From positions 1-46,974 of the forward strand of contig CANQHA010000016.1 in NCBI GenBank assembly GCA_947623585.1: 46,974 nucleotides of DNA, in the 5' to 3' direction. The DNA is from an uncultured Clostridia bacterium. Lineage in GTDB: Bacteria > Bacillota > Clostridia > Oscillospirales > Ruminococcaceae. Positions 1 to 46,974 of this stretch are shown piece by piece. Made by a program: the position numbers and the translations under genes. The notes under the pieces are model-generated. The model saw only the letters and a program-made list of their open reading frames with translations, did not search any database and was not told where the DNA came from. Every line of letters begins with the position of its first letter. Within the stretch, counting starts at the first letter, position 1.

Positions 1-168
1 TTTAATGTCTTATATTATACCACCTTCTGTACAAAATCTACCCCATATGTGTACGATTTTAGGATAGCACTACACAACAAAGCAATCATAAACTTCTTAT
101 GCTTTGTACCAATCAGAGAAATTTTGAATTTTAGGCAAACTTTTTAAGAAATTACCCTGATTTTTGCG

Positions 169-783
169 AAAAAAATGTACGTTGTATCGTGATAGGGGGA
201 TACGACATTGTTAATAGGAATTTTACAATCGTGGGGGTGTCCATTCGCTGAAAAAATGTCCGTTTAGTTTGAAGGCAAAAAATTTTTTGATTGGATACCT
301 GCTTTTTGAAGAAAAAATGTACGTTGTAATATGAGAGGGAAAAACTTGTCCGTTGTAAAGTGAGAGGAATCATCAAAGCTCTGTTTGGCTTTTCCGGCGC
401 GAGGAAAATTAGCAAAAAGTTTACATTCGCATACCTGATTATTAGCCAAAATTTTGTCCGTTTAGGGTGAGGGGGAAAATAATTTTGCAGAATTAGTGGA
501 CAAACCTGCTCCGAGATGTCCGTTATAAAGTAGAGAGATTTTTTGATGAGATTGGCAAAAAACATTTTTCGGTGTGGAAGGTACTGGGGGGTTAGCAAAA
601 TCGAAAAATTTGCGTTGAGGGTAATGCAGAAGAAATGCAGTTCACAAAAAATTTACAATCGGATACCTGCTTTTCGTTTGAAAATTGTACGTTATAAGAT
701 GGGGAGGATAAATCATGTTCATATAAAATTCACATTTAAGGTGTCACCAATCGCGTAAAAATTGTCCGTTAAATATGAGAGGA
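169..783 (+). repeat. Array of eight degenerate direct repeats upstream of mobC
   Basis: About eight diverged copies of a unit resembling AAAAATGTCCGTTGTAA followed by TGAGAGG lie near 169, 251, 311, 338, 447, 512, 680 and 757. Several are preceded by a second shared block, GGATACCTGCTTTT (near 292, 428 and 661). Spacing is irregular, roughly 30 to 170 bp, so this is neither a CRISPR nor a tandem satellite. The last copy ends in the ribosome binding site of mobC. The position directly upstream of mobilisation genes suggests binding sites for a relaxosome protein or part of an origin of transfer; that is inference. No convincing protein-coding gene was seen in 1-790, which is AT-rich. Confidence 0.6.
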
Positions 784-793
784 GGATTCAAAA

Positions 794-1180
794 ATGTCTA
801 AACCTAAGAGGAAAATCGTTGTCAAAACTCGTATGACTGATGAAAAATACGCCGACTTCACCGAGCGTGTAAAGTTTTGTGGAATAAGTCAGTCTGAATT
901 TATCCGTCAGGCAATCGAAAATGCAGTCATCAAGCCGATTATCACCGTCTCGCCAATCAATGAAAAGTTGCTTTCGGATATAGGTCAGCTAACTGCACAG
1001 CTCGGTAAAATCGGTGGAAATCTCAACCAAATCGCTCGGTATCTCAACGAACACGGTGTGCCATATAACTCACTTTATAGCGATGTTCAGTCGGCAATTT
1101 CCGACTTTGCTGATCTGAAATTTGAGATTTTGAAAAAGGTAGGCGATGCCGTTGGCGACATTCAAACATTTAAGCTCTAA
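794..1180 (+). CDS. mobC: MobC-like relaxosome accessory protein
   Basis: This 128-residue protein resembles the MobC family that assists a relaxase in nicking the origin of transfer of mobilisable elements. The N-terminus is basic (KPKRK) and is followed by a ribbon-helix-helix-like segment (VVKTRMTDEKYADFTERV, then SQSEFIRQAI). The middle has the family's LGKIGGNLNQIARYLN stretch. The start is supported by a GAGAGGAGG ribosome binding site formed by the last upstream repeat. The 3' end overlaps the relaxase start at 1146 by 35 bp, as is usual for mobC-relaxase pairs. The protein should bind DNA near oriT, perhaps the repeats upstream. It looks intact, but its partner relaxase is broken. Confidence 0.85.
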   Translation: MSKPKRKIVVKTRMTDEKYADFTERVKFCGISQSEFIRQAIENAVIKPIITVSPINEKLLSDIGQLTAQLGKIGGNLNQIARYLNEHGVPYNSLYSDVQSAISDFADLKFEILKKVGDAVGDIQTFKL

Positions 1181-1622
1181 AAATGCAGATTACGGTGCTG
1201 CCGAGAAATATCTGTTGTTTGAACACGACGAGTTTACTAACAAGCCTGTTCTTGATGAAAACGGCAGGCTAATTCCACGCGAAAACTGCCGCTTTGTGAC
1301 CTTAAATTGCGGCGAAGATGATTTTGCTATTGCCTGTATGAAGTCGAATCTGCATTACGGCAAAAGTCGCAGTCGGAGCGACGTCAAGTCACACCACTAC
1401 ATAATCAGCTTTGACCCTCGAGACAGTGTCGAAAACGGTTTAACGGTTGACCGAGCGCAGGAGTTGGGCGAACAGTTTTACAAGGAGCATTTCGCGGGAC
1501 ATCAGGCGATTGTCTGCACTCACGCCGGCGGTCACAATCACAGCGGGAACATTCATTGTCACATTGTCATCAACCGCCTGCGTATCGAAGATGTTCCGCT
1601 CCTGCATGCTCCCTGTCGCTAA
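1146..1622 (+). pseudogene. Relaxase N-terminal fragment (truncated mobilisation nuclease)
   Basis: The N-terminal 153 or so residues match MobA/VirD2-type relaxases of clostridial mobilisable transposons, which nick and pilot single-stranded DNA. The start motif TFKHLSSKNADYGAAEKYL and the metal-binding histidine cluster HNHSGNIHCH (His130, 132, 137, 139) are present. Intact relatives run to several hundred residues. Here family-like sequence stops after RIEDVPLL near 1606, and five unrelated codons lead to a stop at 1622. A 3' remnant survives at 2297-2401 beyond an inserted gene on the opposite strand. The element is therefore unlikely to mobilise itself unless a helper relaxase acts in trans. 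The start overlaps mobC and has an AAGGTAGGCG ribosome binding site. Confidence 0.85.
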
Positions 1623-2167
1623 CGGCTGCTGCTTTCGCGGATTTCAAACAAACAAAACCGCCGGGTCTCATCGTCCGTTTCTCTCGCAGTCACATATGCG
1701 GCTTTTAAATCGCAGCCCTTTGAGGCCATTTCATAAAATAACCGCAGTGCGAAAAACAGTGCCGCAGTGCCCTCAATATAATCGCACGGCGCGATATACG
1801 CGTTGTTTTTTGAAAACGCTTTTGCCAAATTATCTTCACCTGTCGTACAGCCGAGATTTATTATCGTTTTTTGGGATAATTTCAGATATCGCTCGACCTC
1901 TGCCGACGAAAAATCATCTCTCAGTTCGTTAGCTGAATAAACAAAATCCGCAAGCCTCGGCATATGTATTTTTCCGTCATCGCCATGGCAGGAGATGATG
2001 ACGAAGTCCGGGTCAATGGGGATATTTCGCCCCAAAATGTCAATAAAATCGTTTGGCCGGCCGATATGCATAACACATACAAAATAATTAAATCCTTCCA
2101 AGGCCTGCCGCAGCGCCTCAGCTTCGCTGCCAGTGTCGTTGAGGTCGATGATGAGAACGGTCCGCAT
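1619..2167 (-). CDS. CHAT/caspase-like small protein of unknown function
   Basis: A 182-residue protein without signal peptide or membrane segment. Its layout resembles a minimal CHAT/caspase-hemoglobinase fold: a hydrophobic strand ending in IISCHGDDG (His61), then INLGCTTGE (Cys107), then helices with AFSKNNAYIAPCDYIEGTAA and LRLFYEMASKGCDLKAAYVTARE. This parallels the HG, CxTG and terminal helix pattern of CHAT domains, so His61 and Cys107 would be the catalytic dyad. That is inferred from pattern only; no substrate or partner is visible. It has its own promoter (2197-2225) and a strong AAGGAGGAAAATTT ribosome binding site. It sits inside the broken relaxase on the opposite strand, so it is probably cargo. 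It may belong to an already catalogued hypothetical family. Confidence 0.6.
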   Translation of the reverse strand: MRTVLIIDLNDTGSEAEALRQALEGFNYFVCVMHIGRPNDFIDILGRNIPIDPDFVIISCHGDDGKIHMPRLADFVYSANELRDDFSSAEVERYLKLSQKTIINLGCTTGEDNLAKAFSKNNAYIAPCDYIEGTAALFFALRLFYEMASKGCDLKAAYVTARETDDETRRFCLFEIRESSSR

Positions 2168-2196
2168 AAATTTTCCTCCTTGAAGATAATGATATT

Positions 2197-2225
2197 ATTA
2201 TATATCGGGGCAAAGCCGATGTCAA
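2197..2225 (-). promoter_or_regulatory. Sigma-A promoter of the CHAT-like gene
   Basis: On the minus strand the sequence has a perfect -35 TTGACA (2225-2220), a 17-bp spacer and a perfect -10 TATAAT (2202-2197). It lies about 30 bp upstream of the start codon at 2167, just before the AAGGAGG ribosome binding site. It suggests strong, independent expression. Confidence 0.75.
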
Positions 2226-2296
2226 CTGGTGCAAGATGAGGGGTGAGATGATTGAACAATCAGGCTCGCGACAAAATTGGTGTATGAAGGACTTAT

Positions 2297-2401
2297 GAGA
2301 AGCGGGAGGAGGTCAAGCGGCTGCAAACTATTGCGGATAACATCGACAGAACACTGCACGAGGAATCAAACAAAATTAAAGACAAAAATCAAGAAATTTA
2401 A
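2297..2401 (+). pseudogene. Possible 3' remnant of the relaxase gene
   Basis: An open frame of 34 codons ending in TAA at 2399-2401 encodes a charged helical tail (EKREEVKRLQTIADNIDR, then TLHEESNKIKDKNQEI) with no start codon of its own. It lies on the same strand and side of the element where the relaxase C-terminus would be expected, just upstream of the TnpW-like gene. The simplest reading is that the middle of the relaxase gene was replaced by the CHAT-like gene. That it belongs to the relaxase is inference from position and coiled-coil character. Confidence 0.45.
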
Positions 2402-2412
2402 GGAGGATAACA

Positions 2413-2670
2413 ATGAAAGATTATGAATCAATAGACCTCTGCGAATGTTATGAGCCACTGGACTTCCCGCCCAAGGAAATTTTGAGGGCATGGAAACACG
2501 AGAACGAGCCATTACCCGAACCATACTATGGGACTGAACCTGACGGCGAAATGTACTTTTACATTGGCAATACCAAAATAAAGGTTTCGGAGCATTTTGC
2601 CAAAGACGGTAAGCCATTAGAAGATTTGCTTGAAGATGTCATAAAATATTCTGCAAAATCATCGCTTTAA
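2413..2670 (+). CDS. TnpW-like transposon-encoded small protein
   Basis: An 85-residue acidic protein placed immediately before the large serine recombinase. The segment YFYIGNTKIKVSEHF followed by GKPLEDLLEDVI resembles the TnpW family, small proteins encoded next to the recombinase in Tn4451-like elements; their role is poorly known. Start chosen from the AAGGAGG six to seven bases upstream of ATG. A second protein of this kind lies at 45803-46042 next to a broken recombinase, and both genes end with a similar TCGCTTTAAAG context. The assignment rests on this motif and neighbourhood, as the protein is short and divergent. Confidence 0.55.
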   Translation: MKDYESIDLCECYEPLDFPPKEILRAWKHENEPLPEPYYGTEPDGEMYFYIGNTKIKVSEHFAKDGKPLEDLLEDVIKYSAKSSL

Positions 2671-2673
2671 AGC

Positions 2674-2702
2674 TTGAAATCGTTCCGCGCTTATGATATA
2701 AT
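2674..2702 (+). promoter_or_regulatory. Sigma-A promoter of the serine recombinase
   Basis: TTGAAA (2674-2679), a 17-bp spacer and a perfect TATAAT (2697-2702) lie about 45 bp upstream of the recombinase start, beginning right after the stop codon of the TnpW-like gene. The recombinase therefore has its own promoter. Confidence 0.7.
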
Positions 2703-2747
2703 TAAACCGTATTGTAAGCGTGGGCTGTTTCCAAAAAGGAGGTATAT

Positions 2748-4376
2748 ATGAAACAACCCAACAATGCAAAATATTCAACAGCATTATATATGCGTCTTTC
2801 CCGAGATGACGAAAACTTTGGGGATAGCGTTTCAATAGAAACGCAACGAATAGTCCTGCAAAAATTCGCGCAGGAAAATGGACTAATTGTGTACGACGAG
2901 TACGTCGATGACGGTTGGAGCGGAACAAACTTTGAAAGACCCGCGTTTCAAAGAATGATGGAGGACATTGAAACGGGCAAGGTAAACTGTGTCGTGACAA
3001 AAGATTTGTCAAGATTTGGCAGAGAGCACGTCACTATGGACTATTATCTTGAGTTTGTGTTTCCCGAGATGAACGTCCGTTATATCGCGGTCAACGACAA
3101 CGAAGATACCAACAATGGTTTATCTGATTTTGTTCCGTTCAAAAATTTATTTAACGAGTTCATGGCAAAAGATACCAGTCGTAAAGTTAAGGCTGCTCTT
3201 CACGCCAAGTTTGCGGCAGGCGAACGTACTTTTTCAATAGCTCCGCTCGGTTATATGCGCCATCCAGAGGAGCATAATAAGCTGGCGATTGACCCTGACA
3301 CCTCTTGGATAATCGAAAAGATTTTCAATCTTGCGGTACATGGTTCAGGTGCAGGGAAAATTACAAAAATTCTTATTAAAGAGAAAGTGCCGACGGCGGG
3401 GTATATCAACTACAAAAAGTACGGTCAGTTTGCGAAAATTTACGAAAACGCCCCTGCGGAAAAGGCTTATGCATGGAATATTCGCGCCGTGAGTGACATT
3501 CTGAAAGACGAAACATACATCGGGAATTCTGTCCACGGAAAGCAGTCAAATGTTTCTTATAAGAACAAAAAGAGCATTCGCCGTCCAGAAAGCGAATGGT
3601 TCCGTGTTGAGAATACGCACGAAGCCATCATCTCAAAAGATGTTTTCAATCAAGTCCAGAAACAGATTGCAAGTCGCCGTAGACCAATGAAATCCGGCAA
3701 AACACAGGTATTTGCAGGACTTGTGAAGTGCGGCGATTGTGGTTGGTCAATGAGCTATGCTGAAAGGCGGTACAAAACTTGCACGACGGGATTCTTTAAC
3801 TGTTCGCAGTTTCGGAGGCTCGGTAAGGTCGGTGGAAGATGTTCTGCACATTACATCAGGTATGATACGCTTTATGCCTATGTTTTGGCAAGGTTGCAGG
3901 ATTGGATTTATCAAGCTCATACTGATGAAAAGCAGCTTCTCTCAAAGCTACTCAAATCGAATGACAAGGAATCTGCAAAAGCCTATAAAAAGCAGTCTGC
4001 CGAGCTTGCCAAGGCCGAAAATCGAAAGGCAGAAGTAGACAGACTGTTCACGAAAATGTATGAGGACTGGTCAAGCGGACACATTACGGAGTACAACTTT
4101 AAAATGTTGTCGCAGAAGTATCAGGCAGAGCAGCAGGAGTTAGTTGAAAAAATTGACAAGCTCAAGTCCGAACTTGCGACAGAAAAGCAAACCACTGCCG
4201 ATGCTGAAAAGTGGATTGCCTTAATCAAGCAGTATTCCGACCCCACGGAGCTTACTGCAGAGATGCTTAACACGCTGATTGAAAAGATAGTCGTGCATGA
4301 AGCAGTTAAAGATCATGACGGCACCAGAACGCAAGAAATTGAAATATTTTACCGATTCGTAGGTAAAATTGATTAA
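2748..4376 (+). CDS. Large serine recombinase (TnpX-like transposase)
   Basis: A 542-residue large serine recombinase, which excises and integrates the element through a circular intermediate. The N-terminal resolvase domain carries the nucleophile in ALYMRLSRDD (Ser18), then VDDGWSGTNFERPAF and KDLSRFGRE. Next comes the recombinase domain, with YIGNSVHGKQ near residues 261-270. A zinc-ribbon segment follows with CGDCGW and further cysteines up to RCSAHYIRY (about residues 326-366). The C-terminal part is a charged coiled coil (about 395-490), ending in a beta segment like that of DUF4368 proteins. The frame is complete. An AAAGGAGGTATATATG ribosome binding site and the promoter at 2674-2702 support the start. 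Non-mobile core sequence begins within about 140 bp downstream, so the right end of the element should be close by. Confidence 0.93.
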   Translation: MKQPNNAKYSTALYMRLSRDDENFGDSVSIETQRIVLQKFAQENGLIVYDEYVDDGWSGTNFERPAFQRMMEDIETGKVNCVVTKDLSRFGREHVTMDYYLEFVFPEMNVRYIAVNDNEDTNNGLSDFVPFKNLFNEFMAKDTSRKVKAALHAKFAAGERTFSIAPLGYMRHPEEHNKLAIDPDTSWIIEKIFNLAVHGSGAGKITKILIKEKVPTAGYINYKKYGQFAKIYENAPAEKAYAWNIRAVSDILKDETYIGNSVHGKQSNVSYKNKKSIRRPESEWFRVENTHEAIISKDVFNQVQKQIASRRRPMKSGKTQVFAGLVKCGDCGWSMSYAERRYKTCTTGFFNCSQFRRLGKVGGRCSAHYIRYDTLYAYVLARLQDWIYQAHTDEKQLLSKLLKSNDKESAKAYKKQSAELAKAENRKAEVDRLFTKMYEDWSSGHITEYNFKMLSQKYQAEQQELVEKIDKLKSELATEKQTTADAEKWIALIKQYSDPTELTAEMLNTLIEKIVVHEAVKDHDGTRTQEIEIFYRFVGKID

Positions 4377-4404
4377 AACCCATACGCACGTCTTTAAGTT
4401 TGTT

Positions 4405-4495
4405 AAACGGGGGGGCGGCGGGGGGCCCGCACGGCGGGGCCGGGCGGGCAGCCCGACGAAGTCGGGGGCGGGCGCGGCCGGAGGCGGAGGGGCAA
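4405..4495. other. GC-rich intergenic junction beyond the recombinase
   Basis: A very G-rich stretch separates the recombinase stop from the aldo/keto reductase. It contains a short hairpin (CCCGAC GAA GTCGGG) and resembles a decayed copy of the GC-rich structured repeats near 30.5-37.9 kb. It probably contains or flanks the right boundary of the mobile element; the exact attachment site could not be defined from one copy. Confidence 0.35.
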
Positions 4496-4519
4496 AAGTT
4501 ATAAGTTAGGAGGATTTTT

Positions 4520-5620
4520 ATGAAGAAACTGGGATTCGGACTGATGAGGCTGCCCTGCATCGGCGGGGACGGCAAGAACATCGACCTCGAAAAGGTCAAG
4601 GAAATGGTGGACCTTTTCATGGAGCACGGATATACATACTTTGATACCGCGTATGTCTATCACGGCGGCTTCAGCGAGGTGGCTTTCAGAGAATGCGTTG
4701 TGAAACGCCACCCGCGCGACAGCTTTACCGTTACGACGAAGCTGCCGCTGTTCTCTAACCCCGACAGGGCTGGAATGGAAAAGATCTTTAACGAATCAAT
4801 GACCCGCCTCGGAGTGGATTATATCGACTATTACTGGCTGCACGCCCTAAACCGCGGAAGCTATCAGTATGCGGTCGAGTCGGGGGCTTTTGATTATCTT
4901 CGAGAGCTTAAAGCCGCGGGAAAAATCAAACATATGGGATTTTCTTTCCATGACAACGCGGAGACCCTTGACAAAATTTTGACCGAGCAGCCGGATATGG
5001 AGTTTGTGCAGCTTCAGATAAACTACCTCGACTGGGAGGATAAGGGCGTTCAGTCAAGGCTGTGCTATGAGACCGCGACAAAGCACGGCAAGCCCGTTAT
5101 CGTTATGGAGCCTATTAAGGGCGGAAGCCTTGCAAACCCGCCTAAAAAAGCCGAAAAGCTCCTGAAAGATCACGCGCCCGACGCTTCGTGCGCAAGCTGG
5201 GCGATAAGATTCGCGGCTTCGCTTCCGAACGTTATGGTCGTTTTGAGCGGAATGAGCGAGCTTTGGCAGGTCGAGGACAACCTCTCTTATATGGACGACT
5301 TCAAGCCGCTTTGCGAGGAAGAGTATAAAATCATCGCCGAGGCCGCCGAAAACATCAGGTTCGCAATTCCCTGCACCGCCTGCCGCTATTGCACCGACGG
5401 CTGCCCGATGTCGATAAAAATCCCCGATATTTTTGCGGCCTATAACACCATGAAGCACGATATTCACAAAAAACATGAGGCGAGGGAGAAATATGCCGAG
5501 ATAGTTAAGGGCGGCTCAAAAGCCGACGACTGCATCGGCTGCGAACAGTGCGTGAACGCCTGCCCTCAGCACCTTGATATCCCGAAGCTGCTCGCGGAAT
5601 GCGCCGCCGACCTCTCATGA
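4520..5620 (+). CDS. Aldo/keto reductase with C-terminal 4Fe-4S domain
   Basis: A 366-residue NAD(P)-type aldo/keto reductase barrel followed by a ferredoxin-like tail. The barrel shows the family residues Asp and Tyr in YFDTAYVYHGG, Lys in TTKLPLF and His in YYWLHAL. The tail has two cysteine groups, CTACRYCTDGCP and CIGCEQCVNACP, each able to hold a [4Fe-4S] cluster. Start from GGAGGATTTTT ATG; the preceding bases belong to a GC-rich gap. It overlaps the GH95 fucosidase by four bases (ATGA), so the two are made together. A role in reducing a sugar-derived aldehyde or ketone is possible, but the substrate cannot be read from the sequence. Confidence 0.9.
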   Translation: MKKLGFGLMRLPCIGGDGKNIDLEKVKEMVDLFMEHGYTYFDTAYVYHGGFSEVAFRECVVKRHPRDSFTVTTKLPLFSNPDRAGMEKIFNESMTRLGVDYIDYYWLHALNRGSYQYAVESGAFDYLRELKAAGKIKHMGFSFHDNAETLDKILTEQPDMEFVQLQINYLDWEDKGVQSRLCYETATKHGKPVIVMEPIKGGSLANPPKKAEKLLKDHAPDASCASWAIRFAASLPNVMVVLSGMSELWQVEDNLSYMDDFKPLCEEEYKIIAEAAENIRFAIPCTACRYCTDGCPMSIKIPDIFAAYNTMKHDIHKKHEAREKYAEIVKGGSKADDCIGCEQCVNACPQHLDIPKLLAECAADLS

Positions 5621-7887
5621 GCGCGATATATCTTTCGTCGCCTGCGCCGACAGGCGACGAAGCCTTCAAAGAGGGCTGGAACAGCGCGCTTCCCATCGGG
5701 AACGGAAGCCTCGGCGCGATGGTTTACGGCGACCCGAAAAACGATATTTTGCAGCTTAACGAGGACACGGTATGGGTCGGCTGCGGCGGCAGAAACAGGG
5801 TGAACCCGAAAGCAAAGGGAAGCTGGCGAAAATGCCGCGAGCTCCTTTTGGAGGGAAAGATTCAAGAGGCCGAGCAGCTTTGCCGATCGGATCTCTATGC
5901 GATACCCGATCAGCAGAGATTTTACGATACCTGCGGGCATATAAGATTTTTGTTCTCGCACCGGGAATATGACGGATATTCCCGCAGGCTTGAGCTTTCG
6001 GAGGCCGTTTGCAGAGTGAGATTCTCGGAAAACGGGAAAAATTATCTGAGAGAATATTTTCCCTCGCGGCCCGATAACGTTATCGTTATGAGGCAGGTCT
6101 CGCTTGACGGCGAGAGGTTTTGCTGCAAGGCGGATATCTCGGAGCGGGATAATTTGGACTATCGCCTTGACGTTTGCGAGACGGGCTGCTTTGTTTCGGT
6201 AAAACAGCCCGAGGACGGCTGCGAATACTGCCTTATGGTATCGGCGGAAAGCGACGGCTGCGTTATCTTCTCGGAGAAGGGCTTTGAAGCCTTTGACGCC
6301 ACCGAGCTTTGCGTTTATATCACCATAAGAAGCGACTTTTACGGCGACGAGCCGAGGGAATTTTGCGAAAAGACCCTTGAAAACGCCATGGAGCTTGGTT
6401 TTGACGCCGTTAAGGCAAGGCATTTGAGCGACTTTCAAAGCCTTTTCGGCAGAGTGTCGCTCTGCCTTGACGGAAAGGACAATGATAACGTTCCGACCCC
6501 GGAAAGACTTAAAAACGCCGGCGACGACCCGAAGCTCGCTCAGCTTTATTTCGATTACGGACGGTATCTTCTGATATCGAGCTCGAGGCCGAAAACAATG
6601 CCCGCAAATCTTCAGGGGATCTGGAACAAGGACCACACGCCGCCGTGGGGCAGCAAATATACCGTGAACATAAACGCCGAGATGAACTATTGGCCGGCGG
6701 GGGTATGCGACCTTGCGGAGTGCGAGGAGCCGCTTTTTGAACTCCTTAAAACGATGCAGCCCTGCGGCAGAAAGGTCGCAAGGGATATGTACGGCCTCGA
6801 GGGGTTCGTTTGCCACCACAACACCGATATCTTCGGAGACTGCGCGCCTCAGGATTCATGGCTGCCCGCAACGGTCTGGCCGCTCGGAGCGGCGTGGCTT
6901 TGCACTCACATAAAAACGCACTATGAATTTACCGGCGATAGGGCTTTCCTTGAAGAATACCTCGACATTTTGAAGGACGCTTGCAGATTCTTTGTCGGAT
7001 ATCTCTTTGAAAAGGACGGTATGCTCATAACCGGGCCGTCGGTGTCTCCCGAAAACACTTATATACACCCATCGGGCGAGCAGGGCTGCCTTTGCATAGG
7101 CCCGACGATGGACTCGATGATAATAAGAGAGATCTTTGAAAGCGCAGTCGAATTCTCGAAGCTGCTCGGCCGCGAGGACCTGCTCACAAAACAGCTTGAG
7201 GAAATGCTGCCAAAGCTGCCGAAGCCGTCCGTCGGGAAATACGGGCAGATAATGGAATGGGCGGAGGATTACGACGAGGTAGAACCCGGACACCGCCATA
7301 TCTCACACCTTTGGGGACTTTATCCCTCGGATCAGCTTTCGTTTGAAAAGACCCCCGAGCTTATGAAAGCGGCAAGGGTAACCCTTGAACGCAGACTTTC
7401 TCACGGCGGGGGACATACCGGCTGGTCAAGGGCGTGGATAATAAATATGTGGGCGAGGCTCAGAGACGGCGATAAGGCGCTCGAAAACGTTGAGGCGCTG
7501 CTTTCAAGATCGACCTACCCGAACTTTTTGGATATGCACCCGCCTTTCCAGATCGACGGTAATTTCGGCGGCGCTGCGGGCATCGCCGAGATGCTTATTC
7601 AAAGTCAGGGCGGAGTTATCACCCTTTTGCCGGCGCTTCCGAAAAAATGGCGGAGCGGCAGAGTCAGCGGACTTAAAACGCGCGGAAACATCGCCGCGGA
7701 CATTGAATGGTCGGACGGAAAATTAAAGTCCGCAAGGCTTAGATCGACGCTCGGAAACAGCTTTTTTGCGGTTTTGCCCGAGGGCTGCGAGGCTTTGGGC
7801 GAAAACGTCGAAAACGTTGGCGGGGGAATCGTGAAATTCTCCGGTGCGGCGGGATTTGAAGCCGAAATAAGGGCGAGAGGCGATTGA
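5617..7887 (+). CDS. Glycoside hydrolase family 95 alpha-L-fucosidase-like
   Basis: A 756-residue GH95 protein; characterised members remove terminal alpha-1,2-linked L-fucose (some act on galactose) by inversion. The N-terminal domain begins with the typical WNSALPIGNGSLGAMVYG, followed by QLNEDTVWVG. The (alpha/alpha)6 barrel contains TVNINAEMNYW (about residue 350), then EPGHRHISHLWGLYPSDQ and IDGNFGGAAGIAEML (about 646). These surround the catalytic Asn/Asp and Glu of the family. No signal peptide is seen, so the enzyme is probably intracellular and acts on imported glycans. ATG at 5617 overlaps the reductase stop by four bases. An in-frame ATG at 5599 lies inside the reductase and is less likely. 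No fucose transporter or isomerase is visible nearby. Confidence 0.92.
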   Translation: MSAIYLSSPAPTGDEAFKEGWNSALPIGNGSLGAMVYGDPKNDILQLNEDTVWVGCGGRNRVNPKAKGSWRKCRELLLEGKIQEAEQLCRSDLYAIPDQQRFYDTCGHIRFLFSHREYDGYSRRLELSEAVCRVRFSENGKNYLREYFPSRPDNVIVMRQVSLDGERFCCKADISERDNLDYRLDVCETGCFVSVKQPEDGCEYCLMVSAESDGCVIFSEKGFEAFDATELCVYITIRSDFYGDEPREFCEKTLENAMELGFDAVKARHLSDFQSLFGRVSLCLDGKDNDNVPTPERLKNAGDDPKLAQLYFDYGRYLLISSSRPKTMPANLQGIWNKDHTPPWGSKYTVNINAEMNYWPAGVCDLAECEEPLFELLKTMQPCGRKVARDMYGLEGFVCHHNTDIFGDCAPQDSWLPATVWPLGAAWLCTHIKTHYEFTGDRAFLEEYLDILKDACRFFVGYLFEKDGMLITGPSVSPENTYIHPSGEQGCLCIGPTMDSMIIREIFESAVEFSKLLGREDLLTKQLEEMLPKLPKPSVGKYGQIMEWAEDYDEVEPGHRHISHLWGLYPSDQLSFEKTPELMKAARVTLERRLSHGGGHTGWSRAWIINMWARLRDGDKALENVEALLSRSTYPNFLDMHPPFQIDGNFGGAAGIAEMLIQSQGGVITLLPALPKKWRSGRVSGLKTRGNIAADIEWSDGKLKSARLRSTLGNSFFAVLPEGCEALGENVENVGGGIVKFSGAAGFEAEIRARGD

Positions 7888-7924
7888 GGAAAAAAGGGGT
7901 AAATCTGCATACGGAGGTACACAA

Positions 7925-8602
7925 ATGGCATTTCAGTTAAACAGCGTAGTCCCATGGGGACGGAATCTTGCGGAGTATAGGCTTATGTTTGAGCTCAGCG
8001 ATGAAGATATGAAAAAGAGTATTGCCGGATTCGGAGACGGTCCGGCGAGCTTCAACTGCGAGGCAACGCGGCAAGGCTATGATGTCATTTCTTTTGATCC
8101 CATATATCGCTTCTCAACAGATGCGCTCCGTCAGCGCATATATGAGGTGCGCGATGTTGTCATGCAACAAATGAGCGAAAATATGGAGAACTATGTGTGG
8201 ACGCATATCAAGGATTTGGAAGATTTGGAAAATACGCGTATGTCCGCAATGCGGCTTTTTCTTGAGGATTACGAAAAGGGCAAAGCAGAAGAGAGATACA
8301 TTTGCCATGAGCTGCCCGACAGACTGCCCTATGAGAACGGTCATTTTGACATTGGTTTAAGCTCTCATTTTTTGCTTATGTATACGATGCTTGGATATGA
8401 TTTTCATATCAGTTCTATGACAGAGATGCTTCGGGTTTGCAAAGAAATCCGAGTGTTTCCAATCGTTGATCTCGATGCTAACAAAACCGAATTGGTATCG
8501 GAAGTGATTCGGCATTTTCGGGAATCATATGACGTGGAAATCCGGCAGACAAAATACGAATTCCAAAAGGGTGACAACAAGCTGCTCATCATACGCAATT
8601 GA
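7925..8602 (+). CDS. SAM-dependent methyltransferase-like protein
   Basis: A 225-residue protein with features of a class I methyltransferase fold. GFGDGPASFNCEATRQ followed by VISFDPIY fits motif I and the acidic loop that binds the SAM ribose. LPYENGHFDIGLSSHFLL fits motif IV, and MTEMLRVCKEIRVFPI fits motif V/VI. The target is unknown. Start from CGGAGGTACACAA ATG, 37 bp after the fucosidase stop, so it may be read through from that operon. Codon usage is more AT-rich than that of the fucosidase. A rho-independent terminator lies 55 bp downstream. Confidence 0.65.
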   Translation: MAFQLNSVVPWGRNLAEYRLMFELSDEDMKKSIAGFGDGPASFNCEATRQGYDVISFDPIYRFSTDALRQRIYEVRDVVMQQMSENMENYVWTHIKDLEDLENTRMSAMRLFLEDYEKGKAEERYICHELPDRLPYENGHFDIGLSSHFLLMYTMLGYDFHISSMTEMLRVCKEIRVFPIVDLDANKTELVSEVIRHFRESYDVEIRQTKYEFQKGDNKLLIIRN

Positions 8603-8657
8603 CGCAGCAAATCCCGTTTTATCCGTCGGCGGATTTTGAGAAGCTCCGTTCTACACG

Positions 8658-8690
8658 AAAAAGCAGACCTTAAAAAGTCTGCTTTTTTTG
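8658..8690 (+). terminator. Rho-independent terminator after the methyltransferase
   Basis: AAAAAGCAGAC and GTCTGCTTTTTTT form an 11-bp stem with a short loop and a T-run. It separates the reductase/fucosidase/methyltransferase unit from the barnase operon; the A-rich left side means it could also act on the other strand. Confidence 0.8.
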
Positions 8691-8761
8691 ATAAAACGAG
8701 GATTTTTAGCGCGACAGGCTCGGGAAAACGGGGAGAGGGAGCTTTTTTCGGGCGGCGGGGG

Positions 8762-8790
8762 TTGATTTCCTTTGCGGCATCATTTATAAT
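8762..8790 (+). promoter_or_regulatory. Sigma-A promoter of the barnase-barstar-PIN operon
   Basis: TTGATT (8762-8767), 17-bp spacer, TATAAT (8785-8790), 35 bp upstream of the lipoprotein start. No other promoter is visible before 10445, so the three genes are probably one transcript. Confidence 0.65.
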
Positions 8791-8825
8791 AAATGAGACC
8801 CAAGACTTCCGAAAGGAGAAGAAAA

Positions 8826-9542
8826 ATGTTTTTTAAACGGTTGATACCCGTTTTGCTCGCGCTGACGGTATTTGTATCGTGCGGGGCTCAAAGTATGCCG
8901 CAAAACGATCACGCGCCGACGGATGGCGCCTTGCAGAGCGAAATAACTGCCGTGACCGAGGCGCCCGGCGCTGACGATACCTCGGGGGACATTGCGAAAA
9001 CCTCGGACGAGACCTCAAATGAAGTTTATGAGAGCACGGAGGGCGAGGAGCCGCCGGAGAATGCGGAAAGCTCGGAGAGCGCCGGCGCGGAGGATTATTC
9101 GGGCGAAACGACGGCTGAGCCGACAGATTCGACAGAGAGCGGCGAGGCGGGCTTAAACGCCGCTAAAACAAACCTTCCCGAGCGGGGAGAGTATTATTAC
9201 GACGTCGAAAACGTGGTGCTTTATATCGTTTTATACGGCGAGCTTCCGCCGAATTATATCACCAAGGACGAGGCGAGAAGCCTCGGCTGGGAGGGCGGCT
9301 CGGTCGAGGACTTTTTGGAGGGGGCCGCTATCGGCGGAGACAGGTTCGGAAACCGCGAGGGGCTGCTACCCGAAAAAAAGGGACGGAAATATACCGAGTG
9401 CGACATCGATACCGACGGCTATTATTCAAGAGGCTCGCGCAGGCTCATATTCTCGGACGACGGACTTTTCTTCTATACCGCGGACCACTATGAGACGTTC
9501 ACCGAGGTGACGGTGACGGAGGATTACGAGGTGATTTGGTGA
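8826..9542 (+). CDS. Membrane-tethered barnase-type ribonuclease (lipoprotein)
   Basis: A 238-residue predicted lipoprotein with a guanyl-specific ribonuclease domain. Residues 1-18 are a signal peptide ending in a lipobox-like FVSC (Cys19). About 100 residues rich in Ser, Thr, Glu and Ala form a tether. Residues from about 118 to 238 closely follow barnase: LPPNYITKDEARSLGW, then IGGDRFGNREGLLP, YTECDI (Glu191, general base in the family), SRRLIFS (Arg205/206) and TADHYETFTEV (His221, general acid). All catalytic positions are kept, so an active RNase outside the membrane is predicted. ATG at 8826 has an AAAGGAGAAG ribosome binding site; an upstream in-frame ATG at 8793 would bury the signal peptide. 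It overlaps the inhibitor gene by four bases (GTGA). Confidence 0.88.
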   Translation: MFFKRLIPVLLALTVFVSCGAQSMPQNDHAPTDGALQSEITAVTEAPGADDTSGDIAKTSDETSNEVYESTEGEEPPENAESSESAGAEDYSGETTAEPTDSTESGEAGLNAAKTNLPERGEYYYDVENVVLYIVLYGELPPNYITKDEARSLGWEGGSVEDFLEGAAIGGDRFGNREGLLPEKKGRKYTECDIDTDGYYSRGSRRLIFSDDGLFFYTADHYETFTEVTVTEDYEVIW

Positions 9543-9859
9543 AAAAGGTGATTTTAAACTGCGAAAAACTTTTGCAGCGCAAAGAGGCTCACAGATATCT
9601 CGCGGAAACGCTTGATTTTCCGGAGTATTACGGCAAAAACCTCGACGCGCTCTACGACTGCCTCACCGAGCTTTCGGGGGTGGAGCTTGTTTTGCGTGAA
9701 GCGGAGCTGCTCAGAAAAACAGAGGGCTACGGCGCAAGGATCCTTTTGACGCTTCGGGACGCCGAGAGGGCAAACCCGAACATTAAGCTGTCGTATGATT
9801 TTGAAGACGAAAAAATAACCGAAAATTTGGGAGAAGAAAATGTCAATGATGTTCAGTGA
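9539..9859 (+). CDS. Barstar-family ribonuclease inhibitor
   Basis: A 106-residue barstar homologue, expected to block the active site of the neighbouring barnase in the cytoplasm before export. The family signature LDFPEYYGKNLDALYDCLTE is clear and includes the region that enters the barnase active site; ILLTLRDAERANP fits the following helix. The GTG start at 9539 overlaps the ribonuclease stop (GTGA) and has a GAGGTGAT ribosome binding site, so translation is coupled. A TTG one codon upstream is an alternative. No signal peptide is present, as expected for an internal immunity protein. The next gene begins within its last codons. Confidence 0.88.
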   Translation: MKKVILNCEKLLQRKEAHRYLAETLDFPEYYGKNLDALYDCLTELSGVELVLREAELLRKTEGYGARILLTLRDAERANPNIKLSYDFEDEKITENLGEENVNDVQ

Positions 9860-10445
9860 GATAAAAAACGGCAAGACCTATATCAAAAGGTTCTTTCTGG
9901 TGGATTACGAAAACGTGCAGTCTTACGGGCTCGCGGGGCTTGAAAAGCTGAGGGAAAGCGACGCGGTGACCGTTTATTTCAGCGACCACGCAGATACCCT
10001 TTCGTTTGAAATGCATATCAAGCTCAACGACTGCCGCGCAAGGACGGATTTTCAGAAGGTCGGCACAGGCGTTAAAAACGCGCTCGATTTTCAGCTTTCG
10101 TCTCAGCTCGGATATATGATAAATCAGAACATAGTAGCCGGAAACAAGGGCGTTAAATATTATATCGTTTCAAAGGATCACGGGTTTTCCTGCCTTTGCG
10201 ACTTTTGGAGACAGTTCGGCGCCGACCTTGAGATCGTTAAAAGCATCGCGGCGGTAGTCGATCCCTCGGGCTCGGAGAGCGAAAACCCTCTGCTTTCCGG
10301 CCTCGGACTGAGCGAGAGCGAGGAAAGGGTGGTCGAGGAGTGCCTGAAAACGAGCGGCAGCGGCTCGGAGCTTCATAACGCGCTTCAGCGAAAGTTTCGG
10401 GACAGCAAAAAAGCGGGGGAGATATATAAAGCACTGAAAGGCTGA
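9840..10445 (+). CDS. PIN/NYN-like nuclease domain protein
   Basis: A 201-residue protein with the acidic pattern of PIN/NYN-like ribonucleases: FFLVDYENVQ, KNALDFQLSSQLGY and VSKDHGFSCLCDFW supply spaced aspartates for metal binding. The C-terminus (GLSESEERVVEECL onward) looks like a small helical nucleic-acid-binding segment. The gene overlaps barstar by 20 bp and uses a GGGAG ribosome binding site six bases before ATG. The cellular target is unknown. Being the third gene in an operon with an exported RNase and its inhibitor, it may process RNA or protect against damage, but this is inference. A family 1 repeat begins 33 bp downstream. Confidence 0.7.
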   Translation: MSMMFSEIKNGKTYIKRFFLVDYENVQSYGLAGLEKLRESDAVTVYFSDHADTLSFEMHIKLNDCRARTDFQKVGTGVKNALDFQLSSQLGYMINQNIVAGNKGVKYYIVSKDHGFSCLCDFWRQFGADLEIVKSIAAVVDPSGSESENPLLSGLGLSESEERVVEECLKTSGSGSELHNALQRKFRDSKKAGEIYKALKG

Positions 10446-10477
10446 AGAGGGTTTCGGCGGGAAAGAATAGAATAGAG

Positions 10478-10605
10478 CGCCCCCTCCCCTTTAAGGGGAG
10501 GGGGCGGTCGCTTTGCCACCTTTTATACAAACGTGCGGTTGGGGTGGGGTGACTTAAAATAGTATGAAATCATTGCCTAGGCAGAGGAAATGATTGAATA
10601 CCTTA
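10478..10605 (+). repeat. Family 1 dispersed hairpin repeat, copy 1
   Basis: It begins with a GC palindrome (CGCCCCCTCCCCTT with its complement, 10478-10506), then GGGGTGGGGTGACTTAAAATAG and a terminal hairpin whose arms include AATCATT and AATGATT, ending GAATACCTT. This is one of about nine copies in the window. The outer end abuts a truncated hydrolase gene. Confidence 0.75.
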
Positions 10606-10721
10606 TTTCTCGGGTGAATGGCGGAAAATATATAGAACTGGATTGCCCGCATTATGTTCATGATTACGAATACGAAAAAATCGGCGAAGAAACGGTAAAG
10701 TTTTTAACAAATATTAAGTGA
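10590..10721 (+). pseudogene. C-terminal remnant of an alpha/beta hydrolase
   Basis: The frame MIEYLISRVNGGKYIELDC continuing through PHYVHDYEYEKIGEETVKFL and NIK matches the end of small alpha/beta hydrolases, where GHYVH-type sequence carries the catalytic histidine. Only about 40 codons remain and the apparent ATG lies inside the terminal hairpin of the preceding repeat. The rest of the gene is missing, so this is debris from a deletion or repeat insertion. Confidence 0.5.
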
Positions 10722-10761
10722 AGCTGCCAAATATTCATTTGCCTATGCAGAATCCTGCACT

Positions 10762-10831
10762 GAGCAGCACAACTATACCCCAACTGCAAATCGGCATTAT
10801 AAAATCTGCCCCGACCGCTTGGCCGAGGCAG
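10762..10831 (-). repeat. 70-nt structured repeat, copy 1
   Basis: Read on the minus strand, a hairpin (CTGCCTCGGCC, loop, GGTCGGGGCAG) is followed by about 45 conserved bases including GGGGTATAGTTG. A second copy is at 13073-13142. This one begins 14 bp after the GH31 remnant stop, so it may serve as a 3' end or terminator, though the T-run is weak. Confidence 0.55.
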
Positions 10832-10844
10832 TTTGTTATTATCA

Positions 10845-11561
10845 TTAAAATGCTTTTAAAACCTCCGCGCCGTCTCTTACAAACGCTATAAACTCGCCGA
10901 GGTCGGCCTTGCAGGTGACCGTTCTCCCGCCGACGGTGACGGTTTTATCGGTCGTTCTGACCCATTTCCCCTTTGGCAGATATACCTCGCGCTCGGTCTT
11001 GCCCTGATCGAGTATTGGCGCAAAGAGGATATCCGGGCCGAACATATACTGGTCGCCGAGGGTATAGCATTTTTCGTCGTCGGGGAAGTCGAAGAACATC
11101 GGCCGCATTATCGGCTCGCCGGTCTGAGAGGTGCGCTCGGCGCAGTCGAGGATATACGGCTTGAGGCGGTATCTCAGCTCGATCAAGTTTTTAATTATCT
11201 CGTAATCGCGGTCGCCGAAGTGCCAGATCTCGTTGTAACCTCCGCCGTCGCAGATGATGCCGGGGTATCTGTCCTTATAATACGACTGCTTCAGGCGCGT
11301 GCCGTGAAGCCTCATCACCGGGCAGAACAGCCCGAATTGGAACCAGCGCACAATTAACTCTCTGAAATACTCGCTCTCGGTGTCGCCGTTGAAGAATCCG
11401 CCGATGTCCGAATTCCACCAAGGGATTCCGCACATCGCCATCGAGAGGCCCGAGACGACGCTCTGCCTGAGCGCGTTGAAGTCGGAGCCGATGTCGCCGT
11501 TCCAGACGAGCGCGCCGAATTTTTGCGAGCCGGGATACGCCGCCCTCTCGGACATCGGCAT
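10845..11561 (-). pseudogene. GH31 alpha-glucosidase/xylosidase C-terminal fragment
   Basis: About 238 residues of a GH31 glycosidase remain. RAAYPGSQKFGALVWNGD contains the family's general acid/base Asp (WNGD). CGIPWWNSDIGGF and the C-terminal beta domain (MFGPDILFAPIL, then REVYLPKGKWV) follow. The N-terminal half of the barrel, with the nucleophile Asp, is absent, where intact enzymes have roughly 650 or more residues. The fragment follows the stop codon of the upstream aldo/keto reductase by six bases and continues in the same frame, so a deletion probably joined the two. An ATG at 11561 exists but no clear ribosome binding site precedes it. A stable active enzyme is not expected. Confidence 0.8.
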
Positions 11562-11567
11562 TTTTAA

Positions 11568-12557
11568 TCATTTCAGTATCTTTTCAATGCTCTCAATCTC
11601 TTCCTCAGTAAAATTGAGATGATCAATGCACCCGACATTCTCCGCGATCTGCTCCGGTCTGCTTGCGCCGATGAGAACTGTGGCGACGGCTTCGTTGTGC
11701 AACACCCATGCCAGCGCCATCTGTGAAAGAGTCTGCCCGCGGCTTTTTGCTATGTCGTTCAGCCGATTGAGCCGCGTTATCATCTTCTCATCAAGCTGAT
11801 TCCCGATCCACGTCTCGCCCCGCCCGACGCGCGAATCCTTCGGCACTCCATTGAGATATTTATTCGTCAAAAAGCCCTGATAGAGCGGCGAAAATACCGC
11901 CAGTCCGATGCCGTTTTCGATGCAGAATTTGTCCAAACTGTCGTCCTCGATCCACCGATTCAGCATTGAGTAGCTCGGCTGATTTACGACAAACGGCGTC
12001 CGCATTTCTTTAAATATTTTAAGTATTTCAGCAGTCTGCTCGCGCCCGTAATTCGAGATTCCGACATACAGCGCCTTGCCCTGCCTGACTGCGTTGTCGA
12101 GCGCGAGCGCGGTTTCCTCGAGCGGCGTGTTCGGGTCGAAAATGTGGTGGTAGTAGATGTCGACATATTCCAGCCCCAAGCGTTTCAGGCTCTGGTCGAG
12201 CGAGGCAGTCAGGTATTTGCGGCTGCCGTTGCGGTCGCCGTAAGGTCCCGGCCACATTTCGTAGCCCGCTTTCGTCGAGATTATCATCTCGTCGCGATAG
12301 TGCCGCATATCATGCAAAATTCTGCCGAAATTCTCCTCCGCGCTGCCATTATAGGGATTGCCGTAGTTGTTAGCGAGGTCGAAATGCGTGACTCCGAGGT
12401 CGAAAGCGGTGTGAACCATCGCCTCCATGTTGGCGTAAACGCCTTTGTTGCCGAAGTTTTGCCACAGTCCCAGAGACACCGCCGGGAGCTTCAAGCCGCT
12501 TCTCCCACACCGCCGAAAGGGCATTTTTTCATATCTTTTTTCGCTTGCGCTGTACAT
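11568..12557 (-). CDS. Aldo/keto reductase, glyceraldehyde-3-phosphate reductase-like (YghZ/Gpr type)
   Basis: A 329-residue aldo/keto reductase of the subfamily that includes YghZ (L-glyceraldehyde 3-phosphate reductase) and potassium-channel beta subunits. The tetrad appears as Asp and Tyr in HFDLANNYGNPYNGSAEE, Lys in ISTKAGYEMWPGPYGD and His in DIYYHHIFDPNTP. The cofactor-binding C-terminal end has VLIGASRPEQIAEN. There is no Fe-S tail, unlike the reductase at 4520. Start from AGGAGGCATTACT ATG; a promoter lies at 12584-12612. The stop is followed at once by a GH31 remnant. The protein itself looks complete, and its physiological substrate is not evident. Confidence 0.9.
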   Translation of the reverse strand: MYSASEKRYEKMPFRRCGRSGLKLPAVSLGLWQNFGNKGVYANMEAMVHTAFDLGVTHFDLANNYGNPYNGSAEENFGRILHDMRHYRDEMIISTKAGYEMWPGPYGDRNGSRKYLTASLDQSLKRLGLEYVDIYYHHIFDPNTPLEETALALDNAVRQGKALYVGISNYGREQTAEILKIFKEMRTPFVVNQPSYSMLNRWIEDDSLDKFCIENGIGLAVFSPLYQGFLTNKYLNGVPKDSRVGRGETWIGNQLDEKMITRLNRLNDIAKSRGQTLSQMALAWVLHNEAVATVLIGASRPEQIAENVGCIDHLNFTEEEIESIEKILK

Positions 12558-12583
12558 AGTAATGCCTCCTGAATTTTTGATTT

Positions 12584-12612
12584 ATTATAACATATCGGCT
12601 TGCGGATTGCAA
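12584..12612 (-). promoter_or_regulatory. Sigma-A promoter of the aldo/keto reductase
   Basis: On the minus strand, TTGCAA (12612-12607), 17-bp spacer, TATAAT (12589-12584), followed by the ribosome binding site and start codon within about 30 bp. Confidence 0.65.
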
Positions 12613-12654
12613 GGGGGGTAAAATATTAAGCCCTTTGGCAGGTGTTTTTGAATA

Positions 12655-12830
12655 TTACCTATCAAACGTACATCTATCAAACGCCTCCTCTCCGTCGTCA
12701 AAGTAAACGGCGCGTTTTCCGAAAATTCCCGATGTGATTGCAGCCGTGTTCTCGCCGGAATTCATGTCAAACCCGGCAATGATTTTTCCGCGCCAGCTGT
12801 CAACGCGGCTCTTAATTTCCCTCGCGATGG
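12655..12830 (-). pseudogene. C-terminal fragment of an unidentified protein
   Basis: An open frame ending at 12655 (SRVDSWRGKIIAGFDM, then SGENTAAITSGIFGKRAVYF) reads like a natural protein tail but has no start or ribosome binding site. It faces an AraC-type fragment on the other strand, and both are cut near 12800-12830. I do not recognise the family. Confidence 0.35.
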
Positions 12831-12982
12831 AGCTTTTGGAGCAAAGCAGCCTGAGCGTCACCGAGATCGCGGAGAAGTGCGGCTTTTCAAGCGCGGGATA
12901 TTTCAACGTCAGATTCTCGGAGATCGCCGGCTGCACGCCGACGGCATATCGAAGTGGCTCTAAAAAACAAAATAACGAATAA
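12810..12982 (+). pseudogene. AraC-family regulator, C-terminal HTH remnant
   Basis: The frame AMELLEQSSLSVTEIAEKCG followed by FSSAGYFNVRFSEIAGCTPT and AYR is the second helix-turn-helix of an AraC/XylS regulator, ending at the usual position shortly after TPTAYR. The first HTH and the sensor domain are missing and the upstream sequence belongs to an unrelated fragment on the opposite strand. It probably once regulated nearby glycosidase genes (inference). Confidence 0.7.
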
Positions 12983-12984
12983 AA

Positions 12985-13014
12985 CGCCCCCGAGCGGTTT
13001 GACGTTCGGGGGCG
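12985..13014 (+). terminator. Terminator-like hairpin after the AraC remnant
   Basis: CGCCCCCGA and TCGGGGGCG form a 9-bp perfect stem right after the stop codon. The T-run is weak, so termination is possible but unproven. Confidence 0.45.
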
Positions 13015-13072
13015 ATTAGGGAAGACCACTCCCACACAAGATTCCGCGCAAGACAAAATGAACATTTTGCTC

Positions 13073-13142
13073 TAAACAGCGCAACTATACCCCGGCTGTA
13101 AATCGTCGCTATAAATTCTGCCCCGACCTTTCGGCCGGGCAG
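13073..13142 (-). repeat. 70-nt structured repeat, copy 2
   Basis: Second copy of the element at 10762-10831. On the minus strand the hairpin CTGCCCGGCCGAAAGGTCGGGGCAG is followed by the same GGGGTATAGTTGCGCTG tail. It lies 54 bp past the stop of the GH5 gene, on the same side relative to its gene as copy 1. Stem positions differ from copy 1 in both arms in a pairing-compatible way. Confidence 0.6.
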
Positions 13143-13195
13143 GTTTTCGCTTCAATACAAATAATACTAAATTTTTGACTTTTTGTACGTTCGGT

Positions 13196-14308
13196 TCAAT
13201 CGTCCAAAGGCCTGATCTTCTCCGGCGCGTATTCATACATCGCGTTGGTCGCCTCTTTCGTGAGGTCGTAGCGATACCACGATTCCTCGCTGCCGTCGGT
13301 CTGGCTCCAGACCAAAATCCCGCTCCAGCCGTGGTCGCAGAGGTCTTTATATTTATCCGCAAGGCTCATGCCGATATCGCCGGCGTCGTCGTTGTGGGTC
13401 TCGGCGATCATGCAGGGCTTGTCGGTATGCAGCTTGAACTCCTCCGGCGTTTTGCCTATCGGGGTAGAGAACCAAGCGCTCTGCCAGTTGTAGTAGTGGG
13501 TGCTGTAAAAGTCAAGATAAGCGTTTTCATCGTCATAAAGCGACTGCAAATACTCGTCCGAGACCTTGTCGCCCTCGTAGTCGTCGGAATTGTACTTGAC
13601 GATCGCCATGCCGACCGTCACGAGCATATCGCTGTTTTCGTGTATCGTCGCGGCGCACTTCGCAAACAGATAGCTGATGTCCTCCCAAGGCAGCCGCCCG
13701 CACTCCTCGTTTTCATAGACCCAGTCGGGCTCGTTCATCAGGTCTATCGCGAAAACATACTCATTATCATTAAAACGCTCGCAAAATTCCTTGACGTACT
13801 TCTCGGCGTATTCGTCGCAGTTTTCGCGGCTCTCGAGCATCGCCCGCCAGACTGGCCCCGAGGCGTTCTTGAAGTGGTCGAAAGAAAGCAGCGTCGGCAT
13901 GACGTATACCTCATATTTTTTCGCGAGGGAAAAGAGGGTATCGAGGTCTTCCCAGTGCTTTTCATTGATCGAGGCGATGCTGCCGTCCGGGTTGAGATCG
14001 ACGATGCTCTCGCCGTCGCAGTTGACCCAAATGCGCACGCAGTTGATGTGGTCCTCGGCAAAGCGCTTGAATTCGGCTTCCCAGAAATCCTCGTCCATGC
14101 CGCTGAAGAAGATTTCCTCGCCGCCGACCGTGAATTTGTCGCCCAAAACCGTCACCCGAGCCGATTCGCGCTCGGATTTGACGATTTTTGAGAAAACGCC
14201 GTCGCCCGTCTCGAGGCTCTTTCGTGCCTTTTCTGCTCCGCAAGAGACGAAAAAGACCGCCGCCGAAACCGCTATCGCCAAAATTTTGATGTAATCAGCC
14301 TTTGTCAT
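13196..14308 (-). CDS. GH5-like glycoside hydrolase lipoprotein
   Basis: A 370-residue predicted surface lipoprotein: a basic start and hydrophobic stretch lead to FFVSC (Cys23). The mature part is a TIM barrel of the GH5/mannanase-cellulase clan. HINCVRIWVN is followed by FAIDLMNEPDW (Glu193, acid/base) and CMIAETHNDD (Glu303, nucleophile), then GWSGILVWSQTDG near the end. It probably cleaves beta-linked plant glycan at the cell surface; the exact specificity (mannan, glucan or other) cannot be told. I chose ATG 14308 over 14344 because a promoter occupies 14336-14364, the signal peptide then starts properly, and a GGGGGGC ribosome binding site precedes it. Confidence 0.82.
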   Translation of the reverse strand: MTKADYIKILAIAVSAAVFFVSCGAEKARKSLETGDGVFSKIVKSERESARVTVLGDKFTVGGEEIFFSGMDEDFWEAEFKRFAEDHINCVRIWVNCDGESIVDLNPDGSIASINEKHWEDLDTLFSLAKKYEVYVMPTLLSFDHFKNASGPVWRAMLESRENCDEYAEKYVKEFCERFNDNEYVFAIDLMNEPDWVYENEECGRLPWEDISYLFAKCAATIHENSDMLVTVGMAIVKYNSDDYEGDKVSDEYLQSLYDDENAYLDFYSTHYYNWQSAWFSTPIGKTPEEFKLHTDKPCMIAETHNDDAGDIGMSLADKYKDLCDHGWSGILVWSQTDGSEESWYRYDLTKEATNAMYEYAPEKIRPLDD

Positions 14309-14335
14309 GCCAAGCCCCCCAAGAGGATTTTCATC

Positions 14336-14364
14336 ATTATACACCGCCTCGAGAGGGAAAGCAA
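14336..14364 (-). promoter_or_regulatory. Sigma-A promoter of the GH5 lipoprotein
   Basis: On the minus strand, TTGCTT (14364-14359), 17-bp spacer, TATAAT (14341-14336), giving a leader of about 20 bases before the start at 14308. Confidence 0.65.
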
Positions 14365-14403
14365 TACATATCCTAAGATTTTATTGACGGATTGGGGGAG
14401 GGG

Positions 14404-14626
14404 AAAGGTATTCAATCGCTCCCTCTGCCGAGGGAGTGATTTCATACTATTTTAAGTCACCCCACCCCCGGCGGGCTTTCTACGGATTGGGACAAATGCA
14501 ACGCCCCCGCCCCTCGAGGGGCGGGGGCTCTCATACTTAGCCTTTCCGTTGAAAGTATGGTGGGGGTGGGGTGATAGACGATAGCATTCTTCTTACCCGC
14601 GTGAGCGGGGAAGATGAATACCTTTT
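14404..14626. repeat. Family 1 hairpin repeat, composite copy 2 (two arms)
   Basis: A full symmetric copy. The left arm AAAGGTATTCA with hairpin (CTCCCTC/GAGGGAG) runs to TTAAGTCACCCCACCCCC. The central palindrome GCCCCCGCCCCTC with its complement occupies 14503-14528. The right arm is GGGGGTGGGGTGATAGACG with a hairpin ending GATGAATACCTTTT. It fills most of the gap between the GH5 promoter and dpaA. The remaining 14627-14713 shows no gene. Confidence 0.75.
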
Positions 14627-14713
14627 ACCCGCTTTCGACGCGGCGTTTCAAGTCTTGCAGCTTACAGAACAACGCGCCGCGTTTTGGAGATTTTCAACAA
14701 AGGTCTGGGATTC

Positions 14714-14741
14714 ACCCACACGCTCGCGGAAGCATATTTTA
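14714..14741 (+). promoter_or_regulatory. Candidate sporulation (sigma-K-like) promoter of dpaAB
   Basis: AC at 14714, 17 bases, then CATATTTTA (14733-14741), matching the known AC-N17-CATAnnnTA pattern of mother-cell sigma-K promoters, 35 bp before dpaA. Dipicolinate synthase is sigma-K-controlled in Bacillus, so this is plausible; the motif is short and could be chance. Confidence 0.4.
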
Positions 14742-14775
14742 AAACATAAAATTGCTTACATCGGGAGAATCATAT

Positions 14776-15618
14776 ATGAGGAAAACCTTGCTTGTTATGG
14801 GCGGCGACCGCAGAATGGAATACGCCGCCGAACGGCTCTCGGACTGCTTTGAGGTGTTTACCTACGGGTTCTCGCAAAGCCCGCCGATCTGGGAGCTGAA
14901 ACAGGCGGACGTTCTTGTTCTGCCTTATCTCTCGCTTTCGGGAGAATATTTGAATACACCGCTTCTCAGTCAAAAAATACCCGCGGTATCGGCGCTCGAC
15001 CTTTTGAAATTCGGAGGGACGGTGTTCGGCGGAGGGCTTGACGACGCCTTTTTGAGCTATTGCGCCGAACGCTGCGCTAAGGTCCACGACTTCTTCGACG
15101 ACGAGCTTCTTACCGCCGACAACGCCCGGCTTACCGCCGAGGGAGCCCTCGAAACGGTTCTGAGAGAGACCGATTTTTCCGTCGAGGGCGCAAAAGTCCT
15201 CATTTTGGGCTTCGGCAGGGTCGGAAAAGCCTGCGCCGCCGCCTTTTCTGCTCTCGGAGCAGAGGTGACCGTCTCGGCTCGCTCTTTATCTGCAAGAGAA
15301 AACGCCCGAAACACGGGCTACCGCGCCTGCGAATTTATCTCGCTCGGGGCGCTTAAACGCGCGGACGTGATCATCAATACCGTTCCCGAAAAGGTGCTTT
15401 TGCGAAAAGACCTCGAAAAAATCAAAAAGGACGCCTTTATCCTCGACCTTGCTTCAAAGCCGTTCGGCACGGATTTTGACGCCGCTAAAGACCTCGGCCT
15501 TAAAGCCGAGACAGCCCCCGGGCTTCCCGGAAAAACCGCCCCGAAAACCGCCGGCAGCTTTATTGCCGAGGCAATAATCAGACTGACGAAGGAGGACGCC
15601 CGAAATGACCTCAGCTAA
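14776..15618 (+). CDS. dpaA: Dipicolinate synthase subunit A
   Basis: A 280-residue dehydrogenase-like subunit of dipicolinate synthase (SpoVFA). With DpaB it converts dihydrodipicolinate from the lysine pathway into dipicolinic acid in the mother cell for loading into the spore core. The C-terminal half has a Rossmann fold: VLILGFGRVGKACAAAFSAL (about residues 145-165), VTVSARS and ADVIINTVP, then APGLPGKTAPKTAGSFIAEA near the end. Start ATG 14776 has a GGGAGA ribosome binding site; an upstream TTG at 14752 is less likely. It overlaps dpaB by 14 bp. Its presence marks an endospore former. Confidence 0.93.
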   Translation: MRKTLLVMGGDRRMEYAAERLSDCFEVFTYGFSQSPPIWELKQADVLVLPYLSLSGEYLNTPLLSQKIPAVSALDLLKFGGTVFGGGLDDAFLSYCAERCAKVHDFFDDELLTADNARLTAEGALETVLRETDFSVEGAKVLILGFGRVGKACAAAFSALGAEVTVSARSLSARENARNTGYRACEFISLGALKRADVIINTVPEKVLLRKDLEKIKKDAFILDLASKPFGTDFDAAKDLGLKAETAPGLPGKTAPKTAGSFIAEAIIRLTKEDARNDLS

Positions 15619-16189
15619 GATCGGATATGCCCTTACGGGGTCGTTTTGCACCTTTAAAGAGAGTTTTTCGGCGCTTGAAAAGCTGACGGCGCTCGGCTAT
15701 GACGTTACGCCGATAGCCTCTTTCAACGCATACTCGCTTTCGACAAGGTTCGGGACCGCAGATCAAAACCGCGAGGCGCTCGAAAAAATATGCGGAAAAA
15801 GGATAATCCACACCATTGAGGAAGCAGAGCCGATCGGCCCGAAAAAAATGTTCGATCTGCTCGTCGTCGCGCCCTGCACCTCAAACACCCTCGCAAAACT
15901 TGCAAGCGGCGTTAATGATACGCCGGTGACGATGGCCGTGAAAAGCCACCTGAGAAACTCGCGGCCGGTGCTTATCGCCGTTTCGACCAACGACGCGCTT
16001 TCGGCCGCCGCGAAAAACATCGGGGCGCTCGCGAACTATAAAAACTACTTTTTTGCGCCATATCGGCAGGACGACACCGAAAAAAAGCCCGCTTCGATGG
16101 TCGCGGACTTCTCGGCGCTGCCGATGGCCGTTGAAGCCGCGCTGCAAAACAGACAGCTTCAGCCGGTGATCCTCGGCGCAGTAAAGTGA
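15605..16189 (+). CDS. dpaB: Dipicolinate synthase subunit B (flavoprotein)
   Basis: A 194-residue flavoprotein subunit of dipicolinate synthase (SpoVFB), related to HFCD decarboxylases. YALTGSFCTFKESF at the N-terminus, LLVVAPCTSNTLAKLASGV in the middle and RPVLIAVSTNDAL after it are characteristic flavin-site motifs. It starts inside the end of dpaA with an AAGGAGG ribosome binding site and ends 22 bp before a family 1 repeat, which may form the transcript end. It works with DpaA to make spore dipicolinate. Confidence 0.93.
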   Translation: MTSAKIGYALTGSFCTFKESFSALEKLTALGYDVTPIASFNAYSLSTRFGTADQNREALEKICGKRIIHTIEEAEPIGPKKMFDLLVVAPCTSNTLAKLASGVNDTPVTMAVKSHLRNSRPVLIAVSTNDALSAAAKNIGALANYKNYFFAPYRQDDTEKKPASMVADFSALPMAVEAALQNRQLQPVILGAVK

Positions 16190-16211
16190 GGGGAGCAGGC
16201 GGCGCGAGGCC

Positions 16212-16432
16212 CGCCCCCGCCCCTCAAGGGGCGGGGGCGTTGCTATGTTATCTTCTCATCAAAAGTCCGCCGGGGGTGGGGTGGCTTAAAATAGCATGAA
16301 ATATTTTCCTCGGAGGAGGAAAATATTTCATACCTTTTTTCTTCTGCGCCATGCCCCTAAACGCTCCATGCGCACAAAGCCCCGCAGGGGCGCCACGCAT
16401 AGACGCGGGGCTTTGTCCAAGAGGACGAGCCC
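16212..16432 (+). repeat. Family 1 hairpin repeat, copy 3, with accessory module
   Basis: The central palindrome CGCCCCCGCCCCTC and complement (16212-16239) is followed by a 27-nt spacer shared with the copy at 28024. Then come GGGGGTGGGGTGGCTTAAAATAGC and a long terminal hairpin (AAATATTTTCCTC with GGAGGAAAATATTT) ending at about 16336. An extra module to 16432 (CTTCTGCGCCATGCCCCTAA, then CGCTCCATGCGCACAAAGCC and a GAGGACGAGC end) recurs inverted at 20088-20187 and partly at 25719-25786. Confidence 0.75.
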
Positions 16433-16440
16433 TTTTTATC

Positions 16441-17118
16441 TTACCCCGGAACCGCTTCGAGACGGTAGATGGGCAGGCCCATGTCGGTGAAGCGCTGCTC
16501 GTACTCGGTGACGATGTTGCCCTCAAAATCGCTCGCGTGAAGATCGAGGCTGACGTTTTTGAGAATGTAGCCGCTCTGAGAGAACTCGCAGAGAGAAAAC
16601 TCGAAAAATTCGCGGTTATCCGTCTTTTGGTGTATCTCGCCGCCGGGGGCGAGCAGCTTTTTGTAGACCTCCAAAAAACGGCGGTGGGTGAGTCTGTGCG
16701 AAGCGTAGGACTTCTTCGGGAACGGACAACTGAAATTGAGATATATCCGCGAGACGGAACCCTCGGGAATATAGCGCTCGAGATATTCGGCGTCGCACCG
16801 AACGAGCAGACAGTTTTTCAAATCGAGCGAAATAGCTTTCTCGGCGGCGTCAACTATCACGTTCGAGGACTTTTCGATTGCAAGTATGTTTATCTCGGGG
16901 AAGTTTTTGGCAAGAGTGCAGCAGAACTGACCCTTTCCCGCGCCAATTTCAAGGACGACGGGATTTTTGTTGCCGAACAGCTTCTCGAAATCAAGATACT
17001 CCTTTGTTTCGACCGCTCGCTGAAAATGCCGGTCGTCAACGTTCAGAACAAGCAGCCTTCCGTCCTCGCGGCAGGCGGCGACGCGCTCGTCAAGGCGCGC
17101 CTTTCTTCTCATTCTCAC
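16441..17118 (-). CDS. trmB: tRNA (guanine-N7-)-methyltransferase
   Basis: A 225-residue TrmB, which methylates G46 of tRNA using SAM. Motif I is VVLEIGAGKGQF, motif II contains ILAIEKSSNV, and LLVRCDAEYLERYIPEG precedes the family's IYLNFSxPxPK site. HRLTHRRFLEVYKKLL and EIHQKTDNREFFEFSL follow as expected, and the C-terminus TEYEQRFTDMGLPIYRLEA is typical. One oddity: the usual NFSDPWPK reads NFSCPFPK, replacing a widely conserved Asp by Cys. The start overlaps the galK stop by four bases, so the two are translated together, although their functions are unrelated. Confidence 0.9.
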   Translation of the reverse strand: MRMRRKARLDERVAACREDGRLLVLNVDDRHFQRAVETKEYLDFEKLFGNKNPVVLEIGAGKGQFCCTLAKNFPEINILAIEKSSNVIVDAAEKAISLDLKNCLLVRCDAEYLERYIPEGSVSRIYLNFSCPFPKKSYASHRLTHRRFLEVYKKLLAPGGEIHQKTDNREFFEFSLCEFSQSGYILKNVSLDLHASDFEGNIVTEYEQRFTDMGLPIYRLEAVPG

Positions 17119-18335
17119 AGCTCTACCTCTGCTCCGCCATAGGGCCTTATGCTTAAAACATGGCAGCTTCCTTCTCCGAAAATATTCTCTATCCCGGATA
17201 CGAAACGCCCGAGCTTTTGCTTCGGAACGAACGCCTGTACCGTGCCGGCAAAGCCTCCGCCGTGTACCCTTGCGGCGCCCTCTCCGCCGAGGAGGGATTT
17301 TGCCGCGTAGATCGCAAGCGAAACGCCCTGCTCGCCGGCATGAGCGCTTGAATAGACGTTTTGAAGATATTTGAAGGAGCTTTCGCCGGAAAGATTTATT
17401 ATTCTTAAGAACTCGGCGAAGTCGCCCCGCTTTATCGCCTCGGCGAGCGATTCGACCCGCTCGTTTTCATCAAAGAAGTGCAGCGCGCGCAGAATCGCCC
17501 TGTCGCCGACCTTTTCGCGGAGCGCGGCGATGTTTTTTTCAACGTCGGCGCGCTCAAGCTCTCTTAAGCAGGACTTGCCGAAATACTCGGCGACCGACTT
17601 CATCTCAAGCGGAATAGCTGCGTAATCGGGCGTGAGATCGGCGTGGCTGCCGCGAGTGTCGATTATGCAAAGGCTGTGACCGTGGGCGTCAAGATCGAGA
17701 GATATCGCCTCGATGACCGGAGAATCGGGGTCGGCAAAGTCGATGCCGGTGAAGCCGCCGACGGAGCTCGCCATTTGATCCATAAGCCCCGATGGCTTTC
17801 CGAAATAGACGTTCTCGGAATACTGCGCTATCTGCGCTATCTCGACCGCCGAGACCTCTCCGCCGTTATAAAGGCCGCTGAAAATCGTGCCTATCAAGAC
17901 CTCGAAAGCCGCCGACGACGACAGCCCCGAACCCTTTAAAACGTTCGAGCGGGTATATGCCCTGAAGCCGCCGGTCTTATATCCGCGTGCAGAAAGCCCC
18001 GCCGCAACGCCCCTTATCAGCGCGGCGGAGGTGTTTTTCTCGCTCTTAGCGACCGAAAGGTCGGAAAGAAGTATCCTGTCCTCGTCGTAGCCCTCGGATT
18101 TTACCGTTACGACGCCGTCTGAGGTCGGTTCTACCGCGGCGATAACGTCTAAATCTACCGCCGCCGCCATGACCTTGCCTCGGTTGTGGTCGGTGTGGTT
18201 GCCGCAGATCTCGGTTCGGCCCGGCGCGGAAAAATACCTTTTAGGCTCGCTGCCGAAATATTCGCGGAACATATCGGAAAGCTCGCGGTAACGCTTCTCC
18301 GAGCCGCTTAACTGAGAAAGTGTGACTTTTTGCAT
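17115..18335 (-). CDS. galK: Galactokinase
   Basis: A 406-residue GHMP-family galactokinase, which makes galactose 1-phosphate from galactose and ATP, the first Leloir step. The galactose-binding signature is APGRTEICGNHTDHNRGKV, the ATP loop is LKGSGLSSSAAFEVLIG, a catalytic Asp region is GLMDQMASSVGG, and the third motif is ARVHGGGFAGTVQ. A ribosome binding site (AGGAGG) lies nine bases before ATG. It fits with the beta-galactosidase-like GH2 at 22175, although galT and galE are not in this window. Palindromes at 18361-18392 may be regulatory. Confidence 0.95.
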   Translation of the reverse strand: MQKVTLSQLSGSEKRYRELSDMFREYFGSEPKRYFSAPGRTEICGNHTDHNRGKVMAAAVDLDVIAAVEPTSDGVVTVKSEGYDEDRILLSDLSVAKSEKNTSAALIRGVAAGLSARGYKTGGFRAYTRSNVLKGSGLSSSAAFEVLIGTIFSGLYNGGEVSAVEIAQIAQYSENVYFGKPSGLMDQMASSVGGFTGIDFADPDSPVIEAISLDLDAHGHSLCIIDTRGSHADLTPDYAAIPLEMKSVAEYFGKSCLRELERADVEKNIAALREKVGDRAILRALHFFDENERVESLAEAIKRGDFAEFLRIINLSGESSFKYLQNVYSSAHAGEQGVSLAIYAAKSLLGGEGAARVHGGGFAGTVQAFVPKQKLGRFVSGIENIFGEGSCHVLSIRPYGGAEVEL

Positions 18336-18360
18336 TTTTATCCTCCTATTCTTTTTCGGG

Positions 18361-18392
18361 ACCGGTCAAATATGACCTTTCGGTTTTGACCG
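18361..18392 (-). promoter_or_regulatory. Possible operator upstream of galK
   Basis: Two neighbouring inverted repeats built from the same half-site, GGTCAAATATGACC (18364-18377) and CGGTTTTGACCG (18381-18392), lie 29-57 bp upstream of the galK start. This is the arrangement of a repressor or activator site. No specific regulator is identifiable, and no strong sigma-A promoter was seen here. Confidence 0.35.
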
Positions 18393-18436
18393 TAAAAAAT
18401 TTTTTGAGACCTTTTGCGCGGGCTTTTATGAAACGC

Positions 18437-19946
<1,510 letters not shown>

Positions 19947-19951
19947 GCGGC

Positions 19952-19997
19952 AAAAAAGCCCCTGTGTGCGCATCGCGCATACGGGGGATTCTTTTTT
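19952..19997 (+). terminator. Rho-independent terminator of the ferredoxin gene
   Basis: A stem of CCCCTGTGTGCGC with GCGCATACGGGGG, flanked by A-run and T-run, starts six bases after the stop codon. Confidence 0.75.
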
Positions 19998-19998
19998 G

Positions 19999-20187
19999 GG
20001 GTTGGGGAGACAATATGACCCCGCCCCCGCCCCTCGAGGACAACATAAGCGGGTTTTGTAGCCAATCAAACTTCGCCGCCATACCGAATCGGCGGCTCGT
20101 CCTCTTGGGCAAAACCCGCGTCTGTTGCACAACGCCCCTGCGGGGCTTTGTGCGCATGGAGCGTTTGGGGGCATGGTGCAGGAAGAA
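19999..20187 (-). repeat. Truncated family 1 repeat and inverted accessory module
   Basis: 19999-20040 carries a partial motif (GGGGTTGGGGAGAC, then CCGCCCCCGCCCCTCGAGG). 20088-20187 is an inverted copy of the accessory module seen at 16341-16432: it begins GCTCGTCCTCTTGGGC and ends CATGGTGCAGGAAGAAAAAG. No gene is supported between 19947 and 20656. Confidence 0.6.
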
Positions 20188-20411
20188 AAAGGTATTCAAT
20201 CGCTCCCTCTTGCGAGGGAGTGATTTCATGCTATTTCAAGTCACCCCACCCCCAGCGAAAGTACAGCAGAAAGGTACATTTTGTAACGCCCCCGCCCCTT
20301 TTAAGGGGCGGGGGCTTCGATATATTTCCTGCCCGCAGGCAGTATGGTGGGGGTGGGGTGATGAGCGATAGCATCCATATTTTCCGGCAAAGGAAAATAT
20401 GGATACCTTTT
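20188..20411. repeat. Family 1 hairpin repeat, composite copy 4 (two arms)
   Basis: The left arm AAAGGTATTCA with CTCCCTC/GAGGGAG stem runs to TCAAGTCACCCCACCCCC. The central palindrome CGCCCCCGCCCCTT and complement is at 20287-20315. The right arm GGGGGTGGGGTGATGAGCG is followed by a stem CATATTTTCC/GGAAAATATG ending GGATACCTTTT. The left arm sequence nearly equals that of 14404; the right arm equals that of 25583-25720. Confidence 0.75.
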
Positions 20412-20546
20412 TGCGCGTCTTTTCGCTTCACTTTTCTGCGCGGACAGAAAAGTGAAGGAACCCTCCCCCTCGGGGAGGGACGAAAGGGTGGGGCGCTGAA
20501 CGACAGCATTCATCTTCCCCTCGCGCATGGGGAAGATGAATACCTT
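20412..20546 (+). repeat. Family 1 hairpin repeat, diverged copy 5
   Basis: A variant unit: a hairpin CTTCACTTTTCTG/CAGAAAAGTGAAG, the palindrome CCCTCCCCCTCGGGGAGGG, the motif GGGTGGGGCGCTGAACGAC, and a terminal stem ATTCATCTTCCCC with GGGGAAGATGAAT ending ACCTTA. It directly follows composite copy 4. Confidence 0.65.
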
Positions 20547-20595
20547 ATTTCTCACGAACTTCATATAAAATTCATAGGTTTTTTCTTTTTTTATA

Positions 20596-20624
20596 TTGCT
20601 ATTTTTCACCTTTTTTGGTACAAT
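20596..20624 (+). promoter_or_regulatory. Promoter of the VTC/DUF4956 genes
   Basis: TTGCTA (20596-20601), 17-bp spacer, TACAAT (20619-20624), 32 bp before the GTG start at 20657. Confidence 0.55.
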
Positions 20625-20656
20625 TATTATGTCAGTTTTTTGAAAGAGGTCAGGAC

Positions 20657-21427
20657 GTGGCAATTTTATCTTTTGAACGGTATGAAAAAAAGTATCTGAT
20701 AACCAAGGCTCAGGCGGAAAGGCTTATCGCCCGGTTCGTTGAGGAGCGGGGCATGGCGCTCGACAAATACTGCCGCGACGGAAAGGTTTACGGCATTTAT
20801 AACATCTATTTTGACGACGACGCCGATTCCGTCATAAGGGCTTCGCTTTCAAAGCCGAAATTCAAGGAAAAACTTCGGCTGAGGGCTTACTCTTTTCCGG
20901 TGAGCGGCGATGAGACCGTCTTTTTGGAGCTTAAACGCAAGGTGAACGGAATGGTCACAAAGCGGCGGGCGACGCTTCCCTATAACGCGGCGATGGATTT
21001 TGCGGCGAATGGAATAAGACCCTCGACCGAAAGCTATTCCTTGAACCGTATGCTCGACGAGATTGGCTATTTTGTTGGGAGAAAAAATCTTAAACCCAAG
21101 GTCTTTATCAGCTATGAGCGAATTGCTATGACCGACGTTTCGGACCCGACGCTGAGAATAACCTTTGACCGAAACATTCTCACCCGAAGATATGACGTCG
21201 ATCTCAAAAACGGCCCGGGCGGAGACCCTCTTCTTGACCCCGACGAGAGGGTCATGGAGATCAAGTTTATTCACGCTCCGCCGAAATGGCTCTGCGACAT
21301 TCTGACCGAAGAAAAAATTTTTATGAGCAGATTCTCGAAATACGGGAACGAATACTCGCGGCTTCGCGGAAGGGATTTTCTGCACCTTGACGACCGCCGC
21401 CGCATTGAAAGGAACCTTTTGAAATGA
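20657..21427 (+). CDS. VTC-domain polyphosphate polymerase-like protein
   Basis: A 256-residue protein with the VTC tunnel domain (as in yeast Vtc4, which makes polyphosphate from ATP). Charged strand motifs line the tunnel: FERYEKKYLI, FKEKLRLRAY, FLELKRKVNGM, SYERIAMTD, LRITFDRNI and VMEIKF. Start GTG 20657 is backed by AGAGG seven bases upstream; no other start has a site. It overlaps the next gene by four bases (ATGA). In many Clostridia VTC and DUF4956 genes occur as neighbours, often with CotH, which here lies 7 kb away. Activity as a polyphosphate polymerase is inferred from family membership. Confidence 0.85.
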   Translation: MAILSFERYEKKYLITKAQAERLIARFVEERGMALDKYCRDGKVYGIYNIYFDDDADSVIRASLSKPKFKEKLRLRAYSFPVSGDETVFLELKRKVNGMVTKRRATLPYNAAMDFAANGIRPSTESYSLNRMLDEIGYFVGRKNLKPKVFISYERIAMTDVSDPTLRITFDRNILTRRYDVDLKNGPGGDPLLDPDERVMEIKFIHAPPKWLCDILTEEKIFMSRFSKYGNEYSRLRGRDFLHLDDRRRIERNLLK

Positions 21428-22113
21428 AAGATTTTTTATTCCCCTCAATCGGAGGCGTGCAGCTTGACGCAAAGGGAGTTCTTACCTCGGTCGGGATCGC
21501 CCTTGCGCTCGGAGTGGTTTTGAGCCTCGTCTATCTCTTTACGAACAGAAAACGCGGCTATACCTCGGACTTCCCCGCGGCTATCGTTTTGCTCGCCCCG
21601 CTTATGTCGAGCGTTATCTTCCTCGTCAATTCAAGCGTCGCCGCGGCGGTGTCGTTGGGCGGCGCGCTCGCTTTGCTGAGAATAAGAAGCAACCCCCGCG
21701 ATACCATGGACATCACGAGCCTTCTTTTTGCAATAGTCATCGGAATCGGCTGCGGGACCGGATATTACGGAATATCTATCGTTATCACCGCGATACTCTG
21801 CGCCGTCATGGCTATCCTTGCCGTCACAAACTACGGAATTCCGAAGCAGTCGCTCTTTACTCTTAAAATAACCGTGCCGGAGGACCTTAACTTTGAGGGC
21901 GCTTTTGACGATATTTTGGAAAAATATACCGAGAGCTTCAACCTCTGCCAGATAAGGACTTCGGATTTCGGCTCTCTTTATGAGCTGAGATATCATATCA
22001 CTTTGGCGGGAAAAACCGACCGCAGAGAATTCATCGACGCGATAAGGACCAGAAACGGCAACCTCGACGTCGTTATCACCCTGCGCGAGAACGATTGCCT
22101 GCAAGGCAAATAA
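21424..22113 (+). CDS. DUF4956 membrane protein
   Basis: A 229-residue membrane protein with about four to five hydrophobic segments in the first 145 residues (for example GIALALGVVLSLVYLF, then LLAPLMSSVIFLV and ISIVITAILCAVMAILAV). A cytoplasmic-type alpha/beta C-terminal domain follows (LFTLKITVPEDLNFEG onward). ALALLRIRSNPRDTMDITSL is typical of DUF4956. Its function is unknown, but it is a common partner of VTC-domain proteins and may handle or anchor polyphosphate synthesis at the membrane (inference). It is translationally coupled to the VTC gene. Confidence 0.8.
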   Translation: MKDFLFPSIGGVQLDAKGVLTSVGIALALGVVLSLVYLFTNRKRGYTSDFPAAIVLLAPLMSSVIFLVNSSVAAAVSLGGALALLRIRSNPRDTMDITSLLFAIVIGIGCGTGYYGISIVITAILCAVMAILAVTNYGIPKQSLFTLKITVPEDLNFEGAFDDILEKYTESFNLCQIRTSDFGSLYELRYHITLAGKTDRREFIDAIRTRNGNLDVVITLRENDCLQGK

Positions 22114-22174
22114 AACGCGAAAACCGCGCTTTTGCGCTTTCGGAAAAATTTGAGACGGGAAAGGGGTCAATTTT

Positions 22175-25100
22175 ATGTATAAACTGTTTAACGACGGCTG
22201 GGAATATCAGCTTAAACCGGTCGGAGAAAAGCCATCGGAAAGCGGCTATGAAAAGGTAGATATTCCGCACGACCGACAGATATTTCACGCAAAGGACCTT
22301 TATTCGGACGGCGACGCCTTTTATCGCAAGCGCTTCGACGCGGGAAAGGTATCGGGAAAGGTATTTTTCTTAAGATTCGAGGGCGTTTATATGGACTCGG
22401 AGATATATCTTAACGGCGAGAAGATCTTTGAGTGGAAATACGGCTATACGCAGTTCGACTGCCCGCTTGAAAATATCCGCGACGGCGAAAACGAGATTGT
22501 CGTCAGAGTGAGATATCAGAACCCGAACACAAGATGGTACTCCGGCTCGGGGATATATCGCAGCGTTTGGCTCAGAGAGACCGGAAAAAACCGGCTTGCG
22601 GCGGACGCAAACTATGTCGTCAGCTATATCGAGGGCGAGACTTGGAAAACGGAAATTGATACCGAGGTGGAATGCGACTGCGCCGGAACAATCAGGCATA
22701 CCCTTTTTGACGCCGACGGAGAAGCGGTTTTAACCTCGAAAATGCCTTTCCCCGAGGGGACGAAAAAGGTCTCGCAGAGCTTTGAGATCGATTCCCCTAA
22801 CCTTTGGAGCGTGGACTCGCCCTATCTTTACTCGCTTCTTACCGAGCTTGTAGTCGGAAAAGAGGTAGTTGACAGCAGCTTTGAGCGGATAGGCTATAAA
22901 TACGTCAGATTCGACCCGAACAACGGATTTTTCCTCAACGGAAAAAATATCAAGCTGAACGGAGTCTGTATGCACCACGACCTCGGAGCGCTCGGCTCGG
23001 CGGTGAACAGGACCGCGACAAGGCGGCAGCTCGAAATTCTCAAAGAAATGGGCGTGAACGCGATAAGAACGTCGCACAACCCGCCCTCGGTCGAGATGAT
23101 GGACCTTTGCGACGAGATGGGCTTTTTGGTCGATTCGGAGATACTCGATATGTGGGAAAGCAAAAAGACCGACTTCGACTATGCGAGATTTTTTGCCGAT
23201 TGGCACGAAAAAGACGTCAGAAGCTGGATAAGACGCGACCGAAACAGGGCAAGCATAATTATGTGGAGCCTCGGAAACGAGATATCGGACACTAACTTCC
23301 CGAGAGGCGTTGAGATCACCGAGGAGCTTGCAAGGTGCGTGAGGATAGACGACTATAAATGCGCTCACCCCGTTACCGTCGGCTCGAACTATATGCGGTG
23401 GGAGGGCGCTCAGAAATGCGCCGAAAAGCTCGGCACGGTGGGATATAATTACTCCGAGGACATTTATGACGAGCACCACGCCGCTCACCCCTCGTGGATA
23501 ATCTACGGCTCGGAGACCGCTTCGACGATACACTCAAGAGGGGTATATCACTTCCCCGCGTCGGTCTCGGCGACGACATTTGACGACGAACAGTGCTCGT
23601 CGCTTTTGAACTGCGCGACCGGCTGGGGAGCGCCTAACCCCGAATATAACATCTTGGAGGACAAAAAGAGAAAATTCAGCCTTGGGCAGTTTGTTTGGAC
23701 CGGCTTCGACTATATCGGCGAGCCGACGCCTTATCGCACAAAAAACTCTTACTTCGGCCATGTCGATACCGCAGGATTCCCGAAGGATTCGTTCTATGCC
23801 TATAAGGCCGAGTGGAACAAAAACGCCGAGCCTTTCGTTCACCTTTTCCCCTATTGGGACTTTAACGAGGGACAGCTCGTCGATGTTTTCATCTTCTCAA
23901 ACTGCAAAAAGACCGAGCTTTTCGTCAACGGAAAGTCGCAGGGCGTTTATGTTTCGGGGAGCGAAAGCGGAAAGCTCTCGGGGCGGTGGAGAGTGCCTTA
24001 TCATCGCGGAGAGATAAAAGCGGTGGGATATGACGAGACGAACAAAAAGGTCTGCGAGCATACAAGGCGCAGCTTCTCGGACTCGGCGGAGATTATACTT
24101 AAGCCCGACAAGACCACGCTTTTTGCAAACGGCGAGGATATGATATTCGTCGAGGTATCGACCGCAGACAGGGACGGCAACCCGGTTGAAAACGCCCGCG
24201 ACAGGATAAACGTTTCGCTGAGCGGAGCGGGGCGGCTCGTCGGACTTGACAACGGCGACTCGACCGATTATGAGGAATATAAATCGACGTCAAGAAGGCT
24301 GTTCTCGGGAAAGCTGCTCGTTATGATAGCCGCGAAGACCGAGCCGGGAGATATCGAGCTTAAAGTTAAGGCTCCGAACCTGCCGGAGAAGCGCCTCAAG
24401 CTCAGGGCTATCGAGGCAAGAAAAATCGAGGGCGGCTCGTTTGATTATGAAATCGAAAGCGAGCCTTTGAAAAACGACGTCAGCGTAAGAAAAATCGAGC
24501 TTACGGTGCCGACGCAGATAATCACCCCCGAAGCGGGAGAAATTGAAGTCGGCGCAAAGATCCTCCCCGAAAACGCGGACTATAAGGACATCGGATTCAA
24601 AGCCGTAACGGACCTCGGGGTCGAGACGAACCTTTTGGAGATTGAAAAAACTCAGACCGGCGCAAGGCTTATCCCACGCGGCGACGGAGAATACAGACTG
24701 AGGGCGTTTTGCAAAAACGGCGGAAAGTATGAGGAGATACTCTCGGAAATCGAAATGAAAAACGAGGGCTTCGGACCCGCTTCATTCGACCCGTATGGGG
24801 AGATCCTTCACGCGTCTTTATGCTCGAACACAAAGGAATTCCTCGGAATCATGGAGGGCGGAGTGCTCGTTCACGCGGGGGATACCGTTAAATTCGACAG
24901 AGTGGATTTCGGAAAAATCGGCTCGGACACCGTTGAGATAGGCATTTATACCTATAACGAAAACGAGATACCCGTCGAGCTTTCGGACGGCTGCGGAAAC
25001 GTTATCTCAACGCTGAAATTCAAGGCGAAAAACGAGTGGAACACCTATAAATATAACACCTTTAAGCTGCCCGAAAAGCTGAAAGGCGTTAAGTCGATAG

Positions 25101-25510
25101 CGTTTAAATTCGACCAGGAGCTCAGGTTCAAGGGCTTTAAATTCGCAAATCCGAGGCGGCTCGGCGAGAAGATATATGCTCTTGAAAACGACGGAGTTTA
25201 CGGCGATTCGTTCGGTATCGGCGAAAAAATGATAGAAAAAATCGGAAACAACGTCAGCATAATCTTTGAGGGCGTAGACCTCGGCGAGGGCGCTTCCGAA
25301 ATCGAAATATCGGGCAGAACGAGAAACGCAAGCGACGTCGTTCACCTGAGATTTGATAACGGCGAGGCGAGAAAAGCCGAGTTCGAGGGCTCGGAGGACG
25401 TCGTCGCGAGGCGGTTTAAGATCGAGCCGGTATCGGGCGTTCGCGACCTCAGCGTGCTGTTTTTGCCGGGCTGCGATTTTGACCTTGAATATGTTAAGTT
25501 TATAAAGTAA
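22175..25510 (+). CDS. GH2 beta-galactosidase-like glycoside hydrolase
   Basis: An 1111-residue GH2 enzyme. The N-terminal sugar-binding domain has RFEGVYMDSEIYLNG and SGIYRSVWL; the barrel has the acid/base in WSLGNEIS (Glu369) and the nucleophile in IYGSETAST (Glu447), with TSHNPPS before them. After the barrel come Ig-like domains (FVWTGFDYIGEPTPY; FVNGKSQG onward, DUF4982-like) and an extra carbohydrate-binding-like C-terminus. It is longer than simple beta-glucuronidases. No signal peptide is seen, so it is probably intracellular. Likely substrate is a beta-galactoside, but other GH2 activities are possible. Start from GGGAAAGGGG ribosome binding site. Galactokinase at 17115 could use the product. 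Confidence 0.9.
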   Translation: MYKLFNDGWEYQLKPVGEKPSESGYEKVDIPHDRQIFHAKDLYSDGDAFYRKRFDAGKVSGKVFFLRFEGVYMDSEIYLNGEKIFEWKYGYTQFDCPLENIRDGENEIVVRVRYQNPNTRWYSGSGIYRSVWLRETGKNRLAADANYVVSYIEGETWKTEIDTEVECDCAGTIRHTLFDADGEAVLTSKMPFPEGTKKVSQSFEIDSPNLWSVDSPYLYSLLTELVVGKEVVDSSFERIGYKYVRFDPNNGFFLNGKNIKLNGVCMHHDLGALGSAVNRTATRRQLEILKEMGVNAIRTSHNPPSVEMMDLCDEMGFLVDSEILDMWESKKTDFDYARFFADWHEKDVRSWIRRDRNRASIIMWSLGNEISDTNFPRGVEITEELARCVRIDDYKCAHPVTVGSNYMRWEGAQKCAEKLGTVGYNYSEDIYDEHHAAHPSWIIYGSETASTIHSRGVYHFPASVSATTFDDEQCSSLLNCATGWGAPNPEYNILEDKKRKFSLGQFVWTGFDYIGEPTPYRTKNSYFGHVDTAGFPKDSFYAYKAEWNKNAEPFVHLFPYWDFNEGQLVDVFIFSNCKKTELFVNGKSQGVYVSGSESGKLSGRWRVPYHRGEIKAVGYDETNKKVCEHTRRSFSDSAEIILKPDKTTLFANGEDMIFVEVSTADRDGNPVENARDRINVSLSGAGRLVGLDNGDSTDYEEYKSTSRRLFSGKLLVMIAAKTEPGDIELKVKAPNLPEKRLKLRAIEARKIEGGSFDYEIESEPLKNDVSVRKIELTVPTQIITPEAGEIEVGAKILPENADYKDIGFKAVTDLGVETNLLEIEKTQTGARLIPRGDGEYRLRAFCKNGGKYEEILSEIEMKNEGFGPASFDPYGEILHASLCSNTKEFLGIMEGGVLVHAGDTVKFDRVDFGKIGSDTVEIGIYTYNENEIPVELSDGCGNVISTLKFKAKNEWNTYKYNTFKLPEKLKGVKSIAFKFDQELRFKGFKFANPRRLGEKIYALENDGVYGDSFGIGEKMIEKIGNNVSIIFEGVDLGEGASEIEISGRTRNASDVVHLRFDNGEARKAEFEGSEDVVARRFKIEPVSGVRDLSVLFLPGCDFDLEYVKFIK

Positions 25511-25582
25511 AAGGGCGAGGGGAGAAGGGCGTGCGTGAGGAGCGGAATTTAAGGATGGTTTTTGGTTGCTTCGCTCGACGCT

Positions 25583-25786
25583 CAGGAAAAATATCGAAGC
25601 CCCCGCCCCTCGAGGGGCGGGGGCTTCGATATTTTTCCTGCCCGTAGGCAGCATGGTGGGGGTGGGGTGATAGACGATAGTATCCATATTTTCCGACAGA
25701 GGAAAATATGGATACCTTTTCTTCCACGCTATGTCTCCAAGCGCTCCATGAACACAAAGCCCCGCAGGAGATTTGTGCCACAGAAG
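25583..25786 (+). repeat. Family 1 hairpin repeat, copy 6, with perfect 58-bp palindrome
   Basis: 25583-25640 is a perfect 58-bp palindrome centred on CTCGAG (CAGGAAAAATATCGAAGC on the left arm). It is followed by GGGGGTGGGGTGATAGACG and a terminal stem CATATTTTCC/GGAAAATATG ending GGATACCTTTT at about 25720. A shortened accessory module runs to 25786 (GCGCTCCATGAACACAAAGC). It lies 73 bp after the GH2 stop and just before the rnhA promoter. Confidence 0.75.
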
Positions 25787-25790
25787 CGTA

Positions 25791-25819
25791 TTGACAAAAA
25801 CGGGCGGCAGTAGTATAAT
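25791..25819 (+). promoter_or_regulatory. Consensus sigma-A promoter of rnhA
   Basis: Perfect TTGACA (25791-25796), 17-bp spacer and perfect TATAAT (25814-25819), 50 bp before rnhA and immediately after the repeat. Confidence 0.8.
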
Positions 25820-25869
25820 ACAGTTACCGCAGACTAACCGGAATAATATTGCGGCTTGAAAAGGTTATA

Positions 25870-26322
25870 ATGAAAAAAGTAGAGATTTTTACCGACGGCG
25901 CCTGCTCGGGAAACCCCGGCGCCGGAGGTTGGGGCGCGATTTTAAAATATCGCGGCCACGAAAAGGAGCTTTCGGGCTTCGCGCTTGAAACGACCAACAA
26001 CCGAATGGAGCTCACCGCGGTGATTTCCGCTCTTGAAGCGCTGACCGAGCCCTGCGAGGTCACCCTCACCACAGACTCGAAATACGTCTGCGACGGCATT
26101 TCAAAGGGCTGGGCGAGGTCTTGGAGGGCGAAGGGCTGGAAAAAAGCCGACGGAAAACCCGCCCTCAACCCCGAGCTTTGGGAGAGGCTTCTTAATCTTA
26201 CCGAGAAGCATCGCGTGACCTTTGTTTGGGTCAAAGGCCATGCGGGTCACCTCGAAAACGAAAGATGCGACAGGCTTGCCACCGAGCAGTATAAAAACTG
26301 CTCGGGGACGGAAAATACATAA
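25870..26322 (+). CDS. rnhA: Ribonuclease HI
   Basis: A 150-residue RNase HI that cuts RNA in RNA-DNA hybrids. The catalytic acids are visible: Asp9 in [12 protein letters not shown], Glu47 in [10 protein letters not shown], Asp69 in TTDSKYV and Asp134 in ENERCDRLA, with the mobile-loop His124 in VKGHAGH. Start ATG 25870 (MKKVEIF) with AAAGG upstream; a TTG seven codons earlier is unlikely. The basic loop WRAKGWKK is present. It is the first gene of an rnhA-nifS-nifU run with a 40-bp gap to nifS. Confidence 0.96.
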
Positions 26323-26362
26323 TAAAAAGAATGCGGCGCCGCCGCTTTCGGAAAGGAAACAA

Positions 26363-27562
26363 ATGGACAAACGCTTTGTTTACGCCGATAATTCGGCTAC
26401 CACAAAAATTTCAAAGCCGGTGCTCGACGCGATGATGCCGTATCTCACCGAACACTACGGCAACGCTTCGAGCATCTACTCGATAGGCATGGACTCGGCA
26501 AGGGCCCTTCTTAAGGCCCGCGAGACCGTTGCAAAAGCGATCAACGCAAACACCACCGAGATATATTTCACCTCGGGAGGCTCGGAATCGGATAACTGGG
26601 CGATAAAGTGCGCGGCCGATCTCGGAGCAAAAAAGGGCAAAAAGCACATAATCACCACCGTGTTTGAGCACCACGCGGTTTTGCACACCTGCCAATATCT
26701 CGAAAAGCACGGCTTCGACGTTACTTACGTTCCGGTCGATCCGATGGGTCTCGTCCATGTCGAGGACATCGAAAAGGCAATGAGAGACGACACCTGCCTT
26801 GTGACGGTGATGTTCGCAAACAACGAGATAGGCACCATTCAGCCGATAAAAGAGATAGGCGCCGTCTGCCGCGAAAGAAAGATACTCTTTCACACCGACG
26901 CCGTTCAGGCGATAGGAAACGTCAAAATCGACGTCGCCGAAATGAACATCGATCTTCTTTCGATGTCGGGGCATAAGATCCATGCGCCGAAAGGCGTCGG
27001 GGCGATGTATATGCGCACCGGCGTCAACCTGCCCAACCTTATCCACGGCGGAGCACAGGAGCGCTCGAAGCGCGCCGGCACCGAAAACGTCGCGGGGATA
27101 GTCGGTCTGGCAAAAGCGGTCGAGCTTTGCACCCAAAACATCGAGGAAAAGCAGGCCCGCCTCTCAAAGATGAGAGACAGGATCATCGCCGAGCTGTTAA
27201 AAATCCCCGAATCCCGCCTCAACGGAGACCCCAAAAAACGCCTTGCCGGAAACGTGAACATCTCGTTCAGGGGCATCGAGGGCGAAAGCCTCCTTCTGTC
27301 GCTCGACCTTGAGGGAATTTGCGCTTCGTCCGGCTCGGCCTGCACCTCGGGCTCGCTCGACCCCTCTCATGTGCTTTTGGCAATAGGTCTTCCGCACTCC
27401 ACCGCGCACGGCTCGCTGAGAATATCTTTGAGCGACGAAAACACCGAGGAGGACGCAGATTACATCATCGAAAAGGTTCCGAAAATAGTCGAAAAGCTCA
27501 GGGCGATGAGTCCTCTTTGGGAGCGTATTCTCAGAGACGAGGACATCGACGCCGAAAACTGA
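26363..27562 (+). CDS. nifS: Cysteine desulfurase (NifS/IscS type)
   Basis: A 399-residue pyridoxal-phosphate enzyme that removes sulfur from cysteine for Fe-S cluster assembly. [11 protein letters not shown] begins the protein, [14 protein letters not shown] and HHAVLHT bind PLP, Lys205 in [12 protein letters not shown] is the Schiff-base lysine, and Cys327 in [10 protein letters not shown] accepts the sulfur. Start ATG 26363 follows GGAAAGGAAACAA. The scaffold gene nifU starts 22 bp downstream, so this is a minimal two-gene NifSU assembly unit. Housekeeping use is likely, as no nitrogenase genes are near. Confidence 0.96.
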
Positions 27563-27584
27563 TTTTTATAAAGGAGAGAAAGCT

Positions 27585-28010
27585 ATGATTTATTCCGAAA
27601 AAGTTATGGATCACTTCGCAAACCCCCGCAACGTCGGAGAGATCGAGGACGCTGACGGCGTCGGCGAGGTCGGAAACGCCAAGTGCGGCGACATCATGAA
27701 AATGTACATCAAGGTCAAGGACGGCATTATTTCCGACGTCAAGTTCAAGACCTTCGGCTGCGGCGCCGCCGTCGCCACAAGCTCGATGGCGACCGAGCTC
27801 ATCAAGGGCAAGCCAATCGAGGAAGCGATGAAGCTGACGAACAAGGCCGTTATCGAGGCGCTCGACGGTCTTCCGACCGTAAAGCTGCACTGCTCGGTTT
27901 TGGCCGAGCAGGCGATCCACGCCGCGCTCTCGGATTACTACACGCGCCAGGGAATCGACCCGAAGATGATCCTCGGCGACGTCGCCCCCGCGGATATGTG
28001 TGAGATTTAA
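27585..28010 (+). CDS. nifU: Fe-S cluster scaffold protein NifU/IscU type
   Basis: A 141-residue scaffold on which NifS-derived sulfur and iron form a cluster for transfer to apoproteins. The three cluster cysteines are Cys34 (NAKCGD, with Asp36), Cys59 (TFGCGAAVATSS) and Cys103 (LHCSVLAEQA). It consists only of the N-terminal IscU-like domain; the central ferredoxin and C-terminal thioredoxin-like domains of nitrogen-fixer NifU are absent. Start after AAGGAGAGAAAGCT. A family 1 repeat begins 13 bp past the stop and may form the 3' end of the transcript. Confidence 0.95.
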   Translation: MIYSEKVMDHFANPRNVGEIEDADGVGEVGNAKCGDIMKMYIKVKDGIISDVKFKTFGCGAAVATSSMATELIKGKPIEEAMKLTNKAVIEALDGLPTVKLHCSVLAEQAIHAALSDYYTRQGIDPKMILGDVAPADMCEI

Positions 28011-28023
28011 GGGGAATGAAGAA

Positions 28024-28149
28024 GCCCCCGCCCCTCGAGGGGCGGGGGCGTTGCTATGTTATCTCCTCGTCAAAAGTAAGACAGGGGTGGGGTGACTTAA
28101 AATAGTATGAAATCTTGCCCTCGTGAGAGGGAAAGATTGAATACCTTTT
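28024..28149 (+). repeat. Family 1 hairpin repeat, copy 7
   Basis: The central palindrome GCCCCCGCCCCTC and complement is followed by a spacer nearly identical to that of the 16212 copy (CGTTGCTATGTTATC, then AAAAGT). Then GGGGTGGGGTGACTTAAAATAG and a terminal stem AATCTTGCCCTC/GAGGGAAAGATT ending GAATACCTTTT. No gene is seen in 28150-28231. Confidence 0.75.
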
Positions 28150-28231
28150 ATTCGCTCAGTTGCCGTCTTCGCAAACGCAACCTCGTAGCACTCAGTATTA
28201 TTTTTACATTCCGCCAGCACCAACGACCGCT

Positions 28232-28453
28232 TAAAAGGTATTCATCTTCCCCATGCGCGAGGGGAAGATGAATGCTATCGTCTATCACCCCACCCCCGCC
28301 ACGCTTCCTACTGAGCAGAAAGTTAGAGAGCCCCCGCCCCTCGAGGGGCGGGGGCGTTTGCTTTGTTACCTTTTAAACAAACGTACTGCGGGGGTGGGGT
28401 GACTAAAAATAGCATACCTATTTCCTCGGCAGAGGGAATAGGTATACCTTTTT
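28232..28453. repeat. Family 1 hairpin repeat, composite copy 8 (two arms)
   Basis: The left arm AAAAGGTATTCATCTTCCCC with complement runs to CGTCTATCACCCCACCCCC. The central palindrome GCCCCCGCCCCTC and complement is near 28330-28355, and the right arm GGGGGTGGGGTGACTAAAAATAGC has a stem TACCTATTTCCTC/GAGGGAATAGGTA. The spacer matches copy 1 (CAAACGT). It lies between convergent nifU and the CotH gene. Confidence 0.75.
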
Positions 28454-28541
28454 ACCGCTTGTGTGCCGCCGATACAAACAAAATCGCAGACACTCAGGTC
28501 TCCTTCCTTTCCTCCGTCCGCATATAAAACGCCCTCGCTTT

Positions 28542-30230
28542 CTACCCCCAAATCGTTCCGAGGTACTCCACTCTTTCCCTCGTCCAATCAAGCGTAGTCT
28601 TCGCTCGGCCCGAGCGCCTCTCGCCGTCCTTATTGAACTCGTCCGAGTAATTGACGACAAGGTCCTCGACCTCGTCCAAGGCGGCGTTTATGCTGTCAAG
28701 GCGGGCGTTCCACTTCTGTCTGACGAGCTCCTTGAACCAGTCGGCCGAGTAAAAGAGTATCAGCCAAGGGTTAGAACGGTCGCCGAGGTTTAGCGTGTCG
28801 ATAAAGTAGCTGTCCTTAAATTTTGCGGCATAAAGCCCGCCGTCGGCTTTTGAGTTGTTGTCGGTATAACCCCAGTCAAAGTCCCAGGGAGCCACCATTG
28901 TCAGCCGTTCATATTTCGGGTCTTCGCCGAAATCGACCGCGAAGAAGAAGCTGCCGCCGCCGAGGTCCTGATCGTTGACAATTTCGTAGAGAATATACAT
29001 ATCGACGACCGAATTGACGTCGAAAACTGCGTTTACGCACTCATAGGCCGAGGCGAACATATCCTGCGCCGGAACGAGGTCATAATTTTCGTCATAGGTA
29101 TAGAATTCGCCGTATTTTATCGCTCGCAGGGCGATCTCGTATGCTACCTCGAAATATCGCTCGATGAATTTTAGCTGCTCGTCCGAGTAGAGGTCGTTTT
29201 TGACGGAATAGGAATATTTTCTCGGAACGCGGGAAGTGCCGTAAGCGTCGGTGATCTCTTCAAGGTTAAAGTTGAGGAAGAAATAGGGGTCGTCGTCGCT
29301 GGTGGCATAGTTGTCGAGCTCGACGAGGTAACCGATATCGGTGCCGGTATACCCCTCGGGCGCCTCGTTGATATCGACGCGGTTTGAGTTTTCCTGAGTT
29401 TGTTCGCAAAGCTGATAGGGTCCCAGATATTCTTCGTTGATATAAAGCTGCACGAAGATAGAATCCGAGGTATAATAATCGCCGTTGTTTATCGCCTTTG
29501 CGAGCCTGAACGCAAGGTGGTTCCGTATGGCGGTCTCATAGGGCTTGAGCAGCACCCACGAGCGGCATTTTGCAAAATCGTTCAGCCCGAGCATCGACTG
29601 TTTTTCGTTGAATTTTATTCTGTAAGAAACGGGGTTTTGGCGTATCCAATCCACGTTGCCGTAGTTCGCGCTCGCGTTGCCCCTGACCCTGATGCCGCCC
29701 TCCGAGGCTTCAAGCTGATAGACCGCGTCGCAGTTCATGACCTCAACGAAGCAGTCAACATATTCGTCGCGAGAGAGTATTTCGGCGTTGTTTTTGGTCG
29801 AGATGTGGATCACCGGAAATTCCGTTTCCGAGCATATCTTCGTATAAAATCCGTCGCGCAGCGATTTGTCTATCCCGTAGCTGTCATAGATCGCCGCGGG
29901 GTCGTTTTTTGAAAGGTCGAGGTTTTCGCTCCAGTTGTCAACGATCATGCCCAATTGATTTTCTTGGTCTGACGGTTCGGTCTGCAGCTCAGAAGAAAGC
30001 TCGGTCGAAGATTCAACCGGCGGCTCGCTTGAATTTGAGGGTGTCTCGCTTCCCAAAAGGTTGTCCGGCACATTGGGGTCGTGCGAGGTAACGACGGGCG
30101 GATCCGAGGCGGGCGGCGCGGTAAGTGTCTCCTGCGAGTCGTCGGTCTTTACTGCCGAGCAGGAAGAAAGAAGTGCCGAAAAAGACATCAGCGAGGCGAG
30201 AAAAAGTGCGTTTAACGAGCGTTTGGACAT
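28542..30230 (-). CDS. CotH-like kinase family lipoprotein
   Basis: A 562-residue predicted lipoprotein (signal peptide with ALLSSC, Cys24), a Ser/Thr/Glu-rich linker to about residue 95, then a CotH-type domain. CotH proteins are atypical kinases, and spore CotH phosphorylates coat proteins. Typical segments are GGIRVRGNAS, RIKFNEKQSMLGLNDFAKCR, RNHLAFRLAKAI, VQLYINEEYLGPYQLCEQTQ and the metal-binding MVAPWDFDWGY. Many non-spore CotH lipoproteins are surface proteins, often near VTC and DUF4956 genes, as loosely seen here. Kinase activity is not proven by sequence alone. The start has a GAGGTTGAAT site and the promoter at 30283-30310. Confidence 0.85.
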   Translation of the reverse strand: MSKRSLNALFLASLMSFSALLSSCSAVKTDDSQETLTAPPASDPPVVTSHDPNVPDNLLGSETPSNSSEPPVESSTELSSELQTEPSDQENQLGMIVDNWSENLDLSKNDPAAIYDSYGIDKSLRDGFYTKICSETEFPVIHISTKNNAEILSRDEYVDCFVEVMNCDAVYQLEASEGGIRVRGNASANYGNVDWIRQNPVSYRIKFNEKQSMLGLNDFAKCRSWVLLKPYETAIRNHLAFRLAKAINNGDYYTSDSIFVQLYINEEYLGPYQLCEQTQENSNRVDINEAPEGYTGTDIGYLVELDNYATSDDDPYFFLNFNLEEITDAYGTSRVPRKYSYSVKNDLYSDEQLKFIERYFEVAYEIALRAIKYGEFYTYDENYDLVPAQDMFASAYECVNAVFDVNSVVDMYILYEIVNDQDLGGGSFFFAVDFGEDPKYERLTMVAPWDFDWGYTDNNSKADGGLYAAKFKDSYFIDTLNLGDRSNPWLILFYSADWFKELVRQKWNARLDSINAALDEVEDLVVNYSDEFNKDGERRSGRAKTTLDWTRERVEYLGTIWG

Positions 30231-30282
30231 ATATTCAACCTCCGTGAAAAAGGGCGTAAGCTGTCATGCGTATTCATATTTT

Positions 30283-30310
30283 ATTATAGCACCATTCGCG
30301 GAAAATTCAA
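30283..30310 (-). promoter_or_regulatory. Promoter of the CotH-like gene
   Basis: On the minus strand, TTGAAT (30310-30305), 16-bp spacer, TATAAT (30288-30283), about 50 bp upstream of the start at 30230. Confidence 0.55.
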
Positions 30311-30370
30311 TAACAAAACCCTCAAAAAGGAAAATTTAATGATTTTTTAAAAAGCCGCCGCCGCTTTCGG

Positions 30371-30398
30371 TTGACAAAATCGGCGGAACGGCTATAAT
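30371..30398 (+). promoter_or_regulatory. Promoter of the RluA-type synthase gene
   Basis: TTGACA (30371-30376), 16-bp spacer, TATAAT (30393-30398). The start codon is 276 bp downstream, so the transcript would have a long leader containing the cloverleaf-like repeat at 30519-30610. Confidence 0.6.
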
Positions 30399-30518
30399 AA
30401 ATAGGAAAAGAAAGTGCCTTGAATTTCGGCGGGAAATTTTAGACTGCGAAAATTCAAAGAGCGCGCCGACTTAGAGTTTAAGGCCGCCCGAGGCATAAAG
30501 TGCGGGCGCCGCACCTTT

Positions 30519-30610
30519 GGGGCGAAGCCCCCGGCGCGCTCCGCGCGCCGGCCCGCGCCCCTCGGGGGCGCGGGAGAAAATCCGCTTCGCGGATTTTCGG
30601 GCTTCGCCCC
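30519..30610 (+). repeat. Family 2 cloverleaf-like GC repeat, copy A
   Basis: An outer stem GGGGCGAAGCCC / GGGCTTCGCCCC encloses three perfect hairpins: CCGGCGCGC/GCGCGCCGG, CCCGCGCCCC/GGGGCGCGGG and GAAAATCCGC/GCGGATTTTC. A small extra hairpin (GTGCG/CGCAC) precedes it at 30500-30514. It lies in the leader of the next gene. Confidence 0.7.
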
Positions 30611-30673
30611 GCGCTCGGCGGCAAATTTCGGCGCGGTCTCGGGCAAAATCTATCCGAAAGCGAGGGGATATCA

Positions 30674-31633
30674 ATGCGCGAATTTTTGATCGGCTCAAAC
30701 GACGCCGGCCAGCGGGCCGACCGGTTCATCTCAAAAGCCGTGCCGCTTTTGCCGAGCGGAAAGATGTATAAATTCCTCCGCGAGAAGAAGATCATGCTGA
30801 ACGGCAAGCGCTGCGAGATATCCGCCCGCCTTTGCGAGGGCGACGTCATAAGAATGTATATACCCGACGATTTTTTCGGAGAAGCCGCGCCCTCAAAAGA
30901 CGGTTTTTCCGATATCCCCGCCGAGCTCGACATCGTTTATGAAGACGAAAACATTCTTTTGGCGAACAAGCCGAGCGGGCTTTTGGTACATGACGACGAC
31001 CGAAGTACCCGCGACACGCTGATAAACCGAATCACAAATTATCTTATCGTCTCGGGAGAGTACGACCCCTCGGCCGAAAACAGCTTTGCGCCCGCGCTTT
31101 GCAACCGTCTCGACCGCAACACCGAGGGCATAGTCGTCTGCGCAAAGAACGCTGAGAGCCTAAGAATACTCAACGAGGCTATCCGCGAGCGCAGGCTAAA
31201 AAAGACCTATCTCTGCGCCGTGGCTGGCGCTCCCCGCGAGCCGAGCGGAACCATCAGGACATATCTTGAAAAGTCGGAGGCGGACAACACGGTTTACGTC
31301 AGGCATGAAAAAACGCCCGGCTCGAAGACCGCGATAACCGAGTATCGAGTGTTAAAGACCTGCGGCGGGCTTTCTTTGTGCGAGGTTGGGCTTATCACCG
31401 GAAGAACTCATCAGATCCGCGTTCACATGGCATATATCGGCTGCCCGATAGTCGGCGATTCAAAATACGGCAGAAACGAGATAAACCGCCGCTATCACCG
31501 AAAAACGCAGGCGCTTTGCGCATACAGGCTCGCCTTTGAGACCGACCCCTCGGGGCTTTTGGGCTATCTTTCGGGCAGAGTGTTTGAAGCGCCCGAGCCT
31601 TTATTTGTCAAAGAATTGTTCGGCGGCTATTGA
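30674..31633 (+). CDS. RluA-family 23S rRNA-type pseudouridine synthase
   Basis: A 319-residue pseudouridine synthase. An N-terminal S4-like RNA-binding domain (QRADRFISKAVPLLPSGKMY, then LNGKRCEISARLCEGDVI) precedes the catalytic domain. Catalytic Asp is in ALCNRLDRNTEGIVVCAK; LVHDDD, GRTHQIRVHMAYIGCPIVGD and SKYG are typical RluA/C/D motifs. The exact RNA target is not determinable. Start ATG 30674 has GAGGGG upstream; the frame is open upstream through a GC-rich repeat but that extension is not credible. The 3' end overlaps the -35 box of the next promoter. Confidence 0.92.
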   Translation: MREFLIGSNDAGQRADRFISKAVPLLPSGKMYKFLREKKIMLNGKRCEISARLCEGDVIRMYIPDDFFGEAAPSKDGFSDIPAELDIVYEDENILLANKPSGLLVHDDDRSTRDTLINRITNYLIVSGEYDPSAENSFAPALCNRLDRNTEGIVVCAKNAESLRILNEAIRERRLKKTYLCAVAGAPREPSGTIRTYLEKSEADNTVYVRHEKTPGSKTAITEYRVLKTCGGLSLCEVGLITGRTHQIRVHMAYIGCPIVGDSKYGRNEINRRYHRKTQALCAYRLAFETDPSGLLGYLSGRVFEAPEPLFVKELFGGY

Positions 31634-31658
31634 CTGATTCGCAAAAAGGGGATATACT
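31630..31658 (+). promoter_or_regulatory. Sigma-A promoter of the TSCPD gene
   Basis: TTGACT (31630-31635, overlapping the previous stop codon), 17-bp spacer, TATACT (31653-31658), 28 bp before the start. Confidence 0.6.
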
Positions 31659-31686
31659 GTAAGAAATATCAGAAGGAGGCAATAAT

Positions 31687-31929
31687 ATGGTAATCAATTA
31701 TAAAACTACCGGCACCTGCTCGAGGCAGATAAACGTCACGGTGGAGGACGGCGTGATCGAAAACGTCGAATTTATCGGTGGCTGCAACGGCAACACCAAG
31801 GGCATTTCGGCGCTCGTCAAGGGTATGAAGGCCGAGGACGTCATCGCCCGCCTTGAAAACACAAAGTGCGGCCCCCGCCCGACTTCCTGCCCCGACCAGC
31901 TCGCGCAGGCGCTCAAGCAGGCGCTGTGA
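31687..31929 (+). CDS. TSCPD-domain small protein (TIGR03905-like)
   Basis: An 80-residue protein whose C-terminus carries the name-giving PTSCPDQLAQAL motif, with further cysteines in GTCSRQ, IGGCNGNTKG and TKCGPRP, giving four Cys in all. TSCPD domains also occur at the C-termini of some ribonucleotide reductases, where they may bind metal; the stand-alone family has no established function. Start after AGAAGGAGGCAATAAT. It has its own promoter and a terminator hairpin 22 bp after the stop. Confidence 0.85.
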   Translation: MVINYKTTGTCSRQINVTVEDGVIENVEFIGGCNGNTKGISALVKGMKAEDVIARLENTKCGPRPTSCPDQLAQALKQAL

Positions 31930-31951
31930 CCAAAAACCGAATCGTGACGCC

Positions 31952-31998
31952 AAAAGTCAATGTGACCCATTGACTTTTTGTTTGCGCCGTGCTATCAT
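31952..31998 (+). promoter_or_regulatory. Terminator hairpin overlapping the uvrB promoter
   Basis: AAAAGTCAATG and CATTGACTTTT (31952-31978) form an 11-bp terminator stem after the TSCPD gene. The right arm contains the -35 box TTGACT (31970-31975); a 17-bp spacer and TATCAT (31993-31998) follow. The uvrB start is 213 bp downstream, with a family 2 repeat in the leader. Confidence 0.6.
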
Positions 31999-32034
31999 AA
32001 TAAAAACGTTTGTTCTTCTGCGCCTGCGCGTTGA

Positions 32035-32130
32035 GGGCGAAGCCCCTCCGGCGCGCAGCGCCGGCCCCCGCCGCCCCGCGGGGGCGGCGGGGCCAAAGCG
32101 CCCCTGCGGGGCGCTTTGGGGGCTTCGCCC
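32035..32130 (+). repeat. Family 2 cloverleaf-like GC repeat, copy B
   Basis: An outer stem GGGCGAAGCCCC / GGGGCTTCGCCC encloses hairpins CCGGCGC/GCGCCGG, CCCCCGCCGCCCC/GGGGGCGGCGGGG and CAAAGCGCCCC/GGGGCGCTTTG. It lies in the probable uvrB leader. Confidence 0.7.
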
Positions 32131-32210
32131 CGACCCCGCGCAAAAACCCGGCTTCGCGCCTTGAACCTAAGCCCAACCCCCTCGCGCTTATTTTCCCGAA
32201 AGGAGCTTTC

Positions 32211-34190
32211 ATGGACAGATTCGTTCTCAAAAGTGAATTCAAGCCCACCGGCGACCAGCCGCAGGCGATAGAAGCCCTTGTAAAGGGTATCCGCGAGGGC
32301 AAAAAGAACCAGACGCTTATGGGGGTCACCGGCTCGGGAAAGACCTTTACTATGGCCAACGTCATCGCCGGAGTGAACAGACCTACCCTTATTTTGGAGC
32401 CTAACAAGACCCTCGCCGCGCAGATATGCTCGGAGTTCAGAGAATTTTTCCCCGACAGCGCCGTCGAGTTTTTCGTCAGCTATTACGACTATTACCAGCC
32501 CGAGGCTTATATCCCCTCGACCGACGTTTACATCGAGAAGGATTCCGACGTCAACGACGAGATAGATCGTTTAAGACATTCGGCGACCGCAGCGCTTTCC
32601 GAGCGCAGGGACGTTATAATCGTCGCCTCGGTGAGCTGCATATATTCTCTCGGAGACCCCGAGGAGTATAAAGATCAGATAGTTTCGCTGCGCCGGGGTA
32701 TGACGAAATCCCGCGAGCAGCTTCTTTCCGAGCTCGTCTCTATTCAATATGAGAGAAACGACGTTGATTTTCAGCGAAACCGTTTCCGCGTCAGGGGAGA
32801 CGTAGTTGAAATTTTCCCCTCCGGCTCGAACGACACTGCGATAAGGGTCGAGTTTTTCGGAGACGAGATCGACCGCATCAACGAGATAAACATCGTCACC
32901 GGCGAGGTCATAAGCTCGCTTGCGCACGTTCCGATATTTCCCGCCTCGCACTATATCACGAGCAAGGACAAGCTGCACGACGCCATCGAGGACATCGAGG
33001 CGGAGATGCGCGAGAGAGTCGAATTTTTCCGCTCGCAGGATAAGCTGATAGAAGCTCAGAGGATAGAGCAGCGGGTGAAATACGACATGGAGATGCTTGA
33101 AGAAGTCGGCTTTTGCAGCGGGATCGAGAACTATTCGAGGGTGCTTGCAAGGCGTGAGCCGGGGGCGGTGCCTTACACGCTTTTAGACTTCTTCCCCGAG
33201 GATTTTCTTTTGATAGTTGACGAATCTCACGTCGCGCTGCCGCAGGTCAGGGGAATGTATGCCGGAGACAGGGCGAGAAAGACCACCCTTGTCGATTACG
33301 GCTTCAGGTTGCCCTCGGCGCTTGATAACCGCCCGCTGACCTTCGACGAGTTTTATTCGCACGTTAATCAGGCGGTATTCGTTTCGGCTACGCCCGGGCC
33401 TTTTGAAAAAGAGCACTCCGACGCCGTCGTCGAGCAGATAATCCGTCCGACCGGCCTTTTGGATCCTCTCATCGAAGTTAAGCCGACTCAGGGGCAGATC
33501 GAGGATCTGATACTTGAGATAAACCAGCGCGCCGAAAAGGGCGAGAGGGTGCTTGTGACCACCCTGACCGTCAAAATGGCCGAAGACCTCACGCAATATC
33601 TTCAGAACGTCGGCATAAAGGTGAGATATATGCACCACTCGATCGACACCATCGAGCGAATGGAGATAATAAGGGATCTCAGGCTCGGAGAGTTTGACGT
33701 TTTGGTCGGAATAAATCTTTTGAGAGAGGGTCTCGATCTGCCCGAGGTCTCGCTCGTCGCGATACTTGACGCCGACAAAGAGGGCTTTTTGCGAAGCGAG
33801 AGCTCGCTTATTCAGACGGTCGGGCGTGCGGCGAGAAATTCGGGCGGCAAGGTTATAATGTATGCCGACAGCGTTACCGGCTCGATGGAGCGGGCGATAA
33901 CCGAGACCGAGCGCCGCCGCGAGATCCAGAACGCATACAACGTCGAGCACGGTATCACTCCGAAGACGATAATCAAGGGCGTTCGCGACGTTATCGAGAT
34001 AACCACCAAGGAGACGTCGAACAAGGAGCTCAAGAAGTATTCAAAGAAAGAGCGCCTTGAGATGATAGACAAGATGACCAAGCTGATGAAAGAGGCGGCC
34101 AAGCAGCTCAACTTCGAGCAGGCAGCCTATTACAGAGACAAGATAGCCGAGCTGAGAAAGCTCGACCTAAAGGGAGCAAAGATAAAGTGA
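32211..34190 (+). CDS. uvrB: Excinuclease ABC subunit B
   Basis: A 659-residue UvrB, the damage-verifying helicase of nucleotide excision repair. Walker A is [15 protein letters not shown], the beta-hairpin that clamps DNA is in [20 protein letters not shown], the DEAD-like box is [13 protein letters not shown], and motif VI is [13 protein letters not shown]. The UvrC-binding UVR domain closes the protein ([20 protein letters not shown]). Start ATG 32211 follows AAAGGAGC. uvrA lies 150 bp downstream, separated by a family 2 repeat; uvrC is not in the window. Confidence 0.98.
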
Positions 34191-34208
34191 CCCGCCGCGG
34201 CGCCGCTC

Positions 34209-34296
34209 GGCGAAGCCCCGAGCGGGCAGCTTCGCTGCCCGCCCCGCCCCCCCCGCAGGGGGGCGGCGCCCGATATATCGGGCGCGGGGCTTCGCC
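34209..34296 (+). repeat. Family 2 cloverleaf-like GC repeat, copy C
   Basis: An outer stem GGCGAAGCCCC / GGGGCTTCGCC encloses hairpins GCGGGCAGC/GCTGCCCGC, a C-run/G-run stem (near 34241-34266) and GCGCCCGATATATCGGGCGC. It lies between uvrB and uvrA. Confidence 0.7.
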
Positions 34297-34340
34297 TCAG
34301 GGCGCCTGCGTTTCACAAAAAGCATTAAGGAGAAAAACCA

Positions 34341-37190
34341 ATGGGAGCAAACGAGATAGTAATAAAAGGCGCGCGAGAGCACAATCTCAAAAACATCGAC
34401 CTTGTTATACCCCGCGACAAGCTGATAGTTTTCACGGGGCTTTCCGGCTCGGGCAAATCAAGCCTTGCGTTCGACACTATTTTTGCCGACGGTCAGCGCC
34501 GCTACATCGAAAGCCTTTCAAGCTATGCGAGAATGTTTTTGGGTCAGATGGACAAGCCCGACGTCGATTCTATCGAGGGGCTTTCTCCGGCTATATCAAT
34601 CGACCAGAAAACCACCTCGAACAACCCGCGCTCGACGGTCGGCACCGTCACCGAGATATACGATTATCTCAGGCTTTTATATGCAAGAATAGGCGTGCCG
34701 CACTGCCCGGTCTGCGGGAGAGAGATAAAGCGCCAGTCGGTCGATCAGATAGTCGATCAGATACTTGCGCTCGACGAGGGCACAAAAATTCAGCTTTTGG
34801 CGCCGATAGTCAGGGGACGCAAGGGAGAATATCAGAAAGAGCTTGAAAACGCCCGCAAATCGGGCTATGTCCGCGTAAGGGTCGACGGCGTGACATATGA
34901 TCTTTCCGAGAAGATAACGATGGACAAAAACAAGAAGCACAACATCGAGATAATCGTCGATCGCCTTGTCATCAAGCCCGAGATACGCTCACGCCTTTCC
35001 GACAGCGTCGAGACCGTCACCGGTCTTTCGGGCGGGCTTGTCGGCGTAGATATCATCGACGGCGACGAGCTTTTGTTCAGTCAGAATTACGCCTGCCCCG
35101 ATCACGGCGTTTCGGTCGAAGAGCTCGCCCCGAGAATGTTCTCGTTCAACAATCCCTTCGGCGCCTGCCCCGACTGCACCGGTCTCGGAGTTTTCAGAAA
35201 GGTGGACGAGCGCCTTGTTGTTCCAAACGACGACCTTTCTATCCGTCATGGGGCGATCAGAGCCGACGGCTGGAACACCCTTGAACCCGGCTCAATGACG
35301 ATGATGTTTTATGAGGCTATTTCCGAGGAATTCGGCATATCCCTCGATACGCCGGTAAAAGACCTCAGCCGCGACGAGCTTGACATTTTTCTTTACGGCA
35401 CCGGCTCGAAAAAGCTGAAATTCAAGCGTCCCGACGAGTGGGGAGGGGGCTATTGGATAACTCCGTTCGAGGGGGTAATAAACAACCTCGAGCGCCGCTA
35501 CAAATCCTCCGAGAGCGACGTGACAAAGGCCAAGATCGAGGAATATATGTCCGACGTCAAGTGCCGAACCTGCAAAGGCGACAGGCTCAAAAAAGAATCC
35601 CTCGCGGTGACCGTCGGCGGGCTCAACATCGCCGATTTCACAAAGATGTCGATATCCGAAGCGCTCGATTTCGTCGATCGCCTCGAGCTTTCGGAGCGCG
35701 AAAAGCTGATAGGCGCGCAGATACTCAAAGAGATACGCTCGCGCCTCAGCTTTCTCAAAAATGTCGGCCTCGATTATCTGACGCTTTCGCGTTCAAGCTC
35801 GACCCTCTCGGGCGGAGAGAGCCAGCGCATACGCCTTGCGACGCAGATAGGCTCGATGCTCATGGGAGTGCTTTACATTCTCGACGAGCCGTCTATCGGG
35901 CTTCACCAGCGCGACAATTCAAAGCTGATAGAGGCGCTGAAGCGGCTTCGCGACCTCGGAAACACTCTTATCGTCGTCGAGCACGACGAGGAGACGATGC
36001 TTTCCGCCGACTATATCGTCGACGTCGGGCCGGGGGCGGGCATTCACGGGGGAGAGATAGTCTGCGCCGGCACCCCCGAGGAGATAATGGCGTGCGAAAA
36101 TTCTATAACCGGTCAATATCTTTCGGGCAGGCGCTCGATACCGGTGCCGACGGCAAGAAGAAAGGGAAGCGGTCAGTTTTTAAAGGTCATCGGAGCACGG
36201 GAAAACAACCTCTGCGGAATCGACGTTTCTATCCCGCTCGGAACTTTCACCTGCGTTACCGGCGTTTCGGGCAGCGGAAAATCGTCGCTTGTGAACCATA
36301 TAATCTATAAAGAGCTTGCGAACAAGCTGAACCGCGCTCACACCGTTTCGGGCGAGTTCAAAAAAATCGAGGGGCTCGAGCACCTCGACAAGATAATCAA
36401 CATCGACCAGTCGCCGATAGGAAGAACGCCGCGCTCGAACCCCGCGACCTATACCGGAGTTTTCGACGACATAAGAAACCTCTTCGCGCTCACTCAGGAG
36501 TCGAAGATGCGCGGTTATACTGCGGGGAGATTTTCCTTTAACACCCGCGGCGGGCGGTGCGAGGCCTGCTCGGGCGACGGAATATTAAAGATAGAAATGC
36601 ATTTTCTGCCCGACGTATACGTCCCCTGCGAGGTCTGCGGCGGCAAGCGCTATAACCGCGAGACCCTCGAGGTCAGGTATAAGGGCAAAAACATCGCCGA
36701 GGTCCTTGATATGACCGTAGAGGAGGCGTGCGGCTTCTTTGAGAATATGCCGAAAATATACCGAAAGATAAAGACCATGCGCGACGTCGGGCTCGGATAT
36801 ATCAAACTCGGGCAGCCCTCGACCACTCTTTCGGGCGGAGAAGCACAGCGCGTAAAGCTGGCGACCGAGCTTTCAAGAAGGGCCACCGGCAGAACGATAT
36901 ATGTCCTTGACGAGCCGACGACCGGGCTTCACGCCGACGACGTTTCAAAGCTGATAGATATGCTTCAGCAGCTCGCCGACGTCGGAAACACCGTGCTTGT
37001 CATCGAGCACAACCTTGACGTAATAAAATCGGCCGATTATATCATCGACCTCGGCCCAGAGGGGGGAATTCGCGGCGGAACCGTCGTGGCGACGGGTACT
37101 CCGGAAGAAGTCGCGAAGAATGAGAAGTCCTATACGGGGCAGTATCTGAAACTTGCGCTGAACGGGTATAAAAAGGCGGCGAACAAGTGA
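34341..37190 (+). CDS. uvrA: Excinuclease ABC subunit A
   Basis: A 949-residue UvrA, the damage-recognition ATPase dimer of nucleotide excision repair; the length is normal. Two ABC modules are seen, with Walker [16 protein letters not shown] and [15 protein letters not shown] and signatures [12 protein letters not shown] and [12 protein letters not shown]. Zinc-binding cysteine pairs occur in [20 protein letters not shown] and [17 protein letters not shown]. Start after AAGGAGAAAAACCA. The stop overlaps the GTG of the following hydrolase by four bases. Confidence 0.98.
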
Positions 37191-37816
37191 CAAGGGTATT
37201 TCTGCACGGCTTGGGGCAGATCCCGGGCAGCTGGGAAAAGACTGTCGGGCTCTTGGGCGGCGCCGAGAGCTGCATATGCCCCGACTTGACAAAAACGCGC
37301 GGTAAGCCGCTCACATACCGGGGGATATACTCAAAGCTCTGCGAGACCCTCGGCGGCTTGGAGGGTCCGCTGGAGCTCTGCGGGCTGTCGCTCGGCGGGG
37401 TGCTGGCGCTGAATTATGCCGCCGACTGCCCGGAAAAGGTGGGCTCGCTTGTCCTGATAGCGGCGCAGTATAAAATGCCGAAAAAGCTGCTTAAATTCCA
37501 GGATTTTCTTTTTAAGCTGACGCCTGAAAGGGCGTTTTCGGGCGCGGGGTTTTCAAAGGCGGACGCGATAAGCCTCTGCAAGACGATGTCGGAGCTTGAT
37601 TTCACCGAATCGCTCGGAAAAATCGAATGTCCCGCGCTTATAATCTGCGGGGAGAAAGACCGCGCGAATAGGAAAGCCGCGGAGGAAATGTCCGAAAAAA
37701 TCCGGAACGGCAGGCTTGTTACCGTCAAAAACGCGGGGCATGAGATAAACGTCGAGGCGCCGGAGGAGCTGGCGGAGATAATCCGAAAACAGGGCTCGGC
37801 GCAAAAAACGGGATAA
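37187..37816 (+). CDS. Alpha/beta hydrolase
   Basis: A 209-residue alpha/beta-fold hydrolase with a plain triad: nucleophile Ser68 in CGLSLGG, Asp158 in [10 protein letters not shown] and His185 in [21 protein letters not shown] gives the oxyanion-hole strand. The substrate is unknown; esterase, lipase and C-C hydrolase relatives look alike. GTG start overlaps the uvrA stop by four bases, so it is translated with uvrA, though a repair role is not implied. There is no signal peptide. Confidence 0.85.
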
Positions 37817-37858
37817 ACGGCGCGAGGTCTTTCAGGGCTGTCTGCGAGGCGGGGGCTG

Positions 37859-37937
37859 CCGGGCGAAGCCCCGTCGCGCTTCGCGCGACGCGCCGCTTGC
37901 GGCGGCGGTGCGCCTTCGGCGCACGGGCTTCGCCCGG
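37859..37937 (+). repeat. Family 2 cloverleaf-like GC repeat, copy D
   Basis: An outer stem CCGGGCGAAGCCC / GGGCTTCGCCCGG encloses hairpins CGTCGCGC/GCGCGACG, CGCCGC/GCGGCG and GTGCGCC/GGCGCAC. It lies between the hydrolase and the phosphatase genes. Confidence 0.7.
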
Positions 37938-38010
37938 ACCTTCCTCTACCGCCAAACCCCACTCCCGCGTCAAGCCGTAATATACAATCAATATCAAGGA
38001 GCTGACAAAA

Positions 38011-38739
38011 ATGAGACTTCTCATCATTCGCCACGGCGACCCCGACTATTCTATCGACAGCCTCACCGAGAAGGGCTGGCGCGAGGCCGAGCTTCTTTCC
38101 GAGCGCATCTCGAAACTTGATGTAAAGGCGTTTTACTGTTCACCCCTCGGCAGGGCAAAGGACACCGCGAAGGCGACCCTTGAAAAAATGCACCGAGAGG
38201 CCGAGATCTGCGACTGGCTCAGAGAGTTTTACTATTGCAAGGTAAAAGTCCCCGGGCGCGACGAGGCGGATATCTGCTGGGACTTCATGCCGTCGTTTTA
38301 CACGAAAGTCGATGAGCTTTACGACCCCGAGAAATTCAAGGAGACGGATTTCATGCGCGAGGGGAATTATCCCGAGCTTTTCAAGGCGGTCGCCGACGGA
38401 ATGGACGAGCTTTTATCAAAGCACGGTTATCGACGCAACGGGCGCTATTACGACGCCGTCGAGCCGAACCGCGACACTGTCGTGCTGTTTTGCCACTTCG
38501 GCGTGATGTGCCAGCTCCTCGGGCATATTTTGGGGCTTTCACCGGTCATTTTGGCTCAGAATTTCTGCGCCGCGCCGACCTCGGTGACCACGCTCATAAC
38601 CGAAGAGCGCGAGGAGGGCGTTGCGATTTTTCGCTGTCAGAGCTTCGGCGACCTCTCCCATCTTTATGCCGCCGGCGAGGAGCCTGCCTTCGCCGCAAGG
38701 TTCTGCGAGCGCTACATAGATTTTGACGAGAGGCATTGA
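38011..38739 (+). CDS. Histidine phosphatase family protein
   Basis: A 242-residue member of the phosphoglycerate-mutase-like superfamily. The phosphohistidine is His8 in LIIRHGDPDY, with FYCSPLGRAKDTA supplying the second arginine and VVLFCHFGVMCQLLGH the second histidine. Such proteins remove phosphate from sugars, nucleotides or cofactors; the substrate is not clear. Start after AAGGAGCTGACAAAA. It is separated from the preceding genes by a family 2 repeat. Confidence 0.88.
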   Translation: MRLLIIRHGDPDYSIDSLTEKGWREAELLSERISKLDVKAFYCSPLGRAKDTAKATLEKMHREAEICDWLREFYYCKVKVPGRDEADICWDFMPSFYTKVDELYDPEKFKETDFMREGNYPELFKAVADGMDELLSKHGYRRNGRYYDAVEPNRDTVVLFCHFGVMCQLLGHILGLSPVILAQNFCAAPTSVTTLITEEREEGVAIFRCQSFGDLSHLYAAGEEPAFAARFCERYIDFDERH

Positions 38740-38826
38740 GGGGGTTGGCTACGAGGGTTGATGCAAATGAAAATCCGGTTGCGTGGTGATTTATGCCTGA
38801 GTTTGGTGAGAGCCAAACCGACCTGC

Positions 38827-38890
38827 AAAAAGGTATCCATATTTTCCTCTGCCGGAAAATATGGATACTATTTTAAGTCACCCCACCCCA
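38827..38890 (-). repeat. Family 1 hairpin repeat, single-arm copy 9
   Basis: AAAAGGTATCCATATTTTCC, loop and its complement, then ATACTATTTTAAGTCACCCC ending ACCCC. The central GC palindrome is missing, so this is a solitary arm. It lies 88 bp after the phosphatase stop; 38740-38826 has no recognisable feature. Confidence 0.65.
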
Positions 38891-39010
38891 ACACACGAAC
38901 TGCGGATAGGCTGATTTTGTGAAACCCCTTCCCCTCATGCAGGTGTCCATAAAGAAGTTTTCAATCAAAAAAATCAATTTACGGCACCGTCGAGCGGAAT
39001 TTAGGGCGAA

Positions 39011-39044
39011 AATAGGGCAAGGATAATCCTTGTCCTATTTTTTA
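39011..39044. terminator. Bidirectional terminator-like hairpin
   Basis: AATAGGGCAAGGAT and ATCCTTGTCCTATT form a nearly perfect 14-bp stem followed by a T-run. It stands between repeat copy 9 and a stretch of possible decayed coding sequence. Confidence 0.55.
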
Positions 39045-39059
39045 TGCTTCCGCTTCCCC

Positions 39060-39344
39060 CTACCGTGCTTTTATAACTTTTAACTTTCCTAAAATTTCTG
39101 ACTTTGATATTGCACTCAAAAGCGCAGCTTTCTCGTCTGGCTTCAAAGTATTATACATCAATTCGCGTGATGCTGTATATCGAACAGTATTTGTTATACG
39201 GCACAAGTATTTTCAATTCAGCGAATAATCGCGCTAAACGGTGAAACCGACTATGCCAAGTTTGAACGGGCATACGCGCCAAGGAAAACCGAAAAGATAA
39301 GCAAAAGCAGAAAAATACGCTTGATAACATTGCTGGTTCATTAA
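39060..39344. pseudogene. Possible decayed coding sequence, unidentified
   Basis: On the minus strand a frame ending at 39060 reads like protein (RITNTVRYTASRELMYNTLK, then PDEKAALLSAIS). On the plus strand 39216-39344 reads LNGETDYAKFERAYAPRKTE. Neither has a start or ribosome binding site, and I recognise neither family. AT-richness compared with neighbours suggests old mobile DNA. No intact gene is seen in 38891-39473. Confidence 0.25.
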
Positions 39345-39425
39345 GGAATTTACGTCATTTGCAGACAAACGAAAAATCCCCTGATTTCTCCTGACTCATC
39401 GCTGACACAAAATTCCCCCGCCCCA

Positions 39426-39454
39426 TTGAAAACACTTGCGATTTCTGCTATAAT
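39426..39454 (+). promoter_or_regulatory. Sigma-A promoter of the TetR-type regulator
   Basis: TTGAAA (39426-39431), 17-bp spacer, TATAAT (39449-39454), followed by AGGAGG and the start codon 19 bp later. Such a short leader leaves room for autoregulation over the promoter. Confidence 0.65.
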
Positions 39455-39473
39455 ATCCTCAGGAGGCGGTCAC

Positions 39474-40043
39474 ATGGCGGATTCAAACATTACAAAAACA
39501 GCCTTAGCAGCAGCTTTGCGGGAGCTTATGGAAGAGCAGCCGTTCGAGAAGATCCAGATCGCACAGATATGCGAGCGGTGCGGAATGAACCGGCAGAGCT
39601 TTTATTACCATTTTAAGGATAAATATGACCTCGTAAACTGGATCTTCGACACCGAATTTATCTCGTTTGCGGTGGCGTGGACAAAAGACCTGCCCGCCGA
39701 CGACCGCTGGGGGCTCATCGAGCGCGCTTGCGAGCATTTTTACGAAAACCGCGGCTTTTACCGCAAGGCGCTCGCCGTCAGGGGGCAGAATTCGCTGTCC
39801 GATCACCTGAGGGAGCACCTGTCGCCGCTGATAAAAACGCGCATCGCAAAGATTGTCGGGGAGGACGTAGCCGACGAATTCACGACTAACTTCTTTGCCG
39901 ACGCGGTGCTGAGCGCCATCGAGCGGTGGTTGTTGGATAAGCACTGTATGCCGCCCGAGGAGTTTGTCGCGAAGATCAAGAGCATAATCCAAAGCGGCGC
40001 GGTCGAGATATATCGGGAAATGAACCAAGGCGAGCAGAAATAA
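39474..40043 (+). CDS. TetR/AcrR-family regulator (DhaS-like)
   Basis: A 189-residue regulator with an N-terminal HTH (TKTALAAALRELMEEQPFEK, then IQIAQICERCGMNRQSFYYH, FKDKYDLVNWIF). The C-terminal domain resembles that of DhaS-type TetR proteins (YRKALAVRGQNSLSDHL). The ligand is unknown. Start ATG 39474 is fixed by AGGAGGCGGTCAC; the frame extends upstream through the promoter and cannot be used. The genes downstream (2H phosphoesterase, glycosyltransferase, ABC exporter) are candidates for control, but nothing in the sequence ties them to it. Confidence 0.88.
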   Translation: MADSNITKTALAAALRELMEEQPFEKIQIAQICERCGMNRQSFYYHFKDKYDLVNWIFDTEFISFAVAWTKDLPADDRWGLIERACEHFYENRGFYRKALAVRGQNSLSDHLREHLSPLIKTRIAKIVGEDVADEFTTNFFADAVLSAIERWLLDKHCMPPEEFVAKIKSIIQSGAVEIYREMNQGEQK

Positions 40044-40109
40044 TCAAAAACAGTCATACCCGAACGGATATGGCATAAATGCGATAAATCGAAATATAAG
40101 GAGGTATTT

Positions 40110-40625
40110 ATGACTGTAAGAACAATAATGATATTTCCTGAATTTAAAAATATGAAGATTATAGATAAAATACGAAATCAATATGACCCTTTAGCTAATT
40201 TAGTGCGCCCGCATATAACATTAGTATTTCCTTTTAAAAGCAACATGGGCAATGAGGAATTGGAACGGATTTTGAATGTGCGCTTAATGCCTGTGAAGCC
40301 ATTTAAGCTAAAATTGGGTGGTATCAGCAAACATAAAGATGCTTTTGGAAATTATCTTTTTTTAGATGTCTTGCAAGGAATGGAAGAACTATGTTGTATT
40401 CATCAAATATTATATGAAAATGAATTTAAAAGGTTTGAATCGGGACTGCCGTATGTGCCGCATATGACTATAGGAAAATTTCCTACCGCAAATTTGTTAG
40501 AAAACGCTTTCAATGATATTAATTCTATGGATAATACTTTTAGTACAATAGTTAATAAGGTATCTGTCGAAATGATTGGTAATAATGAAGAATCAATTAT
40601 TGTAATTGAAAAGGAATTAACTTGA
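40110..40625 (+). CDS. 2H phosphoesterase / 2'-5' RNA ligase-like protein
   Basis: A 171-residue protein of the 2H superfamily. The two HxT motifs are PHITLVFPF (His35) and PHMTIGKF (His118), spaced as in LigT/ThpR enzymes that act on 2'-5' or cyclic phosphodiester bonds of RNA or nucleotides. The gene is strikingly AT-rich compared with its neighbours, suggesting recent acquisition. Start from TAAGGAGGTATTT ATG. A terminator at 40667-40698 closes the unit. The substrate is unknown; roles in RNA repair or in signalling nucleotide turnover are both known within the superfamily. Confidence 0.82.
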   Translation: MTVRTIMIFPEFKNMKIIDKIRNQYDPLANLVRPHITLVFPFKSNMGNEELERILNVRLMPVKPFKLKLGGISKHKDAFGNYLFLDVLQGMEELCCIHQILYENEFKRFESGLPYVPHMTIGKFPTANLLENAFNDINSMDNTFSTIVNKVSVEMIGNNEESIIVIEKELT

Positions 40626-40666
40626 TAAATTCCCGTTTATCTGCCGGATAAATTATACTCTAATAC

Positions 40667-40698
40667 AAAAGCAGGCGGTTTTTCGCCTGCTTTCGCTT
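40667..40698 (+). terminator. Rho-independent terminator after the 2H phosphoesterase
   Basis: AAAGCAGGCG and CGCCTGCTTT form a 10-bp stem, followed by CGCTTTTT. Confidence 0.75.
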
Positions 40699-40743
40699 TT
40701 TATGCGGAATATCTTTTTGAACGTTATATTTATCGCTTTTTGA

Positions 40744-40776
40744 CGCGTGTCGTATTTTTTGACACGCGCCTGTTTT
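40744..40776 (+). terminator. Second terminator-like hairpin
   Basis: CGCGTGTC and GACACGCG (8-bp stem, T-rich loop) followed by CCTGTTTTT. It could be a back-up terminator or an element in front of the glycosyltransferase gene. Confidence 0.5.
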
Positions 40777-40833
40777 TGTAAAATGACTTTGGGAATTTAA
40801 GGTGATATAATTTGAGCGAAAGGAAGTTTTGAT

Positions 40834-41688
40834 ATGGACGAAAAATCAGCCGGCATCCGGCTTGTCAACATTTTAGTCACCCTCGACGAAAACTATATCC
40901 CGCAGTTGAATGTCATGCTGTCAACACTCCTGCGCTTCAATCCCGACTGCGATTTTGATGTGTATCTTTTGCATACATCTATAAGAAAAGAGGCTTTGAC
41001 ATCTACCGAAACCCTGCTCGGCGGTCGCGGGCGGCTGATACCTGTTGATGCAAGCGATATGCCGCTTGCCGACGCTCCGACTACCTCGCGCTATCCGAAA
41101 GAAATTTACTACCGCATTTTCGCAGCGAAATATCTGCCCGAAACGGTTAGCAGAATTTTATATCTCGACCCCGATCTTGTTATAAACGGCTCGATTCTGC
41201 CGCTTTATAACTTGCCGATGGAGGATTATTTTTACGCGGCGGCGTCGCATATAGGCAGTATAGGGCTGCTTCATAAATTCAACGAGCTGCGGCTCGACAT
41301 GGACGACGACAGCCCGTATATCAACTCGGGCGTGCTTTTAATGAATCTTGAACTGCTGCGAAAGGAGCAGGACTGCGGCGAGGTCGTCAAGTTTATCGAA
41401 AAGCACAAGTCGCTTCTGATGCTGCCCGATCAGGACATAATCAGCAGCCTTTACGGAAGCCGGATTTACGCGCTCGACCCGTTTCGCTATAACATGACCG
41501 AGCGGCTGTTTATCATGCACAGCGCGTTTGAAAAGGGTCTTGACCTCGACTGGGTACGCACACATTCCGTAGTCATTCACTACTGCGGTCGGAATAAGCC
41601 GTGGAAGGAGAATTATTTCGGCTCGCTGAACGTGTTTTACAACGAAGCTGTCGAAAAGATGACCGGAAATAAAGATTTGACTAAATAA
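40834..41688 (+). CDS. Glycosyltransferase family 8 protein
   Basis: A 284-residue GT8 glycosyltransferase (retaining, lipopolysaccharide galactosyl/glucosyltransferase type). VNILVTLDENYIPQL starts the nucleotide-sugar domain, LYLDPDLVINGSI holds the metal-binding DxD, YINSGVLLMNL and LPDQDIIS are typical, and VIHYCGRNKPWKENY closes the active site. It probably adds a hexose to a cell-surface or glycolipid acceptor. Start from GAAAGGAAGTTTTGAT ATG. An ABC transporter gene starts 31 bp downstream, so the two may be co-transcribed. Confidence 0.9.
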   Translation: MDEKSAGIRLVNILVTLDENYIPQLNVMLSTLLRFNPDCDFDVYLLHTSIRKEALTSTETLLGGRGRLIPVDASDMPLADAPTTSRYPKEIYYRIFAAKYLPETVSRILYLDPDLVINGSILPLYNLPMEDYFYAAASHIGSIGLLHKFNELRLDMDDDSPYINSGVLLMNLELLRKEQDCGEVVKFIEKHKSLLMLPDQDIISSLYGSRIYALDPFRYNMTERLFIMHSAFEKGLDLDWVRTHSVVIHYCGRNKPWKENYFGSLNVFYNEAVEKMTGNKDLTK

Positions 41689-41719
41689 TTTGATTCATCA
41701 TATTAAAGGAGTGCTTACT

Positions 41720-44700
41720 ATGCTTGAACTTAAAAACATCAAAAAGGACTACCCCGCAGGCGACGGCGTTGTCCACGCCTTAAAGGGTATCTCCCTGAAG
41801 TTTCGGGACAATGATTTTGTGTCGATTTTAGGGCCGTCGGGCTGCGGAAAGACAACAATGCTCAACATCATCGGGGGTCTCGACCAGTACACCGAGGGCG
41901 ACCTCATCATCAACGGCCGCTCGACAAAGGACTTCAAAGACCGCGACTGGGACGCCTACCGCAATCACTCGATTGGTTTTGTTTTTCAGAGCTACAACCT
42001 GATTCCGCACCAGTCGGTTTTGAGAAATGTCGAGCTTGCCCTGACCCTCTCGGGAGTATCAAAAACCGAGCGCAGAAAGCGCGCTAAAGAGGCTTTGGAG
42101 CGAGTCGGGCTTGGCTCGCAGCTCAATAAGCGCCCCGGCGAGATGTCGGGCGGGCAGATGCAGAGGGTCGCGATTGCCCGCGCCATCGTCAACAACCCGG
42201 ACATAATCCTTGCCGACGAACCGACCGGCGCGCTTGACACCGAGACGAGTATTCAGGTCATGGACATTCTCAAAGAGATAGCCAAGGATAGGCTTGTCGT
42301 GATGGTGACGCACAACCCCGACCTCGCGGAGAAGTATTCGACGAGAATTATCCGCATGCTCGACGGCGAAATTACCGACGATTCAGCCCCGCTCACGCAG
42401 GAAGATGTAAATCGGGAGCATTTGAAAGAAAAATCCAAAACGGAGAGTAAAAAGCTGCCGTCGATGTCGTTTGCGACGTCGTTCGGGCTGTCGCTAAAAA
42501 ACCTGTTCACGAAAAAGGGCAGAACGGCGCTGACCTCATTCGCGGGGAGTATCGGAATCATCGGCATAGCCCTCATTTTCGCGGTTTCGCAGGGCATGAC
42601 AACATACATCAACACCGTGGAGGAGGACACGCTTTCGTCCTACCCGCTGACCCTTGAAGCGCAGAACATGGACATCTCCGCCCTTATGGAGACTTTTATC
42701 GGGGCGGCGCGTTCTACAAATACCCACGACAAGGACGCGGTTTATGCAAAGGGCATGATCTACGATATGGTCAACTCGCTTAGCGAAATGGAGGCAAACG
42801 AAAACGACCTCGCCGCGTTCAAGAAATATCTTGAGCAAAAGCGCACCGAGGATACGGAACTCGCCGAGGCTATAAGCGGCATTCAGTACACCTACGACCT
42901 CGACCTTTTGGTCTACACGAAAAATATCGACGGCGACATAATCCGTTCCGACATGGAGGAGCTGATGAAAGATTTTCTGGTGGAATATCTCAACACCGAC
43001 ATCACCTCGCTGCTCTCCTTGGGCGAGCAGTACGGCATTACCGATTCGCCCGCGCAGACGATGATGATGCCGGGCGGAATGTCCTCGCAGCTCTGGCAGG
43101 AAATGCTCCCCGGCGACAACGGAAAACTCATCAGCCCGCTTTTGGAGAAGCAGTACGACGTCGTTTACGGCTCATGGCCGACCGAGTATAACGAGATAGT
43201 TTTGGTGCTCGATGAAAATAACGAGCTTAACGATTTGTCGCTCTATGCCTTGGGTCTTTCCCCAAAAGAGAATGTAGACAAAGCTATGAACGCGGCAATC
43301 AATAAGACGGAGCTTCCTCCGACCGAGAGAAAGTGGACATATGAGGAAATATGCGACATGGAATACCGCACTATCCTCAACTCCGACTGCTACACCTTTG
43401 ACAGCGCGACGGGGACGTACCACGACCTGCGTACGACCGACGCGGGGCTTCAGTATCTCTATGACAACGCGATCCCGCTCAAGGTTTCGGGAATTATCCG
43501 CCCGAAGGAAAACGCCGTTTCGACTATGCTTTCGGGCTCTATCGGCTACACAAGCAAGCTGACGGAATATGTCATCGAGCATTCCAAAGAATCCGCCGCT
43601 ATTAAGGCTCAGCAGGCTGACCCCGAAACAGATATTTTCACTGGTCTTCCGTTCAACGAAAACACGGGGAGCCTCTCAGATGAAGAAAAAGAGGCTGCTT
43701 TCAGGGAGTATATCTCGGGGCTCAATGAATCCGAAAAAGCCGCGGCGTACATCGACATAATGAGCATTCCGAGCGACGAGCAGCTTGAAGCGACCGTTTC
43801 GCAAACTATGGCTTCAATGACCCGCGAGGACATGGAAACCGCGATGATTACGGGACTTGTCGATCAGATGGGAATGGACGAGGCGAGGATAACGGAATAC
43901 GTCAGCGGCATGAGCGACGAGGAAATGACAGACCTGTTTTCTCAAATGGCTGCCGAACAGGTCAAAGCGCAGTACGCCGCGCAGGTTAAGGAGCAGATGT
44001 CGGGAATGGAGCCCGCGCAGCTCGCCGCCGCCCTCGACATGGCTATGCAAACCTACACCGCTGAGCAGTGCGCAGTCTACTATGACGAAATTACAGAATT
44101 TTCCGATTCGACCTACGAAGACAACCTCTCCGCGCTCGGCTGCGTTGACATCGACAGTCCCGCGAGCATAAACATTTTTGCTTCGACCTTCGAGAATAAA
44201 GAGGTCATTGAGGATGCGATTACGGCATATAACGACACCGTTGAGGAGCTCTCGCAGATACACTACACCGATTACGTCGGGATTATGATGGCCTCGGTCA
44301 ACACGATAATCAACGCGATTACATATGTTCTGATAGCGTTCGTCGCGATCTCGCTGGTCGTTTCGTCGATAATGATCGGCGTCATCACGCTGATCTCGGT
44401 TCAGGAGCGCACGAAGGAGATCGGTATCCTGCGCGCAATTGGCGCCTCGAAGCGAAATGTCTCGGGAATGTTCAACGCCGAAACGGTGATAATCGGGTTT
44501 GCCTCGGGGCTGCTGGGCGTGCTGATGACGTACCTGCTCTGCATACCGATAAATCTCATTCTGCACCATCTGACGGGTATTCGGACACTGAGCGCGTTCC
44601 TGCCGATACCTGCTGCGCTGATCCTGATTGCGATAAGCATGGTGCTGACGCTGATTGCGGGAATCATACCGTCAAGAAGCGCGGCGAAGAAAGACCCGGT

Positions 44701-44722
44701 CGTCGCGCTGAGGACGGAATAA
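41720..44722 (+). CDS. ABC transporter ATPase-FtsX/MacB permease fusion
   Basis: A 1000-residue fusion. Residues 1-225 are a MacB/LolD-type ATPase: Walker [16 protein letters not shown], signature [15 protein letters not shown] and Walker [13 protein letters not shown] linker leads to a first membrane span (about 275-297), then a very large extracellular part (about 300-870, acidic and Met-rich in the second half), and three C-terminal spans of the FtsX type ([20 protein letters not shown] between them). Relatives export peptides or act in cell-envelope signalling as mechanotransmitters. No partner lipoprotein or two-component pair is adjacent. Start ATG 41720 has AAAGGAG nine bases upstream. 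Confidence 0.92.
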
Positions 44723-44733
44723 AGAAAACCGCT

Positions 44734-44880
44734 CTGCCAAGTGGCAGGTCCGGGGTGATGAATATTTTCACGAAGTGCGCACTTCTATACCCCCGCTTGG
44801 GGGTATGTGCGCTCTGCGGTGCGGGTCGCCGGTGGCGACCTCTGCCGAAGGCAGAAGCACCGACCGAGGCGACAGCCGAG
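44734..44880 (+). ncRNA. Cluster of four hairpins after the ABC gene, possible structured RNA
   Basis: Four consecutive perfect or near-perfect stems occur: CTGCCA/TGGCAG (44734-44747), ATACCCCC/GGGGGTAT (44787-44806, extended by GCGCAC/GTGCGC), GGTCGCC/GGCGACC (44824-44840) and TCTGCC/GGCAGA (44841-44855). A rho-independent terminator follows at 44886. This could be a small structured RNA or an elaborate 3' UTR; no known RNA family was recognised and no promoter is evident. Confidence 0.35.
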
Positions 44881-44885
44881 ACGCT

Positions 44886-44917
44886 AACCGCTTTGACGTA
44901 TGTCAAGGCGGTTTTTT
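44886..44917 (+). terminator. Rho-independent terminator
   Basis: ACCGCTTTGAC and GTCAAGGCGGT form a strong stem with a GTAT-type loop and a run of six T. It ends the ABC transporter transcript and lies just past the convergent metallo-hydrolase gene. Confidence 0.8.
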
Positions 44918-44943
44918 ATGCCCAAAAAGAGAAAGATGTCGGT

Positions 44944-45708
44944 TCAAATATGAATCTGAAAATCCCCAAAGTCAAACAATCCGCTCCCTTGCTTGAGCTT
45001 ACTGCTTTTCTCAATCTGCGCAAATCCGGCTTCAATTTCATCAATCAAAGAAACGGGAATGTTTAACTGATGGTGGCCGGGCAGTATTCTTGCGAGGTTT
45101 AATTTCCGTACTCGTTTAACGGAATTATAAAAAAACCGCGGTTCGGTTGTCGGATAAAATGCATAAAGGCAGCCTTTGTAGACTAAATCTCCCGAAAAAA
45201 GGTAGCCCCTCTCGGGCTCATAAAAACAACAGTACCCCGGAGAATGCCCGGGCGTATGAACGGCCTGAATCAGCCGATCACCTAAATCCAGTAGGTCACC
45301 GTCATGCAAAATTTTTTGCGGTTCGCCCTGAAAAATTTGATAATTATCGATATTAAAATTTGTCGGAAAATCGCAGGGAAATTTAGTTAAATTATTTTTG
45401 ATAACTTGCAGAGGCAACGGAAAATGCCCGGAAAGCCAGTCTTTCTCGAACTCATGCACAGCGATGTTATCGAAATATCTAAGCCCGCCGATATGGTCCC
45501 AATGAGCGTGAGTCACGACTGCCATGACCGGCAAATCCGTCAAATTTTCAACGATTTTTTTGATATTTGCAACGCCCAAGCCCGTGTCGATCAACAGCGC
45601 CCTTTCCCGTCCGCAAAGCAGGTAGCAGTGCGTTTCTTCCCAGTGCTTGTATTCGCTGATTGCGAATGTTTGGGCGTCGATTTTTTCAACGGTAAACCAG
45701 TCGGACAT
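44944..45708 (-). CDS. MBL-fold metallo-hydrolase
   Basis: A 254-residue metallo-beta-lactamase-fold hydrolase. The metal site is in VVTHAHWDHIGG (His67, His69, Asp71, His72), with Asp41 in LLIDTGLG, VHTPGHSPGYCCFY and LFSGDLVYKG completing it, and LPGHH near the end. The substrate is unknown; glyoxalase II, lactonase and other members look alike. I chose ATG 45708 because GAGG lies eight bases upstream, whereas ATG 45732 sits almost on the transcription start predicted from the promoter at 45745-45773. Confidence 0.88.
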   Translation of the reverse strand: MSDWFTVEKIDAQTFAISEYKHWEETHCYLLCGRERALLIDTGLGVANIKKIVENLTDLPVMAVVTHAHWDHIGGLRYFDNIAVHEFEKDWLSGHFPLPLQVIKNNLTKFPCDFPTNFNIDNYQIFQGEPQKILHDGDLLDLGDRLIQAVHTPGHSPGYCCFYEPERGYLFSGDLVYKGCLYAFYPTTEPRFFYNSVKRVRKLNLARILPGHHQLNIPVSLIDEIEAGFAQIEKSSKLKQGSGLFDFGDFQIHI

Positions 45709-45744
45709 ATTATTAACCTCGTAAATTGACATTATTTAAATAAA

Positions 45745-45773
45745 ATTATAGCAGGAACGAGAGAGCACGTCAA
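45745..45773 (-). promoter_or_regulatory. Sigma-A promoter of the metallo-hydrolase
   Basis: On the minus strand, TTGACG (45773-45768), 17-bp spacer, TATAAT (45750-45745). Confidence 0.7.
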
Positions 45774-45802
45774 GGAATTTTGAAAATCAAGGAGAGATAC
45801 TT

Positions 45803-46627
<825 letters not shown>

Positions 46628-46673
46628 AGCATGACAACCATTCAGCGCATCAGTCAGAAATCCAAACACAAAC

Positions 46674-46724
46674 AACCGCCCATTTCCTACGGCAGAACGC
46701 ATCGTCGTTTGGAAATGGGCGGTT
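46674..46724. terminator. Terminator-like inverted repeat before the histidine kinase end
   Basis: AACCGCCCATTTCC and GGAAATGGGCGGTT form a perfect 14-bp stem with a 23-nt loop, between the broken recombinase and the convergent histidine kinase gene. It may terminate either. Confidence 0.55.
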
Positions 46725-46743
46725 TATTCATGCTCAAAATACC

Positions 46744-46974
46744 CTACCCCTCAATCGGGAAAACGACCTCCACCCTCGTTCCCTTCCCAACCTCGCTCTC
46801 AACCATAATCCTCGCCCCGTGAACCATAGCCGCGTGCTTGACAATCGACAGCCCGAGACCCGTGCCGCCGAGGGCTTTGGAGCGGCTTTTGTCAACGCGG
46901 TAGAACCTCTCGAAAATACGCTCCTGGTGCTCCTTTGGAATGCCGATGCCCGTATCCTCAACCGCTAAAATCGC
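46744..46974 (-). CDS. Sensor histidine kinase, C-terminal part (cut by window edge)
   Basis: 76 residues of the ATP-binding domain of a PhoR/WalK-like sensor kinase, running off the right edge of the window. The G1 box is [12 protein letters not shown], the F box is [14 protein letters not shown], the G2 box is [18 protein letters not shown], and the end is [19 protein letters not shown] with stop at 46744. The sensor, HAMP and phospho-acceptor regions lie outside. A cognate response regulator is probably upstream, beyond the window. Confidence 0.92.

Follow-up and report, generated by a model that had tools for sequence, protein, structure and literature searches.

Cloverleaf repeats in uncultured Clostridia keep a three-armed fold while their arm sequences vary

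Four intergenic elements in the window, that is the whole stretch of 46,974 nucleotides analysed here, belong to a repeat family in which an outer stem encloses exactly three hairpins. All four elements fold into this cloverleaf design, and the comparison of copies points to an element that is inherited by its fold rather than by its sequence, the letters of the hairpins changing in matched pairs. We regard it as probable that the repeat is a non-coding mobile DNA cassette of ~75-95 bp that is kept as a four-way junction and rewritten by template switching. No description of such a three-armed cloverleaf family was found in the open-licence PMC literature. In the following, G000 is the genome of the window, other G numbers are the compared genomes and L numbers are fetched loci.

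Cloverleaf elements in the window

A sequence-only reading of the window had proposed the four elements of Table 1, each with an outer stem and three hairpins, and both folding and a scan blind to sequence returned them at the same positions. As single-stranded DNA, each element folds better than all 200 of its dinucleotide shuffles. The inner hairpins of the four copies are unrelated to one another and all four copies fold alike, which bears out the view that the shape is conserved and the inner sequence is free. The outer stem had been described as constant; it is near-constant, but not strictly so, and it covaries in some copies, as in the pair L268/L332, where L332 carries GGCGGAGCC/GGCTCCGCC. 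Each half of the outer stem is itself a possible mini-hairpin, GGGC-GAA-GCCC or GGGC-TTC-GCCC. The remark that the elements lie on the transcribed strand is uninformative, as either strand takes up the cloverleaf shape (the reverse strand tested was that of 30519-30610). The elements had also been placed in gaps of an rluA/uvrB/uvrA/hydrolase/phosphatase stretch. This holds for elements 2 to 4, but the gap of element 1 is a divergent one between rluA and a gene on the opposite strand. The promoter region upstream of element 2 contains AACGTTTGTTC at 32005-32015, which we take to be a LexA-like box.

Table 1. Position, folding and gene neighbourhood of the four cloverleaf elements of the window (loops in brackets; energies and z values are for single-stranded DNA).
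Element	Position	Strand	Outer stem	Arms	Energy (kcal/mol)	z	Neighbourhood
1	30519..30610	.	30519-30530/30599-30610	30531-30551 (TCC), 30552-30574 (TCG), 30576-30598 (TTC)	-55.2	-8.3	Divergent gap between a CotH-like gene (28542-30230, minus) and rluA (about 30674)
2	32035..32130	.	32035-32045/32120-32130	32048-32064 (GCA), 32066-32092 (GCG), 32093-32119 (TGC)	-57.5	-7.1	uvrB leader, after the promoter region and before the uvrB start at 32211 (uvrB by Pfam)
3	34209..34296	.	34209-34220/34285-34296	34222-34242 (TTC), 34244-34266 (5-nt loop), 34267-34284 (TATA)	-50.0	-8.8	Gap between uvrB (end 34190) and uvrA (start 34341; uvrA by Pfam)
4	37859..37937	.	37859-37871/37925-37937	37872-37890 (TTC), 37891-37907 (5-nt loop), 37908-37924 (TTC)	-46.8	-7.5	Gap between an alpha/beta hydrolase gene (end 37816) and a histidine-phosphatase gene (start 38011)

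Other palindromic sequences are present in the window and its genome. The region 4405-4495, which had been suggested as a degenerate relative, was rejected; it has neither the outer stem nor the triple hairpin, and 26 of 200 shuffles fold as well (z -1.1). Two clusters of two adjacent hairpins each, at 20426-20479 and 44824-44855, are unrelated to the cloverleaf. A second composite palindromic repeat occurs on contig C19 of G000 (L296, 8960-9190 and 12435-12660), with constant ends AAAGGTAT...GCTATCG, a CACCCCACCCCCG/CGGGGGTGGGGTG stem and hairpin sequence that varies between copies.

Constancy of the arm number

The sequence-blind scan accepted two to seven hairpins enclosed by a stem of 8 or more pairs, and in the window it found only the four elements. 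When it was extended to 419,940 bp of G000, made up of the window and 20 stretches of which several were picked for known copies, it returned 22 structures, and all 22 have three hairpins; the GGCGAAGCC outer stem is present in 20 of them. No stem-enclosed hairpin cluster appeared when every stretch was shuffled locally once. The same scan of loci from related genomes found three hairpins in 176 of 178 structures and two in the other 2 (the 176 and the 22 of G000 have one structure in common). These loci were mostly fetched for holding the pattern, so the counts measure the constancy of the arm number and not its frequency. Controls made up of viral contigs, other bacteria and another clade of the genus (839,473 bp) contained no such structure, nor did shuffles, and the strict scan gave no cloverleaf in 69 viral loci and all 21 non-clostridial loci. 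Among the 69 viral and 13 non-clostridial loci shown, chance three-hairpin folds (L051, L073, L094, L141, L146, L173 and L189) and one four-hairpin fold (L154) were rejected, as they are not three long stem-closed hairpins.

The exact outer-stem pattern matches the window 3 times and 100 shuffles of it not at all. The element at 32035 escapes the pattern because its 76-nt interior is beyond the 75-nt limit. In the whole G000 genome the pattern occurs at 25 places and a reversed control pattern at none. The sequence-only reading had set genome-wide counts and a preserved hairpin number beforehand as the points on which it would stand or fall, and on both the family lies far beyond what is expected of GC-rich spacers. 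Exact-pattern counts are lower bounds because outer stems vary. These and all other results come from genomes that are drafts, mostly metagenome-derived, in which palindromes may be misassembled.

Spans running from GGCGAAGCC to GGCTTCGCC with interiors of 15-260 nt give a similar picture. Well-paired spans with three arms make up 217 of the 257. Those with four, five or seven arms (14) mostly cover two adjacent elements or include the long class or an extra hairpin, those without arms (8) mostly begin or end within an element, 2 are two-armed and 16 are poorly paired. Interiors of 85-115 nt, searched in 12 genomes, occur at 5 places, one in each of five genomes, against 1 for the reversed control (in G017); at four of these the fold again has three arms, only longer, and at the fifth the pattern had run from a stray half-site into a three-armed element. 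The junction itself is tight, with no unpaired base in 34 and one in 33 of 136 clean elements. Orphan half-sites that have a hairpin are mostly of a long-arm class in G017. This class measures ~150-190 bp (L038, L041, L042, L058, L065, L077, L084 and L086) and shares the outer stem; arms 1 and 3 are small, the middle arm reaches ~90 nt or more, and most of those shown have three arms. Its arms have a constant base (TAA or CAA) and a variable tip.

Distribution among genomes

Exact-pattern copies were found in 17 of 31 genomes of the genus and in 3 of 49 others (80 genomes scanned), with 3 to 204 copies in each genome that has the family. The listed matches of G053 and G065, two of the three genomes outside the genus, and those of G002 and G029 are not cloverleaf-like by eye; the third outside genome, G045, is known as an exact-pattern match only. 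A covariance model detected the family in 13 of the 31 genomes, missing G016 and G028 despite their exact-pattern copies. In an even sample of 295 genomes from 148 genera of the order only two were positive, both of this genus, where 17 candidates were scored per genome listed and weak or scarce copies could escape. Nearly all carriers group in a single clade when compared by UvrB similarity; G026, with three copies, lies outside it. The cloverleaf family hardly occurs beyond this clade of a single genus.

Among the matches listed in a public pattern scan, most are 'Lapin' uncultured Clostridia, which going by the name would be rabbit gut genomes, and one is a Ruminococcaceae genome, RUG14213, presumably from the rumen. 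The cloverleaves of RUG14213 (L037, L131) have A+T-rich arms and outer stems that are partly different but alike.

Changes in arms and loops

Orthologous elements of G003 and G010, whose flanking DNA is ~80-93% identical, were compared pair by pair. In unambiguous rows there are 21 paired changes versus 7 one-sided changes beside 180 identical pairs (24 arms), these rows being without L264, L268 arm 2 and L276 (second element) arms 1-2, which are misframed by a loop shift; in all rows the counts are 49 versus 8. Both counts omit the inverted pair L267/L277 and the pair L270/L289, which has one flank in common and unrelated arms. The 21 paired changes comprise 10 transitions, which could pass through G-U, and 11 transversions with no G-U path, namely 5 swaps and 6 others. 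Larger replacements were observed as well. In some arms the inner stem is kept and the arm base is replaced on both sides; the arm-3 base CTCCGT/ACGGAG is common to three G010 elements and absent from their G003 orthologues. In the orthologues L267/L277 the entire interior is inverted.

Selection for structure together with ordinary mutation could also be the source of paired changes, and only the loop inversions bear directly on template switching. When the loops of matched arms were compared, with orientation set by arm order and over 336 non-independent pairs, 349 were the same, 119 were the exact reverse complement, 96 had one substitution, 54 were inverted with one substitution, 52 were otherwise different and 80 differed in length. 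If only a few loop sequences are favoured, some of these inverted pairs would arise from that alone. The clearest case comes from G018, which has 31 near-identical 77-bp copies. Over 2,108 stem positions 9 differences were counted, one copy accounting for five; the stem is wholly identical in 26 of the 31. The middle loop is GAA in 17 copies and the reverse complement, TTC, in 10. It is not credible that three matching point mutations produced this alternation in a third of the copies because there are almost no changes elsewhere in them. Not all arms flip, however; the third loop is TTC in 31 of 31, and this is counted against the template-switch reading.

In the available portions of a study in yeast, template switching at inverted repeats is reported to cause arm homogenisation and spacer inversion, including gaa/ttc (PMC8604942), and it is argued in the available text of another that template switching creates and maintains RNA hairpins (PMC8794818). 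Both hallmarks, homogenised arms and inverted loops with unchanged stems, are seen in the cloverleaf family.

Occupied and empty sites

In the rluA-uvrB gap a cloverleaf occupies the same spot in G000 and G016, between the LexA-like box and the uvrB start, and the arms of the two are unrelated. In the other 11 of 13 loci, the 350 nt upstream of uvrB contain no cloverleaf by the strict scan. For one of these, G020, a relaxed scan called a structure with three arms upstream of uvrB, in surroundings unlike those of G000 and G016, and in the other 10 neither scan found one within that distance. The uvrB-uvrA gap holds a cloverleaf in 5 of 11 readable loci (G000, G003, G010, G018 and G017). The two genes are ~0-51 nt apart in four (G014, G015, G004 and G007), while the gap contains a GC-rich two-armed remnant in G028 and other repeats in G022. 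The G022 gap (L216) measures 668 nt in a gene pair that is otherwise tight, with dense palindromes and a nearly exact ~190-nt tandem repeat. For at least 11 of the 18 elements in G003, G010 carries an orthologue.

Of 12 relatives, G018 alone shares the copy that precedes the phosphatase gene; it has a near-identical copy of element 4 including its flanks (L329). Between window positions ~37835-38090 and L329 the element and the start of the phosphatase gene are nearly identical, whereas divergence is clearly higher in the remainder of the gene and the sequences upstream are different. This tract is likely to reflect a recent interspecies exchange or transfer between G000 and G018.

The identity among the 31 G018 copies is bounded by the outer stem, with sharp ends and diverged flanks. 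Target-site duplication does not exceed chance, with 0 nt in 18, 1 nt in 6 and 2 nt in 1 of the 25 copies that have usable flanks. The flanks of these identical copies are often related, diverged repeats with a consistent layout, so homogenisation in place explains the burst as well as new insertion does. Flank motifs are TTTGCGC in G000 and G003/G010, GTGCAG in G017 and GGAGCAG in G018; no common target was found because each species has its own. The comparison of orthologous sites shows the element occupying some and absent from others and, as far as the alignment of such sites can tell, the cloverleaf is mobile or at least dispersed.

DNA-level and RNA-level evidence

The sequence-only reading had hinted at a transcribed RNA structure. 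The transcript might fold as the cloverleaf and serve as a leader element, an mRNA stabiliser or an sRNA, with compensatory drift under selection on the RNA. The location of element 2 in the uvrB leader and of element 3 between uvrB and uvrA is in keeping with this, and so are the many paired changes, 10 of the 21 being passable through G-U. Selection on an RNA fold should favour G.U pairs. However, 568 of 621 arms are perfectly paired, and the 38 mismatches beside 5,413 pairs show no such excess, with 10 G.T versus 15 A.C (4 and 3, few in number, when oriented by co-directional genes). The 11 transversions speak against an RNA route as well, and loop inversions would alter an RNA loop. The two strand forms of the loops occur in comparable numbers (TTC 129/GAA 104, TGC 53/GCA 45, TCC 63/GGA 38), and when oriented by flanking genes there are 70 GNA and 55 TNC loops, which is strand-symmetric.

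Co-directional, divergent and convergent gaps hold 57, 15 and 14 elements versus 211, 80 and 65 such gaps available, roughly in proportion; this context rests on 86 of 207 elements, as 107 lie inside a mechanical ORF and 14 are without a usable flank. Rfam 15 gave no match in the window at the gathering threshold, and one weak match, off all elements, at E up to 1 in 30200-38100. We therefore give the RNA reading little credence. Still less can be said for ordinary GC-rich spacers or intrinsic terminators, which we consider practically negligible. High G+C and hairpins are what such sequences would have, but none of the shuffles and controls contains the structure, and a T-rich 10-mer follows the outer stem at 12 of 405 ends versus 2,446 of 27,888 background 10-mers, so that the intrinsic terminator was rejected for lack of a T-tract after the stem.

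The loops carry a signature that would make sense for DNA. Triloop arms are closed by C-G in 487 of 503 cases and have a GNA or TNC loop in 439 of 503, whereas the remaining stem pairs are 2,201 C-G versus 1,920 G-C. A weaker bias of the same kind is seen in other hairpins of these loci (C-G closure 208 of 293, GNA/TNC 145 of 293). Extraordinarily stable DNA mini-hairpins are described, in the available part of PMC4686876, with a GNA loop on G-C pairs, and GCGAAGC among them melts at 78 C. GCGAAGC is also the outer-stem core of the cloverleaf. Since C-G-closed GNA/TNC triloops dominate, most triloops are super-stable DNA loops on one strand or the other. As judged from these sequence statistics, the evidence fits a DNA-level rather than an RNA-level element.

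Discussion

What the family conserves would be the way in which a single DNA strand folds, its three hairpins and GC-rich outer stem making a nearly fully paired four-way junction. We infer that template switching at replication copies one half of an arm from the other, by which arms would stay perfect and loops would invert, and that the cassette may be copied to new places, or swapped between old ones, as a folded single strand. Template switching can keep arms perfect; it does not by itself account for the arm number of three. More speculatively, the three arms and the stem could present a Holliday-like four-way junction that is acted on by some host enzyme. A search for an enzyme tied to the copies, directed at the Y1 transposase (PF01797), gave none, with 0 matches in G000, and the link to junction-processing enzymes is speculation.

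Dispersal need not mean transposition. The elements could be old palindromic spacers whose likeness within a species is maintained by ectopic template switching or by gene conversion, with the constant outer stem as anchor, a possibility that we take seriously but hold to be doubtful. The orthologous copies shared by G003 and G010, the identical G018 cassettes with their diverged but often consistently laid-out flanks, and the CTCCGT arm-3 base found at three G010 loci and not in their G003 orthologues can all be read this way. It is harder to reconcile with loci that lack any copy alongside occupied ones, or with a copy number that ranges from 0 to 204 inside one genus. A different route to mobility, which seems to us unlikely, is that the cloverleaf resembles REPINs and owes its movement to a REP-associated tyrosine (Y1) transposase, which acts on single-stranded DNA hairpins. 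In the portions of PMC3116915 available, Pseudomonas REPINs are described with a 'clover' configuration and frequent compensatory changes in the spacer, and the cloverleaf likewise lacks a target-site duplication. PF01797 is present in 8 of the 31 genus genomes (G004, G014, G015, G016, G017 and G018, and weakly G006 and G010), but it is absent from G000 and from G003 (18 copies), G005 (15 copies) and G020 (73 copies in a genome that is 76% complete). No cloverleaf lies beside the four Y1 loci examined, of 19 places. The GTAG/CGTC tag is lacking, as 406 element ends have 6 GTAG and 5 CGTC against a background expectation of ~5 and 17. Nor does arm 3 repeat arm 1, as their identity is 0.41 versus 0.45 for random partners, and only the outer stem is an inverted pair.

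The mobile cassette rewritten by template switching, which we prefer, leads to a more far-reaching and quite tentative idea. The cloverleaf might be a mobile element by shape alone, in which a strand with a Holliday-like three-arm junction is the unit of propagation, the arm sequences are dispensable and template-switched, and spread depends on a general host enzyme for junctions or hairpins and not on a dedicated transposase. What in the cell counts the arms, if three are fixed and their sequence is not?

Comparison with known systems

The cloverleaf has the terminal inverted repeats of a MITE that makes target-site duplications, namely the outer stem at which the G018 identity ends, but not the duplication. 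As for a partner transposon, the four examined Y1 loci carry no cloverleaf (Y1 transposases were the only ones searched). Parvovirus terminal repeats are also folded DNA with an outer stem; they coexist in flip and flop forms, have two inner arms with small palindromes, serve as a viral replication origin and work with a Rep protein. The cloverleaf differs from them in its three arms, and nothing viral was seen here.

Of the known kinds, REPINs are the closest to the cloverleaf. The available portions of PMC3116915 and PMC3733652 describe REPINs and REPs as short non-coding intergenic palindromes with many copies, inverted ends, a spacer conserved in its pairing only and a clover fold, all of which the cloverleaf elements share. 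Unlike REPINs, they have no tag, no Y1 transposase in G000, no copy relation between arms 1 and 3, three inner hairpins and a conserved outer stem. Since the transposase, the tag and the paired REPs are lacking, the cloverleaf may work like a REPIN but is not classed as one. Hairpins of organelle genomes (Volvox palindromes, sponge and fungal elements; PMC2670323, PMC2800124) are likewise apparently selfish or mobile and spread between genes, as those sources, in their available parts, have it. The Volvox loops are given as 3-5 nt and mostly TAAA or TTTA, which are both strand forms of one loop (PMC2670323, in the part available). These hairpins are single, double or irregular, and the available parts of both papers describe no fixed three-arm junction.

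Template-switch mutation, as presented in the available text of PMC8604942 and PMC8794818, resembles the cloverleaf family in arm homogenisation and in loop inversion including gaa to ttc. There it acts on scattered repeats and RNA genes, whereas here it would shape one dispersed family. Whether paired changes in stems arise by selection or by a mutation that copies arms is treated as an open question in what is available of PMC8794818. With hundreds of copies of one fold, and loops that flip in otherwise identical sequence, this question becomes countable in a bacterium.
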